Source: Mycolicibacterium sp. HK-90 (lineage in GTDB: Bacteria; Actinomycetota; Actinomycetes; Mycobacteriales; Mycobacteriaceae). From it: DNA of 64,000 nt. The stretch spans positions 5,208,001 through 5,272,000 of the forward strand of contig NZ_CP129613.1 in the NCBI RefSeq assembly GCF_030486405.1, given 5' to 3'. This document shows, piece by piece, positions 1 to 64,000 of the stretch. How positions within the stretch are numbered: position 1 is the stretch's first letter; the number at the start of each line of letters is the position of its first letter. The notes below the pieces were generated by a model. The model saw only the letters and a list, made by a program, of their open reading frames with translations. It ran no database searches and had not been told where the DNA came from. The translations under genes and the position numbers were made by a program.

Positions 1-831
1 CCCGCCGGATCACTCGGCTGGGGCGACCGCCAGGGCATTCTCACCGAGCAACTGAAGGCGGGCGGTGTCGGCAAGATCGAGTACTCGTTCTTCCAGTCCG
101 GCAGCGATGTTGCCTCGGCGCTGTTCGCCGGCGCCATCGACGTCGCGGCCATCGGCGACAACCCCGCGCTACGGGCGCGCAGCCGCGACCCGAAAGTGGT
201 TCTGCTATCCCTTGATTCAGTGAACGGCGATGCCTGGCTGGTCGGCGCCAAGGGCGGGCCCACCGAGATCAAGGGTTTGGTCGGCAAGGACATCACCGCC
301 CCACAGGGCACCATCCGTGACCGCGCGGCCCGGCAACTCATCGACGCCGCCGGACTCAACGGGCAGATCCACGTACGCGACGTGCCGACCCCCGAATCGA
401 TTGCCGGACTGAGCTCCGGGAAGATCGACGCGGCCATCGTGACCGGTGCCAGTGCGGCCGAACTGGAGGCCAAGGGCTTCCCGATCATCGACAGCCTGTC
501 GCGTCACGGATTCGGCAGCACCGGCACCAACATCGCACTCACCTCGTTCACCGACGCACACCCTGAGTTCACCTCCGCCTGGCAGCAGGCGGTCACCGCC
601 GTCAACCGCGACATCACCGAGAACTTCGGCGACTACCTGTCCTGGGTGGCCCAGACCGACGACACCGAGCTGCAGTTCGTCGAAAAGTCGACCCGGAAAG
701 ACGAATTCAACACCGAGCCGTTCCCCCAGGTCGGCGTGGATCAGCTTGAGGCGGCCTACAAGTTCCTCAACGCCGACGGATCGTTCGACCACGAGTACTC
801 GGTGCGGGAGTGGGCCGGAGCCAAGTCATGA
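1..831 (+). CDS. ABC importer substrate-binding protein, sulfonate/nitrate/taurine class (5' partial)
   Basis: Solute-binding protein of an SsuA/TauA/NMT1-type ABC importer. The frame is open from base 1, so the N-terminus and its export or lipid-anchor signal lie outside the window; 276 residues are visible. Family features are the ALFAGAIDVAAIGDNPA segment, the later DGKIDA-like segment (SSGKIDAAIVTGASAAE) and a C-terminal helix-rich lobe. The stop overlaps the permease ATG by 4 bases (ATGA), so the genes are translationally coupled. Ligand is not readable from sequence; the class transports organosulfonates, nitrate, taurine, thiamine precursors or similar anions. The operon partners (flavoprotein, ferredoxin) suggest an oxidised or reducible small organic substrate, possibly organosulfur, which is inference. 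Confidence 0.88.
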   Translation, partial: PAGSLGWGDRQGILTEQLKAGGVGKIEYSFFQSGSDVASALFAGAIDVAAIGDNPALRARSRDPKVVLLSLDSVNGDAWLVGAKGGPTEIKGLVGKDITAPQGTIRDRAARQLIDAAGLNGQIHVRDVPTPESIAGLSSGKIDAAIVTGASAAELEAKGFPIIDSLSRHGFGSTGTNIALTSFTDAHPEFTSAWQQAVTAVNRDITENFGDYLSWVAQTDDTELQFVEKSTRKDEFNTEPFPQVGVDQLEAAYKFLNADGSFDHEYSVREWAGAKS

Positions 832-1694
832 CCGCGGTAACCGTCGTCCGGCCCCCGGCCGCGCGTCCTGAGCTCATCGAAGTCGTCGGCGCGCACCGCC
901 GGCGAAAGGGACTGTGGGCGCGCGTTCCCCGGCCCGTGCGGCGGCTGATCAGCCCCGCGCTGATCCTGGCGGCCTGGACGATCGGCTCGTCCACCGGGTT
1001 GCTCAACACCGACCTGTTCCCGCCACCGACCGAGGTCGCGGCCACGGCGTGGCGGCTGCTGGGCGACGGCCAGCTCGCCACACACGTCGGCGCCTCCGCC
1101 GTCCGGGTGCTGACCGGCACGGTGCTCGGCATTCTGATCGGCGTCCTGCTCGCGGTCGTGGCCGGCCTCACCCGCACGGGCGAGGACCTCCTCGACTGGA
1201 CGATGCAGATCCTCAAGGCGGTGCCGAATTTCGCCCTCACCCCGCTGCTGATCATCTGGATGGGCATCGGCGAAGGCCCCAAGATCGTGTTGATCACCAC
1301 CGGCGTGGCGATCGCGATCTACATCAACACCTACTCGGGCATCCGCGGGGTGGACCGCCAACTCGTCGAGATGGCACAGACTTTGGAGGCTGGTAGGTCA
1401 ACACTGATCGCGCAGGTGATCCTGCCCGGAGCGATGCCGAACTTTCTCGTCGGCCTGCGGCTCGGGCTGTCCAGCGCCTGGCTGAGCCTGATCTTCGCCG
1501 AGATGATCAACACCACCGAGGGCATCGGCTACCTGATGTCACGTGCCCAGACCAACCTGCAGTTCGAGGTCTCGCTGCTGGTCATCGTCATCTACGCGGT
1601 CGCCGGCCTGCTGTCCTACACGTTGGTGCGGGTGCTGGAGAGCATGCTGCTGTCGTGGCGCAACGGCTTCGACGGTCTCGGAGCTCCGGCATGA
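828..1694 (+). CDS. ABC importer permease, SsuC/TauC class
   Basis: Inner-membrane permease (288 aa) of the same importer. About six hydrophobic segments are visible, with the binding-protein-dependent transport signature around the EAA loop (MAQTLEAGRSTLIAQVILPG), which contacts the ATPase. ATG at 828 was chosen over an upstream GTG at 810 because it overlaps the preceding stop as ATGA, the same coupling used in the rest of the operon. It overlaps the ATPase gene downstream in the same way. Family assignment is firm; the substrate is unknown. Confidence 0.9.
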   Translation: MTAVTVVRPPAARPELIEVVGAHRRRKGLWARVPRPVRRLISPALILAAWTIGSSTGLLNTDLFPPPTEVAATAWRLLGDGQLATHVGASAVRVLTGTVLGILIGVLLAVVAGLTRTGEDLLDWTMQILKAVPNFALTPLLIIWMGIGEGPKIVLITTGVAIAIYINTYSGIRGVDRQLVEMAQTLEAGRSTLIAQVILPGAMPNFLVGLRLGLSSAWLSLIFAEMINTTEGIGYLMSRAQTNLQFEVSLLVIVIYAVAGLLSYTLVRVLESMLLSWRNGFDGLGAPA

Positions 1695-2419
1695 GTGCCA
1701 GTGTCGTCGAGGTGCGCGGCCTGCGTCGCGCCTTCGGCGAGCAGCAGGTGCTCGACGATCTCGAATTGCAGATCGATGACGGCGAATTCGTCGCGATGCT
1801 GGGCCGGTCCGGCTCCGGGAAGAGCACCCTGCTGCGGATACTGGCCGGCCTCGACGATCAGGTCGCCGGATCGGTGGTCGTCCCCCGCTCACGGGCGGTG
1901 GTGTTCCAGAACCCACGACTGCTGCCGTGGCGCCGCGCCCTGGCCAACGTGATCTTCGCCCTGCCCGATGCCGGACCCGACGCTCCCAGCCGGGCCGCGC
2001 GGGGACGGGCAGTGCTCGAGGAAGTCGGCCTCACCGACAAGGCGAAGGCTTGGCCGTTGTCGTTGTCCGGCGGTGAGGCTCAGCGTGTTTCGCTGGCGCG
2101 CGCACTGGTGCGCGAACCCGACCTGTTGCTGCTCGACGAGCCGTTCGGTGCACTCGATGCGCTGACCCGGCTGAAGATGTACGGGCTGCTGCACGATCTG
2201 TGGTCGCGCCGACAGATGGCGGTATTGCACGTCACCCATGACGTCGACGAGGCGATCCTGCTGGCCGACCGTGTCGTGGTGCTCTCCGGCGGGCGGGTTT
2301 CGTTGGACCGGCGGGTCGGGTTGCCCTTCCCCCGCACCCGCAGCGCCGAGGGCTTCGACGACCTGCGCCGCGCCCTGCTGTCCGCGCTCGGTGTCCGCGA
2401 GGAGGTGGGCCATGACTGA
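1691..2419 (+). CDS. ABC importer ATP-binding protein, SsuB/TauB class
   Basis: Cytoplasmic ATPase (242 aa) powering the importer. Walker A is GRSGSGKST near residue 37, the Q-loop follows in VVFQNPRLLPWRRA, the ABC signature is LSGGEAQR, and Walker B is LLLLDEPFGALD with a downstream H-loop (VTHDVDEA). The 'PRLLPW' Q-loop is typical of nitrate/sulfonate-type ATPases. The start overlaps the permease stop as ATGA; the stop lies inside the start of the flavoprotein gene (8-base overlap). Confidence 0.93.
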   Translation: MSASVVEVRGLRRAFGEQQVLDDLELQIDDGEFVAMLGRSGSGKSTLLRILAGLDDQVAGSVVVPRSRAVVFQNPRLLPWRRALANVIFALPDAGPDAPSRAARGRAVLEEVGLTDKAKAWPLSLSGGEAQRVSLARALVREPDLLLLDEPFGALDALTRLKMYGLLHDLWSRRQMAVLHVTHDVDEAILLADRVVVLSGGRVSLDRRVGLPFPRTRSAEGFDDLRRALLSALGVREEVGHD

Positions 2420-3986
2420 TGCGCTGAGCACCGACGTCCTGGTGATCGGTGGTGGCCCGGCCGCCACCTGGGCAGCGATCTCGGCCGCCGAATCCGGTGC
2501 CCGGGTCATCCTGGTGGACAAGGGCTACTGCGGTACCAGCGGGGCGACCGCGGCCGGCGGGAACAACCTGTGGGCGATCGCCCCCGGCCCGGGACGTGTG
2601 GAGTCCGTGCGGGAACGCGAGCTGCCGGCGGGCCGGATCACCGACTCGGAGTGGATGTTCCGCGTGCTGGCCACCTCGTGGGACCGGCTCGAACAGCTCT
2701 CCGAGTGGGGCTATCCCTTCCCGGTGGGTGCCGACGGCCGGGAGATGCGCAGCAGCCTGCAGGGCCCGGAGTACATGCGCCGGATGCGCCGCAAGGCCCA
2801 CCGCAGTGGGGTCCGCATCCTCGATCACCACCCGGCGCTGGACCTGGCGGCCGATCCCGACGGTGTCGTCAACGGGGCCAGCGGGATCGCTCGCCAGGAC
2901 GGCGGACGGCCGTGGCAGATCAGCGCGGGCGCCGTCGTGCTGGCCACCGGCGGAACCGCGTTCCTGTCCGGGACTTTCGGCACCAACGTCGACACCGGCG
3001 AGGGTCTGCTGATGGCCGCCGAGCACGGCGCGCACTTGTCCGGGATGGAGTTCTGCACCGCCTACGCGCTGGCTCCTGAATGGGGCGTGCACACCAAGGG
3101 GCGAATGCTGCAGTGGGGCAGCTTCTATGACGAGCATGGTCGCCCGTTCAGCACCCAGCGTGGCCTGAGTGGGCGCCAGGATGCGCAGCGCGCGCTGACT
3201 CGCGGCCAGCGGGTGTTCGCCCGGCTCGACCGGGCGCCCGAACACATCCGGCAGACCATGCGCGACGCGCAGCCGAACTACTTCCTACCGCTCGACAAGG
3301 CGGGCATCGACCCGTTCACCACGGCCTACCCGGTTCGGATGGTCTACGAGGGATCGGTCCGCGGCACCGGGGGCCTGCGCCTGGTCGGGCCCGACTGCGC
3401 GACAACGGTTCCCGGCCTGTACGCGGCCGGTGACGCCGCGACTCGTGAGCTCATCACCGGTTCGCTGTCCGGCGGCGGAAGCCGCAACGGCTCGTGGGCG
3501 ATCGCATCGGGCACCTTCGCCGGTCGGGGTGCCGCCGAGTTCAGCCGGACCCGGCGGGTGCGCCCGGCCGAGGCCGCCCCCACCCGGCGCTCACGCTCAG
3601 GTGCGCCCAGCGTCGAGGAGGTGGTGGCCGCCGCCCAGTCGCACGTCTTGCCACCGCAGCGCAGCTTTGTGAAATCCGAAGAGCGCTTGCGTGAATCGGC
3701 CGAGGCGCTGGACACGGTGTGGCGCGACATCGCCGACGGTCTGGCCCCGGTACCCGCCCGCGACACCTACAAGCAGCGCCAGGCCGTGGCCATGGTCGCG
3801 GCCGCTCGCTGGATCACCGCGGCTTCGCTGGCCCGGCCCGAGAGCCGTGGGCTGCACCGGCGCGAGGACCTGCCCGACTCCGATCCCCACTACGAGCACC
3901 GCGTCCTCGTCGGTGGGCTCGACGAGGTCTGGACATCACCGGATCCCGTCGCGCCGCAGCTCATCTCGTCGGAGGCGGTGGCATGA
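2412..3986 (+). CDS. FAD-dependent oxidoreductase, fumarate reductase/AprA-like flavoprotein
   Basis: Soluble flavoprotein (524 aa). The N-terminus has a dinucleotide fold, VLVIGGGPAATWAAISAAES, and a second FAD contact near the C-terminal half (GLYAAGDAATRELITGSLSG); the last 40 residues (RGLHRREDLPDSDPHYEHR) match the C-terminal cap of succinate dehydrogenase, fumarate reductase and adenylylsulfate reductase alpha subunits. It overlaps both the ATPase and the ferredoxin gene, so the pair with the 2x[4Fe-4S] protein is probably one enzyme, in the manner of AprAB. The true reaction is unknown. A role in reductive or oxidative processing of the imported compound is inference from the operon. 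Confidence 0.88.
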   Translation: MTDALSTDVLVIGGGPAATWAAISAAESGARVILVDKGYCGTSGATAAGGNNLWAIAPGPGRVESVRERELPAGRITDSEWMFRVLATSWDRLEQLSEWGYPFPVGADGREMRSSLQGPEYMRRMRRKAHRSGVRILDHHPALDLAADPDGVVNGASGIARQDGGRPWQISAGAVVLATGGTAFLSGTFGTNVDTGEGLLMAAEHGAHLSGMEFCTAYALAPEWGVHTKGRMLQWGSFYDEHGRPFSTQRGLSGRQDAQRALTRGQRVFARLDRAPEHIRQTMRDAQPNYFLPLDKAGIDPFTTAYPVRMVYEGSVRGTGGLRLVGPDCATTVPGLYAAGDAATRELITGSLSGGGSRNGSWAIASGTFAGRGAAEFSRTRRVRPAEAAPTRRSRSGAPSVEEVVAAAQSHVLPPQRSFVKSEERLRESAEALDTVWRDIADGLAPVPARDTYKQRQAVAMVAAARWITAASLARPESRGLHRREDLPDSDPHYEHRVLVGGLDEVWTSPDPVAPQLISSEAVA

Positions 3987-4420
3987 TCGAGATCGTCAGT
4001 CCGGCCGCCTGCGTCAAGTGCGACGTCTGCATCAAGGTCTGCCCCACCGACGTCTTCGACCGCGGCCCCGACGGCGTTCCTGTCATCGCGCGCCAACCCG
4101 ACTGCCAGACCTGCTTCATGTGCGAGGCGTACTGCCCCACCGACGCCCTCTACGTCGCCCCGGTCTCCACACCCGTCGACGTCGACAGCCCGCACGCGTC
4201 GGAAGAAGCGGTGCGCAGTTCGGGTCTGCTCGGCGGTTACCGCGAGATGGTCGGCTGGGGCCAGGGACGCACGCCGGGATCCCGGCTGGATCAGAACCCG
4301 GTGCTGACGGCGGTTCCGCCGCTGCCCGAGCCGCGGCTGGGTTTCCCCGCGGTGCTCGCCGACGGGACCTGGAACCACCGTGGACCCGTTGCGGTGCATC
4401 CCTCGGACGACCATCCTTGA
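3983..4420 (+). CDS. 2x[4Fe-4S] ferredoxin-type subunit (AprB-like)
   Basis: Small iron-sulfur protein (145 aa). Two complete cluster motifs are seen near the N-terminus: CVKCDVCIKVCP and CQTCFMCEAYCP, each C-x2-C-x2-C-x3-C-P. The roughly 85-residue C-terminal extension is unusual for a plain ferredoxin and recalls the tail with which AprB wraps its flavoprotein partner. It starts four bases before the end of the flavoprotein gene (ATGA), supporting a two-subunit enzyme. It would pass electrons between the FAD subunit and an unknown carrier. Confidence 0.9.
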   Translation: MIEIVSPAACVKCDVCIKVCPTDVFDRGPDGVPVIARQPDCQTCFMCEAYCPTDALYVAPVSTPVDVDSPHASEEAVRSSGLLGGYREMVGWGQGRTPGSRLDQNPVLTAVPPLPEPRLGFPAVLADGTWNHRGPVAVHPSDDHP

Positions 4421-4423
4421 TCC

Positions 4424-4915
4424 ATGCCTGAAGGTGACGCCGCGGGCGACCGGGTACCCGAAACGTCCGCGGACCCGCGACTGGTCCGAGCAGCAACCGT
4501 TTTCGCGCGGTTGGCACTGGCTTCCGCATTCCTGTCCGCCGTCGCCGACCGGTTCGGGCTGTGGGGGCCGGCCGGTACTCCGAATGTCGCCTGGGGAAAC
4601 TTCGAGTCCTTCACCGACTACGTCCACGTTCTGACGCCCTACCTGTCCGGTGGGTTGCTGGACGCGACGGCGTGGGCCGCGACGATCGTGGAGATCCTGC
4701 TGGCTGTCGGGTTGCTGTTGGGCATCGCGTTGCGATGGGTGTCTCTTGCCAGTGCTGCGACGCTGATGGTCTTCGGCGTCTCGATGTTCTTGTTCGCCGG
4801 CCTCGAGACACCGTTCAGCGCATCGGTTTTCACCGCTGCCGCGGCGGCCCTGCTGCTCGGCCTGGCTCCCGACAGCAGTCACACCTTCAGACTGGATCGG
4901 CTCGTCGGGGCCTGA
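4424..4915 (+). CDS. DoxX-like integral membrane protein
   Basis: Predicted membrane protein (163 aa) with four hydrophobic helices, e.g. LARAALASAFLSAVADRF-like helix 1 and the VEILLAVGLLLGIAL helix, in the layout of the DoxX/DoxD superfamily. It begins three bases after the ferredoxin stop, so it is probably the last gene of the operon. Some DoxD/DoxX relatives take part in thiosulfate oxidation or thiol redox complexes, which would suit a sulfur role for the operon, but this is inference. The family call is moderate because no single residue motif is diagnostic. Confidence 0.65.
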   Translation: MPEGDAAGDRVPETSADPRLVRAATVFARLALASAFLSAVADRFGLWGPAGTPNVAWGNFESFTDYVHVLTPYLSGGLLDATAWAATIVEILLAVGLLLGIALRWVSLASAATLMVFGVSMFLFAGLETPFSASVFTAAAAALLLGLAPDSSHTFRLDRLVGA

Positions 4916-5021
4916 GCAAACACACACACAAGTTCCCCCACCGGTGTCGCCCGGCAGAAAACTGGTGCGAATGCTGCGCCGGAGCACTGTTACGTTTGCT
5001 GTGACGGCGAGGAGGAACGCC

Positions 5022-5210
5022 ATGACCAGCACAACGTCGGAGGAAGCCCGCCGCGGCGCCGCGATGACCACCGTCGTATTGAGCTTCGTCTGTGTGGGAT
5101 TCGGCTACCTCGGGCTTGCCGGTGTGGTGTCGGACATCCTGCCGGCGGTGCCTGTGTTGGCCCTGGCTTTCGCGTTGCTTCCAGGAACCAAGCAGTGGTG
5201 CCAGAGATGA
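5022..5210 (+). CDS. small membrane protein
   Basis: Unrecognised 62-residue protein. ATG 5022 is preceded by a strong Shine-Dalgarno sequence (GAGGAGG, 5009-5015 region). After a polar N-terminus it has two closely spaced hydrophobic stretches (TTVVLSFVCVGFGYLGLAG and PAVPVLALAFALLPG), so it is a two-helix hairpin. Its stop overlaps the ATG of the next membrane protein (ATGA), so the two are probably made together. Confidence 0.6.
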   Translation: MTSTTSEEARRGAAMTTVVLSFVCVGFGYLGLAGVVSDILPAVPVLALAFALLPGTKQWCQR

Positions 5211-5674
5211 TTCCGCCCGAACCACCCGCGCACTACGTCCCGCCTGGTCATCCACCGCCACCCGCGGCAGTACAACCAAGCGGCATCCTCGCGATCGTCG
5301 CCGCACTCCTGTGCCTGCCCTGCATGCTGCACAGCCTGTGGACGATGGCCCTCTCGCTGTTGGCGATGTGGGTGTTCGCACCGATGGGCACCGCGATGTT
5401 TTACCCGCCCCTGGTGGTCCAGCCCGCGACCGTCGTCGGGATGTTCCTCGCGGCGGCCATGTTCCTCGGCGGCGCCATCATGCTGCTGCGCCACAAGACG
5501 TCCGGCGTGGTGCTGATCGTGACAGCCTCGGTCATCAGTGCCACCTTGTCGGCCGTCAATCTCACAGTCTTCAACGACACCGCTGGCGGATCCGAACTGA
5601 AAACTTTCGGCCTGCCCGCCGTCACCGGGATCTGTGCGCTGTTGTCCGGCGCCTTCCGCAGGTGCGGGCGTTAG
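5207..5674 (+). CDS. membrane protein with proline-rich N-terminus
   Basis: Unrecognised 155-residue protein. A proline-rich cytoplasmic start (PPEPPAHYVPPGHPPPP) is followed by about four hydrophobic helices. Proline-rich leaders of this type are common in small actinobacterial membrane proteins of unknown role. ATG 5207 was preferred to GTG 5195 because it overlaps the preceding stop as ATGA. The gene ends immediately against the convergent uvrD1 stop, with no room for a separate terminator. Confidence 0.65.
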   Translation: MIPPEPPAHYVPPGHPPPPAAVQPSGILAIVAALLCLPCMLHSLWTMALSLLAMWVFAPMGTAMFYPPLVVQPATVVGMFLAAAMFLGGAIMLLRHKTSGVVLIVTASVISATLSAVNLTVFNDTAGGSELKTFGLPAVTGICALLSGAFRRCGR

Positions 5675-7999
5675 TCAGAGCTTCTGCACCGGAGCGTGGT
5701 TGTGCATCAGCTTCACCCGGCCGGCGCTACCGAAGTCGATCAGTGACATCGCCGACTCGCCCACGCCCGAAACTTCCTCGACGCGGCCCAGGCCGTACTT
5801 GTCGTGGGTGACGCGGTCGCCGGGTTCCAGCGTGATCACCGGGCGGTTGCGGGCCGGCGCGGGCCGTGACGGCGACGGACGCGGGGTGCCATAGCGACCG
5901 GCGTTGCCGACCGGTGCGCTCATCGACGACGGCTGCTCGATGCGCCGCCAATTGATCAGGTCCTCCGGGATCTCGCGCAGGAACCGCGATTCCGGGTTGA
6001 GCATGGGCTGCCCCCACGACGACCGCACCTTGGCGCGTGAGAGATACAGCCGCTTGCGGGCCCGGGTGATGCCGACATACGCCAGCCGCCGTTCCTCGGA
6101 CAGCTCGTTGGGATCGCCCAGTGCCCGCATGTGCGGGAACATGCCGTCCTCCCAGCCGGTGACGAACACCGCCGGGAACTCCAGCCCCTTGGCGGTGTGC
6201 AGCGTCATCATCGTCACCACGCCCGCACCGTCTTCGGGGATCTCGTCGGCATCGGCGACCAGCGACACCCGCTCCAGGAACTGGGCCAGCACTCCGGTGT
6301 CGGGGATGTCCTCGTCGACCGGCTCATCCTCGCCCTGTTCGGCCAGCGCCCGGGCATTGGCCAGGTCGGTACTGAATTCGTGTGCGACGCTGACCAATTC
6401 ATTGAGGTTGTCCAACCGGGCCAGATCCTGCGGATCACTGGAGGCTTCCAGTTCGCGACGGTAGCCGGTGCGTTCCAGCACGGCCTCGACCAGATCCCCC
6501 AGCTCGTCATCGAGCTTGGCCCGCAACTGGTCCAGCATCTCCACGAAGCTCGCGATCGCCTTCTCCGAGCGGGTGTTGAGCATCGGCACCCGGCCCTCGG
6601 CCGCGGCCTGCAACGCGTCGTTGAAGCTGGCCCCGGTGTTCTCGGCGTACACCGCGACGCAGGCCTCCGCCCGGTCGCCGATGCCGCGGCGCGGGGTGTT
6701 GAGGATGCGGCGCATGCTCACCGAATCACCCGGGTTGTCCAGCACCCGCAGGTAGGCCACGATGTCGCGGATCTCGCGGCGCTCGTAGAACCGGACGCCG
6801 CCGACGACCTTGTACGGGATGCCGGCGCGGATGAAGACCTCTTCCAGCGCGCGCGAGGAGTTGTTGGTGCGGTAGAACACCGCGACGTCACCGTATTTGA
6901 GGCCTTCGCTGTCGGCCAGCGCGTCGATCTCCTCGGCGACGAACCGGGCCTCGTCGTGCTCGTTGTCGGCCACGTAGCCGACGATCAGCTCCCCCTCGCC
7001 CTCCTCTGTCCACAGCCGCTTGTCCCGGCGCCCCGCGTTGCGGGCGATCACCGAGTTGGCCGCGTTCAGGATGGTCTGGGTGGAGCGGTAGTTCTGTTCG
7101 AGCAGGATCGTCGTCGCGTCCGGATAGTCGCGCTCGAAGTCCTCGATGTTGCGGATCGTCGCCCCACGGAACGCGTAGATGGACTGATCGGCGTCACCCA
7201 CCACGCACAGCTCCGATGCCGCCACCCCGTCGCTCGCGTCGAGGTGGTGCCCCACCAATTCGCGCACCAACACGTACTGGGCATGGTTGGTGTCCTGGTA
7301 CTCGTCGACCAGGATGTGGCGGAACCGGCGCCGGTAGTACTGGGCGATCTGCGGGAACGCCTGCAGGATGCCGACCGTCTCCCCGATCAGGTCGTCGAAG
7401 TCCAGCGCGTTGGCGGCCCGCAGCCGGCGCTGATACTCGCCATAGACCTGGGCGATGATGCCGGCCATCTCCTCGGCCGCCTCCGACGCCTCGGCGGCCG
7501 CCTGCTCCGGGCCGATCAGCTCGTTCTTCAGGTTCGAGATGCCATTGGCCAGCAACCGCGGCGAATACCGCTTGGTGTCCAACCCCAGGTCCTTGCCGAT
7601 CATCATCAGCAGGCGCCGCGAATCGTCGGAGTCGTAGATCGAGAAGTTGGAGTTCAACCCCGGCAGCAGCGACGCCTGATTGCGCAGGATCCGCACACAG
7701 GTGGAGTGGAACGTCGACACCCACATGTTCCGCGCACGGGGGCCCACCAACTGGACCACGCGCTCCCGCATCTCGGCGGCCGCCTTGTTGGTGAACGTGA
7801 TCGCCAGGATCTGCCCCACCCCGACGTCGCGTGCGGCCAACAGGTAGGCGATGCGCCGGGTCAGCACGGCGGTCTTGCCCGATCCGGCCCCGGCCACGAT
7901 CAGCAGCGGCGAACCCTCGTGGAGCACCGCCTGGCGCTGTTGCGGATTGAGCCCCTCGAGGAGTTGGTCGGTTTCGGTGGCCGGAGAAACGGAGATCAT
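5675..7999 (-). CDS. uvrD1: ATP-dependent DNA helicase UvrD1/PcrA
   Basis: Superfamily 1A 3'-5' helicase (774 aa, the normal length). Walker A AGAGSGKT lies at residues 36-43; the Walker B/motif II region is LVDEYQDTNHAQY; motif III is VVGDADQSIYAFRGA; motifs IV-VI include LLEQNYRSTQ, TMMTLHTAKGLEFPAVF and AYVGITRARKRLYL. The last 50 residues (GDRVTHDKYGLGRVEEVSG onward) form the PcrA Tudor-like domain that binds RNA polymerase. In mycobacteria UvrD1 acts in nucleotide excision repair and its unwinding is stimulated by Ku, which is encoded in the same window at 44.6 kb. Start ATG 7999 is the only good N-terminus. Confidence 0.97.
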   Translation of the reverse strand: MISVSPATETDQLLEGLNPQQRQAVLHEGSPLLIVAGAGSGKTAVLTRRIAYLLAARDVGVGQILAITFTNKAAAEMRERVVQLVGPRARNMWVSTFHSTCVRILRNQASLLPGLNSNFSIYDSDDSRRLLMMIGKDLGLDTKRYSPRLLANGISNLKNELIGPEQAAAEASEAAEEMAGIIAQVYGEYQRRLRAANALDFDDLIGETVGILQAFPQIAQYYRRRFRHILVDEYQDTNHAQYVLVRELVGHHLDASDGVAASELCVVGDADQSIYAFRGATIRNIEDFERDYPDATTILLEQNYRSTQTILNAANSVIARNAGRRDKRLWTEEGEGELIVGYVADNEHDEARFVAEEIDALADSEGLKYGDVAVFYRTNNSSRALEEVFIRAGIPYKVVGGVRFYERREIRDIVAYLRVLDNPGDSVSMRRILNTPRRGIGDRAEACVAVYAENTGASFNDALQAAAEGRVPMLNTRSEKAIASFVEMLDQLRAKLDDELGDLVEAVLERTGYRRELEASSDPQDLARLDNLNELVSVAHEFSTDLANARALAEQGEDEPVDEDIPDTGVLAQFLERVSLVADADEIPEDGAGVVTMMTLHTAKGLEFPAVFVTGWEDGMFPHMRALGDPNELSEERRLAYVGITRARKRLYLSRAKVRSSWGQPMLNPESRFLREIPEDLINWRRIEQPSSMSAPVGNAGRYGTPRPSPSRPAPARNRPVITLEPGDRVTHDKYGLGRVEEVSGVGESAMSLIDFGSAGRVKLMHNHAPVQKL

Positions 8000-8070
8000 A
8001 TTGCCTCAAACTTACCGCTGCCCCACGACAACTTTGCGCTGGCACTACGCCCGGTGGCACACTCAAATGC

Positions 8071-8130
8071 ATGCTCACCGAGCAGCAGCGATTTTTCTAC
8101 GGGTACCGGTTCGCGGTGCCCGTGGTCTAG
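8071..8130 (+). CDS. putative aromatic leader peptide of the chorismate mutase gene
   Basis: A 19-codon frame reading MLTEQQRFFYGYRFAVPVV then TAG. Three Phe and two Tyr codons fall within seven positions (FFYGYRF), a composition expected of an attenuator that senses phenylalanine/tyrosine. No clear Shine-Dalgarno sequence precedes it, so the transcript may be leaderless or start very near the ATG. It lies 103 bases before chorismate mutase, and its 3' half overlaps hairpin 1 of the attenuator. The coding claim rests on codon content and context, not on similarity. Confidence 0.7.
   Translation: MLTEQQRFFYGYRFAVPVV
8101..8121 (+). promoter_or_regulatory. attenuator hairpin 1 (pause/protector) within the leader frame
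   Basis: GGGTACCG at 8101-8108 pairs with CGGTGCCC at 8114-8121 (8 bp, one G-U) around the loop GTTCG. It covers the second Tyr and third Phe codons of the leader peptide, so a ribosome stalled there would open it. Bases 8112-8116 (CGCGG) could instead pair with 8148-8152 (CCGCG) in the terminator's left arm, giving a candidate antiterminator of about 5-6 bp. Confidence 0.55.
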
Positions 8131-8143
8131 CTGTATTCCTTCC

Positions 8144-8179
8144 AGCCCCGCGGTCCGCATCCGGATCCGGGGCTCTTTT
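8144..8179 (+). terminator. Rho-independent attenuator terminator before chorismate mutase
   Basis: AGCCCCG at 8144-8150 pairs perfectly with CGGGGCT at 8168-8174, and the stem extends inward through TCCG 8154-8157 with CGGA 8162-8165. It is followed by CTTTT (8175-8179). A canonical hairpin plus T-run is uncommon in mycobacteria and stands out here, between the leader peptide and the structural gene. Confidence 0.72.
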
Positions 8180-8233
8180 CATGAGTGAGGCCTGGAACCG
8201 GCGAGCAGACCCCCGCACAACGAGGAGCCCACC

Positions 8234-8497
8234 ATGACTGAGACCATCGAGAACGTGCCTGAGATCGATGACCTGCGTCGAGAGATCGACGAACTCGATG
8301 CCACCATCCTGGCCGCCATCCAGCGGCGTACCGAGGTCTCCAAGGAGATCGGCAAAGCCCGCATGGCCTCGGGCGGCACCCGCCTGGTGCACAGCCGTGA
8401 GATGAAGGTCATCGAGCGCTACAGCGTGCTCGGGCCCGAAGGCAAAGACCTCGCCATGCTGTTGCTGCGGCTGGGCCGTGGCCGCTTGGGTCACTGA
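8234..8497 (+). CDS. chorismate mutase, AroQ-delta class (intracellular)
   Basis: Converts chorismate to prephenate, the first step to Phe and Tyr. The 87-residue all-helical protein keeps the AroQ-delta core: LRREIDELDATILAAIQRR helix 1, the active-site helix EVSKEIGKARMASGGTRLVHSREM, and the C-terminal motif LLLRLGRGRLGH that contacts DAHP synthase AroG in M. tuberculosis and boosts its otherwise weak activity. It closely resembles Rv0948c. ATG 8234 follows GAGGAG at about 8222-8227. An overlapping 18-codon frame (8181-8237) ends across its start but has no support as a gene. It is controlled by the attenuator upstream. Confidence 0.95.
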   Translation: MTETIENVPEIDDLRREIDELDATILAAIQRRTEVSKEIGKARMASGGTRLVHSREMKVIERYSVLGPEGKDLAMLLLRLGRGRLGH

Positions 8498-8537
8498 ACG
8501 CTTCGGCAAGGCGGGCCATCGTGGCCGTCGGGAGGGC

Positions 8538-8563
8538 TGACGGCCTCCCGGAAATTGCCGTCA
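8538..8563 (+). terminator. inverted repeat after chorismate mutase, possible terminator
   Basis: TGACGGC 8538-8544 and GCCGTCA 8557-8563 form a 7-bp hairpin with a 12-base loop, 40 bases after the chorismate mutase stop and before the ESX effector gene. There is no T-run, so a termination role is uncertain; many mycobacterial terminators lack one. Confidence 0.35.
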
Positions 8564-8619
8564 AGGCGCTCGATGCTCGGCCCCAATAATGGGTAGGTGA
8601 CAAGACCCAGGTGGCGCCG

Positions 8620-9801
8620 GTGAGCGTGCTCAACGCTTTTCTGACGACATCCCGGGCCGCGCGGTCGAGCTTCGGTTCCGGCACGCCACAGCCCGGAGCC
8701 CCCTTGTTCCAGAGCAGCACGGCAATCCGCGACGTCGAGAGCGGCATGCAGGGGACCAAGCCCGGGGACGCCTGGACGGGCACGGCGTCTGACGCGTATG
8801 CCCAGGCCAACGACGAACACATCAGGAAGATCGGCACGTTCGCCGAACTCGATCAGCGTCTCGGCAGTCGGATCGACTCGGCGGCGAGTGTGGTCACCAA
8901 CGGGCGCGAAGACCTCGATTCAGTCCATGACCGGGTGGTCAGCTTGGCGGAGCTGGTTCCACCAGGTCCGTTTCGCGAGCTGACGCTGCTGCCCATCGTC
9001 AACGCGGGCATCGGGCAGATCGAAAACATCGTCAGCCGCGCCACAGCCGACCTCACGTCGATCGGCGAGGACATCAGCGGAATTGCCGGCGAGTACCAGA
9101 AGCTCGGCGGCAACGAGGGCTCCGGACCTACTCCGGACGAGGACCCTCGCCAGAAACTCGAAGAGATTCTTCGCGAATACCAGGTCGAAGACGATCGGAT
9201 GCTGCCCAAGTGGCTGCTCGACCGGATCGGAGATGTATTCGGAGACGATCTCAAAGGGGATGCCAACCTCACCGTCGGTGAATACCGGGTGCTCTCGGAA
9301 TTGCTCGCGACGAAAGGGCCGTTGGCGGTCAAGGAGTTCTTCGACATCAAGAGCGCTGCAGAAGATGCGGCCAATGGGAGGTTCCCTCCACCCGATGGCA
9401 ACACGAGTGACAATCACACCGATGCGTTCCGGCACACGTACTGGAATGCCCTGATGACGCAGCGGTTCGGTGAAGAGTGGACCCGCAAGTTCGCCACGGC
9501 CCACGAGCGCCGCCCGGGTGATCCCGCACCGCGGGAGGCGATGGACTTGTACAACAACGAAATCGGCCGCCAGATCGGAATGGCCAACCCGGACGCGTCG
9601 CCCCAGGAGCTCGCCGATCTCGTGGAGTCGGCGGTACGGGACGGCGACACCGTGATCGTGAGCAAGGATGGCGCCGGTCTGACCTGGAGCAACGACCCGG
9701 CACTGCCGCCTGGCCTGCCCGGGGGCGACCCCAAGAATGCTCCCCCCGGCGACCCGACCCCCTATCCCACCGAGGGACGAACTCCAGGAGTGCCGGGATG
9801 A
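8620..9801 (+). CDS. EspA/EspE-like ESX (type VII) effector with C-terminal enzyme-like domain
   Basis: 393 aa from GTG 8620 (GTG 8611 is a near alternative). The N-terminal 110 residues are helical and carry the ESX pattern W-T-G-T-A-S-D-A-Y, followed by DQRLGSRIDSAASVVTNGR and related heptads as in EspE-family proteins. The second half is different: a conserved-looking block HTDAFRHTYWNALM followed by AHERRPGDP and MDLYNNEIGRQIG, reminiscent of uncharacterised domains found at the C-terminus of secreted polymorphic toxins (DUF6973-like, uncertain). The C-terminal tail is Pro/Gly-rich. It overlaps the lipoprotein gene by 4 bases, suggesting a functional pair such as effector and immunity or chaperone (inference). 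Confidence 0.72.
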   Translation: MSVLNAFLTTSRAARSSFGSGTPQPGAPLFQSSTAIRDVESGMQGTKPGDAWTGTASDAYAQANDEHIRKIGTFAELDQRLGSRIDSAASVVTNGREDLDSVHDRVVSLAELVPPGPFRELTLLPIVNAGIGQIENIVSRATADLTSIGEDISGIAGEYQKLGGNEGSGPTPDEDPRQKLEEILREYQVEDDRMLPKWLLDRIGDVFGDDLKGDANLTVGEYRVLSELLATKGPLAVKEFFDIKSAAEDAANGRFPPPDGNTSDNHTDAFRHTYWNALMTQRFGEEWTRKFATAHERRPGDPAPREAMDLYNNEIGRQIGMANPDASPQELADLVESAVRDGDTVIVSKDGAGLTWSNDPALPPGLPGGDPKNAPPGDPTPYPTEGRTPGVPG

Positions 9802-10724
9802 CGAGAGCGACGGCCGCGATTGCCCTGCTCATCGCGGGTCTGCTCAGCGGATGCTTCTACGGCGCCGGCAAAGACGATGGCGCCGAAAAGCTGAAAGACA
9901 CCATTGCCGCCATGCCGGGTGTCACCCGCGCCGGGTTCTCGACGAACGACGAGGGCTTGGCAACCGTGACGCTGCCGAACCTCTACGTGATGATGATGAC
10001 GGCGGACCCTCAGCAGATCCGAGCGGTCGTCGACACACTCAAGAACAACCCGCACCAGGATCTGGAAACCGTCGACATCACCGTCTCCGAGAAGCCGTTG
10101 ATCTCAGTCAGCCGCACAGTCGCCGACATCGGTACCGATCAGTTCATCGAGGATGTCGAGCGCCTGCGCCGGCTCGCCCCGGCGGTAGGTCCGGCCGCGG
10201 TGATGAAATGGACGCGCGACGACGTCCCCGACGGCGATCTCTCCGTATCGGTCGAATCGCCCGTGGACGCCACACTCGCCACGATCCGGGAGCACCTGGA
10301 CGGCATCGGCCATGCCGAGATATATCCCGGCTCATCGAGCGGCGTGCAGCGCTGGAGTATCTACTTTCCGTTCTCGCCTGATGAGGAACGACACGTCAAC
10401 TCCCAACTCGAGTCGCTCCCCGTTCAAGTCGGTGCGGTGACGGTCAGTTCCGGCGTCATCACCGAGCTCAACGTCGCGGTGACAAACATTCAATCCGCGG
10501 AATCCGAACTGAACGAGGTGATCGCTGCGCTCGCCGCCGGACCAGACTCACCGTTGATGTTGAGCTGGCAGGTGGGGCAGATCTTCCTTCCGGCGGCACC
10601 CGACGGGATCGTGCATGCAGGTGCTTGCGGATATCCGAGCACACCCCACGGGGACAACCTGTCGCCCGAGGAAAGGGCGCTGCAGGAACGCGTGCGCCGG
10701 CAGTTCGACACCTGCCCCCGATAG
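9798..10724 (+). CDS. lipoprotein paired with the ESX effector
   Basis: 308-residue predicted lipoprotein: signal peptide MTRATAAIALLIAGLLSGC with lipobox LLSGC, Cys19 being the lipidation site. The mature part has no motif I recognise; it looks like two repeats of an alpha/beta unit (NLYVMMMTADPQQIRAVVDT and LSVSVESPVDATLATIREHL are similar in shape, each predicting a beta strand then a helix). Its ATG overlaps the effector stop (ATGA), so it is co-translated with the effector. It ends five bases from the convergent acyltransferase gene. Confidence 0.75.
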   Translation: MTRATAAIALLIAGLLSGCFYGAGKDDGAEKLKDTIAAMPGVTRAGFSTNDEGLATVTLPNLYVMMMTADPQQIRAVVDTLKNNPHQDLETVDITVSEKPLISVSRTVADIGTDQFIEDVERLRRLAPAVGPAAVMKWTRDDVPDGDLSVSVESPVDATLATIREHLDGIGHAEIYPGSSSGVQRWSIYFPFSPDEERHVNSQLESLPVQVGAVTVSSGVITELNVAVTNIQSAESELNEVIAALAAGPDSPLMLSWQVGQIFLPAAPDGIVHAGACGYPSTPHGDNLSPEERALQERVRRQFDTCPR

Positions 10725-10729
10725 GCCCG

Positions 10730-12739
10730 CTAGGGCGTCGCCGGTTTGGCGGGCGTCTTCAGCGAGTCGAGCAGCCAGGGCGTCAACCACTGCACGGCCT
10801 CTGAGGTCGGGTGCACACCGTCGCTGCGCATCCGCACCCCGTTGATCTTCGCGGTGTACTCGCCGTCCGGATTGAGCTTGTCGTTGAAATCCAGCACCGA
10901 CACGTTGGGCCGCCGCGCGGCTTCGTTGCGCAACATGGTGTTCCAGGCCTGAACCCGGCCCGGCTGATCCTCTGGATACAGCGTTCCGTCCGACCGCTCA
11001 CCGCGCCGGTTGTAGGGCGCCGTCGTCACCACCACTCGCGCCCCGGTCGAGCTCAGAATGTCCAGCGCACGCTTCAGTTCACTCTTGAGATACGTGTCGT
11101 AGGCGTCGTTGCCGATGTGTGTCCATCGCCCGCGCCAGGTGCGGTCAACAGCCTCCCAGCGCCCGATCATCATCAGCACGGTGTCCGGACGGTCATGGGC
11201 GATTCGCTGTGCCCACCGCTCCGGCCACGAGTCGCACTCGGGTTTCTGGTTGAGCGTCTCCCCGGCCGAGCGGTACGGGCCGCCGCGGGCGATGCCGCAG
11301 CCGATCGTCGTGTAGTCGCTGAAATGAAAGCCCGGGGTGGCCGGCAGATAACGCATCAACGTCCAGGCCACCGAGTCGCCGAAGACCGCGACGGTGCGTG
11401 TCCCCGGGGCCAGGCGCGCCGGCGGCGAGCCCACTGCCACGGGCCGCTCCGCACCGACGTCGACCTCGGCCACCGCGGCCGTCACGTCCGGAACCGCCGG
11501 CCGGGCCGGACCGCCGACGGGGACCACCGTCATCGTCACCACCGCAGCGGTGGCCACCGTGGCCGCCGACAACCGCAGCATCGGGACGTGCTGTGGGCGC
11601 CAATGCCGGACCGGCTGCTCGATCGCCCACCACGACACCCACGACACCGCGATCGTGACCGCGCACCGCAACGCCAGCAGCGACCAGCCGGACAGACCCG
11701 TACGTTCCCCGTTGAGGATCAGGAAGATCGGCCAGTGCCACAGGTAGACGCCGTAGGAAATGACGCCGAGCGTGACCAACGGATACCAGGCCAGCGCGCG
11801 GGCGACGTAGCCGTCCTGGTCCAGCGCGACCGGGGCGACGACGAGCACGGCGCCCACCGCGACGACGAGCAGCACGCCGTGCCGGAACTGCTCGGCGCTA
11901 CCGGTCGCCAGGTGCGCGGCCGCCGCCAGCAAAGCCACCCCGATCACCGGCAAGGTCCAGGCGACCCAGCGGCGCCAGCGAGCCCGGATCAACGTGCCCG
12001 ACATGGTCAGGGCCGACCAGTCACGCACCAGCAGTGCCGCGGCGGCCGCGCCGATCAACAGCGCCTGCGCGCGGGTGTCGGTGCCGAAGTACACCCGGTT
12101 GAGCTCACCGGCATCGCCGGACATCACGATCGCCAACACGGCCGAGCCGACCAACCCCAGCGTCGCCAGCACGAACACCACGAGCCGCACCGCACCAGGC
12201 GAGCGGCGGCGCACGAGCAGGACAGCGCCCAGCACCAGCAGAGGCCACAGCACGTAGTACTGCTCCTCGACCGCCAGCGACCAGGTGTGCTGCAACGGTG
12301 ACGGCGTGGCGCCCTGACTGAAGTAGTCGGTGTCGGCGGCGACGAAGACCCAGTTGGCCATCCAGAAGAACGCCGCGACCGCGTCCTCCCGCAGTGAGGC
12401 CACCGCCTCGGGCGGGAACAGGCTTCGAGCGATCACCACGGCCAGCGTCATCAGCACCATCGCCGGCAACAGGCGCTTGGCCCGCCGGATCCAGAACCCC
12501 TTGAGGTCGATCCGCTCGGTGCGGCGGTACTCGTCGAGCAACAGCGAGGTGATCAGGAATCCACTGAGCACGAAGAAGATGTCGACGCCGATGAACCCCC
12601 CGGCCACACCGGGCACCCCGCCGTGGCCGGCCAGCACCAGGGCCACCGCGATGGCGCGGATGCCGTCGAGTGCGGGGATGTCACGCCGGATGGAGGCACG
12701 CCGACGCCGACTGGCAGCACGGACTGGCGCCGCAGTCAC
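10730..12739 (-). CDS. OafA/YrhL-type membrane acyltransferase with C-terminal SGNH domain
   Basis: 669-residue O-acyltransferase. Residues about 20-390 form the ten-helix acyltransferase-3 domain with the conserved start IPALDGIRAIAV, the catalytic H in VLAGHGG, and FFVLSGFLIT. The C-terminal 220 residues are an extracytoplasmic SGNH-like domain: VAVFGDSVAWTL (nucleophile block), MMIGRWE and SDGVHPT (Asp-x-x-His). Such fusions acetylate or succinylate cell-envelope glycans or glycolipids. The GTG start at 12739 directly follows the gabD-type gene on the same strand (80-base gap). Confidence 0.93.
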   Translation of the reverse strand: MTAAPVRAASRRRRASIRRDIPALDGIRAIAVALVLAGHGGVPGVAGGFIGVDIFFVLSGFLITSLLLDEYRRTERIDLKGFWIRRAKRLLPAMVLMTLAVVIARSLFPPEAVASLREDAVAAFFWMANWVFVAADTDYFSQGATPSPLQHTWSLAVEEQYYVLWPLLVLGAVLLVRRRSPGAVRLVVFVLATLGLVGSAVLAIVMSGDAGELNRVYFGTDTRAQALLIGAAAAALLVRDWSALTMSGTLIRARWRRWVAWTLPVIGVALLAAAAHLATGSAEQFRHGVLLVVAVGAVLVVAPVALDQDGYVARALAWYPLVTLGVISYGVYLWHWPIFLILNGERTGLSGWSLLALRCAVTIAVSWVSWWAIEQPVRHWRPQHVPMLRLSAATVATAAVVTMTVVPVGGPARPAVPDVTAAVAEVDVGAERPVAVGSPPARLAPGTRTVAVFGDSVAWTLMRYLPATPGFHFSDYTTIGCGIARGGPYRSAGETLNQKPECDSWPERWAQRIAHDRPDTVLMMIGRWEAVDRTWRGRWTHIGNDAYDTYLKSELKRALDILSSTGARVVVTTAPYNRRGERSDGTLYPEDQPGRVQAWNTMLRNEAARRPNVSVLDFNDKLNPDGEYTAKINGVRMRSDGVHPTSEAVQWLTPWLLDSLKTPAKPATP

Positions 12740-12819
12740 GTCATGCCCTCCCGTCTTGGCGTCCGAGCCCCAGAGTTTAGGGGGCCTCGGGCGCCGAACC
12801 GGGAAGGCGCGACGGGGCG

Positions 12820-14268
12820 TTAGCGCGTTAGCGCAATATATTTCGTGTCGAGGTACTCCTCGATACCTTCGGAGCCACCCTCACGGCCGAAGCCGGACTC
12901 CTTGATACCGCCGAACGGTGCGGCCGCATCGGAGATGACGCCACGGTTGATGCCGACCATCCCGGACTCGATGCCCTCGGCCACCCGCAGGGCGCGGTCC
13001 AGGGACTGGGTGTAAACGTAAGCAGCCAAGCCGTATTCGGTGTTGTTCGCGGCGGCCACCCCCTCGTCCTCGGTGTCGAAGCCGGTGATCGGGGCGACCG
13101 GCCCGAAGATCTCCTCCTTGAGGATGCGGGCGTCGGCGGGCACATCGGCCAGGACGGTGGCCGGGTAGAAGTTGCCCGGGCCGCCCGGTGCGACTCCGCC
13201 GACGGCGACCGTCGCGCCCCGCGACACCGCGTCGGAGACGAGTTCGGTGACGGTGGAGACCTGCTTGGAATTGATCAGTGGGCCCAACGTGGACGACGGG
13301 TCGATGCCCTTGCCGAGGGTGAACTCGCTCATCCGCTTGACGAGCTTCTCGGTGAACTCCTCGCGGACCGCGTTGGCCACGTGGAAGCGGTTGGCTGCGG
13401 TACAGGCCTCACCACCGTTGCGCATCTTGGCCAGGATCGCGCCGTCCACCGCCGCGTCGACATCGGCGTCGTCGAACACGATGAACGGGGCGTTGCCGCC
13501 CAACTCCATCGATGTGCGCAGCAGCTTGTCCGCGGACTGCTTGACCAGTGACTTGCCCACGCCGGTGGAGCCGGTGAAGGTGAGCTTGCGCAGCCGGCCG
13601 TCGTCGATCAGGGCCGTGGTCACCGCACCCGGGTTGGTCGTCGGCAGCACCGACAGCACCCCCTTGGGCAGGCCGGCCTCATCCATCAGCTTGGCCAGCA
13701 ACAGCATGGTCAGCGGAGTCTCCTGCGCGGGCTTGACGATCATCGTGCAGCCCGCGGCGAAGGCCGGGCCCATCTTGCGAGTCCCCATGGCCAGCGGGAA
13801 GTTCCACGGCGTGATCGCGTAGCACGGGCCGACGGCCTGCTTGGTGACGAGTATGCGTCCGGTGCCGGCCGGCGCCGGGGTGTAGCGCCCGGCGATGCGC
13901 ACCGCCTCTTCGGAGAACCAGCGGAAGAACTCGGCGCCGTAGGTGACCTCGCCCTTGCTCTCGGGCAGCACCTTGCCCATCTCCAGGGTCATCAACGCGG
14001 CAATGTCGTCGGCGTTCTCGGTGATCTTCTCGAACACCGACCGGAGGATCTCGCCCCGCTTGCGCGGTGCGGTCGCGGCCCATTCGGCCTGCACCGCACA
14101 CGCGGCGTCCAGCGCGGCGACGGCGTCCGCGGCGGTCGCGTCGGCCACCGTGGCCAACACCTGATCGTCGCTCGGGTCGAGCACATTGAACGTCGAGGCG
14201 GCCTGGCGTTCTTCACCACCGATCCACAGACCCGTGGGCACGGATGAAATCAAGTCTTCAATGGCCAT
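12820..14268 (-). CDS. gabD: NAD(P)-dependent succinate-semialdehyde dehydrogenase family protein
   Basis: Aldehyde dehydrogenase (482 aa, full length). Seen are the cofactor segment [19 protein letters not shown], the general base in [16 protein letters not shown], the nucleophile in [11 protein letters not shown], and EIFGPVAPI near the end. Overall layout fits SSADH, which oxidises succinate semialdehyde to succinate in GABA or alpha-ketoglutarate-decarboxylase side routes. Mycobacteria carry two gabD paralogues and I cannot say which this is. It is divergent from pgi with about 50 bases between starts, so both promoters share this gap. Confidence 0.85.
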
Positions 14269-14318
14269 ACATCCATCATGTACACCTTCGAATCAAGCAC
14301 CGCACTAAGGTCAGCAGA

Positions 14319-15968
14319 ATGAGTGCTGACATCACCGCAACCCCCGCATGGCAGGCATTGTCGAAGCACTACGACGAGATCCGCGACATTCATCTGACGG
14401 AGCTGTTCGCCGAGGATCCGGCCCGCGGAACCGAACTGGTGTTGACGGTCGGCGATCTCTACATCGATTACAGCAAGCACCGCGTCACCCGTCGCACCCT
14501 GGAGTTGCTTGCCGATCTGGCCCGTGCCGCCGGACTGGAGGCCCGCCGTGACGCGATGTTCACCGGGGAACACATCAACACCTCCGAGGACCGCGCGGTG
14601 CTGCACACCGCGCTGCGGTTGCCCGCCGACGCGGCGTTGACGGTCGACGGCCAGGACGTGGTGGCCGACGTGCACGCCGTCTTGGATCGGATGGGCGCGT
14701 TCACCGACCGGCTGCGCAACGGCGAGTGGACCGGCGCCACCGGCGAGCGCATCAAGACAGTGGTGAACATCGGCATCGGCGGGTCGGATCTGGGCCCGGT
14801 CATGGTGTACGACGCACTGCGTCACTACGCCGACGCCGGCATCAGCGCCCGCTTCGTGTCCAACGTCGACCCGGCCGACATGGTCGCCACCCTCGCCGAC
14901 CTGGACCCCGCCACAACACTTTTCATCGTCGCGTCGAAGACGTTCTCCACGCTGGAGACGCTGACCAACGCGGCCGCCGCGCGCCGCTGGTTGGTGGACG
15001 CACTCGGCGAGGACGCGGTGTCCAAACATTTCGTCGCGGTGTCCACCAACGCGAAGCTGGTGAGCGAGTTCGGCATCGACACCGACAACATGTTCGGCTT
15101 CTGGGACTGGGTCGGCGGCCGGTACTCGGTGGACTCGGCGATCGGATTGTCGGTGATGGCCGTGATCGGCCGCGAGCGGTTCGCCGAGTTCCTGGCCGGT
15201 TTCCATCTGGTCGACGAGCACTTCCGCACCGCCCCGCTTGAGGAGAACGCTCCGGCGCTGCTGGGGCTGATCGGTCTGTGGTACTCGAATTTCTTTGGCG
15301 CACAATCACGTGCGGTGCTGCCCTACTCCAACGACTTGTCCCGGTTCGCGGCCTACCTGCAGCAGCTGACCATGGAGTCCAACGGCAAGTCGGTGCGCGC
15401 CGACGGCACCGCGGTGACGACCGATACCGGTGAGATCTTCTGGGGCGAGCCGGGAACCAACGGCCAGCACGCGTTCTATCAGCTGCTGCACCAGGGCACC
15501 CGGTTGGTGCCGGCCGACTTCATCGGCTTCTCCCAGCCCACCGACGACCTGCCCACCGCCGACGGCACCGGCAGCATGCACGACCTGCTGATGAGCAACT
15601 TCTTCGCCCAAACCCAGGTGCTGGCCTTCGGCAAAACCGCCGAGGCCATCGCTGCAGAAGGTACGCCCGCCGCCGTGGTTCCCCACAAGGTGATGCCCGG
15701 AAACCGACCGACGACGTCAATCCTGGCAACCAGGTTGACGCCGTCGGTGGTGGGCCAGCTCATCGCCCTCTACGAACACCAGGTGTTCACCGAGGGAGTG
15801 GTGTGGGGAATCGACTCCTTCGATCAATGGGGCGTCGAGCTGGGCAAGACACAGGCCAAGGCGCTGCTGCCGGTGATCACGGAATCCGGGTCGCCGGGCG
15901 AGCAGTCGGACTCCTCGACCGATGCGCTGGTGCGCCGGTATCGGGTCGAGCGCGGGCGCTCCGCTTAG
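14319..15968 (+). CDS. pgi: glucose-6-phosphate isomerase
   Basis: Interconverts glucose-6-phosphate and fructose-6-phosphate. 549 aa, the normal bacterial length. Signatures are [13 protein letters not shown], the phosphoglucose isomerase patterns around [19 protein letters not shown] and [14 protein letters not shown], and the catalytic Glu/His region ESNGKSV. ATG 14319 was preferred over an upstream in-frame start at 14244 that would sit inside the divergent gene. It corresponds to Rv0946c, keeping the local order with uvrD1 and chorismate mutase. Confidence 0.97.
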
Positions 15969-16009
15969 CCGGGGTGCGCGGGCGCTCAGCCGGAGTGCGC
16001 GGGCGCTCA
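15968..16009 (+). repeat. two tandem 21-bp repeats just after pgi
   Basis: Units 15968-15988 and 15989-16009 differ at one base (G to A at position 6). The core GCGCGGGCGCTC also occurs in the last codons of pgi, so the repeats appear to be duplications of the gene's 3' end. They lie in the short gap between the convergent pgi and collagen-like genes. Confidence 0.85.
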
Positions 16010-16028
16010 GCTCAGCGGGACGATCCGC

Positions 16029-16442
16029 TTACGGTGCCGGGATGGAGGCGCAGCCCACGTTCGGGATGCAACCCTCGGCCCCGCCGGGACCAGCCGTGCC
16101 ACCAGGGCCGCCGGGGATGGAGCCGGTCGCACCCTCAGGTCCGGCAGTGCCGCCCGGGCCACCGGGGATGACACCGGTCGCGCCTTCAGGTCCAGCGGCC
16201 CCACCCGGGCCACCGGGAATCGCGCCACTGGCGCCGCCCGGGCCTGCCGTACCGCCGGGGCCACCGGGAATCTGACCGGTGGCGCCGCCGGGTCCGGCCG
16301 TACCCAGGTCGGCGCACGGGGTGCCGTCGGCGTTCATGCACGGAGGCGGCGGCGGAGGTTCAGCCGTCGCGATCGGGCCGAATGCGACAGCTCCGGCCGC
16401 GGCGCCTGCAAAGAACATTGAGGCAATCAATTTTGAGGTCAT
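16029..16442 (-). CDS. secreted collagen-like glycine-rich repeat protein
   Basis: 137 residues with a signal peptide (MTSKLIASMFFAGAAAGAVA, cleavage near ATAEP), a proline run and a short Cys-containing segment (CMNADGTPCADLG). Four tandem 17-residue repeats follow at residues 58-125, each starting IPGGPGG and ending near GA(S/T)G. The period of 17 is not a multiple of three, so the Gly-X-Y register breaks in every repeat. A short tail has two more Cys (CIPNVGC), so disulfides are possible. No function is known. Confidence 0.75.
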   Translation of the reverse strand: MTSKLIASMFFAGAAAGAVAFGPIATAEPPPPPPCMNADGTPCADLGTAGPGGATGQIPGGPGGTAGPGGASGAIPGGPGGAAGPEGATGVIPGGPGGTAGPEGATGSIPGGPGGTAGPGGAEGCIPNVGCASIPAP

Positions 16443-16574
16443 GACCGAGGTCTACCCAGGGTCACCGGGTGCCGAAACCCGACGCCAGGGTTGAGTCTGC
16501 GGTGAGGGCGCACGCTACTCGCGCTTTTGCGCCATGGGCGCAGCGTCAACGCCCCGGGCCGGTGCGCCCGGTGC

Positions 16575-17324
16575 CTAGGCGAAACGCTTGGTGTACTTCG
16601 GCGGCAGCAACCGCATCACCTGAGTCAGCGGGGCCCACGGCCAGCGCGGCACGACGGCCCGGCCCTTCTCCTTCTCGATGGCCTCGACCATCGCGCGGAC
16701 ACCGGTCTCGTTGTCGACCATCAGCATGGTGGTCGCCGACTTGGCCGTCATCTCGGACTCGATGTATCCCGGCTCGATCACCGTCACCCGGATCGGGCCC
16801 TTGTCGTATTCGGCGCGCAACGACTCGCCCAGTGAGGTCATCCCGGCCTTTGACGCGCAATACGCGGCCTTGCCGCCGGGCACGCCGGTGTTGCCGAGCA
16901 CCGAGGAGATCAGCACCAGGTGGCCGCTGCCGGACTTCTTGAACATCTCCAGCGCCGTCTCGATCTGCACCAGACCGGCGATCAGGTTGGTCTCGATGGT
17001 GGCCTTGTTCGCCCACGGCTTGCCCTCGCCCAGCGGCCAACCCTTGCCGATGCCCGCGTTGACGATCACCCGGTCGATGCCCCCGAGCTCCTCGGACAGC
17101 TCACCGAAAACCCGCGGCACGGCCTCATGGTCATTGACGTCCAGCGCCGCAACCGCCACCTTGATGTACGGATGCCGGTCGGCCAACTCGGCCTTCAGCT
17201 CATCGAGCCGCTCGGTGCGGCGCGCACACAGCGCCAGGTCACGGCCCTTGGCCGCGAATTGCCGGGCCATGCCGGCACCCAGACCAGAGCTGGCACCGGT
17301 GATCAGGATCTTCTGACGGGTCAT
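16575..17324 (-). CDS. SDR-family oxidoreductase (Rv0945-like)
   Basis: Classical short-chain dehydrogenase (249 aa). TGASSGLGAG near the N-terminus binds NAD(P), NAGIG is the Rossmann stabilising motif, SSVLGN carries the catalytic Ser, and YCASKAG the catalytic Tyr-x3-Lys. The C-terminal segment (PRWPWAPLTQVMRLLPP) is hydrophobic and may touch the membrane or a lipid substrate. It matches the position of Rv0945 beside the Fpg-like gene. Substrate is unknown. Confidence 0.9.
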   Translation of the reverse strand: MTRQKILITGASSGLGAGMARQFAAKGRDLALCARRTERLDELKAELADRHPYIKVAVAALDVNDHEAVPRVFGELSEELGGIDRVIVNAGIGKGWPLGEGKPWANKATIETNLIAGLVQIETALEMFKKSGSGHLVLISSVLGNTGVPGGKAAYCASKAGMTSLGESLRAEYDKGPIRVTVIEPGYIESEMTAKSATTMLMVDNETGVRAMVEAIEKEKGRAVVPRWPWAPLTQVMRLLPPKYTKRFA

Positions 17325-17370
17325 CGCTGCAGGATAACCGAGTTAGACAACTGTCAAAAACGCAGACCGC

Positions 17371-18225
17371 CTACTTGAGCAGACGCGACATCCGCCGATC
17401 GGCCAGCACCTTGCCGCCCGTCTGACAGGTCGGGCAGTACTGGAACGACTTGTCGGCGAAAGACACCTCCCGCACCGTGTCACCGCACACCGGGCACGGC
17501 AACCCTGTGCGCGCGTGGACGCGCAGCCCAGAACGCTTCTCCCCCTTGAGCGTTGCGGCCTGTTGCCCCACCGACCTGGTGACCGCGTCGGTGAGCACCG
17601 AGATCATCGCGTCGTGCAGCGCGGCCAGCTGGGCATCGGTCAATTTGCCCGCGGTCGCGAACGGCGACAGCTTCGCCACGTGCAGGATCTCGTCGCTGTA
17701 GGCGTTGCCGATCCCGGCGATCACCTTCTGATCGGTGATCACGGTCTTGATCCGCCCGGAATTTCCGGCCAGCACGCCGGCCAGCGCGGCCGCATCCAGC
17801 GACAGCGCATCCGGCCCGAGTGACGCGATCTGCGGTACGTCCAGCGGATCGGCGACCACCCAGACCGCCAACCGCTTCTGCGTGCCGGCCTCGGTCAGGT
17901 CGAAACCCAACCCATCACCGAGGTGCACCCGCAGCGCGATCGGCCCCTTGCCCGGCTTGAGCGGGGTCGGCGCCAGCTTCTCCGACCAGCGCAGCCAACC
18001 CGCCCGCGACAGATGCGTGATCAGATGCCAGGGACCCACTTCGAGGCCGAGGTACTTACCCCAACGGTTCGCCCCGGTGACGGTCTGGCCATGGAGCGCC
18101 GTGGTCGGCGGATCGAACGTCTTGAGCACCGACAACGCGGACACGTCGATGCGGGTGACCTCCCGGCCGGTCGCATGCCGGCGCAGGTGATCGGCCAGCG
18201 CCTCGACTTCGGGCAGTTCGGGCAT
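17371..18225 (-). CDS. Fpg/Nei-family DNA glycosylase (Fpg2-like, full length)
   Basis: Base-excision repair enzyme (284 aa). The mature N-terminus is PELPEVEAL, with the catalytic Pro2 and Glu3. KGEKRSGLRVHARTG precedes a complete zinc finger with CPVC and CPTC pairs near residues 245-268. The helix-two-turn-helix region IAGIGNAYSDEIL is intact. The M. tuberculosis counterpart Rv0944 is, from memory, a truncated protein that keeps mainly the C-terminal part, so this intact copy is informative. It diverges from the FUSC gene. Confidence 0.9.
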   Translation of the reverse strand: MPELPEVEALADHLRRHATGREVTRIDVSALSVLKTFDPPTTALHGQTVTGANRWGKYLGLEVGPWHLITHLSRAGWLRWSEKLAPTPLKPGKGPIALRVHLGDGLGFDLTEAGTQKRLAVWVVADPLDVPQIASLGPDALSLDAAALAGVLAGNSGRIKTVITDQKVIAGIGNAYSDEILHVAKLSPFATAGKLTDAQLAALHDAMISVLTDAVTRSVGQQAATLKGEKRSGLRVHARTGLPCPVCGDTVREVSFADKSFQYCPTCQTGGKVLADRRMSRLLK

Positions 18226-18265
18226 GGCTCCAGTGTGTCAGCGAAACGCCGCGCATGCTGTAGAC

Positions 18266-20035
18266 ATGTCCGAGCGGCCTGCTCCCAGGGCGACCCCTCA
18301 CCCGCTGCGCACCGTCTTCGTGATCAACAGCGTGCCCCGCCGCTGGCCGTTCGCGCTGCGTGCCGGAATATGCATGGCGGTGCCGGTTCTGGTGGGCTGG
18401 CTGGCCGGTGACATCGCGGCCGGGCTGATCGCCACCATCGGCGGATTCACCTCGCTCTACGGCAGCGGCCGCCCGTATCTGAACCGCGGCGGGTTTCTGG
18501 CGGTGGTCGCGGTGTGCTTCGCCGCGGCGGTGGCACTCGGTGATTGGGCTTCCTCGGCGCCGTGGCTCGGCGTGCTGACCGTGACGATGATCGCGGCCGC
18601 GGCCACGCTGGTCTGCCATGCGCTGTCGGTCGGACCGCCCGGGGCCTACATGGTGGTGCTGGCCTGCGCGGCCGGTACCGGTACGCCCGCGACGCTGCAC
18701 CTCAGCCCGGGCCATCACGCCGCACTCGTCCTGGCCGGCGGCGCGTTCGCGTGGCTGGTGCACATGTCGGGTGCGCTCGTCCGTCCGCGCGGGCCGGAGA
18801 GGGCGGCCGTGGCCGCGGCAGCCGCCGCCGTCGCGGCCTACATCGACAGCATCGGATCCGAGGACAACTCCGCCCAGGCCGCGGCGCGCCACCGGGCCGC
18901 TCTCCTGCTGCACACCGCCTGGGTCACCCTGATCACCTATCAGCCGGTGCAGCCCAAACCGGACCAGGCGCTGTACCGGCTGCGGGTCGTCAACCGCCGC
19001 CTGCACGCCTTGTTCGCCGACGCGATGCGGGCGGCCGATGCCGGTGAGGCGGCACCGCCCGAAGGCGCCGCAGTGGCGCGGCACCTGGCCACCATTCCGG
19101 CCGACGCGATCACCGATGAGCATGGCGCCGAACGAGTGCCACTGGGCCGGCCCAGCGTGGGTCGGCTGCTGCGCCGGGCGCTCACGCCCGGATCGGTGTC
19201 ATCGCAACTGGCGGCGCGGGTCGGGATCGCGGTGCTCATCTCGGGCATCATCGCCGTGCTGATCTCGCAGGCCCTCACGATGACCCACGCCTATTGGGCG
19301 ATGGCCGCCGCGGTGCTCATGCTGCATCAGGGGTTCGACTGGCACCGCACCGTGGCGCGTGGCGTCGAGCGCACACTGGGCACCTGGCTCGGACTGGGTG
19401 TGGCCGGGTTGATCCTGGCGCTGCATCCGCAGGGCCTGTGGCTGGCGCTGGTGATCGGGGCGTTGCAGTTCCTCATCGAGATGTACGTGCTGCGCAACTA
19501 CACCTTGGCCGTCGTGTTCATCACGCCCGCCGCGCTGACCATCGCCTCGGGTGGCGCCCCCGTCGACGATCTCGGCGAACTGCTGCTCACCCGCGGCAGC
19601 GACACGTTGATCGGCTGCGCGGTGGCCCTGGCGGTGTACTGGGCGACGCAGCGTCTGCGTCACCCGACCGGTCTGCGACGGGCGGTCGCGGGCACCCTCG
19701 AGGCGATCACCGCCACCCTGCCCCACCTGGCCGCCGGCGACGCCACTTCCCCGGCTGCCCGCACCGAGCGGCGCGATCTGCAGTTGCGGGCGATGGAACT
19801 GCTGCCGGCCTATGACGCGAGCGTCGGCGGGTCGCCCGCGCAACGCCTTGCGGCCGAACGTATGTGGCCGACGGTCGTGGCCGCCGAACAACTCGCCTAC
19901 CGCACGCTGGCGGCCTGCTGGGCCGCCGAACGTGACGCCGACACCGAGGCCGGCGCCGACGCGGCCGCGGACACCGCGGCCGCGCTCACCGAGCAGGCCG
20001 AAGCCCTACGCGAGGGCCTTGACGAACGACAGTAG
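18266..20035 (+). CDS. FUSC-family membrane protein
   Basis: 589-residue protein with two membrane blocks, each of five to six helices (about residues 30-170 and 320-460), separated and followed by soluble helical regions, the layout of the fusaric-acid-resistance / aromatic acid exporter superfamily. The C-terminal block starts VGIAVLISGIIAVLIS and holds the HWAMAAAV-like segment AYWAMAAAVLMLHQG typical of FUSC_2. ATG 18266 was preferred to ATG 18224, which overlaps the divergent Fpg start. It overlaps the holin-like gene by 30 bases, tail to tail. Confidence 0.85.
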   Translation: MSERPAPRATPHPLRTVFVINSVPRRWPFALRAGICMAVPVLVGWLAGDIAAGLIATIGGFTSLYGSGRPYLNRGGFLAVVAVCFAAAVALGDWASSAPWLGVLTVTMIAAAATLVCHALSVGPPGAYMVVLACAAGTGTPATLHLSPGHHAALVLAGGAFAWLVHMSGALVRPRGPERAAVAAAAAAVAAYIDSIGSEDNSAQAAARHRAALLLHTAWVTLITYQPVQPKPDQALYRLRVVNRRLHALFADAMRAADAGEAAPPEGAAVARHLATIPADAITDEHGAERVPLGRPSVGRLLRRALTPGSVSSQLAARVGIAVLISGIIAVLISQALTMTHAYWAMAAAVLMLHQGFDWHRTVARGVERTLGTWLGLGVAGLILALHPQGLWLALVIGALQFLIEMYVLRNYTLAVVFITPAALTIASGGAPVDDLGELLLTRGSDTLIGCAVALAVYWATQRLRHPTGLRRAVAGTLEAITATLPHLAAGDATSPAARTERRDLQLRAMELLPAYDASVGGSPAQRLAAERMWPTVVAAEQLAYRTLAACWAAERDADTEAGADAAADTAAALTEQAEALREGLDERQ

Positions 20036-20389
20036 CCAGCTGACCAGCGACAGCACGATGGCCGCCCAGATGGCGGTCCACCAGAACTGGTCGATGTGCA
20101 GACCCCAGTGCGTGGTGTGATCGGTGATCCACGAGGTGATCCACAACATCAGCGCATTGATCACGATGTGGATCAGCCCGAGGGTGAGGATGTAGAGCGG
20201 GATCGACAGGATCTGCACGATGGGCTTGATGAACGCGTTGACCAGACCGAAGATCACCGCGACGACGAAGATGATGCCGACCCTGGCGATGGTCGTGTCG
20301 CCCCCGATGAAGTAGATCCCCGGCACGATGAGAGTGACGACCCAGAGCGCGAATCCGGTTATCGCGGCGCGCAGGAGAAATGAGCTCAT
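20006..20389 (-). CDS. phage holin family (YvlD-like) membrane protein
   Basis: 127-residue, four-helix membrane protein with the motif GLVNAFIKPIVQILSIP and LYILTLGLIHIVINALML, characteristic of the chromosomal phage_holin_4_2/YvlD family. Despite the name these are not phage genes; some have stress roles. It follows cobF on the same strand after six bases, so the two are probably co-transcribed. Confidence 0.85.
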   Translation of the reverse strand: MSSFLLRAAITGFALWVVTLIVPGIYFIGGDTTIARVGIIFVVAVIFGLVNAFIKPIVQILSIPLYILTLGLIHIVINALMLWITSWITDHTTHWGLHIDQFWWTAIWAAIVLSLVSWLLSFVKALA

Positions 20390-20395
20390 GGCGGT

Positions 20396-21154
20396 CTAGT
20401 CTGCCGAGCGCAGCAGGTACGTGTCCATGATCCAACCGTGACGGGTTCTGGCTTCGTCACGCGCAGCAACGATTTCGTCGCCGATCTCCCCGACCGTTCC
20501 CGCGTAGAGCAACTCGTCGGGCGTGCCGAGATACGCACCCCACCAGATCCGGGTCTCCGGCGCGCACTGCTGGAACGAGCAGTCGGCATCGAGCATCACC
20601 ACGGCACTCCCGGTCAGGCCGTGCTCACGCAACTGGCGTCCGGTGGTGATGAGCACCGGTTCGCCGACATCGTTGAGCGGGATGCGGTGACGCGCGGTCA
20701 AGACCTGGATCGCGGTGATGCCGGGGATCACGTCATAGGTGAACTCGACGTGCTCGGCGACCATCTCCAAGATCCGCAGGGTGCTGTCGTACAGTGACGG
20801 ATCGCCCCAGGCCAGAAAGGCCCCGGTGCCGTCGGGCCCGAGTTCGGTCTCGATCGCCTCGGCCCAGATCCGGGCCCGCTCGGCATGCCAGTCGGCGACC
20901 ACCTGGCGGTAGCCCGGAGCGTCGCCCGCGGCCGCCCGCGGCGGGTCGACCAGCTCGACGAACCGGTAGCCAGGCTCGGTGATGAACCGGTCGCAGATGA
21001 GCTTGCGCACGGCCACCAGATCGTCTGCCGAGCCCCGGCGCGGACCCTTGTCCATCGCGAAGAACACCTGCGTGTCGTTGAGCGCGGAAACGGCCTGGGC
21101 CGTGACGAAGTCCGGGTCACCGGCCCCGATTCCGATGACATGGATACGACGCAC
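20396..21154 (-). CDS. cobF: precorrin-6A synthase (deacetylating) CobF
   Basis: SAM-dependent C1 methyltransferase of the aerobic cobalamin pathway, which methylates precorrin-5 with loss of acetate. 252 aa. The methylase fold is recognised from VIGIGAGDPDFVT at the N-terminus, LAWGDPSLYDSTLRI and VIPGITAIQVLTARH in the middle, the latter giving the CobF subgroup. Start is GTG 21154. cobF is reported missing from the M. tuberculosis complex and present in environmental mycobacteria, fitting this host. It is isolated from other cob genes here. Confidence 0.92.
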   Translation of the reverse strand: MRRIHVIGIGAGDPDFVTAQAVSALNDTQVFFAMDKGPRRGSADDLVAVRKLICDRFITEPGYRFVELVDPPRAAAGDAPGYRQVVADWHAERARIWAEAIETELGPDGTGAFLAWGDPSLYDSTLRILEMVAEHVEFTYDVIPGITAIQVLTARHRIPLNDVGEPVLITTGRQLREHGLTGSAVVMLDADCSFQQCAPETRIWWGAYLGTPDELLYAGTVGEIGDEIVAARDEARTRHGWIMDTYLLRSAD

Positions 21155-21178
21155 AGACGAAGGTTAACCGAACCAGAA

Positions 21179-21206
21179 CCGGGTACCCGAAGTATCCGGT
21201 ACCCGG
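21179..21206. promoter_or_regulatory. inverted repeat, candidate operator before the diiron oxygenase
   Basis: CCGGGTACC (21179-21187) and GGTACCCGG (21198-21206) are a perfect 9-bp inverted repeat with a 10-base spacer. It lies five bases before the -35 element at 21211 and 25 bases upstream of the cobF start on the other strand, so it could serve either gene. Confidence 0.5.
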
Positions 21207-21210
21207 GGTA

Positions 21211-21240
21211 TTGACATCACACATTGTCGGTACCTAACGT
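21211..21240 (+). promoter_or_regulatory. candidate sigma-A promoter of the diiron oxygenase gene
   Basis: A consensus -35 TTGACA at 21211-21216 is followed after 18 bases by TAACGT at 21235-21240. The GTG start is 35 bases further on, preceded by GAAGGGA. The perfect -35 hexamer makes this one of the clearest promoters in the window; the -10 is weaker. Confidence 0.5.
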
Positions 21241-21275
21241 CGGAGCAGGGCAACCACAACGAAGGGACGTCAACG

Positions 21276-22547
21276 GTGACAGCTTCGGTCAGATCCGGTG
21301 CCACATCGGACAATGCCGCGGCGCGGGACGCGTTTTCCGCGCGCCTGCTCAAGGGCTCGGTGCGCAAGTCGTATGCGCCGGTCGTCGACATCGACTGGCA
21401 TGCGCCGCTGGATCCGGACAAGTTCTTCCTGCCCCCGCGGATCGTATCGCTGTATGGAACCCCGTTGTGGGACAACATGTCCCGTGAGGAGCAGATCGAA
21501 CTTTCACGCCAGGAGCTGGCCAACACCCTCTCTGCCGGGATCTGGTTCGAGAACATCCTCAATCAGTCGCTGCTGCGCAAGATGATGCACCAGGACCCCA
21601 CCTCGCACTCCACGCACTACGAGCTCACCGAGCTGGGCGACGAGACCCGACACATGGTGATGTTCGGCAAGGCCATCGACAAGATCGGCGCCAAGCCCGT
21701 GCGGCCCCGGCTGTACCAGCGCATCGTCATCAACTCCCTGCCGTTCGTGTTCCGCGGGTCCGTGCTGTGGGTGGCCGCGCTGGTCGGTGAGGAGATCTTC
21801 GACTCGCTCCAACGGCAGATGATGGATGATCCCGAGCTGCAGCCAATGGTCCAGCGGCTCATGCGCATTCACGTCACCGAAGAGGCCCGGCACATCCAGT
21901 TCGCGCGGGACGGCCTGCGTAAGCGCACCCCGTTCATGCCCTGGTACAAGAAGGCCTGGGTGGCCAACCTGAACGGCGCAGGCGGGCCGTTCTTCCGTTA
22001 CCTGTTCACCAACAAGGTGCAGTACGCGCGCGTCGGCCTGGATGCGCGCGCCGCACGCCGGATGGCCCGGGCCAGCGCTCACCGCCGCGAGGTGCAGATC
22101 TCCGGGTTCGCCCCGCTGGCCGCCTTCCTCGAGGAGGTCGGGCTGATGGGCCGTGTCGGCCGCCGGATGTGGCGGCGCGCCGGGTTCCTGCCGGCGCGCA
22201 CCCCGGACGGCCTCACCGCCCTGTCGGCCGCTCCCGCCGGTTCCGGCGAGGGCGTGACCGAGGAGGTGTACGACGGGTTCGCGGTGCTCGACACCGGTGG
22301 CGACGATCGTCGGGTGCACGTGCGGCTGGCCGGACACCTGGATCCGATCGACGGCAAGTTCCACTGGCGCGGAACGATTCTCGACGCGCCGAAGTCCGTC
22401 GCCCCTGGACCGGTACGCATCAGCATCGGTACCCGCACCGTCGATGCCCGCATCACCGAACGCACCTCGCAGGGCACGCACTCGATCGCCGGCGTGGGCG
22501 AACCGCCCTTCGAACTCGAGGGTGCGGACGTCACGGTCGCCGGATGA
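21276..22547 (+). CDS. AurF-like diiron oxygenase with C-terminal DUF4873 domain
   Basis: 423-residue protein. Residues about 60-300 form a ferritin-like helical bundle with diiron ligands: Glu in SAGIWFENIL, the E-x-x-H in LGDETRHMVMF, Glu in VGEEIFDSL and E-x-x-H in TEEARHIQFARD. This is the p-aminobenzoate N-oxygenase (AurF) class, which oxidises arylamines or alcohol/amine groups. The last ~110 residues (VYDGFAVLDTGGDDRRVHV onward) match the DUF4873 beta domain often attached to mycobacterial monooxygenases. GTG start with upstream GAAGGGA. The substrate is unknown. It overlaps the MFS gene tail by 17 bases. Confidence 0.85.
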   Translation: MTASVRSGATSDNAAARDAFSARLLKGSVRKSYAPVVDIDWHAPLDPDKFFLPPRIVSLYGTPLWDNMSREEQIELSRQELANTLSAGIWFENILNQSLLRKMMHQDPTSHSTHYELTELGDETRHMVMFGKAIDKIGAKPVRPRLYQRIVINSLPFVFRGSVLWVAALVGEEIFDSLQRQMMDDPELQPMVQRLMRIHVTEEARHIQFARDGLRKRTPFMPWYKKAWVANLNGAGGPFFRYLFTNKVQYARVGLDARAARRMARASAHRREVQISGFAPLAAFLEEVGLMGRVGRRMWRRAGFLPARTPDGLTALSAAPAGSGEGVTEEVYDGFAVLDTGGDDRRVHVRLAGHLDPIDGKFHWRGTILDAPKSVAPGPVRISIGTRTVDARITERTSQGTHSIAGVGEPPFELEGADVTVAG

Positions 22548-23706
22548 GCACGGAGCGGCCGAGCAACCCGGCCGCGAACACCGCACCGCAGATCCCGGAG
22601 ATCAGCAGTGGCAGCTGGCCGGGCTGACCTGGAACCGCAGTCCAGAGCAGTCCGGCCCATATCCCCGCGCCCAACACGGCGAATCCGCTCAGGCCCTGGA
22701 ACACTCCTTGGGCACTGCCCTGCAGGTCAGACCCGACCAGCGCCGACACCCAGGCCTTGCTGACGCCGTCGGTGCAGCCGGTGAACAGGCCGTAGGACCC
22801 GATCAGCAGCCAGGCCACCAGCGGGTCGGTGGTCAGCCCCAGCCCGGTGTAACCGATCGCGAAGAACACCAGGCCGATACCGAACACCGGTAACCGCCCG
22901 ATCCGGTCGGCCAGCAGCCCCGCGGGAAAGCTGGAGATGGCGTACACCGCGTTGTAGGTGACGTAGGCCAGGATCACCTCGACCACCGAGAAGCCGATCT
23001 CGTTGAGCCGCAACAAGAGCAGCGCGTCGGGGAAATTCACCAGGCCGAACGCCACCAGCACGGCCGTCACCCGCCAGTACCTCCCCGGCAGATCACGCAC
23101 CCGGGCGAAGATCGGCTGGCGCTCTCTGACCGGCTGGGTGCGCCGTTTTTCGGCCACCAGGAACACCAGAAGGACGCTGAGGACCGCGGGCACCACCGCC
23201 ACCCACAACAGGGGTGCGATCTGGTGGTCGAGCAGTTCGTAGCCGGCCAGGCCCAGCAGCGGCCCGAGCACCGCCCCGAAGGTGTCCATCGCGCGGTGGA
23301 ATCCGAACACCCGGCCGCGGGCGGCGTCGTCGATCCCGGCCACCAACAGCGCATCGCGGGGGGCGCCGCGGATGCCCTTGCCCAACCGGTCGACCACCCG
23401 GCCCGCGAGCACGCCGGACCACGCACCGGCGGCCGCGACCATCACCTTGCCCAACGCCGCCATCCCGTAGCCGGTGGCGATCAGCGGACGCTTGGCGAAG
23501 CGATCCCCGAGCGGGCCCGCAGCCAGCTTGGTCATCGCGGCCGCCCCTTCGGCCGCCCCCTCCACCGCGCCTACCACCGCGGGCGGCGCGCCGAGCACGG
23601 TCGTCAGATAGATCGGCAGCAATGGGTAGAGCAGTTCACTCGCAGCGTCCTGCAGGAAGGACACCGCCGACAGCACCCGTACGTTGCGGGTCAGCCAGTC
23701 GGGCAC
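22531..23706 (-). CDS. MFS transporter
   Basis: Twelve-helix major facilitator (391 aa from GTG 23706). The A-motif is GPLGDRFAKRPLI between helices 2 and 3, with GKGIRGAPRDALL after helix 4, a motif of a drug/sugar-type MFS subfamily. A longer in-frame ATG at 23778 would run through the KstR-type operator and into the divergent gene, so the GTG was chosen. Substrate unknown. The shared divergent promoter region carries the KstR-type palindrome. Confidence 0.85.
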   Translation of the reverse strand: MPDWLTRNVRVLSAVSFLQDAASELLYPLLPIYLTTVLGAPPAVVGAVEGAAEGAAAMTKLAAGPLGDRFAKRPLIATGYGMAALGKVMVAAAGAWSGVLAGRVVDRLGKGIRGAPRDALLVAGIDDAARGRVFGFHRAMDTFGAVLGPLLGLAGYELLDHQIAPLLWVAVVPAVLSVLLVFLVAEKRRTQPVRERQPIFARVRDLPGRYWRVTAVLVAFGLVNFPDALLLLRLNEIGFSVVEVILAYVTYNAVYAISSFPAGLLADRIGRLPVFGIGLVFFAIGYTGLGLTTDPLVAWLLIGSYGLFTGCTDGVSKAWVSALVGSDLQGSAQGVFQGLSGFAVLGAGIWAGLLWTAVPGQPGQLPLLISGICGAVFAAGLLGRSVLIRRP

Positions 23707-23740
23707 CCGGTCATCATGCCTGCCCGATCGGCTCCATAGA

Positions 23741-23758
23741 ACTAGAACACGTTCTAGT
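23741..23758. promoter_or_regulatory. KstR-type operator
   Basis: ACTAGAACACGTTCTAGT is a palindrome with 8-bp arms. Its core 23743-23756 fits the published KstR consensus TNNAACNNGTTNNA exactly. KstR is the TetR-family repressor of cholesterol-catabolic genes. The site is 9 bases before the LLM oxidoreductase ATG and 35 bases before the MFS GTG on the other strand, well placed to repress both. Confidence 0.8.
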
Positions 23759-23767
23759 GTGTACGGC

Positions 23768-24631
23768 ATGCGGTTCACCTACGCCGAAGCCATGACCGAT
23801 CCCACCTACTACATCCCGTTGGCCCAGGCGGCCGAGGCGGCCGGCTATCACGCCATGACGATCGCCGACAGCGTCGCCTACCCGTTCGAATCCGATTCGA
23901 AGTACCCGTACACGCCCGACGGCAACCGGGAGTTCCTCGACGGCAAACCGTTCGTCGAGGCCTTCGTGCTGGCGTCGGCCCTGTGCGCCGCCACCACGAC
24001 GCTCAAGTACAACTTCTTCGTGCTCAAGCTGCCGATCCGCCCGCCGGCCCTGGTGGCCAAGCAGGTCGGCTCACTTAACGCACTGTTCGACAACCGGCTG
24101 GGGCTCGGGGTCGGCACCAGCCCGTGGCCCGAGGACTACGAGTTGATGGGTGTGCCGTTCGCGCGGCGGGGCAAGCGGATGGACGAGTGCATCGACATCA
24201 TCCGCGGGCTGACCAGCGGCGACTACTTCGAGTACCACGGCGAGTTCTACGACATCCCCAAGACCAAGATGACCCCGGCTCCGTCGAAGCCCGTGTCGAT
24301 CCTGGTCGGTGGGCATGCCGAGGCCGCCCTGCGCCGTGCGGCCCGCAACGACGGGTGGATGCACGGCGGTGGAACCGACGATCTCGACGTCCTGCTCAAC
24401 CGACTCGACGAGATTCGAGCGGAGGAAGGCCGGACCGGACCGTTTGAGGTCCACGTCATCTCCGCCGACGCGTATACGCCCGACGGCATCAAACGGCTTG
24501 AGGACAAGGGCGTCACCGACGTGATCGTCGGCTTCCGCCTGCCGTACATCATGGGCGACGACCCCGAGCCGTTGGACCGCAAGATCCGGCACCTGGAGAA
24601 GTTCGCGGAGAACGTCATCGCCAAGGTCTAG
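23768..24631 (+). CDS. LLM-class (F420-dependent-type) oxidoreductase, Rv0940c-like
   Basis: 287-residue luciferase-like TIM-barrel flavin/F420 enzyme. Features are the N-terminal MRFTYAEAMTDPTYYIPLA strand/helix, RLGLGVGTSPWPEDYELMG with the subfamily turn, and KPVSILVGGHAEAALRRAA near the C-terminus. ATG 23768 lies just after the KstR-type palindrome. The gene corresponds in place and length to Rv0940c. A role in steroid side-chain or ring metabolism would follow from KstR control, but the reaction is not known. Confidence 0.9.
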   Translation: MRFTYAEAMTDPTYYIPLAQAAEAAGYHAMTIADSVAYPFESDSKYPYTPDGNREFLDGKPFVEAFVLASALCAATTTLKYNFFVLKLPIRPPALVAKQVGSLNALFDNRLGLGVGTSPWPEDYELMGVPFARRGKRMDECIDIIRGLTSGDYFEYHGEFYDIPKTKMTPAPSKPVSILVGGHAEAALRRAARNDGWMHGGGTDDLDVLLNRLDEIRAEEGRTGPFEVHVISADAYTPDGIKRLEDKGVTDVIVGFRLPYIMGDDPEPLDRKIRHLEKFAENVIAKV

Positions 24632-24650
24632 GGCGTTATCGTTGCGCCGT

Positions 24651-24701
24651 TTTCCACAGCTGGGTCGCGGCCGGCGCCGATCAACAGCCCAGGTGTGGAA
24701 A
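24651..24701. repeat. long imperfect inverted repeat in the LLM-MFS gap
   Basis: TTTCCACAGCTGGG (24651-24664) and CCCAGGTGTGGAAA (24688-24701) pair at 13 of 14 positions around a 23-base loop. It starts 20 bases after the LLM gene stop. It may act as a terminator for that gene or bind a regulator of the next MFS gene. TTTCCACA resembles a DnaA box by one or two mismatches. A second inverted repeat, AGCGTTG 24750-24756 with CAACGCT 24773-24779, follows before the MFS gene. Confidence 0.5.
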
Positions 24702-24820
24702 GCGGTGGGCATCGAACGATGAATTTGAGGGAACAGCGGGCGCGCCGTTAGCGTTGCACCCGCCGTTCTCGCCAACGCTGTCCGAGAGCTCCAATCAGTG
24801 AACCCTCGGAAAGCCTGCAT

Positions 24821-26035
24821 ATGACGACCTCCCTCGAACGTCCGCGCGCCGTCGTCGCGCCCGACCCCACCGTGCGGACGCTCGCGGTGCTCGCCCTGGC
24901 CCTCGGCGGGTTCGGGATCGGCACCACCGAATTCGTCGCGATGGGCCTGCTGCCCGACATCGCGACCGGCTTCGGGATCAGCGAGCCGACGGCGGGCCAC
25001 GTCATCTCCGCCTACGCGCTGGGAGTGGTGATCGGCGCGCCCGTCATCGCCGCGGTCACCGCACGGTGGCCCCGTAAGGCCCTGCTGCTCACCCTGATGG
25101 CGGTCTTCACCCTCGGCAACGTGGCCAGCATGCTCGCCCCGAGCTACCCCACCCTGGTGATCGCCCGGTTCGTCGCCGGTCTGCCGCATGGCGCGTTCTT
25201 CGGCATCGCCGCGCTGGCCGCCGCCCATCTGATGGGCCCGCAGAACCGGGCCAAGGCCGTGGCCTACGTGCTGTGCGGGCTTACGGTCGCGACCGTGCTG
25301 GGCGTCCCGCTCGCCTCCTGGCTCGGGCAGGCCCTGGGTTGGCGAAGTGCATTCGGCCTGGTGGTGGTCGTCGGCCTGATCACGTTGGCCGCCCAGTGGC
25401 GGTGGCTGCCCAACCACTTGCGGACCATGCACGTCACCAGCCCCTTGACCGAACTCGGTGCGCTGCGTCGGCCCCAGGTGTGGCTGGCGGTGCTGGTCGG
25501 CATGATCGGCTTCGGCGGGATGTTCGCGGTGTACACCTACATCAGCACGACGATGACCGACGTGACCGGACTGCCCCGGTCCCTGGTCCCCGTGGCGCTC
25601 ATGGTGTTCGGGCTCGGCATGGTGGTCGGCAATCTGGTCGGCGGCCGGCTGGCCGACGCCTCGGTGGTCCGCGCGCTGTACGTGTCGCTGGGCTCGTTGG
25701 CGGCGCTGTTGGCCGCGTTCTCGGTCGGTTCGCACAGCCCGTGGACCGCGTTGCCGCTGCTGTTCGGCGTCGGTATGGCCGGGTCGGCCGTCGGCCCCGC
25801 ATTGCAGACCCGCTTGATGGACGTCGCTCACGATGCGCAGACCCTGGCCGCCGCGCTCAATCACTCCGCACTCAACATCGGCAATGCCACGGGAGCCTGG
25901 GTGGGCGGTCTGGTGATCGCGGCCGGCCTCGGTTACACCGCCCCGGCCGCGGCCGGGGCACTCCTGGCCGTCGGTGGCCTGCTGGTGTTCACCGTGTCCG
26001 TCGCGCTCCAGCGCCGCACGCCTATTCCTCGATGA
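24821..26035 (+). CDS. MFS transporter, DHA1 (AraJ/YdhP-like) family
   Basis: 404-residue carrier with twelve hydrophobic helices. The first reads ALALGGFGIGTTEFVAMGLL, where GTTEFV is the signature of the DHA1 sugar-efflux/arabinose-efflux group, and helix 5 has the GLPHGAFFG block of the same group. Probable proton-driven efflux of sugars, nucleosides or drugs. It overlaps the convergent DUF5709 gene by 14 bases. Confidence 0.9.
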   Translation: MTTSLERPRAVVAPDPTVRTLAVLALALGGFGIGTTEFVAMGLLPDIATGFGISEPTAGHVISAYALGVVIGAPVIAAVTARWPRKALLLTLMAVFTLGNVASMLAPSYPTLVIARFVAGLPHGAFFGIAALAAAHLMGPQNRAKAVAYVLCGLTVATVLGVPLASWLGQALGWRSAFGLVVVVGLITLAAQWRWLPNHLRTMHVTSPLTELGALRRPQVWLAVLVGMIGFGGMFAVYTYISTTMTDVTGLPRSLVPVALMVFGLGMVVGNLVGGRLADASVVRALYVSLGSLAALLAAFSVGSHSPWTALPLLFGVGMAGSAVGPALQTRLMDVAHDAQTLAAALNHSALNIGNATGAWVGGLVIAAGLGYTAPAAAGALLAVGGLLVFTVSVALQRRTPIPR

Positions 26036-26399
26036 TGTGGACCGCGGCTTCTTCCGCAGACGCCGCGCCACCGTCGATGCCGACATCGGTGCCGAGCAGC
26101 TCGGCCTCCTCGTCCATACCGAAACCCGCGTCGGGGGCAACCAGCCGGCCCGACCGGCGGTCTCCGACCTCGTCGTCGCCGGCCTGTTCGTCGGGGTAAT
26201 CGGTGTCGTCGAGCTGCATCGCTGGGTCCGGTTCTTCCTCGGCCAGCTGGTCATCGAGGCTTTCGTGATCGCGCGGTTCCCGCCAGCGGTCCGGCGGCGA
26301 GTACCCCTCGTCGAGCAGATCATCGACACCCCGATCGATCAGAGTGTCTTCCTGAGTCAACTGGTTGTCGTCGTCGACGCTGTACCCGTCAGTACTCAT
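26022..26399 (-). CDS. DUF5709 acidic protein
   Basis: 125 residues, strongly acidic and low in complexity, with the diagnostic start SVDDDNQLTQEDTLIDRGVD and the motif DEGYSPPDRW. This is the actinobacterial DUF5709 family of unknown function, found next to stress and carotenoid genes in several species. No signal peptide or membrane segment is present. Confidence 0.85.
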   Translation of the reverse strand: MSTDGYSVDDDNQLTQEDTLIDRGVDDLLDEGYSPPDRWREPRDHESLDDQLAEEEPDPAMQLDDTDYPDEQAGDDEVGDRRSGRLVAPDAGFGMDEEAELLGTDVGIDGGAASAEEAAVHIIEE

Positions 26400-26629
26400 C
26401 TTTCAACGATGGCACAGGTTGCGTCGACCTGCGCCGCCTTGCCAGGTGGAACTCAGACCGCCAACCGGGGTTGCCTCGACCAGAGTGATCTGCTCGCCCA
26501 TCATTCTGAGAGATTTCGCATTTTCAGCTGAGAACTTCGGAATTTTCCGTCCCGATTCTCAATTAGACGTTATAGGCGGCAACCGGAAGTAGCGGGACTC
26601 CCGGTACGCCTGCAATGGAGGGTTGGGAA

Positions 26630-26923
26630 ATGAAGTCATACACCATCGCTGCGCTCGCCGCGGGCACACTTGCCGCCGGCACATTCCTTGGCGGCGTCGC
26701 CGCCGCCGCCCCGACCGGGCAATCGGCCGAACAAACCGTGAAAAGCCTCCAGACCAGCGGCTATCACGTGATCGTCAACCGTACCGGCGCGGCGCCACTG
26801 TCCAACTGCACCGTGTTGGGCGTGCGCCAGGGGCAGACTCACTCTACCGCCGACTCCAGGGGTGGCGGGTCGGTCAACACAACAGTGATTTCAAAAACTG
26901 TTTACGTCGACGTGGCCTGCTGA
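26630..26923 (+). CDS. small secreted protein, paralogue of the one at 45496-45822
   Basis: 97 residues with a signal peptide (MKSYTIAALAAGTLAAGTFL, cleavage after AAAAP). Mature part: TVKSLQTSGYHVIVNRTG, LSNCTVLGVRQGQ and the end KTVYVDVAC. The two Cys are probably disulfide-linked. It aligns by eye over its whole mature length with the protein at 45496-45822. ATG 26630 follows GGAGGGTTGGG; an upstream in-frame ATG at 26615 is less likely. A terminator hairpin lies downstream. Confidence 0.75.
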   Translation: MKSYTIAALAAGTLAAGTFLGGVAAAAPTGQSAEQTVKSLQTSGYHVIVNRTGAAPLSNCTVLGVRQGQTHSTADSRGGGSVNTTVISKTVYVDVAC

Positions 26924-26960
26924 GTGGGGAATAAAACCGGGCGCACATTTGTTTGAGACA

Positions 26961-26983
26961 CCAAACCGGAATTAGCGGTTTGG
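26961..26983. repeat. hairpin between secreted protein gene and terminator
   Basis: CCAAACCG 26961-26968 and CGGTTTGG 26976-26983 are a perfect 8-bp inverted repeat with a 7-base loop. It precedes a second, stronger hairpin at 27004, and the two may act together in termination. Confidence 0.45.
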
Positions 26984-27003
26984 CGAATATCGGTGCTTAC
27001 GAT

Positions 27004-27034
27004 CGGCCGCACAATTTGTGCGGCCGGTTGTTTT
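27004..27034 (+). terminator. Rho-independent terminator after the small secreted protein gene
   Basis: CGGCCGCAC 27004-27012 pairs with GTGCGGCCG 27018-27026 around AATTT, followed by GTTGTTTT (27027-27034). A strong GC stem and T-rich tail on the + strand, 80 bases after the gene. Confidence 0.65.
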
Positions 27035-27095
27035 GCGGCGAGGGCACCGGCGAAGGCCACCGAACTTGTCGGTGGGGCGGCGTACGGTACCGAAC

Positions 27096-27422
27096 ATGAG
27101 TTCGATATTGGTATCCGAGAGGGCCATCGAGAGGACTGTTGTCGGTGACGCCCTCGAACACCTGAACGCCGCCTGCAAGGAAATTGACGCGCTGTCGGTC
27201 CACGCCCTGACCCGGTCGGAACTCCAGGAGGTGTTGAGCCGGCTCGACGCCGGCGAGAAACGACTGGCGACGGCCCAACAACGACTGCTCGGACGAATGG
27301 TCGCCTCGGGTAACGCGTCGCCTCCCCGGTTCGACGCGGCTGCGATGCTGGCGCGCAGGCTGCGCATCTCGTCCGCCGAGGCGCAACGGCGGATCGCCGC
27401 CGCCAGCCAACCTTCCGACTGA
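27096..27422 (+). pseudogene. N-terminal remnant of a 13E12/DUF222 HNH-endonuclease-family gene
   Basis: 108 codons. The stretch ALTRSELQEVLSRLDAGEKR, AQQRLLGRMVASG and RRLRISSAEAQRRI matches the start of the mycobacterial 13E12 repeat family (DUF222 followed by an HNH nuclease), whose full members exceed 400 residues. The frame stops right where the DUF222 core would begin and no continuation is seen in other frames before the next gene, so this is a truncated relic. The 13E12 family is itself a mobile repeated element in mycobacteria. Confidence 0.65.
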
Positions 27423-27471
27423 ACACGGCACGCGAGTTCGGCGGCCTCGACTGTTGGGTATCCGACTGGTC

Positions 27472-28866
27472 GTGGCCTTCGACATCACGCCTACCGCGGC
27501 CCAGCATGACCTGGCCCGCCGGACACACGAATTCGCCGAGCAGATTGTCCGGCCCGTCGCGGCAGACTACGACCAGCGCCAAGAATTTCCATGGCCGGTG
27601 CTGGAAGAAGCGGCCACCCAGGGCTTCTACAGTCCGCTGTTCTATCGCGACCTGATCGGTGATCCGACGGGGCTGTCGCTGCCGATGTTCATGGAAGAGC
27701 TCTTCTGGGGTTGCGCCGGGATCGGCCTGGCCATCGTCATGCCGGCGCTGGCACTGTCAGCGATCGGCCAAGCCGCCACGGCAGAGCAGATGCTGCAGTG
27801 GGCGCCTGAATGCTTCGGGGCACCGGGCGATCTCAAACTCGCGGCGCTGGCGATCTCCGAGCCCGAGGGCGGGAGCGACGTACGCAACCTCCGCACCTAC
27901 GCGGTGCGCAATGGCTCCGGGCCGAACGCCGACTGGATCATCACCGGCCACAAGATGTGGATCGGCAACGGCGGCATCGCCAACGTGCACGTGGTCAATG
28001 CGGTCGTCGACAAGGAGCTCGGGCACAAAGGGCAGGCGCTGTTCATCGTGGAGGGCGGCGCTCCAGGCCTGGAAATGGTACGCAAACTCGACAAGCTGGG
28101 CTGTCGTGCCTCACATACGGCCGAACTGAAATTCGACGACGTACGAGTTCCTGCCGCCAATCTTCTCGGCGGTCCCGAGAAACTCGAGCGCAAGCTGGCG
28201 CGGGCCCGCGAGGTAGTCGAGGGCGCCAGGAATTCCGGCTCCGCCACGCTGGGAACCTTCGAGCAGACTAGGCCGATGGTGGCCGCTCAGGCTCTCGGAA
28301 TCGCCCGGGCAGCAATGGAATACGCGACAGAGTATGCGAACCGCCGGGTGGCCTTCGGCGGACCGATCATCGACAACCAGGGCATCGCCTTTCCGCTCGC
28401 CGACCTTGCTACGCAGATCGATGCGGCGCGCCTGCTGACCTGGCGCGCTTCCTGGATGGCGGCCACCGGCGTGCCATTCGACCGGGGCGAGGGTTCGATG
28501 TCGAAGCTGGCCGCCAGCGAGGTGGCGGTGAGGACCACGGAACGGGCCATCCAGACGATGGGCGGCTGGGGGTACGTCACCGATCATCCTGTCGAGAAGT
28601 GGTACCGGGACGCCAAGCTGTACACCATCTTCGAGGGCACCAGCGAGATCCAGCGCATCGTCATCGCGCACGCGCTCGGCGCCGCCGACGGCAAGCCGCC
28701 GCTACACGTCGACCTCGAGCCCTCCGGTGGCCCGTTGAACCGGTGGTTCGGCCGGGGCACCCCGCTGCGGACCCAGGCGGCCAACGCGGCGCTCTCCGCC
28801 AAAGACCGTCTGCCCGAACCGGTGATGCGGTTGGCCATGAAGGCCCTACGTCCACCCCGCAGGTGA
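27472..28866 (+). CDS. acyl-CoA dehydrogenase family protein
   Basis: 464-residue flavoenzyme. The N-terminal helical domain, the AISEPEGGSDVRN beta-domain entry, MWIGNGG and the C-terminal helices with QTMGGWGYVTDHPVEKWYRD and KLYTIFEGTSEIQRIVI are all typical; the last block contains the catalytic-region Glu of this family. A 60-residue C-terminal extension follows. GTG 27472 was chosen over TTG 27454. Mycobacterial genomes have dozens of fadE genes; which acyl-CoA it dehydrogenates is unknown. No KstR-type site was seen directly upstream. Confidence 0.9.
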   Translation: MAFDITPTAAQHDLARRTHEFAEQIVRPVAADYDQRQEFPWPVLEEAATQGFYSPLFYRDLIGDPTGLSLPMFMEELFWGCAGIGLAIVMPALALSAIGQAATAEQMLQWAPECFGAPGDLKLAALAISEPEGGSDVRNLRTYAVRNGSGPNADWIITGHKMWIGNGGIANVHVVNAVVDKELGHKGQALFIVEGGAPGLEMVRKLDKLGCRASHTAELKFDDVRVPAANLLGGPEKLERKLARAREVVEGARNSGSATLGTFEQTRPMVAAQALGIARAAMEYATEYANRRVAFGGPIIDNQGIAFPLADLATQIDAARLLTWRASWMAATGVPFDRGEGSMSKLAASEVAVRTTERAIQTMGGWGYVTDHPVEKWYRDAKLYTIFEGTSEIQRIVIAHALGAADGKPPLHVDLEPSGGPLNRWFGRGTPLRTQAANAALSAKDRLPEPVMRLAMKALRPPRR

Positions 28867-28893
28867 CCGTGCGCCGATTAAGCTCTCACGTCG

Positions 28894-29544
28894 ATGACCG
28901 TCACCGTCGACGCGATCGACGTCGCAGATCCACCGGAGGCCTGGGCGCCGGCCGGGTTCAGTGTCGATTCTGATGGCACCGAGGATCCAATATGCCGGGT
29001 CGGGGGTGTGCGGATCCGACTGGTCGGGCGCGGCCAGGGCACCGGCATTCTCGGATGGTCGTTGCGCGGACTGCCGTCAGACGGTGCCGTCGATGACCTC
29101 GACGGCATCCCGACGAGGCGCTCCGAACGGGCAACCACCGAGCCGGCCACCCATCCCAACGGCGTCGTCGCGATCGACCATGTCGTACTGATGTCGCCCG
29201 ACCTGGACCGCACGGTCACATCGATGGCCGCGATCGGGGTGGCCCCACGCCGGGAGCGGGACGGCGAACTCGGCGGCCGGCGGATCCGTCAGATCTTCTT
29301 CCGGCTCGGCGAGGTGATCCTCGAGGTCGTCGGATCACCAGAGTCGATGAGCGACGGTCCCTCGACGCTCTGGGGAATCACCTACGTCACGACCGACCTC
29401 GACGCGACGGCACGCTTCTTCGGCGACCACACCGGCCCGGTCAAGGACGCAGTGCAGCCCGGCCGCCGGATCACCACACTGCGGCACCGCGACCCCGGCA
29501 TGAGTGTTCCCACAGCGGTGATCTCGGCGACTCCCCGTCGTTGA
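28894..29544 (+). CDS. VOC (glyoxalase/bleomycin-resistance fold) family protein
   Basis: 216 residues. Two paired beta-alpha-beta-beta units are seen: VVAIDHVVLMSPDLDRTVTS and later TLWGITYVTTDLDATARFFG, each beginning with a conserved strand. REIFFRLGEVILEVVGSPE-type strand lies between. Metal ligands are not certain. The N-terminal ~80 residues may be a degenerate first unit. Function unknown. Confidence 0.75.
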   Translation: MTVTVDAIDVADPPEAWAPAGFSVDSDGTEDPICRVGGVRIRLVGRGQGTGILGWSLRGLPSDGAVDDLDGIPTRRSERATTEPATHPNGVVAIDHVVLMSPDLDRTVTSMAAIGVAPRRERDGELGGRRIRQIFFRLGEVILEVVGSPESMSDGPSTLWGITYVTTDLDATARFFGDHTGPVKDAVQPGRRITTLRHRDPGMSVPTAVISATPRR

Positions 29545-29591
29545 CGTGTGTCGGAACCCTCGCCCGCGACGCCGTTGCCTATCCTCAGCGG

Positions 29592-29780
29592 GTGACCGAT
29601 CCCGCGGACCGAGGACCGCTGTTCGACGGAATCCGGATCGGCCGGCCCGCGACCGGCGCGCTCATCGACGCCGGGTACCGGACCCTCGCGGATCTGCCCG
29701 CAGATCTCGATGAACTTCTCGCTCTTCACGGCGTCGGCCCGAGAGCGGTACGCCTTCTCGCCGAGGCACAGGAGAAATGA
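29592..29780 (+). CDS. helix-hairpin-helix mini-protein upstream of rnhA
   Basis: 62 residues from GTG 29592. The C-terminal part [30 protein letters not shown] is a helix-hairpin-helix motif with the HGVG hairpin, like the alpha-subunit C-terminal domain or DNA-repair HhH proteins, so it probably binds DNA or RNA backbone. It overlaps rnhA by 4 bases (ATGATG context), suggesting a partner or targeting factor for RNase HI. Confidence 0.65.
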
Positions 29781-30247
29781 TGGACAGCAACGTCGTGATC
29801 ATCCACACCGATGGCGGGTGCCGCCCGAACCCCGGCCCCGGCGGCTGGGGCGCGGTGCTGCGCCACGGTACGCACGTCCGGGAGATGTACGGCGGGGAGG
29901 CCGGGTCCACCAGCAACAACCGGATGGAGCTGACCGCACCCATCATGGCGCTCGAGGCGCTCACCCGGCCCGTCGTGGTGCACCTCCACACCGACAGCAC
30001 CTATGTCCGCAACGGCATCACCAAATGGGTGCTCGGCTGGGAGCGCAACGGTTGGCTGACCGCCGCCAAGCAGCCGGTGAAGAACGTCGATCTGTGGCAG
30101 CGACTGCAGGCAGCCTGCTCGCAGCACCAGGTCGAGTGGTTCTGGGTGAAGGGGCACTCCGGTATCGCCGACAACGAGTTGGCCGACGAGCTCGCGACGC
30201 GGGGCCTACGGGAAGCGGTCGAGGGTTCCCGCGACCTAGTTCCCTGA
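29777..30247 (+). CDS. rnhA: ribonuclease HI
   Basis: Cleaves the RNA strand of RNA-DNA hybrids. 156 residues, the normal single-domain length. The four metal-binding acids are visible: Asp12 (HTDGGC), Glu51 (NNRMELTA), Asp73 (HTDSTYV) and Asp137 ([10 protein letters not shown]). The basic handle ([15 protein letters not shown]) is present. Start ATG 29777 or the adjacent ATG 29780. It is translated after the HhH mini-protein and overlaps the convergent ligD gene tail by 12 bases. Confidence 0.96.
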
Positions 30248-32512
30248 CTCCCACACCACTTCATCCGGCGTCTTGTCCGGCCGCAGGCCACGCCAGCTCG
30301 GTTGGCGCAGACGATGATCCGAGGTGCGCTCGCTGTAGCGCACCTCCCCCACCAGCTCGGGTCGCACAAAGGTGACCCCTTTGGCATCGAGCTTCGGCAG
30401 CGGCTTGTCGAAGGGTGATTCGTCGGTGTGCAGCGGGGCCAGCATGCCCTTGAGCTTGGTCAACTCCTTCTCGGTGAAACCGGTACCGACCCGGCCGGCG
30501 AACTGCAGGCCGTCGGGGCCGGGCACGCCGAGCAGCAGGGCCCCGATCCCGCTGCTGCGTCCACCCTCGCCCTGACGCCAGCCGCCGATCACGGCCTCCT
30601 GGGTGTTCCAGATCTTGTCCTTGATCCAGGACGCCGACCGGCGGCCCGGCTGGTAGGTCGAATCGCGTTTCTTGGCGATCACGCCCTCGAACCGTTGTCG
30701 GCGGGCATGCTCCATGGCCTCGGGTCCGTCGCCGGGCAGCGGCGCGGGCACGATCAGCCCGCCACCGGCGGCCAACGCCTCCAACACCTTTCGCCGGTCG
30801 GAGTACTTGGCACGCAACAACGACCGGCCGTCGAGCCACAGGATGTCGAAGGCCCAGTACTCGACTCGGGTGGATCTTGCCCGGTTCTGCATCTCACCGA
30901 AGCTGGGCACCCCGGATTCGTCGAGGGCCACCGCCTCACCGTCGAGCACCACATGGTGGTCGGCGAGATCGGCTGCCAGGGCCCGCAATTGCGGGTATTC
31001 GCCGGTGACATCGCGCCCGCGGCGCGAACGCAGTTGCAGGCGGCCGTGGTCGGCCTCGACCAGCACCCGGTAGCCGTCCCACTTGCCCTCGAACGCCCAT
31101 TGCGTGGCCTTGAGTTTGTCGACCGAGCCCTCGGTGGCCAACATCGGTGCGAAATCCTGCGGCTCGGGTGTTGCCGACTTCTGGTCCTTCATCCGGTGGG
31201 CGAGCCAGTTCTTGCCCTCGGTCTGGATCAGCGCGTAGCGGCCGTCGATGCGGTTACCGCGCAGCGTGAAGATGACTTCGCCATTTTTGTCCTCGGCGTT
31301 GTCGGTGACCCGGAACTTCTCGGCATCGTAGGTTCCGGTGTCCCAGATGACCATCTTCCCGGCGCCGTACTCCCCCTTGGGGATGTCGCCGTGGAAGGCC
31401 AGGTACTCGATCGGGTGGTCTTCGGTATGCACCGCAAGGTGATTCACCGCGGTGGTCTCGGGCAGGTTCTTGGGCACCGCCCAGCTGACGAGCACCCCAT
31501 CGCGTTCCAGCCGCAGGTCGTAGTGCAATCGCCGTGCGTGATGTTCCTGAATCACGAACCGGTCGTTGTTGCCGGTCGTCGGAACGTCCTGGGGCACGGG
31601 CTCTGGCGTCTTGGCCGCATCACGCATGCTGCGATAGGTGGTGAGCTTGTCGGGCCGCGGCGCGTCCTCATCGAGCCCGGCAAGCAGATCGCCGTCGTCG
31701 GAAACCCGTTGCAGTACTTCATCGAAACGCAGGTGGCGCAGGTCCGGATCGGCGATCTCGTCCCACGTGCGGGGCGCCGCGACGGTCGGATACTCCCGGC
31801 CGCGTAGCGAGTAGGGCGCGATCGTGGTCTTGGCCCCGTTGTTCTGACTCCAGTCCAGGAACACCTTCTGGGCCCGGACGCTGCGGGTCATCGTGGCGGT
31901 GACCAACTTGGGCATCGACTGTTCCAACTGCACGGCCACCCGTTTGGCCAGTACCGAGGCGCCCCGGGAACTGATCGGGTCGGCCAGTGGCACGTACAGA
32001 TGCAGGCCCTTGCTGCCGCTGGTGAGCGGATACGTCGTCAGCCCGATGTCGCTCATCAGCTCACGCACCGCCCCGGCTACCTCGCACAACTGCGGCATGG
32101 TGACGCCCTCGCCCGGATCGAGGTCGAACACGATCCGGGTGGCCGGGCCCTGTCCACCGTCGGAGGTGAAACGCCATTGCGGCACATGGACTTCGAGTGC
32201 GGCCTGCTGGGCGATCCAGGCCAGCCCCTCCCGGGTGTTGACGATCGGGTAGGTGGTGGTCCCGGACTTGTGCACGATGGTGCCGCGCTCCAGCCAGCTC
32301 GGCGCCGACGACGCCAGCTGCTTTTCGAAGAACGACGCCTGTTCGACCCCGTTGGGCCAGCGTTTGCGGGTGACCGGGCGGCCGGCGATGTGCGCCACCA
32401 TGACCTCGGCGATGCTCAGGTAGTAGTCGAACACCTCGGCCTTGGTGGTGCCGGACGCGGGATAGAGCACCTTGTCAGGGTTCGTCAGCCGAACCCGCTC
32501 ATAGCGCTCCAT
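30236..32512 (-). CDS. ligD: multifunctional NHEJ DNA ligase LigD
   Basis: Bacterial non-homologous end joining enzyme (758 aa). Domain order is polymerase (about 1-290, with Asp130 and Asp132 in FDLDPGEG), 3'-phosphoesterase (about 315-440, [13 protein letters not shown] at 324) and ATP-dependent ligase (about 455-758, catalytic Lys477 in EGKWDGYR). This POL-PE-LIG order is the mycobacterial one. ATG 32512 gives the standard N-terminus [18 protein letters not shown]; an upstream extension is spurious. Its partner Ku lies 12 kb away, separated by the polyol locus. Confidence 0.97.
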
Positions 32513-32567
32513 GACGCCAACGTATACCCACTGTGCGCGGGTCCGAGCCTGCGGCGACGACGCGTTT

Positions 32568-33650
32568 CTAGCCGATCCGCTCCCCGGTGTCGGGGTGGAA
32601 CATGTGCACCACACCGTCCGGCGTCTTGCGGAGTTCGACGCTGTCGGCCAACTTGACCGGGCCACGCGACAGCGCACGGGCGACGATCTGGACGTCCGGC
32701 CCGGCGTGGGTGTACAGGTAGATCTCGCTGCCCAGATCCTCGATCAGGTCGATGACGACGTCGATTCCGCCGCCGTCGGACACCTGGAGGTGTTCCGGCC
32801 GCACGCCGACGGTGACCTGCTCGAGCCCGGCGTCGTGCAGCAGGGTCAGCTGGTCCCGCTCGAGCCGGAGGGTGGCATCGTCGCCGATCCGCACACCGTC
32901 GCTGACGATCGGCCCGGTCACCAGGTTCATCGCCGGAGACCCGATGAATCCTGCGACGAACGCGTTGGCCGGTTTGTTGTAGAGCTCGGCCGGGGAGGCG
33001 AACTGCTGCAACTTGCCGTTGCGCAGCACCGCGACCCGATCCCCCATCGTCATCGCCTCCACCTGGTCGTGCGTGACGTAGACCGTGGTGGTCCCGAGCC
33101 GGCGTTGCAGCGCGGCGATCTGGGTGCGGGTCTGCACCCGCAGTTTGGCGTCCAGGTTGGACAGCGGCTCGTCCATGCAGAACACCTGCGGCTCCCGGAC
33201 GATCGCGCGGCCCATCGCGACGCGCTGGCGCTGCCCACCCGACAGCTTGGCGGGCTTGCGGTCCAGAAACTGCTCGAGGTCGAGCAGTTTGGCCGCCTCC
33301 TCCACCTTGCGCCGCCGTTCGGCCGCCGGAACTCCGCGCAGCTTGAGCGCGAAACCCATGTTCTCGGCAACGGTTTTGGTCGGGTACAGCGCGTAGTTCT
33401 GGAACACCATCGCGATGTCGCGGTCTTTGGACGGCACGCCGACCATGTCCTTGCCACCGATCTCGATGCTGCCCTCGTCGATGTCCTCCAGACCGGCCAG
33501 CATGCGCAGCGCGGTGCTCTTACCCGAGCCGGACGGCCCGACGAGCACCACGAACTCACCGTCGGCGATGTCGAGGTTCAGCGAGTCGACCGCCAGGCGG
33601 TCCGAGCCTTCGTAGATGCACGAGGCGTTCCGGTAGGTGATTGCAGCCAT
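32568..33650 (-). CDS. sugar/polyol ABC importer ATPase, UgpC/MsmK class
   Basis: 360 aa. Walker A GPSGSGKST, signature LSGGQRQR, Walker B VFCMDEPLSNLDAKL, and the C-terminal OB-like MalK regulatory domain (VTVGVRPEHLQVSDGG). Last gene of the importer operon, 13 bases after the second permease. ATG 33650 was chosen for the MAAITYRN start; the upstream in-frame extension would enter the permease gene. Drives uptake of the polyol handled by the divergent dehydrogenases. Confidence 0.94.
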   Translation of the reverse strand: MAAITYRNASCIYEGSDRLAVDSLNLDIADGEFVVLVGPSGSGKSTALRMLAGLEDIDEGSIEIGGKDMVGVPSKDRDIAMVFQNYALYPTKTVAENMGFALKLRGVPAAERRRKVEEAAKLLDLEQFLDRKPAKLSGGQRQRVAMGRAIVREPQVFCMDEPLSNLDAKLRVQTRTQIAALQRRLGTTTVYVTHDQVEAMTMGDRVAVLRNGKLQQFASPAELYNKPANAFVAGFIGSPAMNLVTGPIVSDGVRIGDDATLRLERDQLTLLHDAGLEQVTVGVRPEHLQVSDGGGIDVVIDLIEDLGSEIYLYTHAGPDVQIVARALSRGPVKLADSVELRKTPDGVVHMFHPDTGERIG

Positions 33651-33663
33651 TTGTCTTGTCTCC

Positions 33664-34524
33664 CTATTTGATCGCGCCGAAGGACAGTCCACGAACCAGC
33701 TTGTTCTGCGCTATCCAGCCCGCCAGCACCACCGGCAGGGCGGCCATGGTCGCCGCTGCGCACAACTTGGCCCAGTACAGGCCTTCGCCGGCGATGAAGC
33801 CGACCAGGAACACCGGCATGGTCTGGGCTTGCACCGCAGTGAGGTTCACCGCGAAGAAGAACTCGTTCCAGGCGAAGATCACGCAGATGAGCGCGGTCGC
33901 CGCGATGCCCGGCGACACCAGCGGCAGGATCACCTCACGCACGGAACGCCAGGTGCTGGCGCCGTCCAGGCTCGCGGCCTCCAAGAGTTCACCGGGCACC
34001 TCCAGGAAGAAGGACCGCATCATCCACACCGCGATCGGCAGGTTCATCGCCGTGTACAGGATGATCAGTGCCCAGATGTTGTCCAGCAGACCGATGTTCG
34101 ACACGATCACGTACATCGGGATGATCGCGGCGACGATCGGCAACATCTTGGTGCTCATGAAGAAGAACAAGGCATCCTTGGTCTTGCGCACCGGGCGCAG
34201 CGACAACGCGAACGCGGCCGGAATACCGAGGGCCAGCACCAGGATCGTCGACACCGTGGTGGCGAACAGCGAGTTCAGCAAGCTGGTGCCGACGCCCTGG
34301 GCGAACACTGCCCTGAACTCGTCGAGGGTCGGGACGAAGAACAGCTTCGGCGTGGTGGTGTAGGCGTCGACCTCCTGCTTGAACGCGGTCAACACCATCC
34401 AGAACACCGGGAAGAAGAACCACAGGCCCACCAGCCAGGCCACCGCACCCCACGGATCGAACTTGCGGCGCTTGACCTTTGCCGGCTTCACCGCGGTGTC
34501 GGTCGTCGTCGTGACGGTGCTCAT
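33664..34524 (-). CDS. sugar/polyol ABC importer permease, MalG class
   Basis: 286 aa with six membrane helices and the ATPase-coupling EAA loop EAASLDGASTWRSVREVILP. The start shares a base with the stop of the other permease (TGATG). Typical second permease of carbohydrate uptake type 1 importers. Confidence 0.93.
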   Translation of the reverse strand: MSTVTTTTDTAVKPAKVKRRKFDPWGAVAWLVGLWFFFPVFWMVLTAFKQEVDAYTTTPKLFFVPTLDEFRAVFAQGVGTSLLNSLFATTVSTILVLALGIPAAFALSLRPVRKTKDALFFFMSTKMLPIVAAIIPMYVIVSNIGLLDNIWALIILYTAMNLPIAVWMMRSFFLEVPGELLEAASLDGASTWRSVREVILPLVSPGIAATALICVIFAWNEFFFAVNLTAVQAQTMPVFLVGFIAGEGLYWAKLCAAATMAALPVVLAGWIAQNKLVRGLSFGAIK

Positions 34525-35489
34525 CAGGCCGCCTCCTCGTTGCCGGTGAACGATTTGAAGATCAATCGCAGTGCGAAGCTCGCGATGATCATCGTGAAGA
34601 TCACGACGATGACGCCCATCGCCGCGGCCTGCCCGATGTCGAAGCCCAGGAAGGCGCGTTGGTAGATGTAGAACGGCAGGTTCGCGCTCGCCGTCCCCGG
34701 ACCGCCCTGGGTCATCATGTAGATCTGGTCGAACGTGTTGACCAGATAGATCGCGCCCAGCACGGTGCCGAGTTCGATGAAACGGCGCAGGTGCGGCAGC
34801 GTCAGCTCACGGAACAGCTGCAGCGGCGTGGCACCGTCGACTCGGCCGGCCTCCAGGATGTCCCGCGGCATGGACTGCAGGCCGGCGAGGATCAGCAACA
34901 TCATGAACGGGGTCCACTGCCACACCAGGGCCAGAATGATCGCGGCGCGCGGGAAGCTGCTGACCCAGTCGACGTGCTCGACGCCGAACGGGGACAGCAC
35001 CCAGTTCACGATGCCGAACACCGGGTCGAGCATTGCGGTCTTCCACATCAGCGCGCCGGCCACCGGGGTCACCAGGAATGGCGTGATGAGCAGGGTGCGA
35101 ACCACGCCCCGCCCCAGGAATGCCCGGTCGAGCAGCAGCGCCAGGATCAGTCCGAGCACCACCGAGATCAGCACCGTGGCGACGATGATCAGCACGGTGT
35201 TGATCGCCACCTGCCAGAAGGTGCTGTCCCCGATCACGTCGAGGTAGTTCTGCAGTCCGACGAACTCGCGGGAACCCGGACGAACCAGATTCCACGACAG
35301 CGTGGAGTAGTACAGCGTGAACAGGAACGGAATCTGGGTGACGACGATCATGAAGATGAGCGCCGGCAGCAGCGGCCCGCGACGGCGCCATCCTTCCGCG
35401 CGCGAAACCCCGGGGTCCTGCTTCTGTTTGATGCGTGCGACGTGTTCGGCCTCGGCCGCTGCCTGGGCCTGCGCCTCGGTGGTTGTCAT
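34524..35489 (-). CDS. sugar/polyol ABC importer permease, MalF class
   Basis: 321 aa. A polar, Ala/Gln-rich cytoplasmic leader precedes six or seven helices, with the EAA loop EAGRVDGATPLQLFRELTLP. Its ATG overlaps the binding-protein stop (ATGA). Pairs with the MalG-class permease. Confidence 0.93.
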   Translation of the reverse strand: MTTTEAQAQAAAEAEHVARIKQKQDPGVSRAEGWRRRGPLLPALIFMIVVTQIPFLFTLYYSTLSWNLVRPGSREFVGLQNYLDVIGDSTFWQVAINTVLIIVATVLISVVLGLILALLLDRAFLGRGVVRTLLITPFLVTPVAGALMWKTAMLDPVFGIVNWVLSPFGVEHVDWVSSFPRAAIILALVWQWTPFMMLLILAGLQSMPRDILEAGRVDGATPLQLFRELTLPHLRRFIELGTVLGAIYLVNTFDQIYMMTQGGPGTASANLPFYIYQRAFLGFDIGQAAAMGVIVVIFTMIIASFALRLIFKSFTGNEEAA

Positions 35490-36832
35490 GGCTTCTCCTG
35501 GTAGGTCCGACCGACGACTTCCGCATACTGCTGAGACTGTTCAAGCGCGTCGGCCACCGACTTCTGACCCGCGATCGCCGCGCTGATCTGTTGACTGACC
35601 CGGGTGCCGAGATCCTGGAACTCCGGGATGGCCAGGAACTGCACGCCGGTATAGGGCACGGGCTGGACGGTCGGCCTGGCCGGTGTGGCTCCTTCGATCG
35701 AATCGAGGGTGACCTTGCCGAATGCCTGTGAGGCTTCCTGGTATTCGGGGATCTCGTAAGTGGAGAGCCGACTGCCCGGCGGCACCCGCGCCCAGCCGAG
35801 TTCCTCGCCGACCAGCCTGATGTAGTTCTTGTCCGTCATCCAGGAGATGAATCTCCATGCCGCATCGGGTTTGTCGCTGCTCTTGGGAATGCCAAGGGCC
35901 CAGGTGTAGAGCCACCCCGAGTTGGGCTTTTCCACCATGGGTGCCATCGCGTAACCGACCTCGCCGACCACGTTGGACGACGCCGGGTCCTCCAGAACCG
36001 ACACTGCGGAGGTGGCGTCGTACCACATCGCGGCGCGCCCCTGGGCGAACTGTGTCGCGCATTCACCGAAACCACTTGTCGCCGCGCCGGGTTCACCGTG
36101 ACTGCGGACCAGGTCGACGTAGAAGTTGACCGCCTTCTGCACCTCGGGGCTGGTGAGCTGGGCATTCCACTGCTCGTCGTACCAGCGCCCGCCGAACGTG
36201 TTGATCACGGTGTCCAGCGGGGCCAGCACCTCACCCCATCCGGGCTTGCCGCGCAGGCAGATCCCGACCATCTCCCCCGGCTTGTCGAGCTTGGCGGCCG
36301 CATCGGCGACCTGCTGCCAGGTGGGATTGCGCGGCATCGCGATCCCGGCCTGCTCGAACAGGTCCTTGCGGTACATCAGGAACGAGGATTCGCCATAGAA
36401 CGGGACGGCGTACATGCTGCCCTGATAGGACAAAGATTCTCGCAGCGACGGGATGAAATCGTCCTCGTCGTAGCCGGGAGTGTTGCGGGCGTGCTCGGAA
36501 AGGTTGACCAGCCAGCCGTTTTCGGCCCACTGGGGGGCTTCGTAGTTGCTGATCATCACCACGTCGAACTCGCCGCCGCCCATCGCGGTGGAGGCGGTGA
36601 TCTTGGCCCGGGCCTGGTTCTCCGACAGGGTGACGAACCGGAGTTTGATGTCCGGGTTGGCCGCCTCGAACCGGTCGGCCAGGTCGCGGGCGTCGGTCAT
36701 CTGCGAGTTCGACACCATCGCGATCGTCACCGTCTGATCGGTGGCACCGAGGGTTCCGGCACCTGCGCAGCCGGCGGTCATGACCAGTGCGCCCGCGGCG
36801 AGGCAGGTTGCCAGTCTCTTGATTGTTCGCAT
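35486..36832 (-). CDS. sugar/polyol ABC importer binding lipoprotein
   Basis: 448-residue extracellular solute-binding protein of the MalE/UgpB class. The signal peptide MRTIKRLATCLAAGALVMTAGC ends in lipobox MTAGC, so it is membrane-anchored. The mature domain has FEAANPDIKLRFVTLSENQ and DVVMISNYEAPQWAENGWL, typical of family 1 binding proteins. ATG 36832 gives a normal signal peptide; ATG 36844 is a possible alternative. First structural gene after the regulator. Confidence 0.92.
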   Translation of the reverse strand: MRTIKRLATCLAAGALVMTAGCAGAGTLGATDQTVTIAMVSNSQMTDARDLADRFEAANPDIKLRFVTLSENQARAKITASTAMGGGEFDVVMISNYEAPQWAENGWLVNLSEHARNTPGYDEDDFIPSLRESLSYQGSMYAVPFYGESSFLMYRKDLFEQAGIAMPRNPTWQQVADAAAKLDKPGEMVGICLRGKPGWGEVLAPLDTVINTFGGRWYDEQWNAQLTSPEVQKAVNFYVDLVRSHGEPGAATSGFGECATQFAQGRAAMWYDATSAVSVLEDPASSNVVGEVGYAMAPMVEKPNSGWLYTWALGIPKSSDKPDAAWRFISWMTDKNYIRLVGEELGWARVPPGSRLSTYEIPEYQEASQAFGKVTLDSIEGATPARPTVQPVPYTGVQFLAIPEFQDLGTRVSQQISAAIAGQKSVADALEQSQQYAEVVGRTYQEKP

Positions 36833-36848
36833 CCGCCAACTCATCCCT

Positions 36849-37775
36849 TCACTGCGCCAACAGCCAACGGGCGCACTCGATGTCGCATACCAACAGGCGC
36901 GCCAGCTTGCCGCGCAGGGCGCCGAGAATCGCGTGATACTTGCCTTCCCCGCCGGACACCAGGAGGGTGCGGTCACAGGTGCGGATGTCCTCCAGCGGGA
37001 CGGACATGGCGCGCTGCTGCAGTTCGTCGTGCACCGGCTCGCCGTTCGCATTGAAGAAGCGGCCGCCGATCTCGCCGACCGCGCCCAGCGACACCAGCTG
37101 GTCGATCATGCCGATGTCGAGGAAACTGCCCTCGAACAGCGTCGTCGACGTCGAGACGGCGCCCACCCCGAACAGCATCACGTCGGCCCGCCTGCCGGCG
37201 TCCAGGGTCCGGGAGATCACCGAGTCCCCTCGCATGGAGACGACCGTGGCCGGGTCGGCGTAGAGGGGCGCGGGAAGTCGGAAGGTCTCGGCCCGCAAGG
37301 TGTCCGCGCAGCGCGTCAAGATGATCTCGGTGCCGGTCTGGTAGGCCGCGGTCGACATGGCGCCGTCGAGCTGTACGACCGCGCGGCAGCTCGCCACCCC
37401 CGGCGAGAGCGCCGACGCCACCCCGACCTGCTCTGGGCCCCAGGTGAATCCGAGCACATCGTCAGCGCCGAGTCGCCGCATCAGGAGCGCGGCGCCGGCC
37501 CGGCCGGCATTTGCGGCGACGACGGCCTCGGTCAATCCGAACCGCCGCTCCAGCTCCCGCTCCTCGTCGGCATGGAAATCCTCACGCAGGTCCGGCGGCA
37601 CCACCACCTCGATACGGACCAGCCCGTTCGCCTTGGCCCGGGCGACCAGCCGTCCCGCGGTCGGACGGGAGACCCCCAGCCGCGACGCGATATCGGCCTG
37701 GGTGAGGCCGTCGAGATAATACAGCGTCGCCGCGCGCAGCGCGAGACGCAGATCCTCGGGCGTCGGTGAGGTCAC
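36849..37775 (-). CDS. SorC/DeoR-type sugar-responsive transcriptional regulator
   Basis: 308 aa. N-terminal helix-turn-helix TQADIASRLGVSRPTAGRL, then the large SorC sugar-binding domain. GTG 37775 was chosen because GGAGG precedes it; a TTG at 37796 sits inside the palindromic operator. The gene heads the importer operon on the minus strand and diverges from the dehydrogenase-kinase operon. SorC regulators are tetramers controlled by phosphorylated sugars, here most likely the product of the PfkB kinase. Confidence 0.9.
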   Translation of the reverse strand: MTSPTPEDLRLALRAATLYYLDGLTQADIASRLGVSRPTAGRLVARAKANGLVRIEVVVPPDLREDFHADEERELERRFGLTEAVVAANAGRAGAALLMRRLGADDVLGFTWGPEQVGVASALSPGVASCRAVVQLDGAMSTAAYQTGTEIILTRCADTLRAETFRLPAPLYADPATVVSMRGDSVISRTLDAGRRADVMLFGVGAVSTSTTLFEGSFLDIGMIDQLVSLGAVGEIGGRFFNANGEPVHDELQQRAMSVPLEDIRTCDRTLLVSGGEGKYHAILGALRGKLARLLVCDIECARWLLAQ

Positions 37776-37788
37776 GTCCCCTCCATCT

Positions 37789-37804
37789 GTGAGCAAATGC
37801 TCAC
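37789..37804. promoter_or_regulatory. operator 1 of the polyol locus (perfect palindrome)
   Basis: GTGAGCAAATGCTCAC, with 7-bp arms and an AA centre, lies 14 bases before the regulator GTG and in the divergent promoter region. A related imperfect site starts exactly 20 bp further on. Probable binding site of the SorC-type regulator. Confidence 0.65.
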
Positions 37805-37808
37805 GGGT

Positions 37809-37824
37809 GCGAGTAGATGCTCAT
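37809..37824. promoter_or_regulatory. operator 2 of the polyol locus (imperfect palindrome)
   Basis: GCGAGTAGATGCTCAT has the same right arm TGCTCA(T/C) as operator 1 and a degenerate left arm. The 20-bp centre-to-centre distance is two helical turns, so both sites face the same side of the DNA, suiting a tetrameric regulator. Confidence 0.5.
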
Positions 37825-37875
37825 GACGCTAACATGTGGAATGTGACGCACACAACACTCAATGCGACGGCCTCG

Positions 37876-38871
37876 ATGCGGACCGCGGTGCTGACCGAGC
37901 CCGGCCGCATAGAGCTCACCGAGCGACCCACTCCCACCCCCAGCGCCGGTGACGTGCTCATACGGGTCTCGTCGGTGGGAGTGTGCGGCTCCGACACGCA
38001 CTACTACCGGCACGGCCGGGTGGGCAGCTTCGTCGTCGACGGACCGCTCGTACTCGGACACGAGGCGGCCGGCACGATCGTCGGAGTTGGCGACGGTGTC
38101 GACCCCGGTCGGATCGGACAGCGAGTATCCATCGAGCCGCAACGGCCGGACCCCGACAGCGCGGAGACCCGCGCCGGCCACTACAACCTGTGTCCGCACA
38201 TGCGGTTCTTCGCGACCCCGCCGGTCGACGGCGCCTTCTGCGACTACGTCGTCATCGGTGCCGCGTTCGCGCATCCGGTGCCCGACACCATGTCCGACGA
38301 CGCCGCCGCCCTGTGCGAACCGTTGTCGGTCGGCATCGCCGCCACCCGCAAGGCCGGTATCCGTGGTGGTTCATCCGTACTCATCGCCGGCGCCGGCCCC
38401 ATCGGCATCGTCTTGACCCAAGTGGCCCGAGCCTATGGGGCCACCGAGATCATCGTGAGCGACCCGGACGGGTATCGCCGCGATCAGGCCGCGCGCTTCG
38501 GTGCGACGGCGGTGCTCGACCCGGCCGATGTCGCCGGGGTACGCACGGACACCTTCATCGACGCCTCCGGGGCACCGGCGGCGGTGGCCTCGGGCATCGC
38601 GGCGGTGCGCCCGGCCGGCACCGTGGTGCTCGTCGGGTCGGGCGCCGAGTCGATGCAGTTGCCCACGCAGCTCATCCAGAACCGGGAATTGCTGCTCACC
38701 GGGGTCTTCCGATACGCCAACACCTGGCCGACGGCCATCTCCCTGGTGTCCTCCGGGCTCGTCGACCTCGACGCGATGGTGACCGCGCGCTTCCCCCTGG
38801 AGAAGGCCGCCGAAGCACTGGATTCCGATCGCGTGCCGGGTAGCGTCAAAAGTGTGGTGACCGTGTCATGA
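37876..38871 (+). CDS. zinc-dependent sorbitol/xylitol-type dehydrogenase
   Basis: Medium-chain dehydrogenase (331 aa from ATG 37876; ATG 37834 is possible). Catalytic zinc ligands Cys37 (CGSD) and His62-Glu63 (LGHEAAG) are present, and the NAD fold is LIAGAGPIGIVLTQVA. The segment HYNLCPHMRFFATPPVDG is the hallmark of polyol (sorbitol/xylitol) dehydrogenases, which lack the structural zinc. Oxidises a polyol to a ketose. It starts the divergent catabolic operon and overlaps the next gene (ATGA). Confidence 0.9.
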   Translation: MRTAVLTEPGRIELTERPTPTPSAGDVLIRVSSVGVCGSDTHYYRHGRVGSFVVDGPLVLGHEAAGTIVGVGDGVDPGRIGQRVSIEPQRPDPDSAETRAGHYNLCPHMRFFATPPVDGAFCDYVVIGAAFAHPVPDTMSDDAAALCEPLSVGIAATRKAGIRGGSSVLIAGAGPIGIVLTQVARAYGATEIIVSDPDGYRRDQAARFGATAVLDPADVAGVRTDTFIDASGAPAAVASGIAAVRPAGTVVLVGSGAESMQLPTQLIQNRELLLTGVFRYANTWPTAISLVSSGLVDLDAMVTARFPLEKAAEALDSDRVPGSVKSVVTVS

Positions 38872-40274
38872 AGCTCGCCGCATCGACGTTGACGCAGCTG
38901 CCGATCCCCGGGCCGAGCTACGACCGAGACCAGGTACGCGTCGGCATCGTGCATTTCGGGGTCGGCGGGTTCCACCGCGCCCACCAGGCCATGTACGTCG
39001 ATCGCCTGCTCGAACAGGGCCTGGCCGGCGACTGGGGCATCTGCGGCGTCGGTGTGCTGCCGGCCGACCGGCGGATGGCCGAGGTGATGGCCGCCCAGGA
39101 CGGGCTCTACACCTTGATGCTGGTGCATCCCGACGGCCGCCGCGAGGCGCGCGTGATCGGCTCGATCCTCGACTACCGCTACGCCCCGGACGATCCCGAG
39201 AGCGTCATCGAGCTGCTGGCCGACCCGGCCGTGAGGATCATCTCCCTGACCATCACCGAGGGTGGCTACCAACTCGACGGCCTGCCCGAGGTCAATGTGT
39301 TCGGCCTGGTCACCGAGGCCCTGGCGCGCCGCCGCGACCGCGGCACCGGGTCGCCGACCATCGTGTCGTGCGACAACATCGAGGGCAACGGCGACGTGGC
39401 CCGGCACGCCTTCACCACCTACGCCGACCGCAGGCATCCCGGGCTGGGCGAGTGGATCAGCGCCAACACCCGGTTCCCCAATTCCATGGTCGACCGGATC
39501 ACCCCGGTGACCACACCTGACGTGATCGACACGGTGCGCACCGAATTCGGGGTCGACGACGAGTGGCCCGTGGTCGCCGAGCCGTTCACGTCGTGGGTAC
39601 TTGAGGACTCGTTCTCGGCAGGCCGGCCGCCGTACGAACAGGCCGCGGTGCTGCTGGTCGATGATGTGACACCGTACGAACTGATGAAGCTCCGGCTGCT
39701 CAATGCCGGCCATCAGGCGCTGTGCTACTTCGGCTATCTGGCCGGATACCGGCTGGTGCACGACGCTGCCGCCGATCCACTGTTCGCCGAATTCCTGCTC
39801 GCCTACATGGATTCGGAGGGCTCCCCCACGCTGCAGCCCGTGCCCGGAATCGACCTGTCCGATTACAAGCGCACGCTCATCGAGCGGTTCGCCAACCCCG
39901 GCGTCCGCGACACCATCGCGCGGCTGTGCTTCGCCTCGTCCGACCGCATCCCGAAATGGCTGCTGCCGGTGATCCGCGAGAATTTGAAAACCGGTGCGCC
40001 GGTCCGGTTGTCGGCCGCGGTGGTGGCCAGCTGGGCCCGCTATGCCGAGGGCGTCGACGAGCAGGGGGAACCGATCGACGTTCAGGATGCCCTGGCCGAT
40101 CTCCTGGTGCCGCTGGCCCGTTCCCAGCGCCAACACCCGATGGCGTTCATCGAGAACACGGCACTGTTCGGCGATCTCGCCCAACAGCCACGATTTCTCG
40201 ACGACTACCTGTGGGCCCTGGATTCGCTGCACAATGTAGGTGCCCGCGCAACGCTGGAGGCACTGCAGTCATGA
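38868..40274 (+). CDS. mannitol dehydrogenase family (long-chain) oxidoreductase
   Basis: Polyol-specific long-chain dehydrogenase (468 aa). N-terminal VGIVHFGVGGFHRAHQ is the NAD-binding start of the family; the catalytic motif K-x4-N-x2-H is in KLRLLNAGHQAL, with CDNIEGNG earlier. Members oxidise mannitol, arabinitol or related polyols, or reduce fructuronate. The presence of two polyol dehydrogenases implies the importer takes more than one sugar alcohol. Overlaps both neighbours by 4 bases. Confidence 0.93.
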   Translation: MKLAASTLTQLPIPGPSYDRDQVRVGIVHFGVGGFHRAHQAMYVDRLLEQGLAGDWGICGVGVLPADRRMAEVMAAQDGLYTLMLVHPDGRREARVIGSILDYRYAPDDPESVIELLADPAVRIISLTITEGGYQLDGLPEVNVFGLVTEALARRRDRGTGSPTIVSCDNIEGNGDVARHAFTTYADRRHPGLGEWISANTRFPNSMVDRITPVTTPDVIDTVRTEFGVDDEWPVVAEPFTSWVLEDSFSAGRPPYEQAAVLLVDDVTPYELMKLRLLNAGHQALCYFGYLAGYRLVHDAAADPLFAEFLLAYMDSEGSPTLQPVPGIDLSDYKRTLIERFANPGVRDTIARLCFASSDRIPKWLLPVIRENLKTGAPVRLSAAVVASWARYAEGVDEQGEPIDVQDALADLLVPLARSQRQHPMAFIENTALFGDLAQQPRFLDDYLWALDSLHNVGARATLEALQS

Positions 40275-41221
40275 GTCGCGCACTGATCATCGGTGAGGCA
40301 CTGATCGACATCGTCGATCGAGGTCAGGATCGAGCATCCGGTAGGGCGGGTGACGATCGCGCGGAGTACGTCGGCGGCAGCCCGCTCAACGTGGCCGTCG
40401 GGCTCAGCCGGCTGGGCCGCGGCGTCGACTTCCTCACCCACATCGCCGAGGACGACTACGGCAGGCGCATCGTCGGCTACGTGGAACGTTCTGGAGTACA
40501 GCTGGTTTCGGGCAGCATGACGGCCGGCCGAACACCCACCGCAACGGCGACCCTGGACGCCTCGGGGTCGGCCCACTACGAGTTCGACATCGACTGGCAG
40601 TTGGCCGGCACGCCCGAGGTGGCGACCCCACTGCTGGTCCACACCGGCTCGATCGCCACCGTGCTGGAACCCGGCTGCCGGGCCACCGCCGCGCTGCTCG
40701 ATGCCTACCGCATGTCGGCGACCATCAGCTTCGATCCGAACGTCCGGCCGGCAGTGATCCAAGACGACGACATCGCTCGCGGGCGGATCGACCGGCTCGT
40801 CGAGCGCGCCGACATCGTCAAGGCTTCCGACGACGACCTGCGCTGGGTGGACCCCCGCCACTCTCCCGAGCAGACCGCCCGAGCCTGGCTCGAGGTCGGC
40901 CCGTCGATCGTCGCCGTGACGGCAGGCGAGGGCGGGGCGTTCGCGGTGTGCCGGGCCGGTTCCGTGTCGGTACCGGCGCAGAACGTGCGGGTCGTGGACA
41001 CCGTCGGAGCCGGCGACGCCTTCATGACCGGCATGCTCGACGCGCTGTGGTCATTCGGGCTGCTCGGTGCCGACCGTCGCCACGACCTGGCTCGGATCAG
41101 CACCGAGACGCTGGAACAGGTGCTGTCCACGGCTGTTCGGGCCTCGGCTTTGACCGTCGCGCGGGCCGGCGCGGACCTGCCCGACCGGGCAACACTGGAC
41201 GAATCGGCGGCCCAGGCCTGA
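40271..41221 (+). CDS. PfkB-family carbohydrate kinase
   Basis: 316 aa. The ribokinase/fructokinase family shows GGSPLNVAVGLSRLG near the N-terminus and the catalytic motif DTVGAGDAFMTGML near the C-terminus, with Asp as base. It would phosphorylate the ketose (fructose, xylulose or similar) made by the two dehydrogenases. It ends seven bases from the convergent MocR gene. Confidence 0.93.
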   Translation: MSRALIIGEALIDIVDRGQDRASGRAGDDRAEYVGGSPLNVAVGLSRLGRGVDFLTHIAEDDYGRRIVGYVERSGVQLVSGSMTAGRTPTATATLDASGSAHYEFDIDWQLAGTPEVATPLLVHTGSIATVLEPGCRATAALLDAYRMSATISFDPNVRPAVIQDDDIARGRIDRLVERADIVKASDDDLRWVDPRHSPEQTARAWLEVGPSIVAVTAGEGGAFAVCRAGSVSVPAQNVRVVDTVGAGDAFMTGMLDALWSFGLLGADRRHDLARISTETLEQVLSTAVRASALTVARAGADLPDRATLDESAAQA

Positions 41222-41227
41222 CGTCGT

Positions 41228-42658
41228 TCACCACCACGACTCGGTCACGTCCGCGATCAGCGCGGCCACCGCGTCGGCCTGGGTCTCGGGCAGGCGGGCG
41301 TATCCGCACACCAATCCCCGGGCCGCGGCCGGACCCGCGAAGAACGTGGACAGCGGCGACACGCTGACCCCCCGATCACGAAGCGTGGCGGCGATTGCCG
41401 TGTCATCTGCTCCGTCATCCAACCGGACCACCAGGTGCAGGCCCGCCTCGACCCCGTGCAACCGGATGCCGGCGCAGCGTCGCCCGAGCGCACCGACGAG
41501 CGCCGACCGTCGCGCCGCGTAAGTGCGCGCCGCCCGGGCGAGGTGACGGGTGAGCGCGCCCGATTCGAAGAACCGCGCCAACGCGAGAGCGGTTACCCCA
41601 CAAACTGATTCACCACTGTCCTCGAGCGCATCGGCGACGGCACCCCGCAGCCGAGGCGGTGGCAGCAGCCAGGCCACCCGCAGCGCGGGCGTGAGGATCT
41701 TCGATGCCGTGCCGATGTAGGCCACGCAGTCGCGTCCGCCGTCGATGCCGCGCAACGCGGGCAGTGCCGATACGTCGTAGCGGAACTCGCCGTCGTAGTC
41801 GTCCTCGATGAGCAGGCCGCCAGTCCGTGCGGCCCATTGCACGAGACGCGCACGGCGCGGCACGGGCAGCCGCGCCCCGATCGGATACTGATGTGCCGGA
41901 GTGCAATACACCGCTGAGTCGGAATCGCACAGCGACGCCGGGTCAAGGCCGTCGCCGTCGACCGCCACGGGACGCGTTCGGGCGCCGGACATCTCGAAGC
42001 ACCGCTGCGCCTCGGCATATCCCGGGTCTTCGAACGCGATGTCGCGCCCGATCAATCCGGCTGCCACGGTGAGAGTGCGCAGTGCCGAGGCCACCCCGGG
42101 CACGATGATCAGGTCACCGGGGTCGGTGACGATGCCGCGCGTCCGCCGCAGATGCCCGGCCAGGGTGGCACGTAGCTCATCGTGCCCGAGTGGCCCGGCC
42201 GCTGCGGCAGGAATAGGTGCGGTCGCCGCGGATCGCCAGGCCCGCCGCCAGTCTGTGGTCGAGATCAGTTCGGGGTCGGGGTGTCCGGGCATGAGATCCC
42301 AGGTCGGCTGGCGCTGACGCGGCGCCGACGGCACCACTGTCGCGGCGGCAGACGAGGTGACGTGTGAAGCCGCGCCCGCACGAGCCGCGGTGTCCGCACC
42401 GTCGGCGATCCGGGTACCCGAACCGGGTCGCGATGTGGTGTATCCGGCCGCGGCGAGTTCGTCGTACGCGTCGACCACGGACGAGCGGGCGACCGCGAGT
42501 TCGGCCGCGAGGCTGCGGGTGGACGGCAGCGCATCCCCGGGACCGAGCCGGCCCACCCGGATCTGTTCGACGATGGCCGTCGCGATCCGCTGTCGTAGTG
42601 GCGCCTCGCCTGATGGCAGCTGCAAGGTCAAGTGCAGGTCAGGTGCGTGGCGGGCCAT
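41228..42658 (-). CDS. MocR/PdxR-type regulator (GntR domain plus aminotransferase domain)
   Basis: 476 aa. N-terminal winged helix LRQRIATAIVEQIRVGRLGP and LPSTRSLAAELAVARSSV (GntR), then a fold-type I aminotransferase domain with the PLP-lysine in GTASKILTPALR. Such regulators bind PLP and often control a divergent vitamin B6 or amino-acid gene. Here the divergent neighbour is a PPOX-like flavoprotein. ATG 42658 chosen. Confidence 0.9.
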   Translation of the reverse strand: MARHAPDLHLTLQLPSGEAPLRQRIATAIVEQIRVGRLGPGDALPSTRSLAAELAVARSSVVDAYDELAAAGYTTSRPGSGTRIADGADTAARAGAASHVTSSAAATVVPSAPRQRQPTWDLMPGHPDPELISTTDWRRAWRSAATAPIPAAAAGPLGHDELRATLAGHLRRTRGIVTDPGDLIIVPGVASALRTLTVAAGLIGRDIAFEDPGYAEAQRCFEMSGARTRPVAVDGDGLDPASLCDSDSAVYCTPAHQYPIGARLPVPRRARLVQWAARTGGLLIEDDYDGEFRYDVSALPALRGIDGGRDCVAYIGTASKILTPALRVAWLLPPPRLRGAVADALEDSGESVCGVTALALARFFESGALTRHLARAARTYAARRSALVGALGRRCAGIRLHGVEAGLHLVVRLDDGADDTAIAATLRDRGVSVSPLSTFFAGPAAARGLVCGYARLPETQADAVAALIADVTESWW

Positions 42659-42695
42659 GACGCACACAATAGTGGTCTGGCTGTTTCCTCTAGTT

Positions 42696-42708
42696 CTGGA
42701 TCTTCCAG
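42696..42708. promoter_or_regulatory. inverted repeat between MocR regulator and PPOX-like gene
   Basis: CTGGA and TCCAG flank TCT (13 bp) in the middle of the 80-base divergent gap. It is a candidate operator for the MocR-type regulator, although that family more often uses direct repeats. Confidence 0.35.
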
Positions 42709-42738
42709 GCAGTCCGGAATCGGGACAGACTGCGATAC

Positions 42739-43371
42739 GTGAAGCAGATCAGAAGAGAACACCACCTGGCCCGCACCGATCGAGCCGACCTCGACTCGGT
42801 GCTCGACGCCGCATCGGTGGGCACGCTCGCGACAGTGGTGGACGGACAGCCCTGGGCCGTACCGATGCTCTACGCCCGCGACGGTGACCGCGTCATCCTG
42901 CACGGCTCGACCGGTGCGGGTGCACTTCGGCACGTCGCAGCCGGGGCGCCGGCCGCCTTCTGCGTCACGCTGCTCGACGGAATCGTCGTGGCAGACACTC
43001 TTTTCGATTCCACGGCCAACTACCGATCGGCGGTGGTGCGCGGACACCTGACGGTCATCGACCCCCGTGACGCGGCGTATGCACTGGACCTGATGAGCGA
43101 TTCCCTGATCCCCGGACGCAGTGCGGAGGTGCGCTCCAGCACCAAGAGAGAGCTCGCCGCCACGCTGGCGATCGCCCTGCCGATCACGCCCGAAGGCTGG
43201 ACGGTCAAGGTGCGCGACGCACCGCCGGCGACACCGGAGGATTCCACCACCGGCGGTTGGGCCGGTGTGGTGCCTCTCCGCACGGTGGCCGGGGATCCGG
43301 TTCCCGCGCCGTGGGTCGGCGAGGGTGTCGAGGTGCCCAAATCGGTACATCGCCTGGTCGAGGGCAGCTGA
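42739..43371 (+). CDS. pyridoxamine 5'-phosphate oxidase-like flavoprotein
   Basis: 210 aa of the split-barrel FMN fold. VGTLATVVDGQPWAVPMLYA, RVILHGSTGAGALRHV and FCVTLLDGIVVADTLFDSTANYRSAVVRG match the Nim-like subgroup of PPOX-family proteins. GTG start. It is divergent from the PLP-binding MocR regulator, which probably controls it. True substrate (B6 vitamer, nitro compound, heme or F420) cannot be read. Confidence 0.87.
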   Translation: MKQIRREHHLARTDRADLDSVLDAASVGTLATVVDGQPWAVPMLYARDGDRVILHGSTGAGALRHVAAGAPAAFCVTLLDGIVVADTLFDSTANYRSAVVRGHLTVIDPRDAAYALDLMSDSLIPGRSAEVRSSTKRELAATLAIALPITPEGWTVKVRDAPPATPEDSTTGGWAGVVPLRTVAGDPVPAPWVGEGVEVPKSVHRLVEGS

Positions 43372-43981
43372 ACGGCTGGGCCGTGACCCGTTGCGGCCCC
43401 AGGCCGAAGTGGTTGCTGCGCAGCATCGCCACGGAATCGCCGCTTCGACGACTTCATTCTCGGCTACGGCACCACCGGTGCTGCAGGACAACGGATTTCG
43501 TATGACGCGTCCACGGCTCCGACTGCTTTCACCCAGACGCACTTGCATTCAACCTACGAGATGATCGCTTTGTATCGCCGCGCAATTCGACACGGGGAGG
43601 AGAACGAACATGCGCGCTTACTCCGTTCCCGAATCCTGACCGCATGATTAGCTGGACCCATGGGCTAGACCTGCGCCGCGGTGTCAACCAACCGGTCGAC
43701 GGCGAGGGACCGACACCTCCACGCCACCAATCAGGCGTCGCCCGTTCCGGACGATTGAACAGGTTCACTCCCATTCGGTAGCGTCGGGTGGAGCCTCTCC
43801 GCGACGGCCACAAGCAACCCTCGGCTCCGCGCATTCCATCGGTCTACTAGCTATTTCTCCGCTCCGTGGCAACCGATCGCGTCCGCGCGCTGCCGAGCCA
43901 TATCCTTGCGTAAGCAATTACCTCACAAACATATCTAGTTTGCCGCACGGTCCACGATGATCAGCCCACCAGCCAATTCCG
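43372..43981. other. gap with degraded coding, no intact gene
   Basis: This stretch is less GC-rich than its surroundings, especially after 43850. One + strand frame reads sensibly from about 43449 (FDDFILGYGTTGAAG) to a stop at 43645-43647, including YEMIALYRRAIRHGEENEHAR, but it has no proper start and its third-position GC is low. A strong ribosome site GGGGAGGAG at about 43596 precedes an ATG (43610) that opens only nine codons. These look like remains of one or more lost genes. Confidence 0.45.
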
Positions 43982-44314
43982 TTGCAGCGCGCTGTCTCAA
44001 AATTCGCCGACATCAGACGCGTCAATTTATTTGCCGAATGTACAGCGACGCAGGATCTTCTCAGGTTATGTTTCGCCCTGTCCGAGATCACCCTCCGTGC
44101 CACCGATGCGACCGATGGCAACAAGGTATTTCCCGGCAAGACACGAACCTCCGCCAATCGGGCGCGGACCTCGGCACACGATGTGACCGACCGCGTCGGA
44201 CAAGGCCTGAGCGCCGCCCAGAAACGCGTCGAGAAAGGACTCAGGAGTCTCAGCGGACGCCACAACGCCGACGCCCCTGCCGGCACGAAACGAGCCGCAG
44301 GCAACGAGGACTGA
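43982..44314 (+). CDS. doubtful small ORF before ku
   Basis: 110 codons. The first third is low in third-position GC and unconvincing; from about residue 38 (ITLRATDATDGNKVF onward) codon use becomes typical and the tail RVGQGLSAAQKRVEKGLRSLSG predicts a basic amphipathic helix. It ends before a strong hairpin at 44357. It may be a real short protein with a later start, or a remnant. No relative is recognised. Confidence 0.3.
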   Translation: MQRAVSKFADIRRVNLFAECTATQDLLRLCFALSEITLRATDATDGNKVFPGKTRTSANRARTSAHDVTDRVGQGLSAAQKRVEKGLRSLSGRHNADAPAGTKRAAGNED

Positions 44315-44356
44315 TTGATCGTTGGATCGTCCCTAGCCGACTCAACGGTCAATCAA

Positions 44357-44398
44357 GATTGGCCCCCTCCCTCCCCGCTCACCGGGAGGGGGCCAATC
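44357..44398. terminator. 15-bp perfect inverted repeat, probable terminator
   Basis: GATTGGCCCCCTCCC (44357-44371) and GGGAGGGGGCCAATC (44384-44398) pair without mismatch around a 12-base loop. There is no T-run on the + strand; mycobacteria often use such I-shaped stems. It lies 40 bases after the small ORF and 190 bases before ku, insulating ku from upstream transcription. Confidence 0.6.
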
Positions 44399-44585
44399 GC
44401 CATCGGCGGCATCTGCCGGCGAGAAGCCGCGCCGATCGAACTGTCCGTCGACGAAAACAACGTTGACGTTGCTTTGCGTATCGGGGCCGAGCGGCCGCTT
44501 GCCTCGATGATCTTCAGCAGATCGCGACACCCGACCCGCCGCTAACCCACCGACGACGGCCAACGCCGTGGGCCATACTGGCCAT

Positions 44586-45485
44586 ATGCGATCCATCTGG
44601 AAGGGTTCGATCGCCTTCGGCCTGGTGAACGTGCCGGTCAAGGTCTACAGCGCGACCGAGGACCACGACATCAAGTTCCACCAGGTCCACGCGAAGGACA
44701 ACGGGCGCATCCGCTACAAGCGGGTGTGCGAGGTGTGTGGCGAGGTTGTCGAATACCGCGACATCAACAAGGCCTTCGAATCCGACGACGGTCAGATGGT
44801 GGTGATCACCGACGAGGACATCTCCACCCTGCCCGAAGAACGCAGTCGTGAGATCGAGGTCGTGGAGTTCATCCCGGCCGAACAACTCGACCCGCTGATG
44901 TACGACAAGAGCTACTTCCTGGAGCCCGACTCCAAGTCGTCGAAGTCGTATGTACTGCTGGCCAAGACCCTCGCCGAAACCGAACGCGTGGCAATCGTGC
45001 ACTTCTCGCTGCGCAACAAGACCCGGCTGGCCGCGTTGCGGGTCAAGGACTTCAGCAAGCGCAACGTCATGATGATCCACACCCTGCTGTGGCCCGATGA
45101 GATCCGCGATCCGGATTTCCCGGTGCTGGACAAGGAAGTCGAGATCAAGCCGGCCGAGCTCAAGATGGCCGGGCAGGTGGTCGAGTCGATGACCGACGAC
45201 TTCAAGCCGGACCAGTTCCGCGACGACTATCAGGAACAGCTGCACGAGCTGGTGCAGGCCAAACTCGAAGGCGGCGAAGCCTTCTCGGTCGAAGAGCAAC
45301 CCACCGAGCTCGACGAGACCGAGGATGTGTCCGACCTGCTGGCCAAACTCGAGGCCAGCGTGAAGGCGCGCGGCGGCGCCAAGGATTCCAGCAAGGATTC
45401 GGGTAAGGAACCGGCCAAGAAGGCCCCGGCGAAGAAGGCACCCGCCAAGAAGGCGGCAGCCAAGAAAGCCGCCACCAAGAAGTAG
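44586..45485 (+). CDS. ku: NHEJ DNA end-binding protein Ku
   Basis: Homodimeric ring protein (299 aa) that binds double-strand ends and recruits LigD. The core starts MRSIWKGSIAFGLVNVPVKV, the family hallmark, and contains the CEVCGEVVEYRDI segment. The C-terminus from about residue 265 is a lysine/alanine tail with repeated KAPAKK units, the extended basic tail seen in some mycobacterial and other bacterial Ku proteins. ATG 44586 gives the standard N-terminus. Its partner genes ligD and uvrD1 are in the same window. Confidence 0.96.
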   Translation: MRSIWKGSIAFGLVNVPVKVYSATEDHDIKFHQVHAKDNGRIRYKRVCEVCGEVVEYRDINKAFESDDGQMVVITDEDISTLPEERSREIEVVEFIPAEQLDPLMYDKSYFLEPDSKSSKSYVLLAKTLAETERVAIVHFSLRNKTRLAALRVKDFSKRNVMMIHTLLWPDEIRDPDFPVLDKEVEIKPAELKMAGQVVESMTDDFKPDQFRDDYQEQLHELVQAKLEGGEAFSVEEQPTELDETEDVSDLLAKLEASVKARGGAKDSSKDSGKEPAKKAPAKKAPAKKAAAKKAATKK

Positions 45486-45495
45486 CCTCTCGAGC

Positions 45496-45822
45496 TCAGC
45501 GGCGGCAATCCAGGTCGACGTACACCGTGGTGTACTGCAATACCTGCCCCGGGTTGAAGGACGTGATACCGACAGCGCCGGCCGGTGGTTGCGTGCCCAT
45601 CACCGAATGCCCCCGGCGCACTGCGCTTACCGTGCAATCGTCGATCGCGCCGCTGCCAACCTTGCTCAAGATCACGCGGTATCCCTCGCTCTGCAGCTGA
45701 CTGATGGTCTCCGTCGCCGACGATTCCGGCGTCGGCGCGGCAGTAGCCGTTGCGGCCAACGCGATATCGAGTCCACATAGCCCGGCACTGGCGACAAGCG
45801 CGTGCTTCAAGTTCCGTTTCAC
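45496..45822 (-). CDS. small secreted protein, paralogue of the one at 26630-26923
   Basis: 108 residues with a signal peptide (MKRNLKHALVASAGLCGLDI, cleavage near TATAAP). Mature part ETISQLQSEGYRVILSKVGS, DDCTVSAVRRG and TTVYVDLDC align with the protein at 26630, sharing the two Cys. It is convergent with ku, ten bases apart. Function unknown. Confidence 0.78.
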   Translation of the reverse strand: MKRNLKHALVASAGLCGLDIALAATATAAPTPESSATETISQLQSEGYRVILSKVGSGAIDDCTVSAVRRGHSVMGTQPPAGAVGITSFNPGQVLQYTTVYVDLDCRR

Positions 45823-45975
45823 AGGGTTCAGCCGATCCTTTCGGTCTCATTGACGTGGGCTGAACTCTAGGTCGACGAATTCCGTTGTCCGCCAATCTCA
45901 TACCGAATACATACCGGTTAATCCGCAGCGAATACGCTCGCAACACCGCGTTTACATACGCGCCCCTGAGCGGCG

Positions 45976-46443
45976 CTAGGCGGGCACGTCGACGCGCAAC
46001 GCCTCGTGCTCGTCGAGGATGCGCCGCAGTGCGGCGTCCATCGGATGCGCCGACTCCAAGTCGTGGCTGCACCGGCGGTCGACGGCGACCACCGTGCCCA
46101 GCCGCAGCGGCATGTGCTCGATCTCGTCGACGAACTGGTCGAACATCGTGTGCGGCGTGGCCAGGTAGTAGTGCGCATGATGGGCGTCGGCGAAACGTGC
46201 GCCGTACATCAGGCCGCACTGGGTGAAGACGAACAACTCCGATGCCGGATGCGCGCGACCAAACTCCTCCTCGCCCCATACGGCCGCCGCGAGGCGCGCC
46301 TGCGCCAGGCGGTCCTGCACGTCATCGGTACAGGCCAGCAAGCGATGGACCAGCGTGCCCGCCGTCGACGGATACCGGTCGATCGCGGGCCTGAAGTGTC
46401 CCGCGAAGACATCGCCGAAGAAGTCATATCGTTGCTGGGTCAT
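45976..46443 (-). CDS. hypothetical protein, 155 aa
   Basis: Not recognised. A soluble, mostly helical protein: QRYDFFGDVFAGHFRPAIDR, LVHRLLACTDDVQDRLAQAR, a His-rich centre (FADAHHAHYYLA) and HTMFDQFVDEIEHMPLRLGT. The His cluster could bind metal or be structural. No signal peptide. Codon use is normal for the genome, supporting a real gene. A 150-base gap with no visible feature separates it from the secreted protein at 45822. Confidence 0.65.
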   Translation of the reverse strand: MTQQRYDFFGDVFAGHFRPAIDRYPSTAGTLVHRLLACTDDVQDRLAQARLAAAVWGEEEFGRAHPASELFVFTQCGLMYGARFADAHHAHYYLATPHTMFDQFVDEIEHMPLRLGTVVAVDRRCSHDLESAHPMDAALRRILDEHEALRVDVPA

Positions 46444-46639
46444 CGCGGCTCCCCACCTTGAGCTGACACCTCCAGTGTGCGCCTGCCCGAGCTGCCACGG
46501 GTCGGTTTGTCGCGTTCCACGCGGCGGGAATCGCCGTCCGGAATCACTCCACGATCCGTGGTGTCAATCGCCTCCGAGGACTCGGCAGGCAATCTCCAAG
46601 TGGGCCTTTGGTTCAACTCGCCGGGGCCGCGAAACCAAC

Positions 46640-46653
46640 TAGAACGTGTTTCA
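46640..46653. promoter_or_regulatory. second KstR-type operator
   Basis: TAGAACGTGTTTCA fits TNNAACNNGTTNNA at every fixed position. It lies 65 bases before the SDR gene start at 46718, in a gap that otherwise has no gene. It is less symmetric than the site at 23743. Confidence 0.7.
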
Positions 46654-46717
46654 GAAATACCTCCCGCGCACCGTCACACCCTGCTAGCGTGGCGCCGAAC
46701 TAGGGAACGGAGCGTAG

Positions 46718-47509
46718 GTGATTCTCGATAGATTCCGATTGGACGACAAGGTTGCGATCGTCACCGGGGCGGGGCGCGGACTGGGCGCGGCCACCGCGCT
46801 GGCCTTCGCCGAAGCCGGTGCCGACGTACTCATCGCGGCCCGCACGCAGGCCCAACTCGAAGAGGTCGCGGAGCAGATCGCGGCGACCGGGCGGCGGGCC
46901 CACATCGTGGTCGCCGACCTGGCCCACCCCGAGGCCACCGCGGAACTCGCGGCCGCCGCGGTGGATGCCTTCGGCAAGCTCGACATCGTGGTCAACAACG
47001 TCGGCGGCACCATGCCCGCGCCGCTGATGAACACCTCCACCAAGGATCTGCGCGATGCGTTCACGTTCAACGTGTCGACGGCGCATGCCCTGACTTGTGC
47101 GGCGGTGCCGCTGATCCTCGAGCACTCCGGCGGCGGCAGCATCATCAACATCACCTCCACGGTGGGCCGGCTGGCCGGACGTGGTTTTGCCGCCTACGGC
47201 ACCGCCAAGGCCGCGCTCGCGCATTACACCCGGCTGTCCGCCCTGGACCTCAGCCCGCGCATCCGGGTCAACGCCATCGCCCCGGGCTCGATCCTGACCT
47301 CGGCACTGGACATCGTCGCGTCGAACGAGGCGCTGCGCGATCCGATGGAGAAGGCGACGCCGTTGCGCCGCCTCGGCGACCCTGCCGATATCGCCGCCGC
47401 CGCGGTCTATCTCGCTTCCCCCGCCGGCGGCTACCTGACCGGCAAGGTGCTCGAAGTCGACGGCGGCCTGAACATGCCCAATCTCGACCTGCCCATTCCT
47501 GACCTCTGA
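46718..47509 (+). CDS. SDR-family oxidoreductase, Rv0927c-like
   Basis: 263 aa from GTG 46718. [10 protein letters not shown] binds NAD(P), NNVGG is the stabilising motif, the catalytic Ser is in ITSTVG and the Tyr-x3-Lys in YGTAK. The end [13 protein letters not shown] is typical of the classical 3-oxoacyl-ACP-reductase/hydroxysteroid dehydrogenase group. The KstR-type site upstream points to steroid metabolism (inference). It is followed after eight bases by the 358-residue reductase. Confidence 0.9.
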
Positions 47510-47517
47510 GGAGAAGC

Positions 47518-48594
47518 ATGACCATTCGCGTAGCCGCGGTCGGCACCGGAAACGTCGGCAAGCATGCCCTGGCGCAGCTTGTCACCAATCCGGACTACGA
47601 ACTCACAGGCGTCTGGGTGTCCTCGTCGGCGAAGGCCGGCAAGGACGCCGGAGAGCTTGCCGGCCTTGATGTTTCGACCGGCGTCCGGGCGACCGACGAC
47701 CTCGATGCGATCCTGGCCGCCAAGCCGGACTGTGTGGTGTACACGGCGCTGGCCGACAACCGGCTGCCCGAGGCCCTGGAGGATTACCGGCGCATCCTGG
47801 CCGCCGGCGTCAACGTGGTGGCCAGCTCCGCGGTGTTCCTGCAGTACCCGTGGCAGGTGCTGCCGGCCGAGCTGATCGAACCCATCGAAACCGCCGCGGA
47901 AGCGGGCGGCGCGAGCATTTTCGTCAACGGCATCGACCCCGGTTTCGCCAATGACCTTCTGCCCCTTGCCCTTGCGGGCACCTGCCAGCAGATCGAACAG
48001 ATCCGGTGCATGGAGATCGTCGACTACGCCACCTACAACAGCGCGGCGGTGATGTTCGACGTGATGGGCTTCGGCAAGCCGATCGACGAAACCCCGATGC
48101 TTCTGCAGCCGGGCGTGCTGAGCCTGGCCTGGGGTTCAGTGGTCCGGCAGCTGGCCGCCGGTCTGGGTGTCGAGCTCGACGAGGTGACCGAGGAGCACAC
48201 CCGGGTACCCGCGCCGGAGGACTTCGACATTGCGGCCGGACACATTCCGCAGGGCACCACTGCCGCACTGCGATTCGAGGTGAGGGGCATGCGCGACGGC
48301 AAGGCGGCCGTGGTGCTGGAACACGTGACCCGGCTGCGCGACGACCTGTGCCCGGAATGGCCACAGCCTGCCCAGGAAGGTGGTTCCTATCGCGTCGTGG
48401 TGACCGGCGAACCGTCGTACACGCTGGACTTGCGCCTGAGCAGCCCCAATGGCGACCACAACCATGCGGGTCTGGTCGCGACGGCTGCGCGGGTGGTCAA
48501 CGCGATCCCGGCGGTGGTGGACGCCAAGCCGGGGATCCGGACGACGCTCGATCTGCCGTTGATCACCGGCCGGGGTCTGTACGCTGCCGGTTAG
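47518..48594 (+). CDS. NAD(P)-binding reductase, dihydrodipicolinate reductase-like (Rv0926c-like)
   Basis: 358 aa, the same length as I recall for Rv0926c. N-terminal Rossmann strand VAAVGTGNVGKHALAQL and the DAP-reductase-like fold, with NGIDPGFANDLLPLAL in the C-terminal domain, as in 2,4-diaminopentanoate dehydrogenase-like proteins. It is in one transcription unit with the SDR and probably under the same KstR-type site. The substrate is unknown; homologues have been linked to steroid and acyl metabolism only by co-regulation. Confidence 0.85.
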   Translation: MTIRVAAVGTGNVGKHALAQLVTNPDYELTGVWVSSSAKAGKDAGELAGLDVSTGVRATDDLDAILAAKPDCVVYTALADNRLPEALEDYRRILAAGVNVVASSAVFLQYPWQVLPAELIEPIETAAEAGGASIFVNGIDPGFANDLLPLALAGTCQQIEQIRCMEIVDYATYNSAAVMFDVMGFGKPIDETPMLLQPGVLSLAWGSVVRQLAAGLGVELDEVTEEHTRVPAPEDFDIAAGHIPQGTTAALRFEVRGMRDGKAAVVLEHVTRLRDDLCPEWPQPAQEGGSYRVVVTGEPSYTLDLRLSSPNGDHNHAGLVATAARVVNAIPAVVDAKPGIRTTLDLPLITGRGLYAAG

Positions 48595-48618
48595 ACCCCC
48601 GTGCGAAGGAGCGTTCCG

Positions 48619-48885
48619 ATGAAGTCTCGCCTCACCACGCTGGCCGGTTGCCTGCTGGCCGGCGGCGCCGCGGCGGCCGTCGCCCTGGCCCCGCTGGCCG
48701 CGGCAGAACCCAGCGCCCCGAGCGAACCTCGACTGCTGCCTCAGTGCGAGGTGACCGGAGGCAGCTCCGTAGAAGGTGGGCAGACCACCGAATGCGCGTC
48801 CGAAGGCAACGTGCAGATCGACTCGACACCGCCGCAGCCCAGCTACGGGATGTTCCCTTGGGACGACGAGTTTTTCGTCCTCTGA
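48619..48885 (+). CDS. small secreted protein A (first of a tandem pair)
   Basis: 88 residues. AAGGAG seven bases before ATG 48619. Signal peptide MKSRLTTLAGCLLAGGAAAA, cleavage near LAAAEP. Mature part has PQCEVTGG, TTECASEGNVQIDSTPP and YGMFPWDDEFF. Its Cys pair and the QI.(S/T).PP..YG ending match the next small protein, so the two are diverged duplicates. Confidence 0.72.
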   Translation: MKSRLTTLAGCLLAGGAAAAVALAPLAAAEPSAPSEPRLLPQCEVTGGSSVEGGQTTECASEGNVQIDSTPPQPSYGMFPWDDEFFVL

Positions 48886-48940
48886 CCAGCGCCGACAACA
48901 CCTTCCGGACGTAGACTTACTCCAGCGATCGGAGTAGGTC

Positions 48941-49168
48941 ATGATCCACATCATTCGGTGGCTGGCGGCATTGGTCGCGGTGCCGTGTTTGGCGATTCTC
49001 GGCGCCCCGGCCAGTTCGGCCGCACCTGAGTGCACCAATACCGGTCCGACCACCACGCAATGCCAGACCAAGGGCAGCACGCAGATCGTCACTTCGCCTC
49101 CGGCGATGAACTACGGCCCCTGGTACGGCTGGGGGTTCGGATCGGGAGGCATTGTCATCGGATGGTGA
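48941..49168 (+). CDS. small secreted protein B (second of the pair)
   Basis: 75 residues. Signal peptide MIHIIRWLAALVAVPCLAIL, cleavage near SSAAPE. Mature part PECTNTGPTTTQCQTKGSTQ and IVTSPPAMNYGPWYGWGFG resembles protein A. The aromatic/Gly-rich end is typical of small mycobacterial exported proteins. Its last bases overlap the ATG of the next micro-gene. Confidence 0.7.
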   Translation: MIHIIRWLAALVAVPCLAILGAPASSAAPECTNTGPTTTQCQTKGSTQIVTSPPAMNYGPWYGWGFGSGGIVIGW

Positions 49169-49299
49169 AGCTGTTTTTCGGCGCGGCAGTCCTGTCGGCC
49201 ACAGCTGGACTGGCTATGACGACACCCGGGATCGCGATCAATATCGGCGGCGGCGACCACGACGGCGGCGGAGGCGGGCACCACCCCCACCGGCGCTAG
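49162..49299 (+). CDS. His/Gly-rich secreted micro-protein upstream of mntH
   Basis: 45 codons from ATG 49162 (or GTG 49165), overlapping the previous gene by seven bases. A hydrophobic signal-like N-terminus (KLFFGAAVLSATAGLAM) is followed by INIGGGDHDGGGGGHHPHRR, with four His and two Asp in 17 residues. This resembles a metal-binding tail, and it lies 66 bases before the manganese/iron transporter gene. Too short for similarity; coding is supported by signal-peptide shape and overlap. Confidence 0.5.
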   Translation: MVKLFFGAAVLSATAGLAMTTPGIAINIGGGDHDGGGGGHHPHRR

Positions 49300-49309
49300 C
49301 CGAACGCCA

Positions 49310-49325
49310 AGGTTTCGGCTAACCT
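49310..49325. promoter_or_regulatory. DtxR/MntR/IdeR-like operator before mntH
   Basis: AGGTT-TCGGCT-AACCT, a palindrome with 5-bp arms, and the right half GGCTAACCTAA (49317-49327) matches the right half of the IdeR iron-box consensus at all 11 positions. It lies 40 bases before the mntH start. Manganese sensor MntR, a DtxR relative, is known to control mntH in M. tuberculosis, so either metal could be the signal. Confidence 0.6.
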
Positions 49326-49364
49326 AACTTTTCTATTCGTACAACCGGATGGAAAGGTAGCTCG

Positions 49365-50591
49365 TTGCTGGAGGACACCAGGACGCGCACGGCACCGAGC
49401 TGGTTGCTGCTCGGACCGGCATTCGTCGCGGCGATCGCCTACGTCGACCCGGGCAATGTGGCCGCCAATGTCAGCGCCGGGGCCCAGTTCGGCTACCTGC
49501 TCGTCTGGGTGATCGTGGTGGCCAACGCCATGGCCGGCCTGGTGCAGTACCTCTCGGCCAAGCTCGGGTTGGTCACCGGACGGTCGTTGCCCGAGGTGGT
49601 CGCGGACCACACCCGCACCCCGACTCGCATCGCCTACTGGATACAGGCCGAATTGGTCGCCATGGCCACCGATCTCGCCGAGGTCGTGGGTGGTGCGATC
49701 GCCCTGTACCTGCTGTTCGATCTGCCGCTGCTGGTGGGCGGCGTCATCACCGGCGCGGTGTCGCTGCTTCTGCTCAGCGTGCAGAACCGCAGCGGCCAAC
49801 GCGTGTTCGAGCGGGTGATCACCGGACTCCTGCTGATCATCGCGATCGGTTTCTTGACCAGTCTTTTCGTCGAGCCACCCCCGGCCGCTGAGGTCGCGGC
49901 CGGGCTGGTCCCCCGGTTCGAAGGTGCCGAGAGCCTGCTGCTGGCCACCGCAATGCTGGGCGCCACGGTCATGCCGCACGCGGTCTACCTGCACTCCGGC
50001 CTGGCCCGCGACCGGCACGGCCAACCCGAAGCCGGCGCCCGACGGCGATTCCTGCTCAAGGTCACCCGATTCGACGTCGGGATGGCGATGCTGCTGGCCG
50101 GGGCGGTAAACCTGGCCATGCTGCTGGTCGCGGCCACCAATCTGCAGGGACGTGACAACACCGACTCGATCGAGGGCGCCCATGCCGCGGTGCGCGACAC
50201 CCTGGGCCCGACGGTAGCCCTGTTGTTCGCCATCGGACTGCTGGCCTCGGGACTGGCTTCCACCTCGGTCGGGGCCTATGCCGGCGCGATGATCATGCAG
50301 GGCCTGTTGCAGCGGTCCTACCCGTTGTTGCTGCGCCGCCTGGTCACCCTGATCCCCGCGCTGGCCATCCTGGCCTTCGGCGTCGATCCCAGCCGAGCAC
50401 TGGTGCTCTCCCAGGTGGTGCTCTCATTCGGCATCCCCTTGGCACTGATCCCACTGATCAGGTTGACCAGCAACGCCACCCTGATGGGCGAGGACGTCAA
50501 TCACCGGGTGACCTCGGCACTCGGCTGGGTGGTGGCCGGATTGATTAGTGTGCTCAATGTGGTGCTGATCTATCTGACCGTCACAGGCTGA
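49365..50591 (+). CDS. mntH: Nramp-family Mn2+/Fe2+:H+ symporter MntH
   Basis: 408-residue divalent metal importer with about eleven helices. The metal site motif DPGN is at residues 28-31 (AYVDPGNVAANV) and the second motif is MPHAVYLHSGL. TTG 49365 is preceded by GGAAAGG at a seven-base spacing and an in-frame stop lies upstream, so the start is firm. It matches Rv0924c in place. The DtxR-like palindrome upstream suggests repression by bound manganese or iron. Confidence 0.95.
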   Translation: MLEDTRTRTAPSWLLLGPAFVAAIAYVDPGNVAANVSAGAQFGYLLVWVIVVANAMAGLVQYLSAKLGLVTGRSLPEVVADHTRTPTRIAYWIQAELVAMATDLAEVVGGAIALYLLFDLPLLVGGVITGAVSLLLLSVQNRSGQRVFERVITGLLLIIAIGFLTSLFVEPPPAAEVAAGLVPRFEGAESLLLATAMLGATVMPHAVYLHSGLARDRHGQPEAGARRRFLLKVTRFDVGMAMLLAGAVNLAMLLVAATNLQGRDNTDSIEGAHAAVRDTLGPTVALLFAIGLLASGLASTSVGAYAGAMIMQGLLQRSYPLLLRRLVTLIPALAILAFGVDPSRALVLSQVVLSFGIPLALIPLIRLTSNATLMGEDVNHRVTSALGWVVAGLISVLNVVLIYLTVTG

Positions 50592-51011
50592 ATGCGTCAT
50601 CCGTACTTCGCCTACGGTTCCAATCTGTGCGTGGCGCAGATGGGCCGACGCTGTCCGGGCGCGATCGATCCGCGCCCGGCGCGCCTGGACGACCACGGGT
50701 GGCTGATCAACCAGCGCGGCGTGGCCACCATCGAACCCGTCGGCGCGTCCCAGGTGCACGGCGTGCTGTGGCAACTCACCGACCACGATCTGGCCGCACT
50801 CGACAGTGCCGAGGGTGTGCCGGTGCGCTACCGCCGGGACCGGCTGACCGTCCACACCGCCGGCGGCCCCGAGCCGGCCTGGGTCTATATCGACCACCGC
50901 GTCCAACCCGGGCCGCCGCGGCCCGGCTATCTGGAACGCATTCTCGACGGCGCCGCCCACCACGAATTGCCGCACACCTGGATCGCCTTCCTGCGCCGCT
51001 GGGCGCACTAG
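50592..51011 (+). CDS. gamma-glutamylcyclotransferase-like protein (GGCT/AIG2 fold)
   Basis: 139 aa starting at the base after the mntH stop, so co-transcribed. N-terminal YFAYGSNL is the substrate-binding loop of the family, and ALDSAEGVPVRYRRD carries the expected catalytic Glu (LDSAEG). Members release 5-oxoproline from gamma-glutamyl peptides or amines. Its convergent neighbour is a gamma-glutamyl ligase-like enzyme. Confidence 0.85.
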   Translation: MRHPYFAYGSNLCVAQMGRRCPGAIDPRPARLDDHGWLINQRGVATIEPVGASQVHGVLWQLTDHDLAALDSAEGVPVRYRRDRLTVHTAGGPEPAWVYIDHRVQPGPPRPGYLERILDGAAHHELPHTWIAFLRRWAH

Positions 51012-51014
51012 GTT

Positions 51015-52112
51015 TCATTCGCTGGTGGTTGCCGCCGCCAATTCGCCTATCACGTCGCTGATTTCACCGCGTCGCCGCCAGGCCCGGCGCTGCCGCATCG
51101 CGCCGTTGCCGTCGACGGCGATGCGCGCCAGCTCATCACGCACCATGTCGAGATCACCCAGCGTCTCCAGCGCCGGCCGCAGCGTTTCGACGAATCGGCT
51201 CAGCAGTTCCCGAGCCGGCATCACCGACTGATCTCCCGCCAGATCGACGCCGTCGCCCTCCAGGCCGTCGTGGGCGGCCTTCCAGTGCGCCGCCCGTATC
51301 GCGCAATCAGTCAGCCGCGGCGCCGATTCGCCGTCATCATGCGCCTGCAACGCGGTCATCACCCCGGCCCGGATCAAGGTGGCCAGCACCACCGTCTCGG
51401 CCACCGTGGCCGGCACATCGGACACCCGGGTCTCCACCGTCGGGAAGTTCGCCGACGGGCGCACGTCCCAATAGATCATCCCGTCGTCCAAGGCGACGCC
51501 GGCGCGCCGCAGCATGTCGACGGCGGCGTCGTACTCCGCTGTCGAATCGAAGTGCGGCGGAGGGCCCGAACTCGGCCAGCGCGTCCACAACACGCTGCGG
51601 AAACTGGCGTATCCGCTGTCGGTGTTCCGGTAGATCGACGAGTTGGCGGTCAGTGCCAGCAGCACGTGCAGCCAGGGACGCAGCCAGTTGCTGACGTGAA
51701 TCGCGGCATCGCGGTCGGGAACGGCAACGTGGACATGACAACCACAGATGCCCTGCTCGTGGGCGATCATGCCGAACCGATGGGCGATCCTGCGGTAGCG
51801 CGGCGTCGGCGTCACCGGGAACTTGTGCGGCACGGTCGGCGGCAACGCCGCGGCCAGCAGCTGTGCTCCGTTGGCGGCGGCCGCCTCGGTGGCGATACGG
51901 CGCAGCCTGCTCAACTCGGCGCGCAGCGCTTCACTGGACTCCATCACATCGGTGGTGGTCTCCACCTGACAGCTGGTCAGCTCCAGTTGCAGTTTTACCC
52001 CGTGCTCGGCCGCACACGCGGCGACCTGCTTGTTGCGGGCGATCGGTTCACCGCCCTGGGGGTCGACGAGCAGGAACTCCTCTTCCACACCCATCGTCGG
52101 ACGACTTGTCAC
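51015..52112 (-). CDS. YbdK-type glutamate-cysteine ligase-like carboxylate-amine ligase
   Basis: 365 aa of the GCS2 family. The ATP-grasp-like core begins MGVEEEFLLVDPQ; CGCHVHVAVPD is the family's conserved His/Cys segment, and RPSANFPTVETRVSD lies in the active site. YbdK enzymes have weak gamma-glutamylcysteine ligase activity; the mycothiol-using host makes this function uncertain. Start GTG 52112 or, one motif later, ATG 52094. Confidence 0.9.
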   Translation of the reverse strand: MTSRPTMGVEEEFLLVDPQGGEPIARNKQVAACAAEHGVKLQLELTSCQVETTTDVMESSEALRAELSRLRRIATEAAAANGAQLLAAALPPTVPHKFPVTPTPRYRRIAHRFGMIAHEQGICGCHVHVAVPDRDAAIHVSNWLRPWLHVLLALTANSSIYRNTDSGYASFRSVLWTRWPSSGPPPHFDSTAEYDAAVDMLRRAGVALDDGMIYWDVRPSANFPTVETRVSDVPATVAETVVLATLIRAGVMTALQAHDDGESAPRLTDCAIRAAHWKAAHDGLEGDGVDLAGDQSVMPARELLSRFVETLRPALETLGDLDMVRDELARIAVDGNGAMRQRRAWRRRGEISDVIGELAAATTSE

Positions 52113-52174
52113 GGCTGAGAATTGCCCACCCCCGTCACTCCCAAACCTGGGACTCTCGTGCCTAAGATCGGGTG

Positions 52175-52990
52175 ATGCCCAAGGACTTCCGCTTCGGCGT
52201 CAGCCTGCGCACCGCCGAATCCCTATCTCAGGTTGCCGACGCGGCGCGCCGCGCCGAAGACCTCGGATTCGACGTGCTCAACGTGCCCGACCATCTCGGC
52301 GCCCCCGCACCGTTCCCGACGCTCACCGCGATCGCCACGGCGACCAGCACTCTGCGGGTCGGGACGTTCGTGCTGAACGCCTGCTTCTACAAGCCCGCCC
52401 TGCTGGCCCGCGACGCCACCGCGCTGCGAGATCTGTCCGGGGGCCGGTTCGACCTGGGCCTCGGCGCCGGCTACGTCCGGGAGGAGTTCGAAGCGGCCGA
52501 ACTGCCGTACCCCAGTGCCCGCGAACGCATCGACTACCTGCGCCACACCACCGAGCACCTGCGTGAGCATGCGCCCGACATCCCGATCCTCATCGCGGGC
52601 AATGGGGACCGGCTGCTGACGGTGGCCGCCCAGACCGCCGACATCGTGGGCCTCACCGGTGGCGACCACGTCACGGGTGACCCTCTGGCAGAACGCATTT
52701 CCTTCCTCCGCGACGCCGCCGGGGAACGATTCGACGATCTCGAGCTCAACATCGCCATCACCGCGATGCCCGCGCCCGGCAGTGAGATGCCCATTCTCAA
52801 CGTCCCACGCCACTTCCTGCCCGGCCTCAGCGACGAGGAGCTGCTGCGGCATCCCGGGGTGCTGTCGGGATCGGTCAGCGCGATCGCCGATCGCCTGCGC
52901 GGCCTGCGGGAGAAGTACGGGATCAGCTACATCATCGTGCAGATCGCCCACGCCGAAGCGTTCGGGAAGGTGATCGCCGAACTTCGGTAG
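52175..52990 (+). CDS. LLM-class F420-dependent-type oxidoreductase
   Basis: 271 aa, luciferase-like barrel. FRFGVSLRTAESLSQVADAA N-terminus, RFDLGLGAGYVREEFEAAEL, PILIAGNGDRLLTVAAQTAD and the ending RLRGLREKYGISYIIVQ are typical of the TIGR03621-like subgroup in mycobacteria. ATG 52175; a GTG at 52172 abuts it. Substrate unknown. Divergent from the YbdK-type gene. Confidence 0.88.
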   Translation: MPKDFRFGVSLRTAESLSQVADAARRAEDLGFDVLNVPDHLGAPAPFPTLTAIATATSTLRVGTFVLNACFYKPALLARDATALRDLSGGRFDLGLGAGYVREEFEAAELPYPSARERIDYLRHTTEHLREHAPDIPILIAGNGDRLLTVAAQTADIVGLTGGDHVTGDPLAERISFLRDAAGERFDDLELNIAITAMPAPGSEMPILNVPRHFLPGLSDEELLRHPGVLSGSVSAIADRLRGLREKYGISYIIVQIAHAEAFGKVIAELR

Positions 52991-53065
52991 CCGCATGGCC
53001 AGGCCCCGGTGTGGGTATCACTGACTCCACGCACACACGTCGGCGACGAGGATGAGGTGATCGCT

Positions 53066-53947
53066 ATGTCCGACGCAGACACCCTCAGCAAGGTGCCCAC
53101 CCCCGACCAGGCGGAGGACAACGCGTTCTTCCCGTCGCCCTATTCGTTGAGCCAGTACACCTCGGCCACGACCGACTTCACCGGCGTCGAACACGCCGGC
53201 GCCTACACCGAGGGCCGGTGGAAGGTGCTGATGATCGCCACCGAAGAGCGATATGTGTTGTGCCAGAACGGAAAGATGTTCTCCACCGGCAACCACCCGG
53301 TGGAGATGCTGCTGCCGTTGCACCACTTGATGCAGACCGGATTCGACGTCGATGTCGCGACCATCTCCGGGTACCCGGCCAAGCTGGAACTGTGGGCCAT
53401 GCCGGGCGAAGACCAGGCCGTGCTGTCGACCTACGAGGTCCTCAAGACCCGACTCAAGCAACCCCTCAAGCTGTCCAACGTGGTCGCCGATCTCAAGGCG
53501 GCGTCCGACTACCTCGCCGTCTTCATTCCCGGCGGCCACGGCGCTGTCGTCGGACTGCCGGGCAGCCACGAGGTCGGCCAGACCCTGAACTGGGCACTCG
53601 ACCATGGCAGGTTCATTATCACCCTGTGCCACGGTCCGGCGGCGCTGCTGGCCGCGGGGCTCGGCAAGTCGCAGTCGCCGCTGGCCGGGTACTCGGTGTG
53701 CGTGTTCCCCGACTCGCTCGACGAGGGCCCGAACATCGACATCGGGTACCTGCCGGGGCGCCTGCAATGGCTCGTCGCCGATCTGCTGGCGAAGCAAGGC
53801 CTCACCGTCGTCAACGACAAGATGGCGGGCACCGTGCACCAAGACCGTCGCCTGCTCACCGGTGACAGCCCCCTGGCCTCCGATGCGCTGGGAAAGCTGG
53901 CCGTCAACTGCCTGCTCGACGCGCTCGGGCGGGAGCATCAGGACTGA
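53066..53947 (+). CDS. hchA: Hsp31/HchA-type glyoxalase III/chaperone (DJ-1/PfpI family)
   Basis: 293 aa, the Hsp31 length. Catalytic triad residues Glu80 (TGNHPVE), Cys188 and His189 ([11 protein letters not shown]) match Hsp31 of E. coli, which converts methylglyoxal to lactate and protects proteins and nucleic acids from glycation. [13 protein letters not shown] is the family motif. ATG 53066, preceded by GAGGTGA. Alternate upstream start at 53009 would lack a ribosome site. Confidence 0.9.
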
Positions 53948-53966
53948 CCGGCGCCTGACGGCTCGG

Positions 53967-54386
53967 TCACGGGAGTCGGCGTTTCAGCCGTGCGCTCCGC
54001 AGTATCTGCATCGCCATGTTGGTCGACGTGAGCATCGGGAAGACACCGAGAAACGTTCGCTCCGACGGCGTGTGCCCGTGCAGCTGTTCGAGGCTGCCGA
54101 AGACGTAGAAGCATCCGATGCAGAACAGGGTGGCCGGAACGGCCAGCGCCAAGACGCTGCCCCGGTCGGCGAGCACCTGCCGCGCGAGGGCCAGTTCGTC
54201 CTCGGTCAGTGCCTCCCGTTTACGGACCTTGCGCAGCGTGGCCGGCAGGACGCCGATGCCGAGTTTCGATGTGACGTGGGAGTGGCCCCTCATGCGCCTC
54301 GTGAACACGAACGCGACGACCGCGAACACCCAGATCAGCGCGAAGAAGGTGATCGACAAAATGCCGAAGAGAGTCGACGTCGTCAT
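53967..54386 (-). CDS. membrane protein co-transcribed with MmpL
   Basis: 139 residues, not recognised. Two clear membrane helices (TLFGILSITFFALIWVFAVV and VLALAVPATLFCIGCFYVFG) flank a basic loop (RRMRGHSHVTSKLGIG, RKVRKREALTEDE). It begins one base after the MmpL stop (TGACATG), so it is made with it. It may be an accessory subunit of the exporter; that is inference from position only. Confidence 0.7.
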   Translation of the reverse strand: MTTSTLFGILSITFFALIWVFAVVAFVFTRRMRGHSHVTSKLGIGVLPATLRKVRKREALTEDELALARQVLADRGSVLALAVPATLFCIGCFYVFGSLEQLHGHTPSERTFLGVFPMLTSTNMAMQILRSARLKRRLP

Positions 54387-54387
54387 G

Positions 54388-57228
54388 TCACACCTCCTGT
54401 CGCTGCGGTTGCCGCACCGGTTGGCGCTGCCGTAACGGCCGCTGCCGGATGAACGTCGGCCACCAGAACCACGGTCCGAGGAAGCGCAACAGACACGGCA
54501 CGACGAACGAGCGCACGATCAACGTGTCGAGCAGCAGACCGATGCACACCGTCGAACCGACCTGGCCGATGGTGCGCAGATCGCTGACCAACATCGCCAG
54601 CATCGTGAACGCGAACACCAGGCCCGCAGACGTCACCACACCGCCGGTGCTGCCCAGCGCCCGGATCAGTCCGGTGTTCAACCCGGCGCCCGACTCCTCC
54701 TTCACCCGGGAGATCAACAGCAAGTTGTAGTCCGAGCCGACCGCGACCAGGATGATGAAGGTCAGCGGCAGCACCAGCCAGTGCAGGTGCAGGCCGATGA
54801 GGTGCTGCCACACCAGGATTGACAGCCCGAACGCTCCCGCGTAGGAGAATGCCACCGTGCCGGGGATGACCATGGCAGCGACCAGGCTCCGAGTCAGGTA
54901 CAGCATGATCAAGAAGATCAACACGAATGCGGCGATCGCCACGATCAGTAGATCGGACGCGGCATAGGCCTTGATGTCCTTGTTGTTCGAGCCCGCGCCA
55001 CCGATGTAGATCTTGGAGCCGGCCAACGAGGTCTCCTTGAGCGCAGCTTTGATCGCGTCTGGGAACTGTTCGACGTGGTCGATTCCCTCCGGCCCCATCG
55101 CGTTGCCCTCGTGGGTGACGATGAACCGGGCGGCCTTGCCATCCGGCGACATCATCAACTGCATGCCGGTCTTGACGTCCTCGTTGTCGAAGGCCTCCCT
55201 GGGGATGTAGAAGAAGTCGTCGCTGCGGGATTGGTCGAAGTCGTTACCGACGTTGATCAGGTCGTAGTACGTCTGGTCGGTCTGGGTGGTCTGCAGGTGG
55301 GACGGCCCGTAGTTGTTGGTGATGACACCCAGCAGCGACTGACTGTCGGCCATCATCCGCTCCAACTGCGAGATCAGCTGCGGCAGCAACTGATCGATGG
55401 CCTCGAACGATGTGACGGCATCGGCGATCTGCGCATCCAGGCTGTCGATCCCGTCGAGTGAGTCGAACAGTGATCGCATCGCCCAACAGGCTGGGATGTC
55501 GAAACAGTGCGGCTCCCAATAGAAGTAGTTCTTCAACGGCCGCAGGAAGTCGTCGAGATTGGAAATTCCGGCGTTCATGTCATCGGTGACCTGTTTGAGG
55601 TTCTCAAGCGTGAGCACCGTCGAATGCAGTTCGTCGGCCATCTGCTGGGTCAGCCCGATCACCTTCTGCAGCACCTCGACTGAACGCGCCTGGATCTCGG
55701 CCTGCTTGTCGGTGTTCTCGTTCTGCTGCTCGTTGAACGGCAACTGCTGGCCGCTGCCACTGCCCTGGGTGGTGAACAGGTAGGGAATCGTGGCGTGCTC
55801 CAGCGGCCGGCCCAGCGGTCTGGTGATGCTCTGCACCATGGCGACACCGGGAAGCCGGATGAGACTCTTGGCCACCCGGTCCAGAGAGATGAAGTCGGCC
55901 GAGTTGCGCATGTCGTGGTCACTCTCCACCATCAGCATCTCGCTGAACAGTTTGCTTTGCGAGAAGTGCCGATCCGAAGCCTCGAAACCGAGATTGGCTG
56001 GGCCGTCGGAAGGTTGGTAGGCACGGTCGTCATAGCTGACCCGGTACGTGGGGACGAACACCGCTCCGATCATCACGACCGCCACACTCGCGGCGAAGAC
56101 CGGTTTGGGCCACCGCACCACGCTCGTGGCGATTCGCCGGTACAGGTGCCCCTTGGTCATTCGCTTCGGGTCGAACAGCCCGAAGAGGCTGCCCAGCGTG
56201 AGGATCGCCGGCGCCAGCGTCAGAGCCGCGGCGATGGTGAACACCATGCTGATGGCCACGGCGGGGCCCATGGTGTGGAAGTAGTCCAGCCGGGCTAGGC
56301 TCAGGCAATAGCACGCGCCTGCGATCGTCAGCCCGGAACCGATGATGATCGGGGCGACGCTGCGATAGGCGGTGTAGTACGCATCTTCGCGGCTCTCCCC
56401 GTCCTGCCTGGCCTCCTGATAGCGCCCCAGCAGAAAGATGCCGTAGTCGGTGCCGGCCCCCAGCGTCAGCGCCACCACGATGTTCACCGCGAACGACGAC
56501 AGCGGGATGACACCGAAGTGCCCGAGCGTGGCGATGACGCCTTTTGCGACAAGCATTTCGATCAGGACACTGACGAGCGGAACCAGCAGATTGGGTACCG
56601 ACCGGTAGACCACCAGCAGCATGATGACAATGAGGATGATGGTCAGGATCGTGATGTTGTTGAGGCTGGAGTTGGCGATCGTCAGTGTGTCCGCCGCCAG
56701 CGGCGCCGCCCCGCTGACGTAGACCGTGAGCCCCGGTGGCGGGGTGTTGTGGGCGATGATGTCGCGCACGGCGTTGACGGAGTCGTTCGCCTGGAGCTGC
56801 CCGATGTTTCCGGCGAGCCGCAACAACACGAAAGTCGCCTTGCCGTCGACGCTTTGGGCACCGGCTGCGGTGATCGGCTTGCCCCACAGATCCATCACGT
56901 ATTGCACGTGCTCGGGATCCTGCTTGAGCCGGTTCATCAGGTCGTCGTAGTAGCGGTGGTCGCCGTCGTCGAGCGGCCGGTCAGCTTCGAACACCAGCAT
57001 GGTCAAGCTGGTGGACGTGGACTCCTGGAACTTGTCCCCGATGCGCAGCATCGCAACCTGGGACGGGGCGTAGCTCGGGATCATCGAGCCGGCGAGTTCC
57101 TCGGCGACCCGTTCAACCTGTGGGATGAACGTGTTCGTGGTGACCGCCAGCAGCGCCCAGAACACGATGATCGGCACGGCCAGGACTCGCACGGACCGCG
57201 CGAAAAAGGGCCGGTTCGCCCGATGCAT
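54388..57228 (-). CDS. MmpL-family RND exporter
   Basis: 946-residue transporter with twelve helices in two halves, each with a large external domain. The proton-relay Asp-Tyr pairs are seen in GAGTDYGIFLLGRY (helix 4) and VAVGSDYNLLLISR (helix 10). N-terminus FFARSVRVLAVPIIVFWALL. ATG 57228 or the GTG at 57234 that overlaps the MmpS stop. MmpL proteins export lipids, siderophores or drugs; which class this belongs to cannot be told. It overlaps MmpS and precedes the small membrane gene. Confidence 0.94.
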   Translation of the reverse strand: MHRANRPFFARSVRVLAVPIIVFWALLAVTTNTFIPQVERVAEELAGSMIPSYAPSQVAMLRIGDKFQESTSTSLTMLVFEADRPLDDGDHRYYDDLMNRLKQDPEHVQYVMDLWGKPITAAGAQSVDGKATFVLLRLAGNIGQLQANDSVNAVRDIIAHNTPPPGLTVYVSGAAPLAADTLTIANSSLNNITILTIILIVIMLLVVYRSVPNLLVPLVSVLIEMLVAKGVIATLGHFGVIPLSSFAVNIVVALTLGAGTDYGIFLLGRYQEARQDGESREDAYYTAYRSVAPIIIGSGLTIAGACYCLSLARLDYFHTMGPAVAISMVFTIAAALTLAPAILTLGSLFGLFDPKRMTKGHLYRRIATSVVRWPKPVFAASVAVVMIGAVFVPTYRVSYDDRAYQPSDGPANLGFEASDRHFSQSKLFSEMLMVESDHDMRNSADFISLDRVAKSLIRLPGVAMVQSITRPLGRPLEHATIPYLFTTQGSGSGQQLPFNEQQNENTDKQAEIQARSVEVLQKVIGLTQQMADELHSTVLTLENLKQVTDDMNAGISNLDDFLRPLKNYFYWEPHCFDIPACWAMRSLFDSLDGIDSLDAQIADAVTSFEAIDQLLPQLISQLERMMADSQSLLGVITNNYGPSHLQTTQTDQTYYDLINVGNDFDQSRSDDFFYIPREAFDNEDVKTGMQLMMSPDGKAARFIVTHEGNAMGPEGIDHVEQFPDAIKAALKETSLAGSKIYIGGAGSNNKDIKAYAASDLLIVAIAAFVLIFLIMLYLTRSLVAAMVIPGTVAFSYAGAFGLSILVWQHLIGLHLHWLVLPLTFIILVAVGSDYNLLLISRVKEESGAGLNTGLIRALGSTGGVVTSAGLVFAFTMLAMLVSDLRTIGQVGSTVCIGLLLDTLIVRSFVVPCLLRFLGPWFWWPTFIRQRPLRQRQPVRQPQRQEV

Positions 57229-57230
57229 GC

Positions 57231-57725
57231 TCACGCCGACTTCACCCGGCAGGTCACGTCGGCTTCGGCATGGGTGGACGATTGTTCGTCGCGCACAACG
57301 CCGTTGACCAACATTCGGCACCCAACTTCGCCCCCGTTGACCTGCGCCGACAGGCTGCCGGACACGACGGTCAGCGTGCTCGTCTCGGTGTGTGTCCACG
57401 GCAGTTCGGTGAGATCCACCTTGTGCGGATGCCCGTCGATGTCGACGTAGCTCACGATCCCGCCGTTGCCGATCGTCCCGAACAGCTCATAGGTGAGCTG
57501 TTTGGGGGTGAACTGCTCGGGCGCCTGCGCGGCGAGGACCGATGGCACCGGTCCCGGCTCCGACATCTGGTGCACCTTCCAAACCCCGAGCCCGCCAACG
57601 CCGAGGGCAACGACGGTGACCAACGGAAGCCATCCCTTCTCCAGGACGGTCACGCTCCGCGGTCTACTGCCGACTCGGTGGAGTTCTCGATCGCCACGCC
57701 CGCTCGCGGGTTGCTCGCCGATCAT
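57231..57725 (-). CDS. MmpS-family accessory protein
   Basis: 164 residues. One N-terminal helix (WLPLVTVVALGVGGLGVW) anchors an external beta-sandwich with the family pattern YELFGTIGNGGIVSYVDIDG, LPWTHTETS and CRMLVNGVVRDEQSS, ending DVTCRV. ATG 57725 was chosen; residues upstream in the frame run into the promoter region. Works with the MmpL as its adaptor. Confidence 0.93.
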   Translation of the reverse strand: MIGEQPASGRGDRELHRVGSRPRSVTVLEKGWLPLVTVVALGVGGLGVWKVHQMSEPGPVPSVLAAQAPEQFTPKQLTYELFGTIGNGGIVSYVDIDGHPHKVDLTELPWTHTETSTLTVVSGSLSAQVNGGEVGCRMLVNGVVRDEQSSTHAEADVTCRVKSA

Positions 57726-57730
57726 GACCG

Positions 57731-57761
57731 GAATATATATCGCATACAGGAAGCAATATTC
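57731..57761. promoter_or_regulatory. AT-rich inverted repeat at the mmpS promoter
   Basis: GAATAT 57731-57736 and ATATTC 57756-57761 are an inverted repeat just upstream of the mmpS ATG. It lies in an AT-rich patch (GAATATATATCGCATAC) unlike the surrounding DNA and is a candidate site for the divergent MarR regulator. Confidence 0.4.
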
Positions 57762-57851
57762 AAGACGCCCAGCCTGCATGGACTTCCATTCACAGCAGTT
57801 TGACAGGCTGTTTGGGGCACGTTGACGACACTTCGGGCCATCATCAGTCCA

Positions 57852-57879
57852 TATTTACTTCCCTCTAGTGATATAAATA
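57852..57879. promoter_or_regulatory. AT-rich inverted repeat at the marR promoter
   Basis: TATTTA 57852-57857 and TAAATA 57874-57879 form an inverted repeat just before the marR GTG start; TATAAAT within the right arm could be a -10 element. A repressor bound here would control its own gene. Confidence 0.4.
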
Positions 57880-57883
57880 GGCG

Positions 57884-58354
57884 GTGACCAGCACACCCAC
57901 CGACAGCAGTGTGGAAGCGGTTTCCGCGATGCTCGTGGCGAGCGCCGACCTGATGTGGCGCCATCTCGCCGACCGCAAGGGGCTGAGCGCGAGCGCGACG
58001 CTGGTTTTGGTCCGTCTCAACCGGGAGGGCCCGATGCGGGTCACCGCACTGGCCGAGGCAGAGGGGGCGAGCCAGTCGGGCATGACGCAGCTGGTCCAAC
58101 GCCTCGAAAGCCAAGGGCTGCTCGAACGTTGCAGCGATCCCGACGACGGCCGGGCGTGCCTGGTCAAGGTGAGCGAGGGCGGCCACAGGTTGTGGGAGGA
58201 GCGCGCCGCGGTTCGCAAGGAACGCATCGCTGCCCTGTTGGCCGGGTTGTCGGAGGAAGACCAGACAACGCTGTGGCTGGCCGCCCGAGTCTCGGCCCGG
58301 CTGGTTGACCAGATGCGTGAGAACGCCGACACCGCCGATGCCACCAACGACTAG
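57884..58354 (+). CDS. MarR-family transcriptional regulator, divergent from mmpS-mmpL
   Basis: 156 aa from GTG 57884. The winged helix is LSASATLVLVRLNREGPMRV, ALAEAEGASQSGMTQLVQRL and SDPDDGRACLVKVSEGG, all typical of MarR repressors. It is divergent from the exporter genes, the usual layout for a ligand-relieved repressor of its neighbours. It is not similar by eye to Rv0678, the regulator of mmpS5-mmpL5. Confidence 0.92.
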   Translation: MTSTPTDSSVEAVSAMLVASADLMWRHLADRKGLSASATLVLVRLNREGPMRVTALAEAEGASQSGMTQLVQRLESQGLLERCSDPDDGRACLVKVSEGGHRLWEERAAVRKERIAALLAGLSEEDQTTLWLAARVSARLVDQMRENADTADATND

Positions 58355-58479
58355 GGTGATGCCGAAGACCTTCACAGGTCGACAATCACACCGACCACCA
58401 TCGCTGCGGACCCCGGAAACCGCGTAGTCCCCCTCCGCACCGGTGCACCGTTGACGCCGATCCTCAGGAGGCGAAGCCA

Positions 58480-58947
58480 ATGGCCATGGAAGGCTCGGTA
58501 ACCGTGCGGATGGCCGCGCCGGCCGACCGCATCTGGGACCTCATCTCCGATGTCCGCAACACCGGGAAATTCTCGCCCGAGGTGATGGAAGCCGAGTGGC
58601 TCGGCGACGCCACCGGACCGGCACTGGGCGCCCGGTTCCGCGGCCACGTGAAGCGCAACGAGATCGGGCCCGTCTATTGGACGACGTGCGAGGTCACCGC
58701 CTGCGAGCCCGGGCGGGAGTTCGGCTTCGCTGTGCTCGTCGGCGACCGGCCGGTCAACAATTGGCACTACCGGTTGGAGCCGGCCGGCACCGAGACCGAC
58801 GTGACCGAATCGTTCCGGATGACCCCCGGGGCGTTCACCACGGTGTTCTCCGTCCTCGGCGGCCAGCTCCGCACCCGGCGCAACATCCGTGACATGCGCA
58901 AGACGCTCGAACGGATCAAGGCCGTCGTGGAGACCGGCGAGCAATAG
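58480..58947 (+). CDS. SRPBCC (START-like) family protein
   Basis: 155 residues forming the helix-grip fold: VRMAAPADRIWDLISDVRNT, GARFRGHVKRNEIG and VTESFRMTPGAFTTVFSVLG. Preceded by AGGAGG. Such proteins bind hydrophobic ligands such as lipids or polyketides; the ligand is unknown. Confidence 0.87.
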   Translation: MAMEGSVTVRMAAPADRIWDLISDVRNTGKFSPEVMEAEWLGDATGPALGARFRGHVKRNEIGPVYWTTCEVTACEPGREFGFAVLVGDRPVNNWHYRLEPAGTETDVTESFRMTPGAFTTVFSVLGGQLRTRRNIRDMRKTLERIKAVVETGEQ

Positions 58948-59122
58948 CAGTCGGCGAGTTCACTGCCGGGGCACCGGCCCCTGGTGTCACCGTATGACAT
59001 TTAGTTATGCTTAATATTGCTTAGGCATACATATCGGGTCGCTCATGGGCGCCTGAACATCTGGAAATCACGGGGTCGGGAGTGATGTGACCAGGTCACT
59101 GGTCATCATCAAGGAGGTCGGC

Positions 59123-61216
59123 ATGACTGCACTCGTCCCCCCACCCGTCGACTTGAGGTCCCTGCAGCCGGCCGAGCCGCTGCCGCGGCGACGCCGGCTC
59201 ATTCCCCGGTCACGCCGAGGCAAGGCGGCCGTCGCCGGTGGACTGGTCGTGCTGCTCGTCGCCGGGTTCCTCGGCGCGACGTACACAACCTCGCCGGGAG
59301 GCACCTTGTGGGGCGTCCACAAGGCGATCTTCCCCGACCACTCGCAAGAGGTTGCCCTGGCCGCAGTCGTCGACGACTTGAAGACGGCACAGGACATCCT
59401 CGGGAGCGGACAGCAGCCCACACCGGACCAGCTGACCGATGCACGTACCGCCCTCAACAAGGCCAAGCAGGGCTTGGACTACGTGTCTCCGTCACCTCAG
59501 CGCACCAGCCTGCAGAACCTGTATCTGCAACTGACACAACAACTTCTGCAGTACACGCCCGATTCGGTACAACGACTGGCTGCGTTGCCCGCACCACCAG
59601 CTACGACACCACAGGTGCCTGACGCGGCGCTGACGAGCGGGTCTGCGCCGACGTGGGGGTACCCGGGCACGGCTGGGGATGACTTCATCCCACCGCCACC
59701 CGGTGTTCCCCTCGCCCCGGCGGCAGACTGGCCCCAGCCGGTCGATCCTCCGTTGACCCCGAACCTCGGATACCTGGGTTATTACGACCCGTCCTGGGGC
59801 CAGCTCTACGGCTACAACTCCTATGACTGGTACAACTACGATCTCGGCGGCTACAACCGGTACGGCTTCGATTTCTTAGGGTTTGACCGGTGGGGCTACG
59901 ACCGCTGGGGTTACGACCGGTGGGGCTATGACCGCTGGGGATACAACTGGGCCGGGTACAACTGGGCCGGGTACGACCGCCACGGTTGGGACCGCAACGG
60001 CTGGAACGAATGGGGCCAGCGCCGCGACCACCCGGGTGACCCGCGTAGGCGGGACTGGTACGACCGCCACCACCCGTACCGGCTGTACTTCCAGTGGAAG
60101 TTCCACGTCCACAATCCGGTGTACCGCCGCGCGCAGTGGAATCGGGCCCACGGGTTCAACCCGGATCGGTACCGGGACTGGAACCGGAACCGGGATTGGC
60201 ACAACCCGCGCAACCGCGACTGGGCACCGGCGGTGACGGTGGGCACGACCGTCAACATTCACCTCTCATCCCCGGTGGTGAACCTGAATGCCTCACTGTC
60301 ACAGTTCATCTCCAATGACAAGGCGACGGCTGCCTCTGGGCCGCTCATGAAGAACCTCGCGGACAAATCCACCCGTGACTTCACCAAGGAACTCTCCCCG
60401 CGGCATTTCACCCTCACCGGGCCGGCGCTGGAGTCGGCGCTGCGCAAGCAATCCGAACCAGTTACCACAAACCACGAGACACCAGTTGCACCACCGGCAT
60501 TGACGGCACCTGTGCCGGCTGCTCCGCCGTCGAAGGTGTCACCCGAGTTCAACGCACCCAAACTTGAGCCGGTGCCCGCCTACACACCGCCGACGACCGA
60601 CGAACCGCGGGAGAAGCGGGAGTCCAGGCTGGACGATGTTGCGCCCGGAACGGACTCCAATCCGCCCTCTGGCGAGACCGCAGTCCCGCCGAATGCAGGC
60701 AACCCCGACCATGGCGGGGTTCCGCCGTCCGAACCGAGGCGGCCGACAGCTGATACGCCTGCGGAGGCACCGCCGTCGGCACCGAGAACAGCGAATCCAC
60801 GCAGCCCTGAGGTCACGCCTCCCCGTGAGGACTCGGGACCTCAGCCGGACAAGCCCGTTCGTGAGGCCCCCGCACCGGAACCACCCGCGCAGGAGCCGCC
60901 GGCCAGCGACGAGCCACCCCGGCAGCACAGCGAACCGGCGGCACCTGCCCAGGCACCTGCTCCTGAGGCCCCGGCCCGGCGGGCCCCGCGGCAAGAGCCG
61001 CCCGCCCGGCAGGAACCACAACCCTCGTACCAGGCGCCGGTCCAACAAGCGCCGGTCCGAGAGGCGCCACCCTCATGGGAGGCGCCCGTTCGGCAGAAGC
61101 CCGAGCGGCAGGCACCGCCCGCACGCGAAGCTCCGCGGTCCGATCCGGGCCCACGTCAGGCGCCCGAACAGCCAAGGACAAAGGGACCCAAGTGTTCAAC
61201 ATTTCCGATGTGTTGA
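59123..61216 (+). CDS. membrane-anchored protein with aromatic pentapeptide repeats and proline-rich tail
   Basis: 697 residues; AAGGAGG (59111-59117) five bases before ATG 59123. Cytoplasmic residues 1-33 are basic; 34-54 form one membrane helix (GKAAVAGGLVVLLVAGFLGA). Residues 57-150 (SPGGTLWGVHKAIFPDHSQE, LKTAQDILGSGQQP) resemble the external helical domain of mycobacterial anti-sigma-D type proteins. Residues 254-298 are nine tandem pentapeptides, mostly YDRWG. A Trp/Arg/His-rich segment follows, then about 230 residues rich in Pro, Ala and Glu, ending in CSTFPMC. No known full-length relative is recognised; a cell-wall-spanning role is inference. Confidence 0.78.
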   Translation: MTALVPPPVDLRSLQPAEPLPRRRRLIPRSRRGKAAVAGGLVVLLVAGFLGATYTTSPGGTLWGVHKAIFPDHSQEVALAAVVDDLKTAQDILGSGQQPTPDQLTDARTALNKAKQGLDYVSPSPQRTSLQNLYLQLTQQLLQYTPDSVQRLAALPAPPATTPQVPDAALTSGSAPTWGYPGTAGDDFIPPPPGVPLAPAADWPQPVDPPLTPNLGYLGYYDPSWGQLYGYNSYDWYNYDLGGYNRYGFDFLGFDRWGYDRWGYDRWGYDRWGYNWAGYNWAGYDRHGWDRNGWNEWGQRRDHPGDPRRRDWYDRHHPYRLYFQWKFHVHNPVYRRAQWNRAHGFNPDRYRDWNRNRDWHNPRNRDWAPAVTVGTTVNIHLSSPVVNLNASLSQFISNDKATAASGPLMKNLADKSTRDFTKELSPRHFTLTGPALESALRKQSEPVTTNHETPVAPPALTAPVPAAPPSKVSPEFNAPKLEPVPAYTPPTTDEPREKRESRLDDVAPGTDSNPPSGETAVPPNAGNPDHGGVPPSEPRRPTADTPAEAPPSAPRTANPRSPEVTPPREDSGPQPDKPVREAPAPEPPAQEPPASDEPPRQHSEPAAPAQAPAPEAPARRAPRQEPPARQEPQPSYQAPVQQAPVREAPPSWEAPVRQKPERQAPPAREAPRSDPGPRQAPEQPRTKGPKCSTFPMC
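59882..60016 (+). repeat. nine tandem 15-bp units coding aromatic pentapeptides
   Basis: Each unit codes (Y/F/W)-(D/N)-(R/W/E)-x-G. The first four are YDRWG (first as FDRWG), then two YNWAG, then YDRHG, WDRNG and WNEWG. Synonymous codon differences between units show the array is old rather than a recent slippage product, with a more uniform core at the start. Confidence 0.85.
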
Positions 61217-61332
61217 GCACGGGCGTCCGATGAGGACCGCCTCTGGGTGGCCCCGAGTCCACGGATTCACCGTTCGCCAACTAGCATGAATCGTCCCTGT
61301 GGGTTTTCGACGCCTGTTTCGACAGGTCCATC

Positions 61333-61405
61333 GCCCCCGTAGCTCAGGGGATAGAGCACGGCTCTCCTAAAGCCGGTGTCGCAGGTTCGAATCCTGCCGG
61401 GGGCA
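61333..61405 (+). tRNA. tRNA-Arg (anticodon CCU)
   Basis: A 73-nt cloverleaf. The acceptor arms GCCCCCG and CGGGGGC pair perfectly; the D-loop contains AGCTCAGGGGATAGAGC, the anticodon loop is CTCCTAA (anticodon CCT) on a CGGCT/AGCCG stem, and the T-arm is GCAGGTTCGAATCCTGC. CCA is not encoded. It reads AGG codons. A tRNA-Arg(CCU) 3' end is a common integration site, and accessory genes follow. Confidence 0.96.
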
Positions 61406-61679
61406 CTTAACTGACGATGGAATACCCGCAGCTAGCGGGCAGTTTTGAAGGTAGCTAGCGCAAGTCACGTGCTCTGCCCGTGCTTTCAAGCCGCCGCAGC
61501 CAAGCGGGCGATCCGTTAGCCGCGCGAGCGGCCCCGGCACCCCACCAGCCCCAGGGATTGAGTTAAGGCGCCCTCTCGCCCCGCGGTCCTGCACAGCCAC
61601 ACACATCGATGCCGTCAAGACCGAGCCGAGCACCGGTGGCGAATCGCGGTTTCCCAACTATGGCGCCTACACCCTCAAA
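61406..61679. other. gap after tRNA-Arg, no gene seen
   Basis: 274 bases with no convincing frame. An ORF on the minus strand runs into the tRNA and is an artefact. No second copy of the tRNA 3' end and no integrase were found within the window, so an attachment site is not shown. Confidence 0.6.
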
Positions 61680-62048
61680 TCATTCCATGGGCTCGTCGTC
61701 TACCTTGAAATCGTAATTGATCTTCGAATCGGCGACTGATGTGGTGGTAGCGGTCACTCCAGCACGAAGACCATCCGACGTCGCAAAGGAAGCAACACAT
61801 CGCTGTGTTTCGCCAACAACACCACGAAGTGGACCCTCACATGTGACCGATTTTATTGGAGCACCAGTCTTCTCGGTTATAGCCTTTTTCAAGCCGCTCT
61901 CAAGTTCGGCTTGCGGGATGTTCGACACCGCATTAGCAGAGTCGCCATTTCCCCCGACAGTTACCGAGCATCCCGCGACAGTCACCATGATGCCAATGGC
62001 TACGGACGCCATAAAAGGCGATAGTCGGGAGACGCTTGCTGAACTCAT
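61680..62048 (-). CDS. DUF4333 lipoprotein
   Basis: 122 residues. Signal peptide with lipobox VAGC (SPFMASVAIGIMVTVAGCSV), then the DUF4333 domain: ELESGLKKAITEKTGAPIKS, CEGPLRGVVGETQRC with its disulfide Cys pair, and a beta-rich end. GGAG five bases before ATG 62048 (ATG 62051 adjacent). The long open frame upstream has no typical coding pattern. Function of the family is unknown; it is common in mycobacterial cell-envelope lipoproteins. Confidence 0.82.
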   Translation of the reverse strand: MSSASVSRLSPFMASVAIGIMVTVAGCSVTVGGNGDSANAVSNIPQAELESGLKKAITEKTGAPIKSVTCEGPLRGVVGETQRCVASFATSDGLRAGVTATTTSVADSKINYDFKVDDEPME

Positions 62049-62051
62049 CAT

Positions 62052-62376
62052 TTCTCCGATCCGGTAGAGACCCATATTTCGTGGATAATCGTTCCGCACG
62101 TCCCTATCTTCGTCCACTGCCACGGTCGCCGACTCGACTGGCGCACCGCTACCCGGGATCAATGTGTGTCGCCGTGCTGCCGCCCCCTTAGAGATTGGGC
62201 GTATGGAGCTGCTGCTGAAAGCAATCCAACCCCGTGCAGTTAAACCAGACGTGACGTTCTCAGCCAAGGCAGCGCCTCTTTTACCCAACACAGCGAGTGC
62301 GGCCCCTCCCCACCGCACACCCCCAATAAGATTGTCATCGCTCTTAATTGTCTTCCGATTCACGCCAGTTTGACAC
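62052..62376. other. gap without a supported gene
   Basis: 325 bases between the DUF4333 gene and the LpqN-like gene. Frames are open on both strands but none has a ribosome site or a plausible sequence. Base composition is lower in GC than the rest of the window. Confidence 0.55.
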
Positions 62377-62847
62377 TCAATACTCCGGTACTATCCGCAG
62401 AGACTGGAGAAAGGTACCGAATTCCTGTCGACAATGCAAGTATTCCTCTTCGGATATTGTAAACACAATATCCAGAACATGCGTTTCTCCGGTGGCGGTA
62501 GGCGTCGCAATAGACATATGAGTAAGTCTTACGGGAACGCCGCTCACCAGGATAAATCGCATTTCCTGGGCGTATTCCGAGGACGGACCTTTGGCAATCC
62601 AGTCCGATCTGGTGACCCGTAAACCGATCGTTCTCGCCCGTTTATGTTCAGAGTAATTGTGCGCAATCTCGCTCAGATCGACGTTCGATCCGAGGATGTA
62701 CTCCGTAACAACAATACTAGGAATGAGCCGACTATCGCGATTTGCATCGCGCAACAGGACGGCAGATGCATGCTCTTCACCGACCCCCGCAGGGTCAACA
62801 TTGGACCATCCGTCGGGAACAGCTGAATCGAATCTAACTTTATGCAT
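62377..62847 (-). CDS. LpqN/DcrB-like (PsbP fold) protein, cytosolic form
   Basis: 156 residues. FDSAVPDGWSNVDPAG, SIVVTEYILGSNVDLSEIAH and the end EEEYLHCRQEFGTFLQSLRI fit the LpqN/LpqT (Mog1-PsbP-like) family. Unlike LpqN it has no lipoprotein signal, so it probably acts in the cytoplasm. It begins 12 bases after the ESX-like gene on the same strand, and such proteins often accompany ESX-associated effectors, possibly as chaperone or immunity factor (inference). Confidence 0.7.
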   Translation of the reverse strand: MHKVRFDSAVPDGWSNVDPAGVGEEHASAVLLRDANRDSRLIPSIVVTEYILGSNVDLSEIAHNYSEHKRARTIGLRVTRSDWIAKGPSSEYAQEMRFILVSGVPVRLTHMSIATPTATGETHVLDIVFTISEEEYLHCRQEFGTFLQSLRIVPEY

Positions 62848-62859
62848 GATAGTGCCCAG

Positions 62860-64000
62860 TTATTCTAGGAACCAGTCGGTCAGTCGCTTCAGGTGGCCGG
62901 CGACTTCCTTGGGATCTATCGTTATTTCCAACAAACCGGCTCCGCCGAAACCTCTGGCATGCCCGTAATGCCCACCAATACTGAATTTTCCATCGTCCGT
63001 CCGCCCCATATGAAAATCACTCGCAGCACCAGCCCCCGCAATTTCCGTGATGCCGGCGGTGATTTGAACTCCATAGCCGTTGAGTTCAACCTTTTGCGAT
63101 GAGTGCGCCCCGACGGCCACATCGCCACCCAATTGACCTCCCGATGGAGACGCGGCACCGGAGAGGTTGCCTCGCGCACCAAGTGCGCCATCTGCATGGC
63201 CTTTGACCTCAACTGGGCCTACATTTCTCGAACCATTGGCTTCGCCCTCAACGATACTGAGTCGGCCCTGGGCAGAACCTGTCACGCCGTCCTTTCGCAG
63301 TTCATAGCTCGCCCCACCGTGCGCGCCGAGCACCTCCAGACGCCAGTCATATTCCCCGCCGGGACCTTTGGCGCCACCCGCCTTATCCCACACTGCGGCG
63401 CCGTGTTCACCGGTCTTGCCTTCGGCGATCACAGGCCCCTTCGGTTTGTCCACCTTGACGTCCTTGCCCCATTCGCCGACCTTGGTGCCTGGTGGGGGCT
63501 TTTCATGCCGACCGTCCGGTGGCTTCAGGATGTCTTTGCTTTGTGGCGTGCCCCGGGACCCTTCGATCGACTTCTTTTGCTTGGGTACCGGCAGCCCGCC
63601 AGGTCCAGCTTCGCCGTCCTCGGTATCCGGCTCGCCTTCCTCCGGGTTCAGCTTGAACTGGTGATCCACTAGTCGGACCGTGCTGTCACGTCCGCCGTCG
63701 TCGCCGTCGAACCTTATCTCTTCGAGATCAACCGCCTTGCCTTGGAGACGTTTGCCCACCAGCGCGGCGGCACTAACGAGTTGTGCAGCGGTCCAACGGA
63801 TATCTTCGGCGTGCTCCGCCAGAGCCCTGTTCCGCTCAACGATCGTGGCAATGTCGTACTTGCGGGCGTCAGTGACGTTCAAATTCTCAGCCACTCTGAA
63901 CCCGTCGTCCTCGGCGGTGGTGATCGCTGCAACGGCCGCGTCCTTGGCAGCGTTGATGTCGTTGCTGCCGTTCTCGGCGAGGTCGGCAGCCTCGCGCAAC
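62860..64000 (-). CDS. ESX-associated polymorphic-toxin-like protein (5' partial)
   Basis: At least 379 residues; the start lies beyond base 64000. The N-terminal part (AAKDAAVAAITTAEDDGFRV, IRWTAAQLVSAAALVGKRL and RLVDHQFKLNPEEGEPD) has the helical LXG/WXG-like layout of mycobacterial secreted effectors, followed by a Pro/Lys linker (VPKQKKSIEG, DGRHEKPPPGTKVGEWGKD). The C-terminal 180 residues are Gly-rich with beta repeats (GPVEVKGHADGALGARGN, GGDVAVGAHSSQKVELNGYG) and end FGGAGLLEITIDPKEV. No catalytic motif is recognised. Confidence 0.65.
   Translation of the reverse strand, partial: LREAADLAENGSNDINAAKDAAVAAITTAEDDGFRVAENLNVTDARKYDIATIVERNRALAEHAEDIRWTAAQLVSAAALVGKRLQGKAVDLEEIRFDGDDGGRDSTVRLVDHQFKLNPEEGEPDTEDGEAGPGGLPVPKQKKSIEGSRGTPQSKDILKPPDGRHEKPPPGTKVGEWGKDVKVDKPKGPVIAEGKTGEHGAAVWDKAGGAKGPGGEYDWRLEVLGAHGGASYELRKDGVTGSAQGRLSIVEGEANGSRNVGPVEVKGHADGALGARGNLSGAASPSGGQLGGDVAVGAHSSQKVELNGYGVQITAGITEIAGAGAASDFHMGRTDDGKFSIGGHYGHARGFGGAGLLEITIDPKEVAGHLKRLTDWFLE

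Follow-up and report, generated by a model that had tools for sequence, protein, structure and literature searches.

Known attenuators of amino acid biosynthesis

The pheA and trp attenuators of E. coli operate through a hairpin mechanism. Both comprise a short leader ORF (pheL in the case of pheA) with codons for the end product, and the biosynthetic gene is the one attenuated (PMC11802643). In C. glutamicum, aroF is preceded by the aroR leader, which contains Phe-Tyr-Phe and was reported to respond to Phe limitation (Neshat 2014, via PMC11802643, PMC4046766, and PMC7356990); the original prediction for the locus described here had pointed to attenuation of aromatic amino acid genes in Corynebacterium. 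The ilvB1 gene of M. tuberculosis carries a uORF with end-product codons and a Rho-independent terminator, and a truncated RNA of ~120 nt is known (PMC13236596). Mycobacterial poly-Cys uORFs are leaderless and were described as a case of translation attenuation (Canestrari 2020, cited in PMC13236596), and no conserved terminator hairpin was seen in mycobacterial cys leaders (Seliverstov 2005, PMC1262725).

Across Actinobacteria, six mycobacteria among them, a 2005 survey reported no conserved RNA structure upstream of Phe and Tyr operons (PMC1262725), and the leaders listed for S. lividans are those for leucine, tryptophan, alanine, isoleucine, methionine, and threonine (PMC8079986). The word "chorismate" occurs zero times in the main text, as accessible, of PMC1262725, PMC4633059, PMC4128351, PMC13236596, PMC4974804, PMC8079986, PMC4046766, PMC3890552, PMC10272879, and PMC2965389.

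The leader upstream of chorismate mutase

The window analyzed here is the whole stretch of 64,000 nucleotides (64 kb) from Mycolicibacterium sp. HK-90. Chorismate mutase (CM) commits chorismate to Phe and Tyr. The window encodes an 87-aa CM at 8234–8497 (NF005894, TIGR01808, and PF01817, all above cut-off) on the + strand, as are all features of the locus given below. The leader at 8071–8180 that precedes this gene is, with a probability of about 0.84, a ribosome-mediated transcription attenuator sensing the charging of Phe- and Tyr-tRNA.

The leader ORF (MLTEQQRFFYGYRFAVPVV, 8071–8130) consists of 19 codons, from the ATG at 8071 to the TAG at 8128–8130. Its codons 8–14 read F F Y G Y R F, i.e., five aromatic residues in seven, exactly as originally noticed. 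At least five aromatics per seven codons are found in 2 of the 780 small ORFs (10–40 aa) of the window, the other one being located at 54501 on the minus strand. The predicted sensor codons CGA TTT TTC TAC GGG TAC (Arg Phe Phe Tyr Gly Tyr) occupy 8089–8106. Across 34 long ORFs of the window, TTT constitutes 21 of 466 Phe codons (4.5%) and CGA 73 of 1001 Arg codons (7.3%).

A conserved, -10-like promoter motif (TGGCACACT) is located at 8055–8063, with the leader start codon 7 nt downstream, and TTTGCG at 8033–8038 is a possible -35. As the start codon lies only 6–7 nt past the conserved promoter motif, translation of the leader ORF is probably leaderless. The stretch 8060–8200 (141 nt) folds with -65 kcal/mol, as compared with -46.0 +/- 3.8 for shuffled sequences (z of -5.0; equaled by 0 of 200 shuffles).

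Three leader peptides matched 0 families in NCBIfam, and the sole match at the gathering score in an Rfam scan of the window was a tRNA (61333–61405). Among the known Rfam cis-regulatory families, the best one (P15) reached 23.6 bits against a gathering threshold of 70. The search for a further copy in the same genome returned one extra match, with an E of only 6.6.

Predicted sensor codons and covariation of hairpin 1

CM was found in 245 of the 248 genomes of the genus. A simple leader rule recognized 48 of 80 relatives (some of them MAGs not named Mycobacterium), and 44 of these 48 leader loci, together with the window, form alignment A1. The record titled M. vaccae (L074) is among the loci with the leader. 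The covariance model R1 matches 63 of the 80 relatives and the window, decayed copies counted. Upstream regions of these relatives and of loci from further genomes of the genus were sorted into classes after identical ones had been collapsed and after removal of other genera and of loci in which less than 300 nt of sequence was available ahead of the CM match; MAG records not named Mycobacterium were retained. A strict terminator pattern was used, as a looser one gave false positives inside uvrD1. Among the 160 distinct mycobacterial or mycobacterium-like regions obtained, 103 contain an RFF leader with a terminator, and this conservation is the principal argument against a chance arrangement. 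RFF followed by an altered remainder occurs once with and once without a recognized terminator, and RFF lacks a recognized terminator in 3 further regions. RFx leaders number 11 with and 6 without a terminator, other leaders 4 with and 10 without; 3 regions have no start codon and 18 no promoter motif.

The leader frame is conserved down to its codons. CGA encodes the Arg in 103 of the 104 RFF leaders with a terminator, TTT encodes the first Phe likewise in 103, and the second Phe codon is TTC in 74 and TTT in 30. The retention of CGA and TTT thus serves either codon rarity within the sensor or the RNA. The same leaders start with GTG (97) or ATG (7), and the distance from the ACT of the promoter motif to the start codon equals 6 nt in 74, 7 nt in 29, and 9 nt in one. 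RFFYGYRxAVPVV is the common form of the peptide in relatives.

The hairpin proposed to cross the aromatic codons was found at 8097–8125. Hairpin 1 (segments 1:2, CUACGGGUACCG/CGGUGCCCGUGG) pairs 8097–8108 with 8114–8125 over 12 bp and is made of leader codons 9–19; codons F9–Y12 overlap its 5' arm, with F8 positioned 2 nt ahead of the arm. Its mean energy over 45 sequences is -21.8 kcal/mol. Two alignments were inspected for compensating changes: A3 contains 76 rows from the own genus and others, chosen by a script that required the hairpin, and A8, made with MAFFT alone, has 47 rows (44 distinct) that extend into other families and come from covariance model matches. The percentage of paired positions is biased upward by the choice of rows in both, and the evidence for hairpin 1 therefore consists of double changes. 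In A3, these occur at 8 of 13 pairs, with 33 double-change cells as compared with 8.1 +/- 2.1 in shuffled and 6–16 in slid alignments. In A8, 9 of 13 pairs show them (attained in 2 of 500 shuffles), with 34 cells vs 9.6 in shuffled and 4–11 in slid alignments. Both sequence tests, of the leader frame and of the compensating changes, were thus favorable, and the original proposal of a Phe/Tyr attenuator is largely supported.

The same data bear on a very improbable alternative, in which the peptide RFFYGYRxAVPVV itself stalls the ribosome on a ligand. Such nascent-peptide arrest would agree with the C-terminus of the peptide being conserved in the genus; however, the 3' arm of hairpin 1 supplies the codons for this C-terminus, CGA and TTT are almost fixed among their synonyms, and the peptide changes along with the stem (e.g., RFFSQAPEAGA in L228, RFFVRHRLPVLDN in L219, and RYFTCPGLRCT in L221). 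Also in favor of hairpin 1, L219 and L228, with stem arms including GUCAGGCACCG/CGGUGCUUGAC and CUCAGGCACCGG/CCGGUGCCUGAG, respectively, keep RFF and a stem, although the sequence of the stem and the downstream peptide are altered; the same is true of L220 (ACGUGCGCCGG/CCGGUGCACGU), in which RYF is kept.

The predicted terminator and a candidate alternative pairing

A predicted intrinsic terminator (segments 3:4) with its U-tract occupies 8144–8180 and folds with -23.5 kcal/mol. Its perfect 7-bp arms, AGCCCCG/CGGGGCU (8144–8150 with 8168–8174), are followed by CTTTTC at 8175–8180, so that the 7-bp arms and T-run claimed to stand before the CM gene are present in the sequence. The mean energy over 45 sequences is -25.4 kcal/mol. 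In alignment A7, which was fitted to the model and built at E 1e-7, double changes affect 9 of 13 pairs of the terminator stem; alignment A6, whose 113 matches lay in many cases on the reverse strand, was left unused. By its sequence, 8144–8180 is predicted to act as an intrinsic terminator preceding the structural gene; the weak U-tract of most copies within the genus speaks against such a role.

The candidate antiterminator (segments 2:3, 8120–8153) pairs CCGUGG (8120–8125) with CCGCGG (8148–8153), and its inner helix joins GCUG (8130–8133) to CAGC (8143–8146). The possible pairing pointed out originally is indeed foldable in the window (-12.3 kcal/mol), and the mean best fold over 45 sequences equals -13.5 kcal/mol; yet the mycobacterial CCGUGG:CCGCGG is a GC-rich palindromic pairing without covariation. 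Inside the genus, the antiterminator is a plausible candidate. As the mean energy of the terminator (-25.4) beats that of the antiterminator (-13.5), the switch would have to be kinetic. In 98 of 104 leaders, C or T occupies the terminator-arm position that lies opposite a G in the antiterminator helix and has no partner within the terminator.

In 14 rows of other genera, the foot of hairpin 1 pairs over 5 bp with the bases preceding the terminator (CGUGG:CCACG, CGUGA:UCACG, or CGCGG:CCGCG). The resulting helix is 98.6% paired and shows 11 double-change cells vs 4.6 in shuffled alignments; double changes fall at just 2 pairs vs 1.8 in shuffles, and the helix overlaps little with the terminator arm. 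All five pairs are present in 11 of 16 non-genus rows of alignment A4 and in 0 of 11 own-genus rows. These sequences support a pairing alternative to hairpin 1 outside the genus. A further helix proposed by RNAalifold, between the region of the leader stop and the segment after the terminator, was rejected: of its 9 pairs, one double change was seen in one sequence, and the helix is broken there in 8 of 45.

The third hairpin and the ribosome-binding site

Downstream of the terminator, a conserved segment (GTGAGGCC, 8185–8192) forms part of a third hairpin in relatives, and GAGGAG at 8222–8227 is the Shine-Dalgarno-like (SD) site of CM. The third hairpin is kept among the loci of the genus, with its 3' arm at or upstream of the SD. 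Its copy in the window (8185–8229) is degenerate and fits neither of the arm types recognized elsewhere.

This hairpin brings in an unlikely alternative, translation attenuation acting mainly on the ribosome-binding site of CM. Here, six segments would form a relay (off: 1:2, 3:4, and 5:6; on: 2:3, 4:5, and free 6), with 3:4 being a relay element instead of a terminator. The poor U-tract of the majority of copies within the genus would suit it: not more than 4 T are present in the 8 nt after CGGGGCT in 76 of 104 leaders (GGGGCTCGTCTCTTG type), the window having 5. Against it, a T-run follows the terminator in several loci of other genera (L202, L234), and visual inspection of loci from other genera, L202 for example, places the SD outside the hairpin.

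The arms of the third hairpin were analyzed in the 99 distinct of the 104 loci. They tend to occur in matching types (A5/A6 in 37, B5/B6 in 18, mixed in 2, unclassed in 42), and the native duplex (-18.8) is stronger than the shuffled one (-14.6) or A5 with B6 (-13.9), in favor of the relay; nevertheless, arms exchanged between loci pair almost equally well (-17.5, with 41% of swaps equaling or bettering the native value), and B5 with A6 even gives -19.9. Pairing of segment 5 with the 3' arm of the terminator (4:5) is also better than in shuffled sequences (mean z of -2.1 over 89). At equilibrium, however, the SD is unpaired at 0.40 with 3:4 locked and at 0.37 with segment 4 free (of 101 loci, 40 more open and 47 less), so freeing the 3' arm of the terminator leaves the SD no more open. 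With SD accessibility neutral, the occlusion relay was rejected as the main mechanism.

Distribution beyond the genus

At the family level, model R1 (E up to 0.01) matches 72 of 301 genomes in 8 of 31 genera. In 38 of the 40 loci taken from these matches (L202–L241), CM is located downstream. The remaining two (L230 and L231, with E of 0.004 and 0.007) have no CM downstream and look like chance matches, which leaves 6 genera.

At the order level (R2, E up to 0.001), 127 of 200 genomes and 45 of 60 genera are matched, and in 37 of 40 inspected matches CM lies downstream on the matched strand. Of the other three, L298 was left uncounted (its leader and a CM match, weak at an E of 0.002, are both on the opposite strand), L284 is a 390-nt stub, and L294 contains no CM. 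There may be more chance matches outside the inspected 40. Leader peptides at this level are exemplified by RFFYGYRSSVPVVAG (L271), QFFYGYRRSVPVATG (L274), and QFYYGYRPPVPVSG (L259).

At the class level (R3, E up to 1e-5), matches come from 67 of 296 genomes and 27 of 114 genera. Twenty matches from 19 genomes were inspected: in 11, CM lies downstream on the matched strand; in 4, an ORF of DAHP synthase type does (L311, L313, L315, and L316; Pfam DAHP_snth_FXD checked among these in L311 only); and L306, L317, and L318 have neither. In the remaining two, L308 and L309, DAHP synthase is preceded by an aromatic leader, but on the strand that the model did not match, and they were left uncounted.

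An aromatic leader with a terminator thus also stands before DAHP synthase, likewise a gene of the aromatic pathway, in other families (the four loci above and, on the opposite strand, L308 and L309), e.g., MQRKFWRFYGYRPTGTVARRALR. The leaders of L311, L313, L315, and L316 may be related to aroR.

The occurrence of the element across a wide set of genera conflicts with the 2005 survey (PMC1262725). Its presumed absence from earlier descriptions of mycobacteria agrees with the searchable literature, in which no account of a CM leader attenuator was found (an earlier mention elsewhere is possible); the element is not restricted to mycobacteria, as many actinobacterial genera carry it.

Decay and loss within the genus

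Of the 18 regions without a promoter motif, 17 also lack RFF and the strict terminator; the other one (L135) has both and is missed by the promoter pattern only. The 17 of 160 regions without promoter motif, RFF, and terminator indicate that the element is dispensable. In 11 of the 18 (L001, L002, L003, L045, L047, L049, L050, L052, L054, L056, and L057) the whole leader is absent and the CM frame opens with GTG a few tens of bases from the promoter region; from this arrangement, CM itself is probably leaderless there. Such natural losses allow species that have the switch to be compared with relatives that lack it.

Partial decay takes several forms. In L027, L032, L070, L071, L072, L100, and L121, the terminator is unrecognized and the sensor codons are decayed (RLF, RFS, RFI, etc.). 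In L024, the terminator is gone, RFF is kept, and the remainder of the leader is altered. Leaders of ~30 codons with RFP for RFF and a retained terminator are found in L138, L150, L154, L156, L167, and L198; L079, L146, and L168, similar in sequence to this group, have seemingly lost the sensor codons. Two MAG records titled Acidobacteria and Bifidobacterium breve (L007 and L046) contain mycobacterium-like uvrD-CM loci and are probably mislabelled bins.

Co-loss of terminator and sensor codons was considered as proof and rejected: of 5 independent pairs, 4 show the terminator and RFF differing jointly and 0 the opposite (p = 0.125), and just 3 pairs are left when whole-leader losses are excluded.

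Repeated loss in the genus would be expected if the leader were constitutive, i.e., a structured 5' UTR or simply the terminator of a short RNA, unresponsive to amino acids. This is the least probable of the explanations considered, as opposed by the conservation of a rare Phe codon, the covariation of the stem, and the position of the element before CM in 37 of the 40 inspected order-level matches and before DAHP synthase in 4 class-level ones.

Proposed mechanism and comparison with known systems

The alignments show conservation of the frame, the codon choice, hairpin 1, and the terminator hairpin, together with covariation of hairpin 1. The sequence contains clustered codons of the end product, a hairpin over the control codons, a predicted terminator, and a gene of the same pathway downstream. 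Transcription would start at or beside the ATG, and the ribosome would load without a Shine-Dalgarno site. With Phe- and Tyr-tRNA charged, the ribosome would reach the UAG and mask segment 2, upon which the 3:4 hairpin would fold and RNA polymerase would halt at the U-tract. When Phe or Tyr is scarce, the ribosome would stall at F8–Y12 and mask the 5' arm of hairpin 1, so that segment 2 would pair with segment 3, no terminator would form, and CM would be transcribed. If the leader remained untranslated, hairpin 1 would fold and the terminator would still be active.

On a wider scale, there is about an even chance that one ancient family of aromatic-sensing attenuators spans the class, with an RFFYGYR-type leader and a hairpin built from its own sensor codons. 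It would control CM in numerous lineages and, elsewhere, DAHP synthase, would be undescribed except possibly as aroR, and would have been deleted or decayed several times in mycobacteria, where the third hairpin would impose a second level of regulation close to the ribosome-binding site.

High activity of the M. tuberculosis CM requires a complex with DAHP synthase (PMC7762937). The original prediction had CM activating DAHP synthase; the published direction is the reverse, DAHP synthase being the activator of CM (PMC7762937, PMC11802643, in their accessible parts). A Phe/Tyr sensor in the CM leader would add a layer at the gene level to the control of the two enzymes.

Among the described systems, the E. 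coli pheA and trp attenuators likewise have a short leader ORF with end-product codons before a biosynthetic gene (a comparison by features, not by sequence), but the leader here is probably leaderless and the target is a monofunctional CM. With the M. tuberculosis ilvB1 attenuator, the locus shares a mycobacterial uORF with end-product codons and a terminator; ilvB1, in contrast, is a different gene, regulated by branched-chain amino acids. Mycobacterial poly-Cys uORFs are similar as leaderless short ORFs with end-product codons, and differ in that they were described as translation attenuation and that the leader in the window has no run of Cys codons (0 Cys codons in all). The C. glutamicum aroR-aroF system, compared by its description, is also an actinobacterial leader with aromatic codons at a gene of the shikimate pathway, whereas aroR precedes the DAHP synthase gene aroF and the leader in the window is followed by CM. 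The CM attenuator would be a new, widespread member of the classical ribosome-mediated attenuators.
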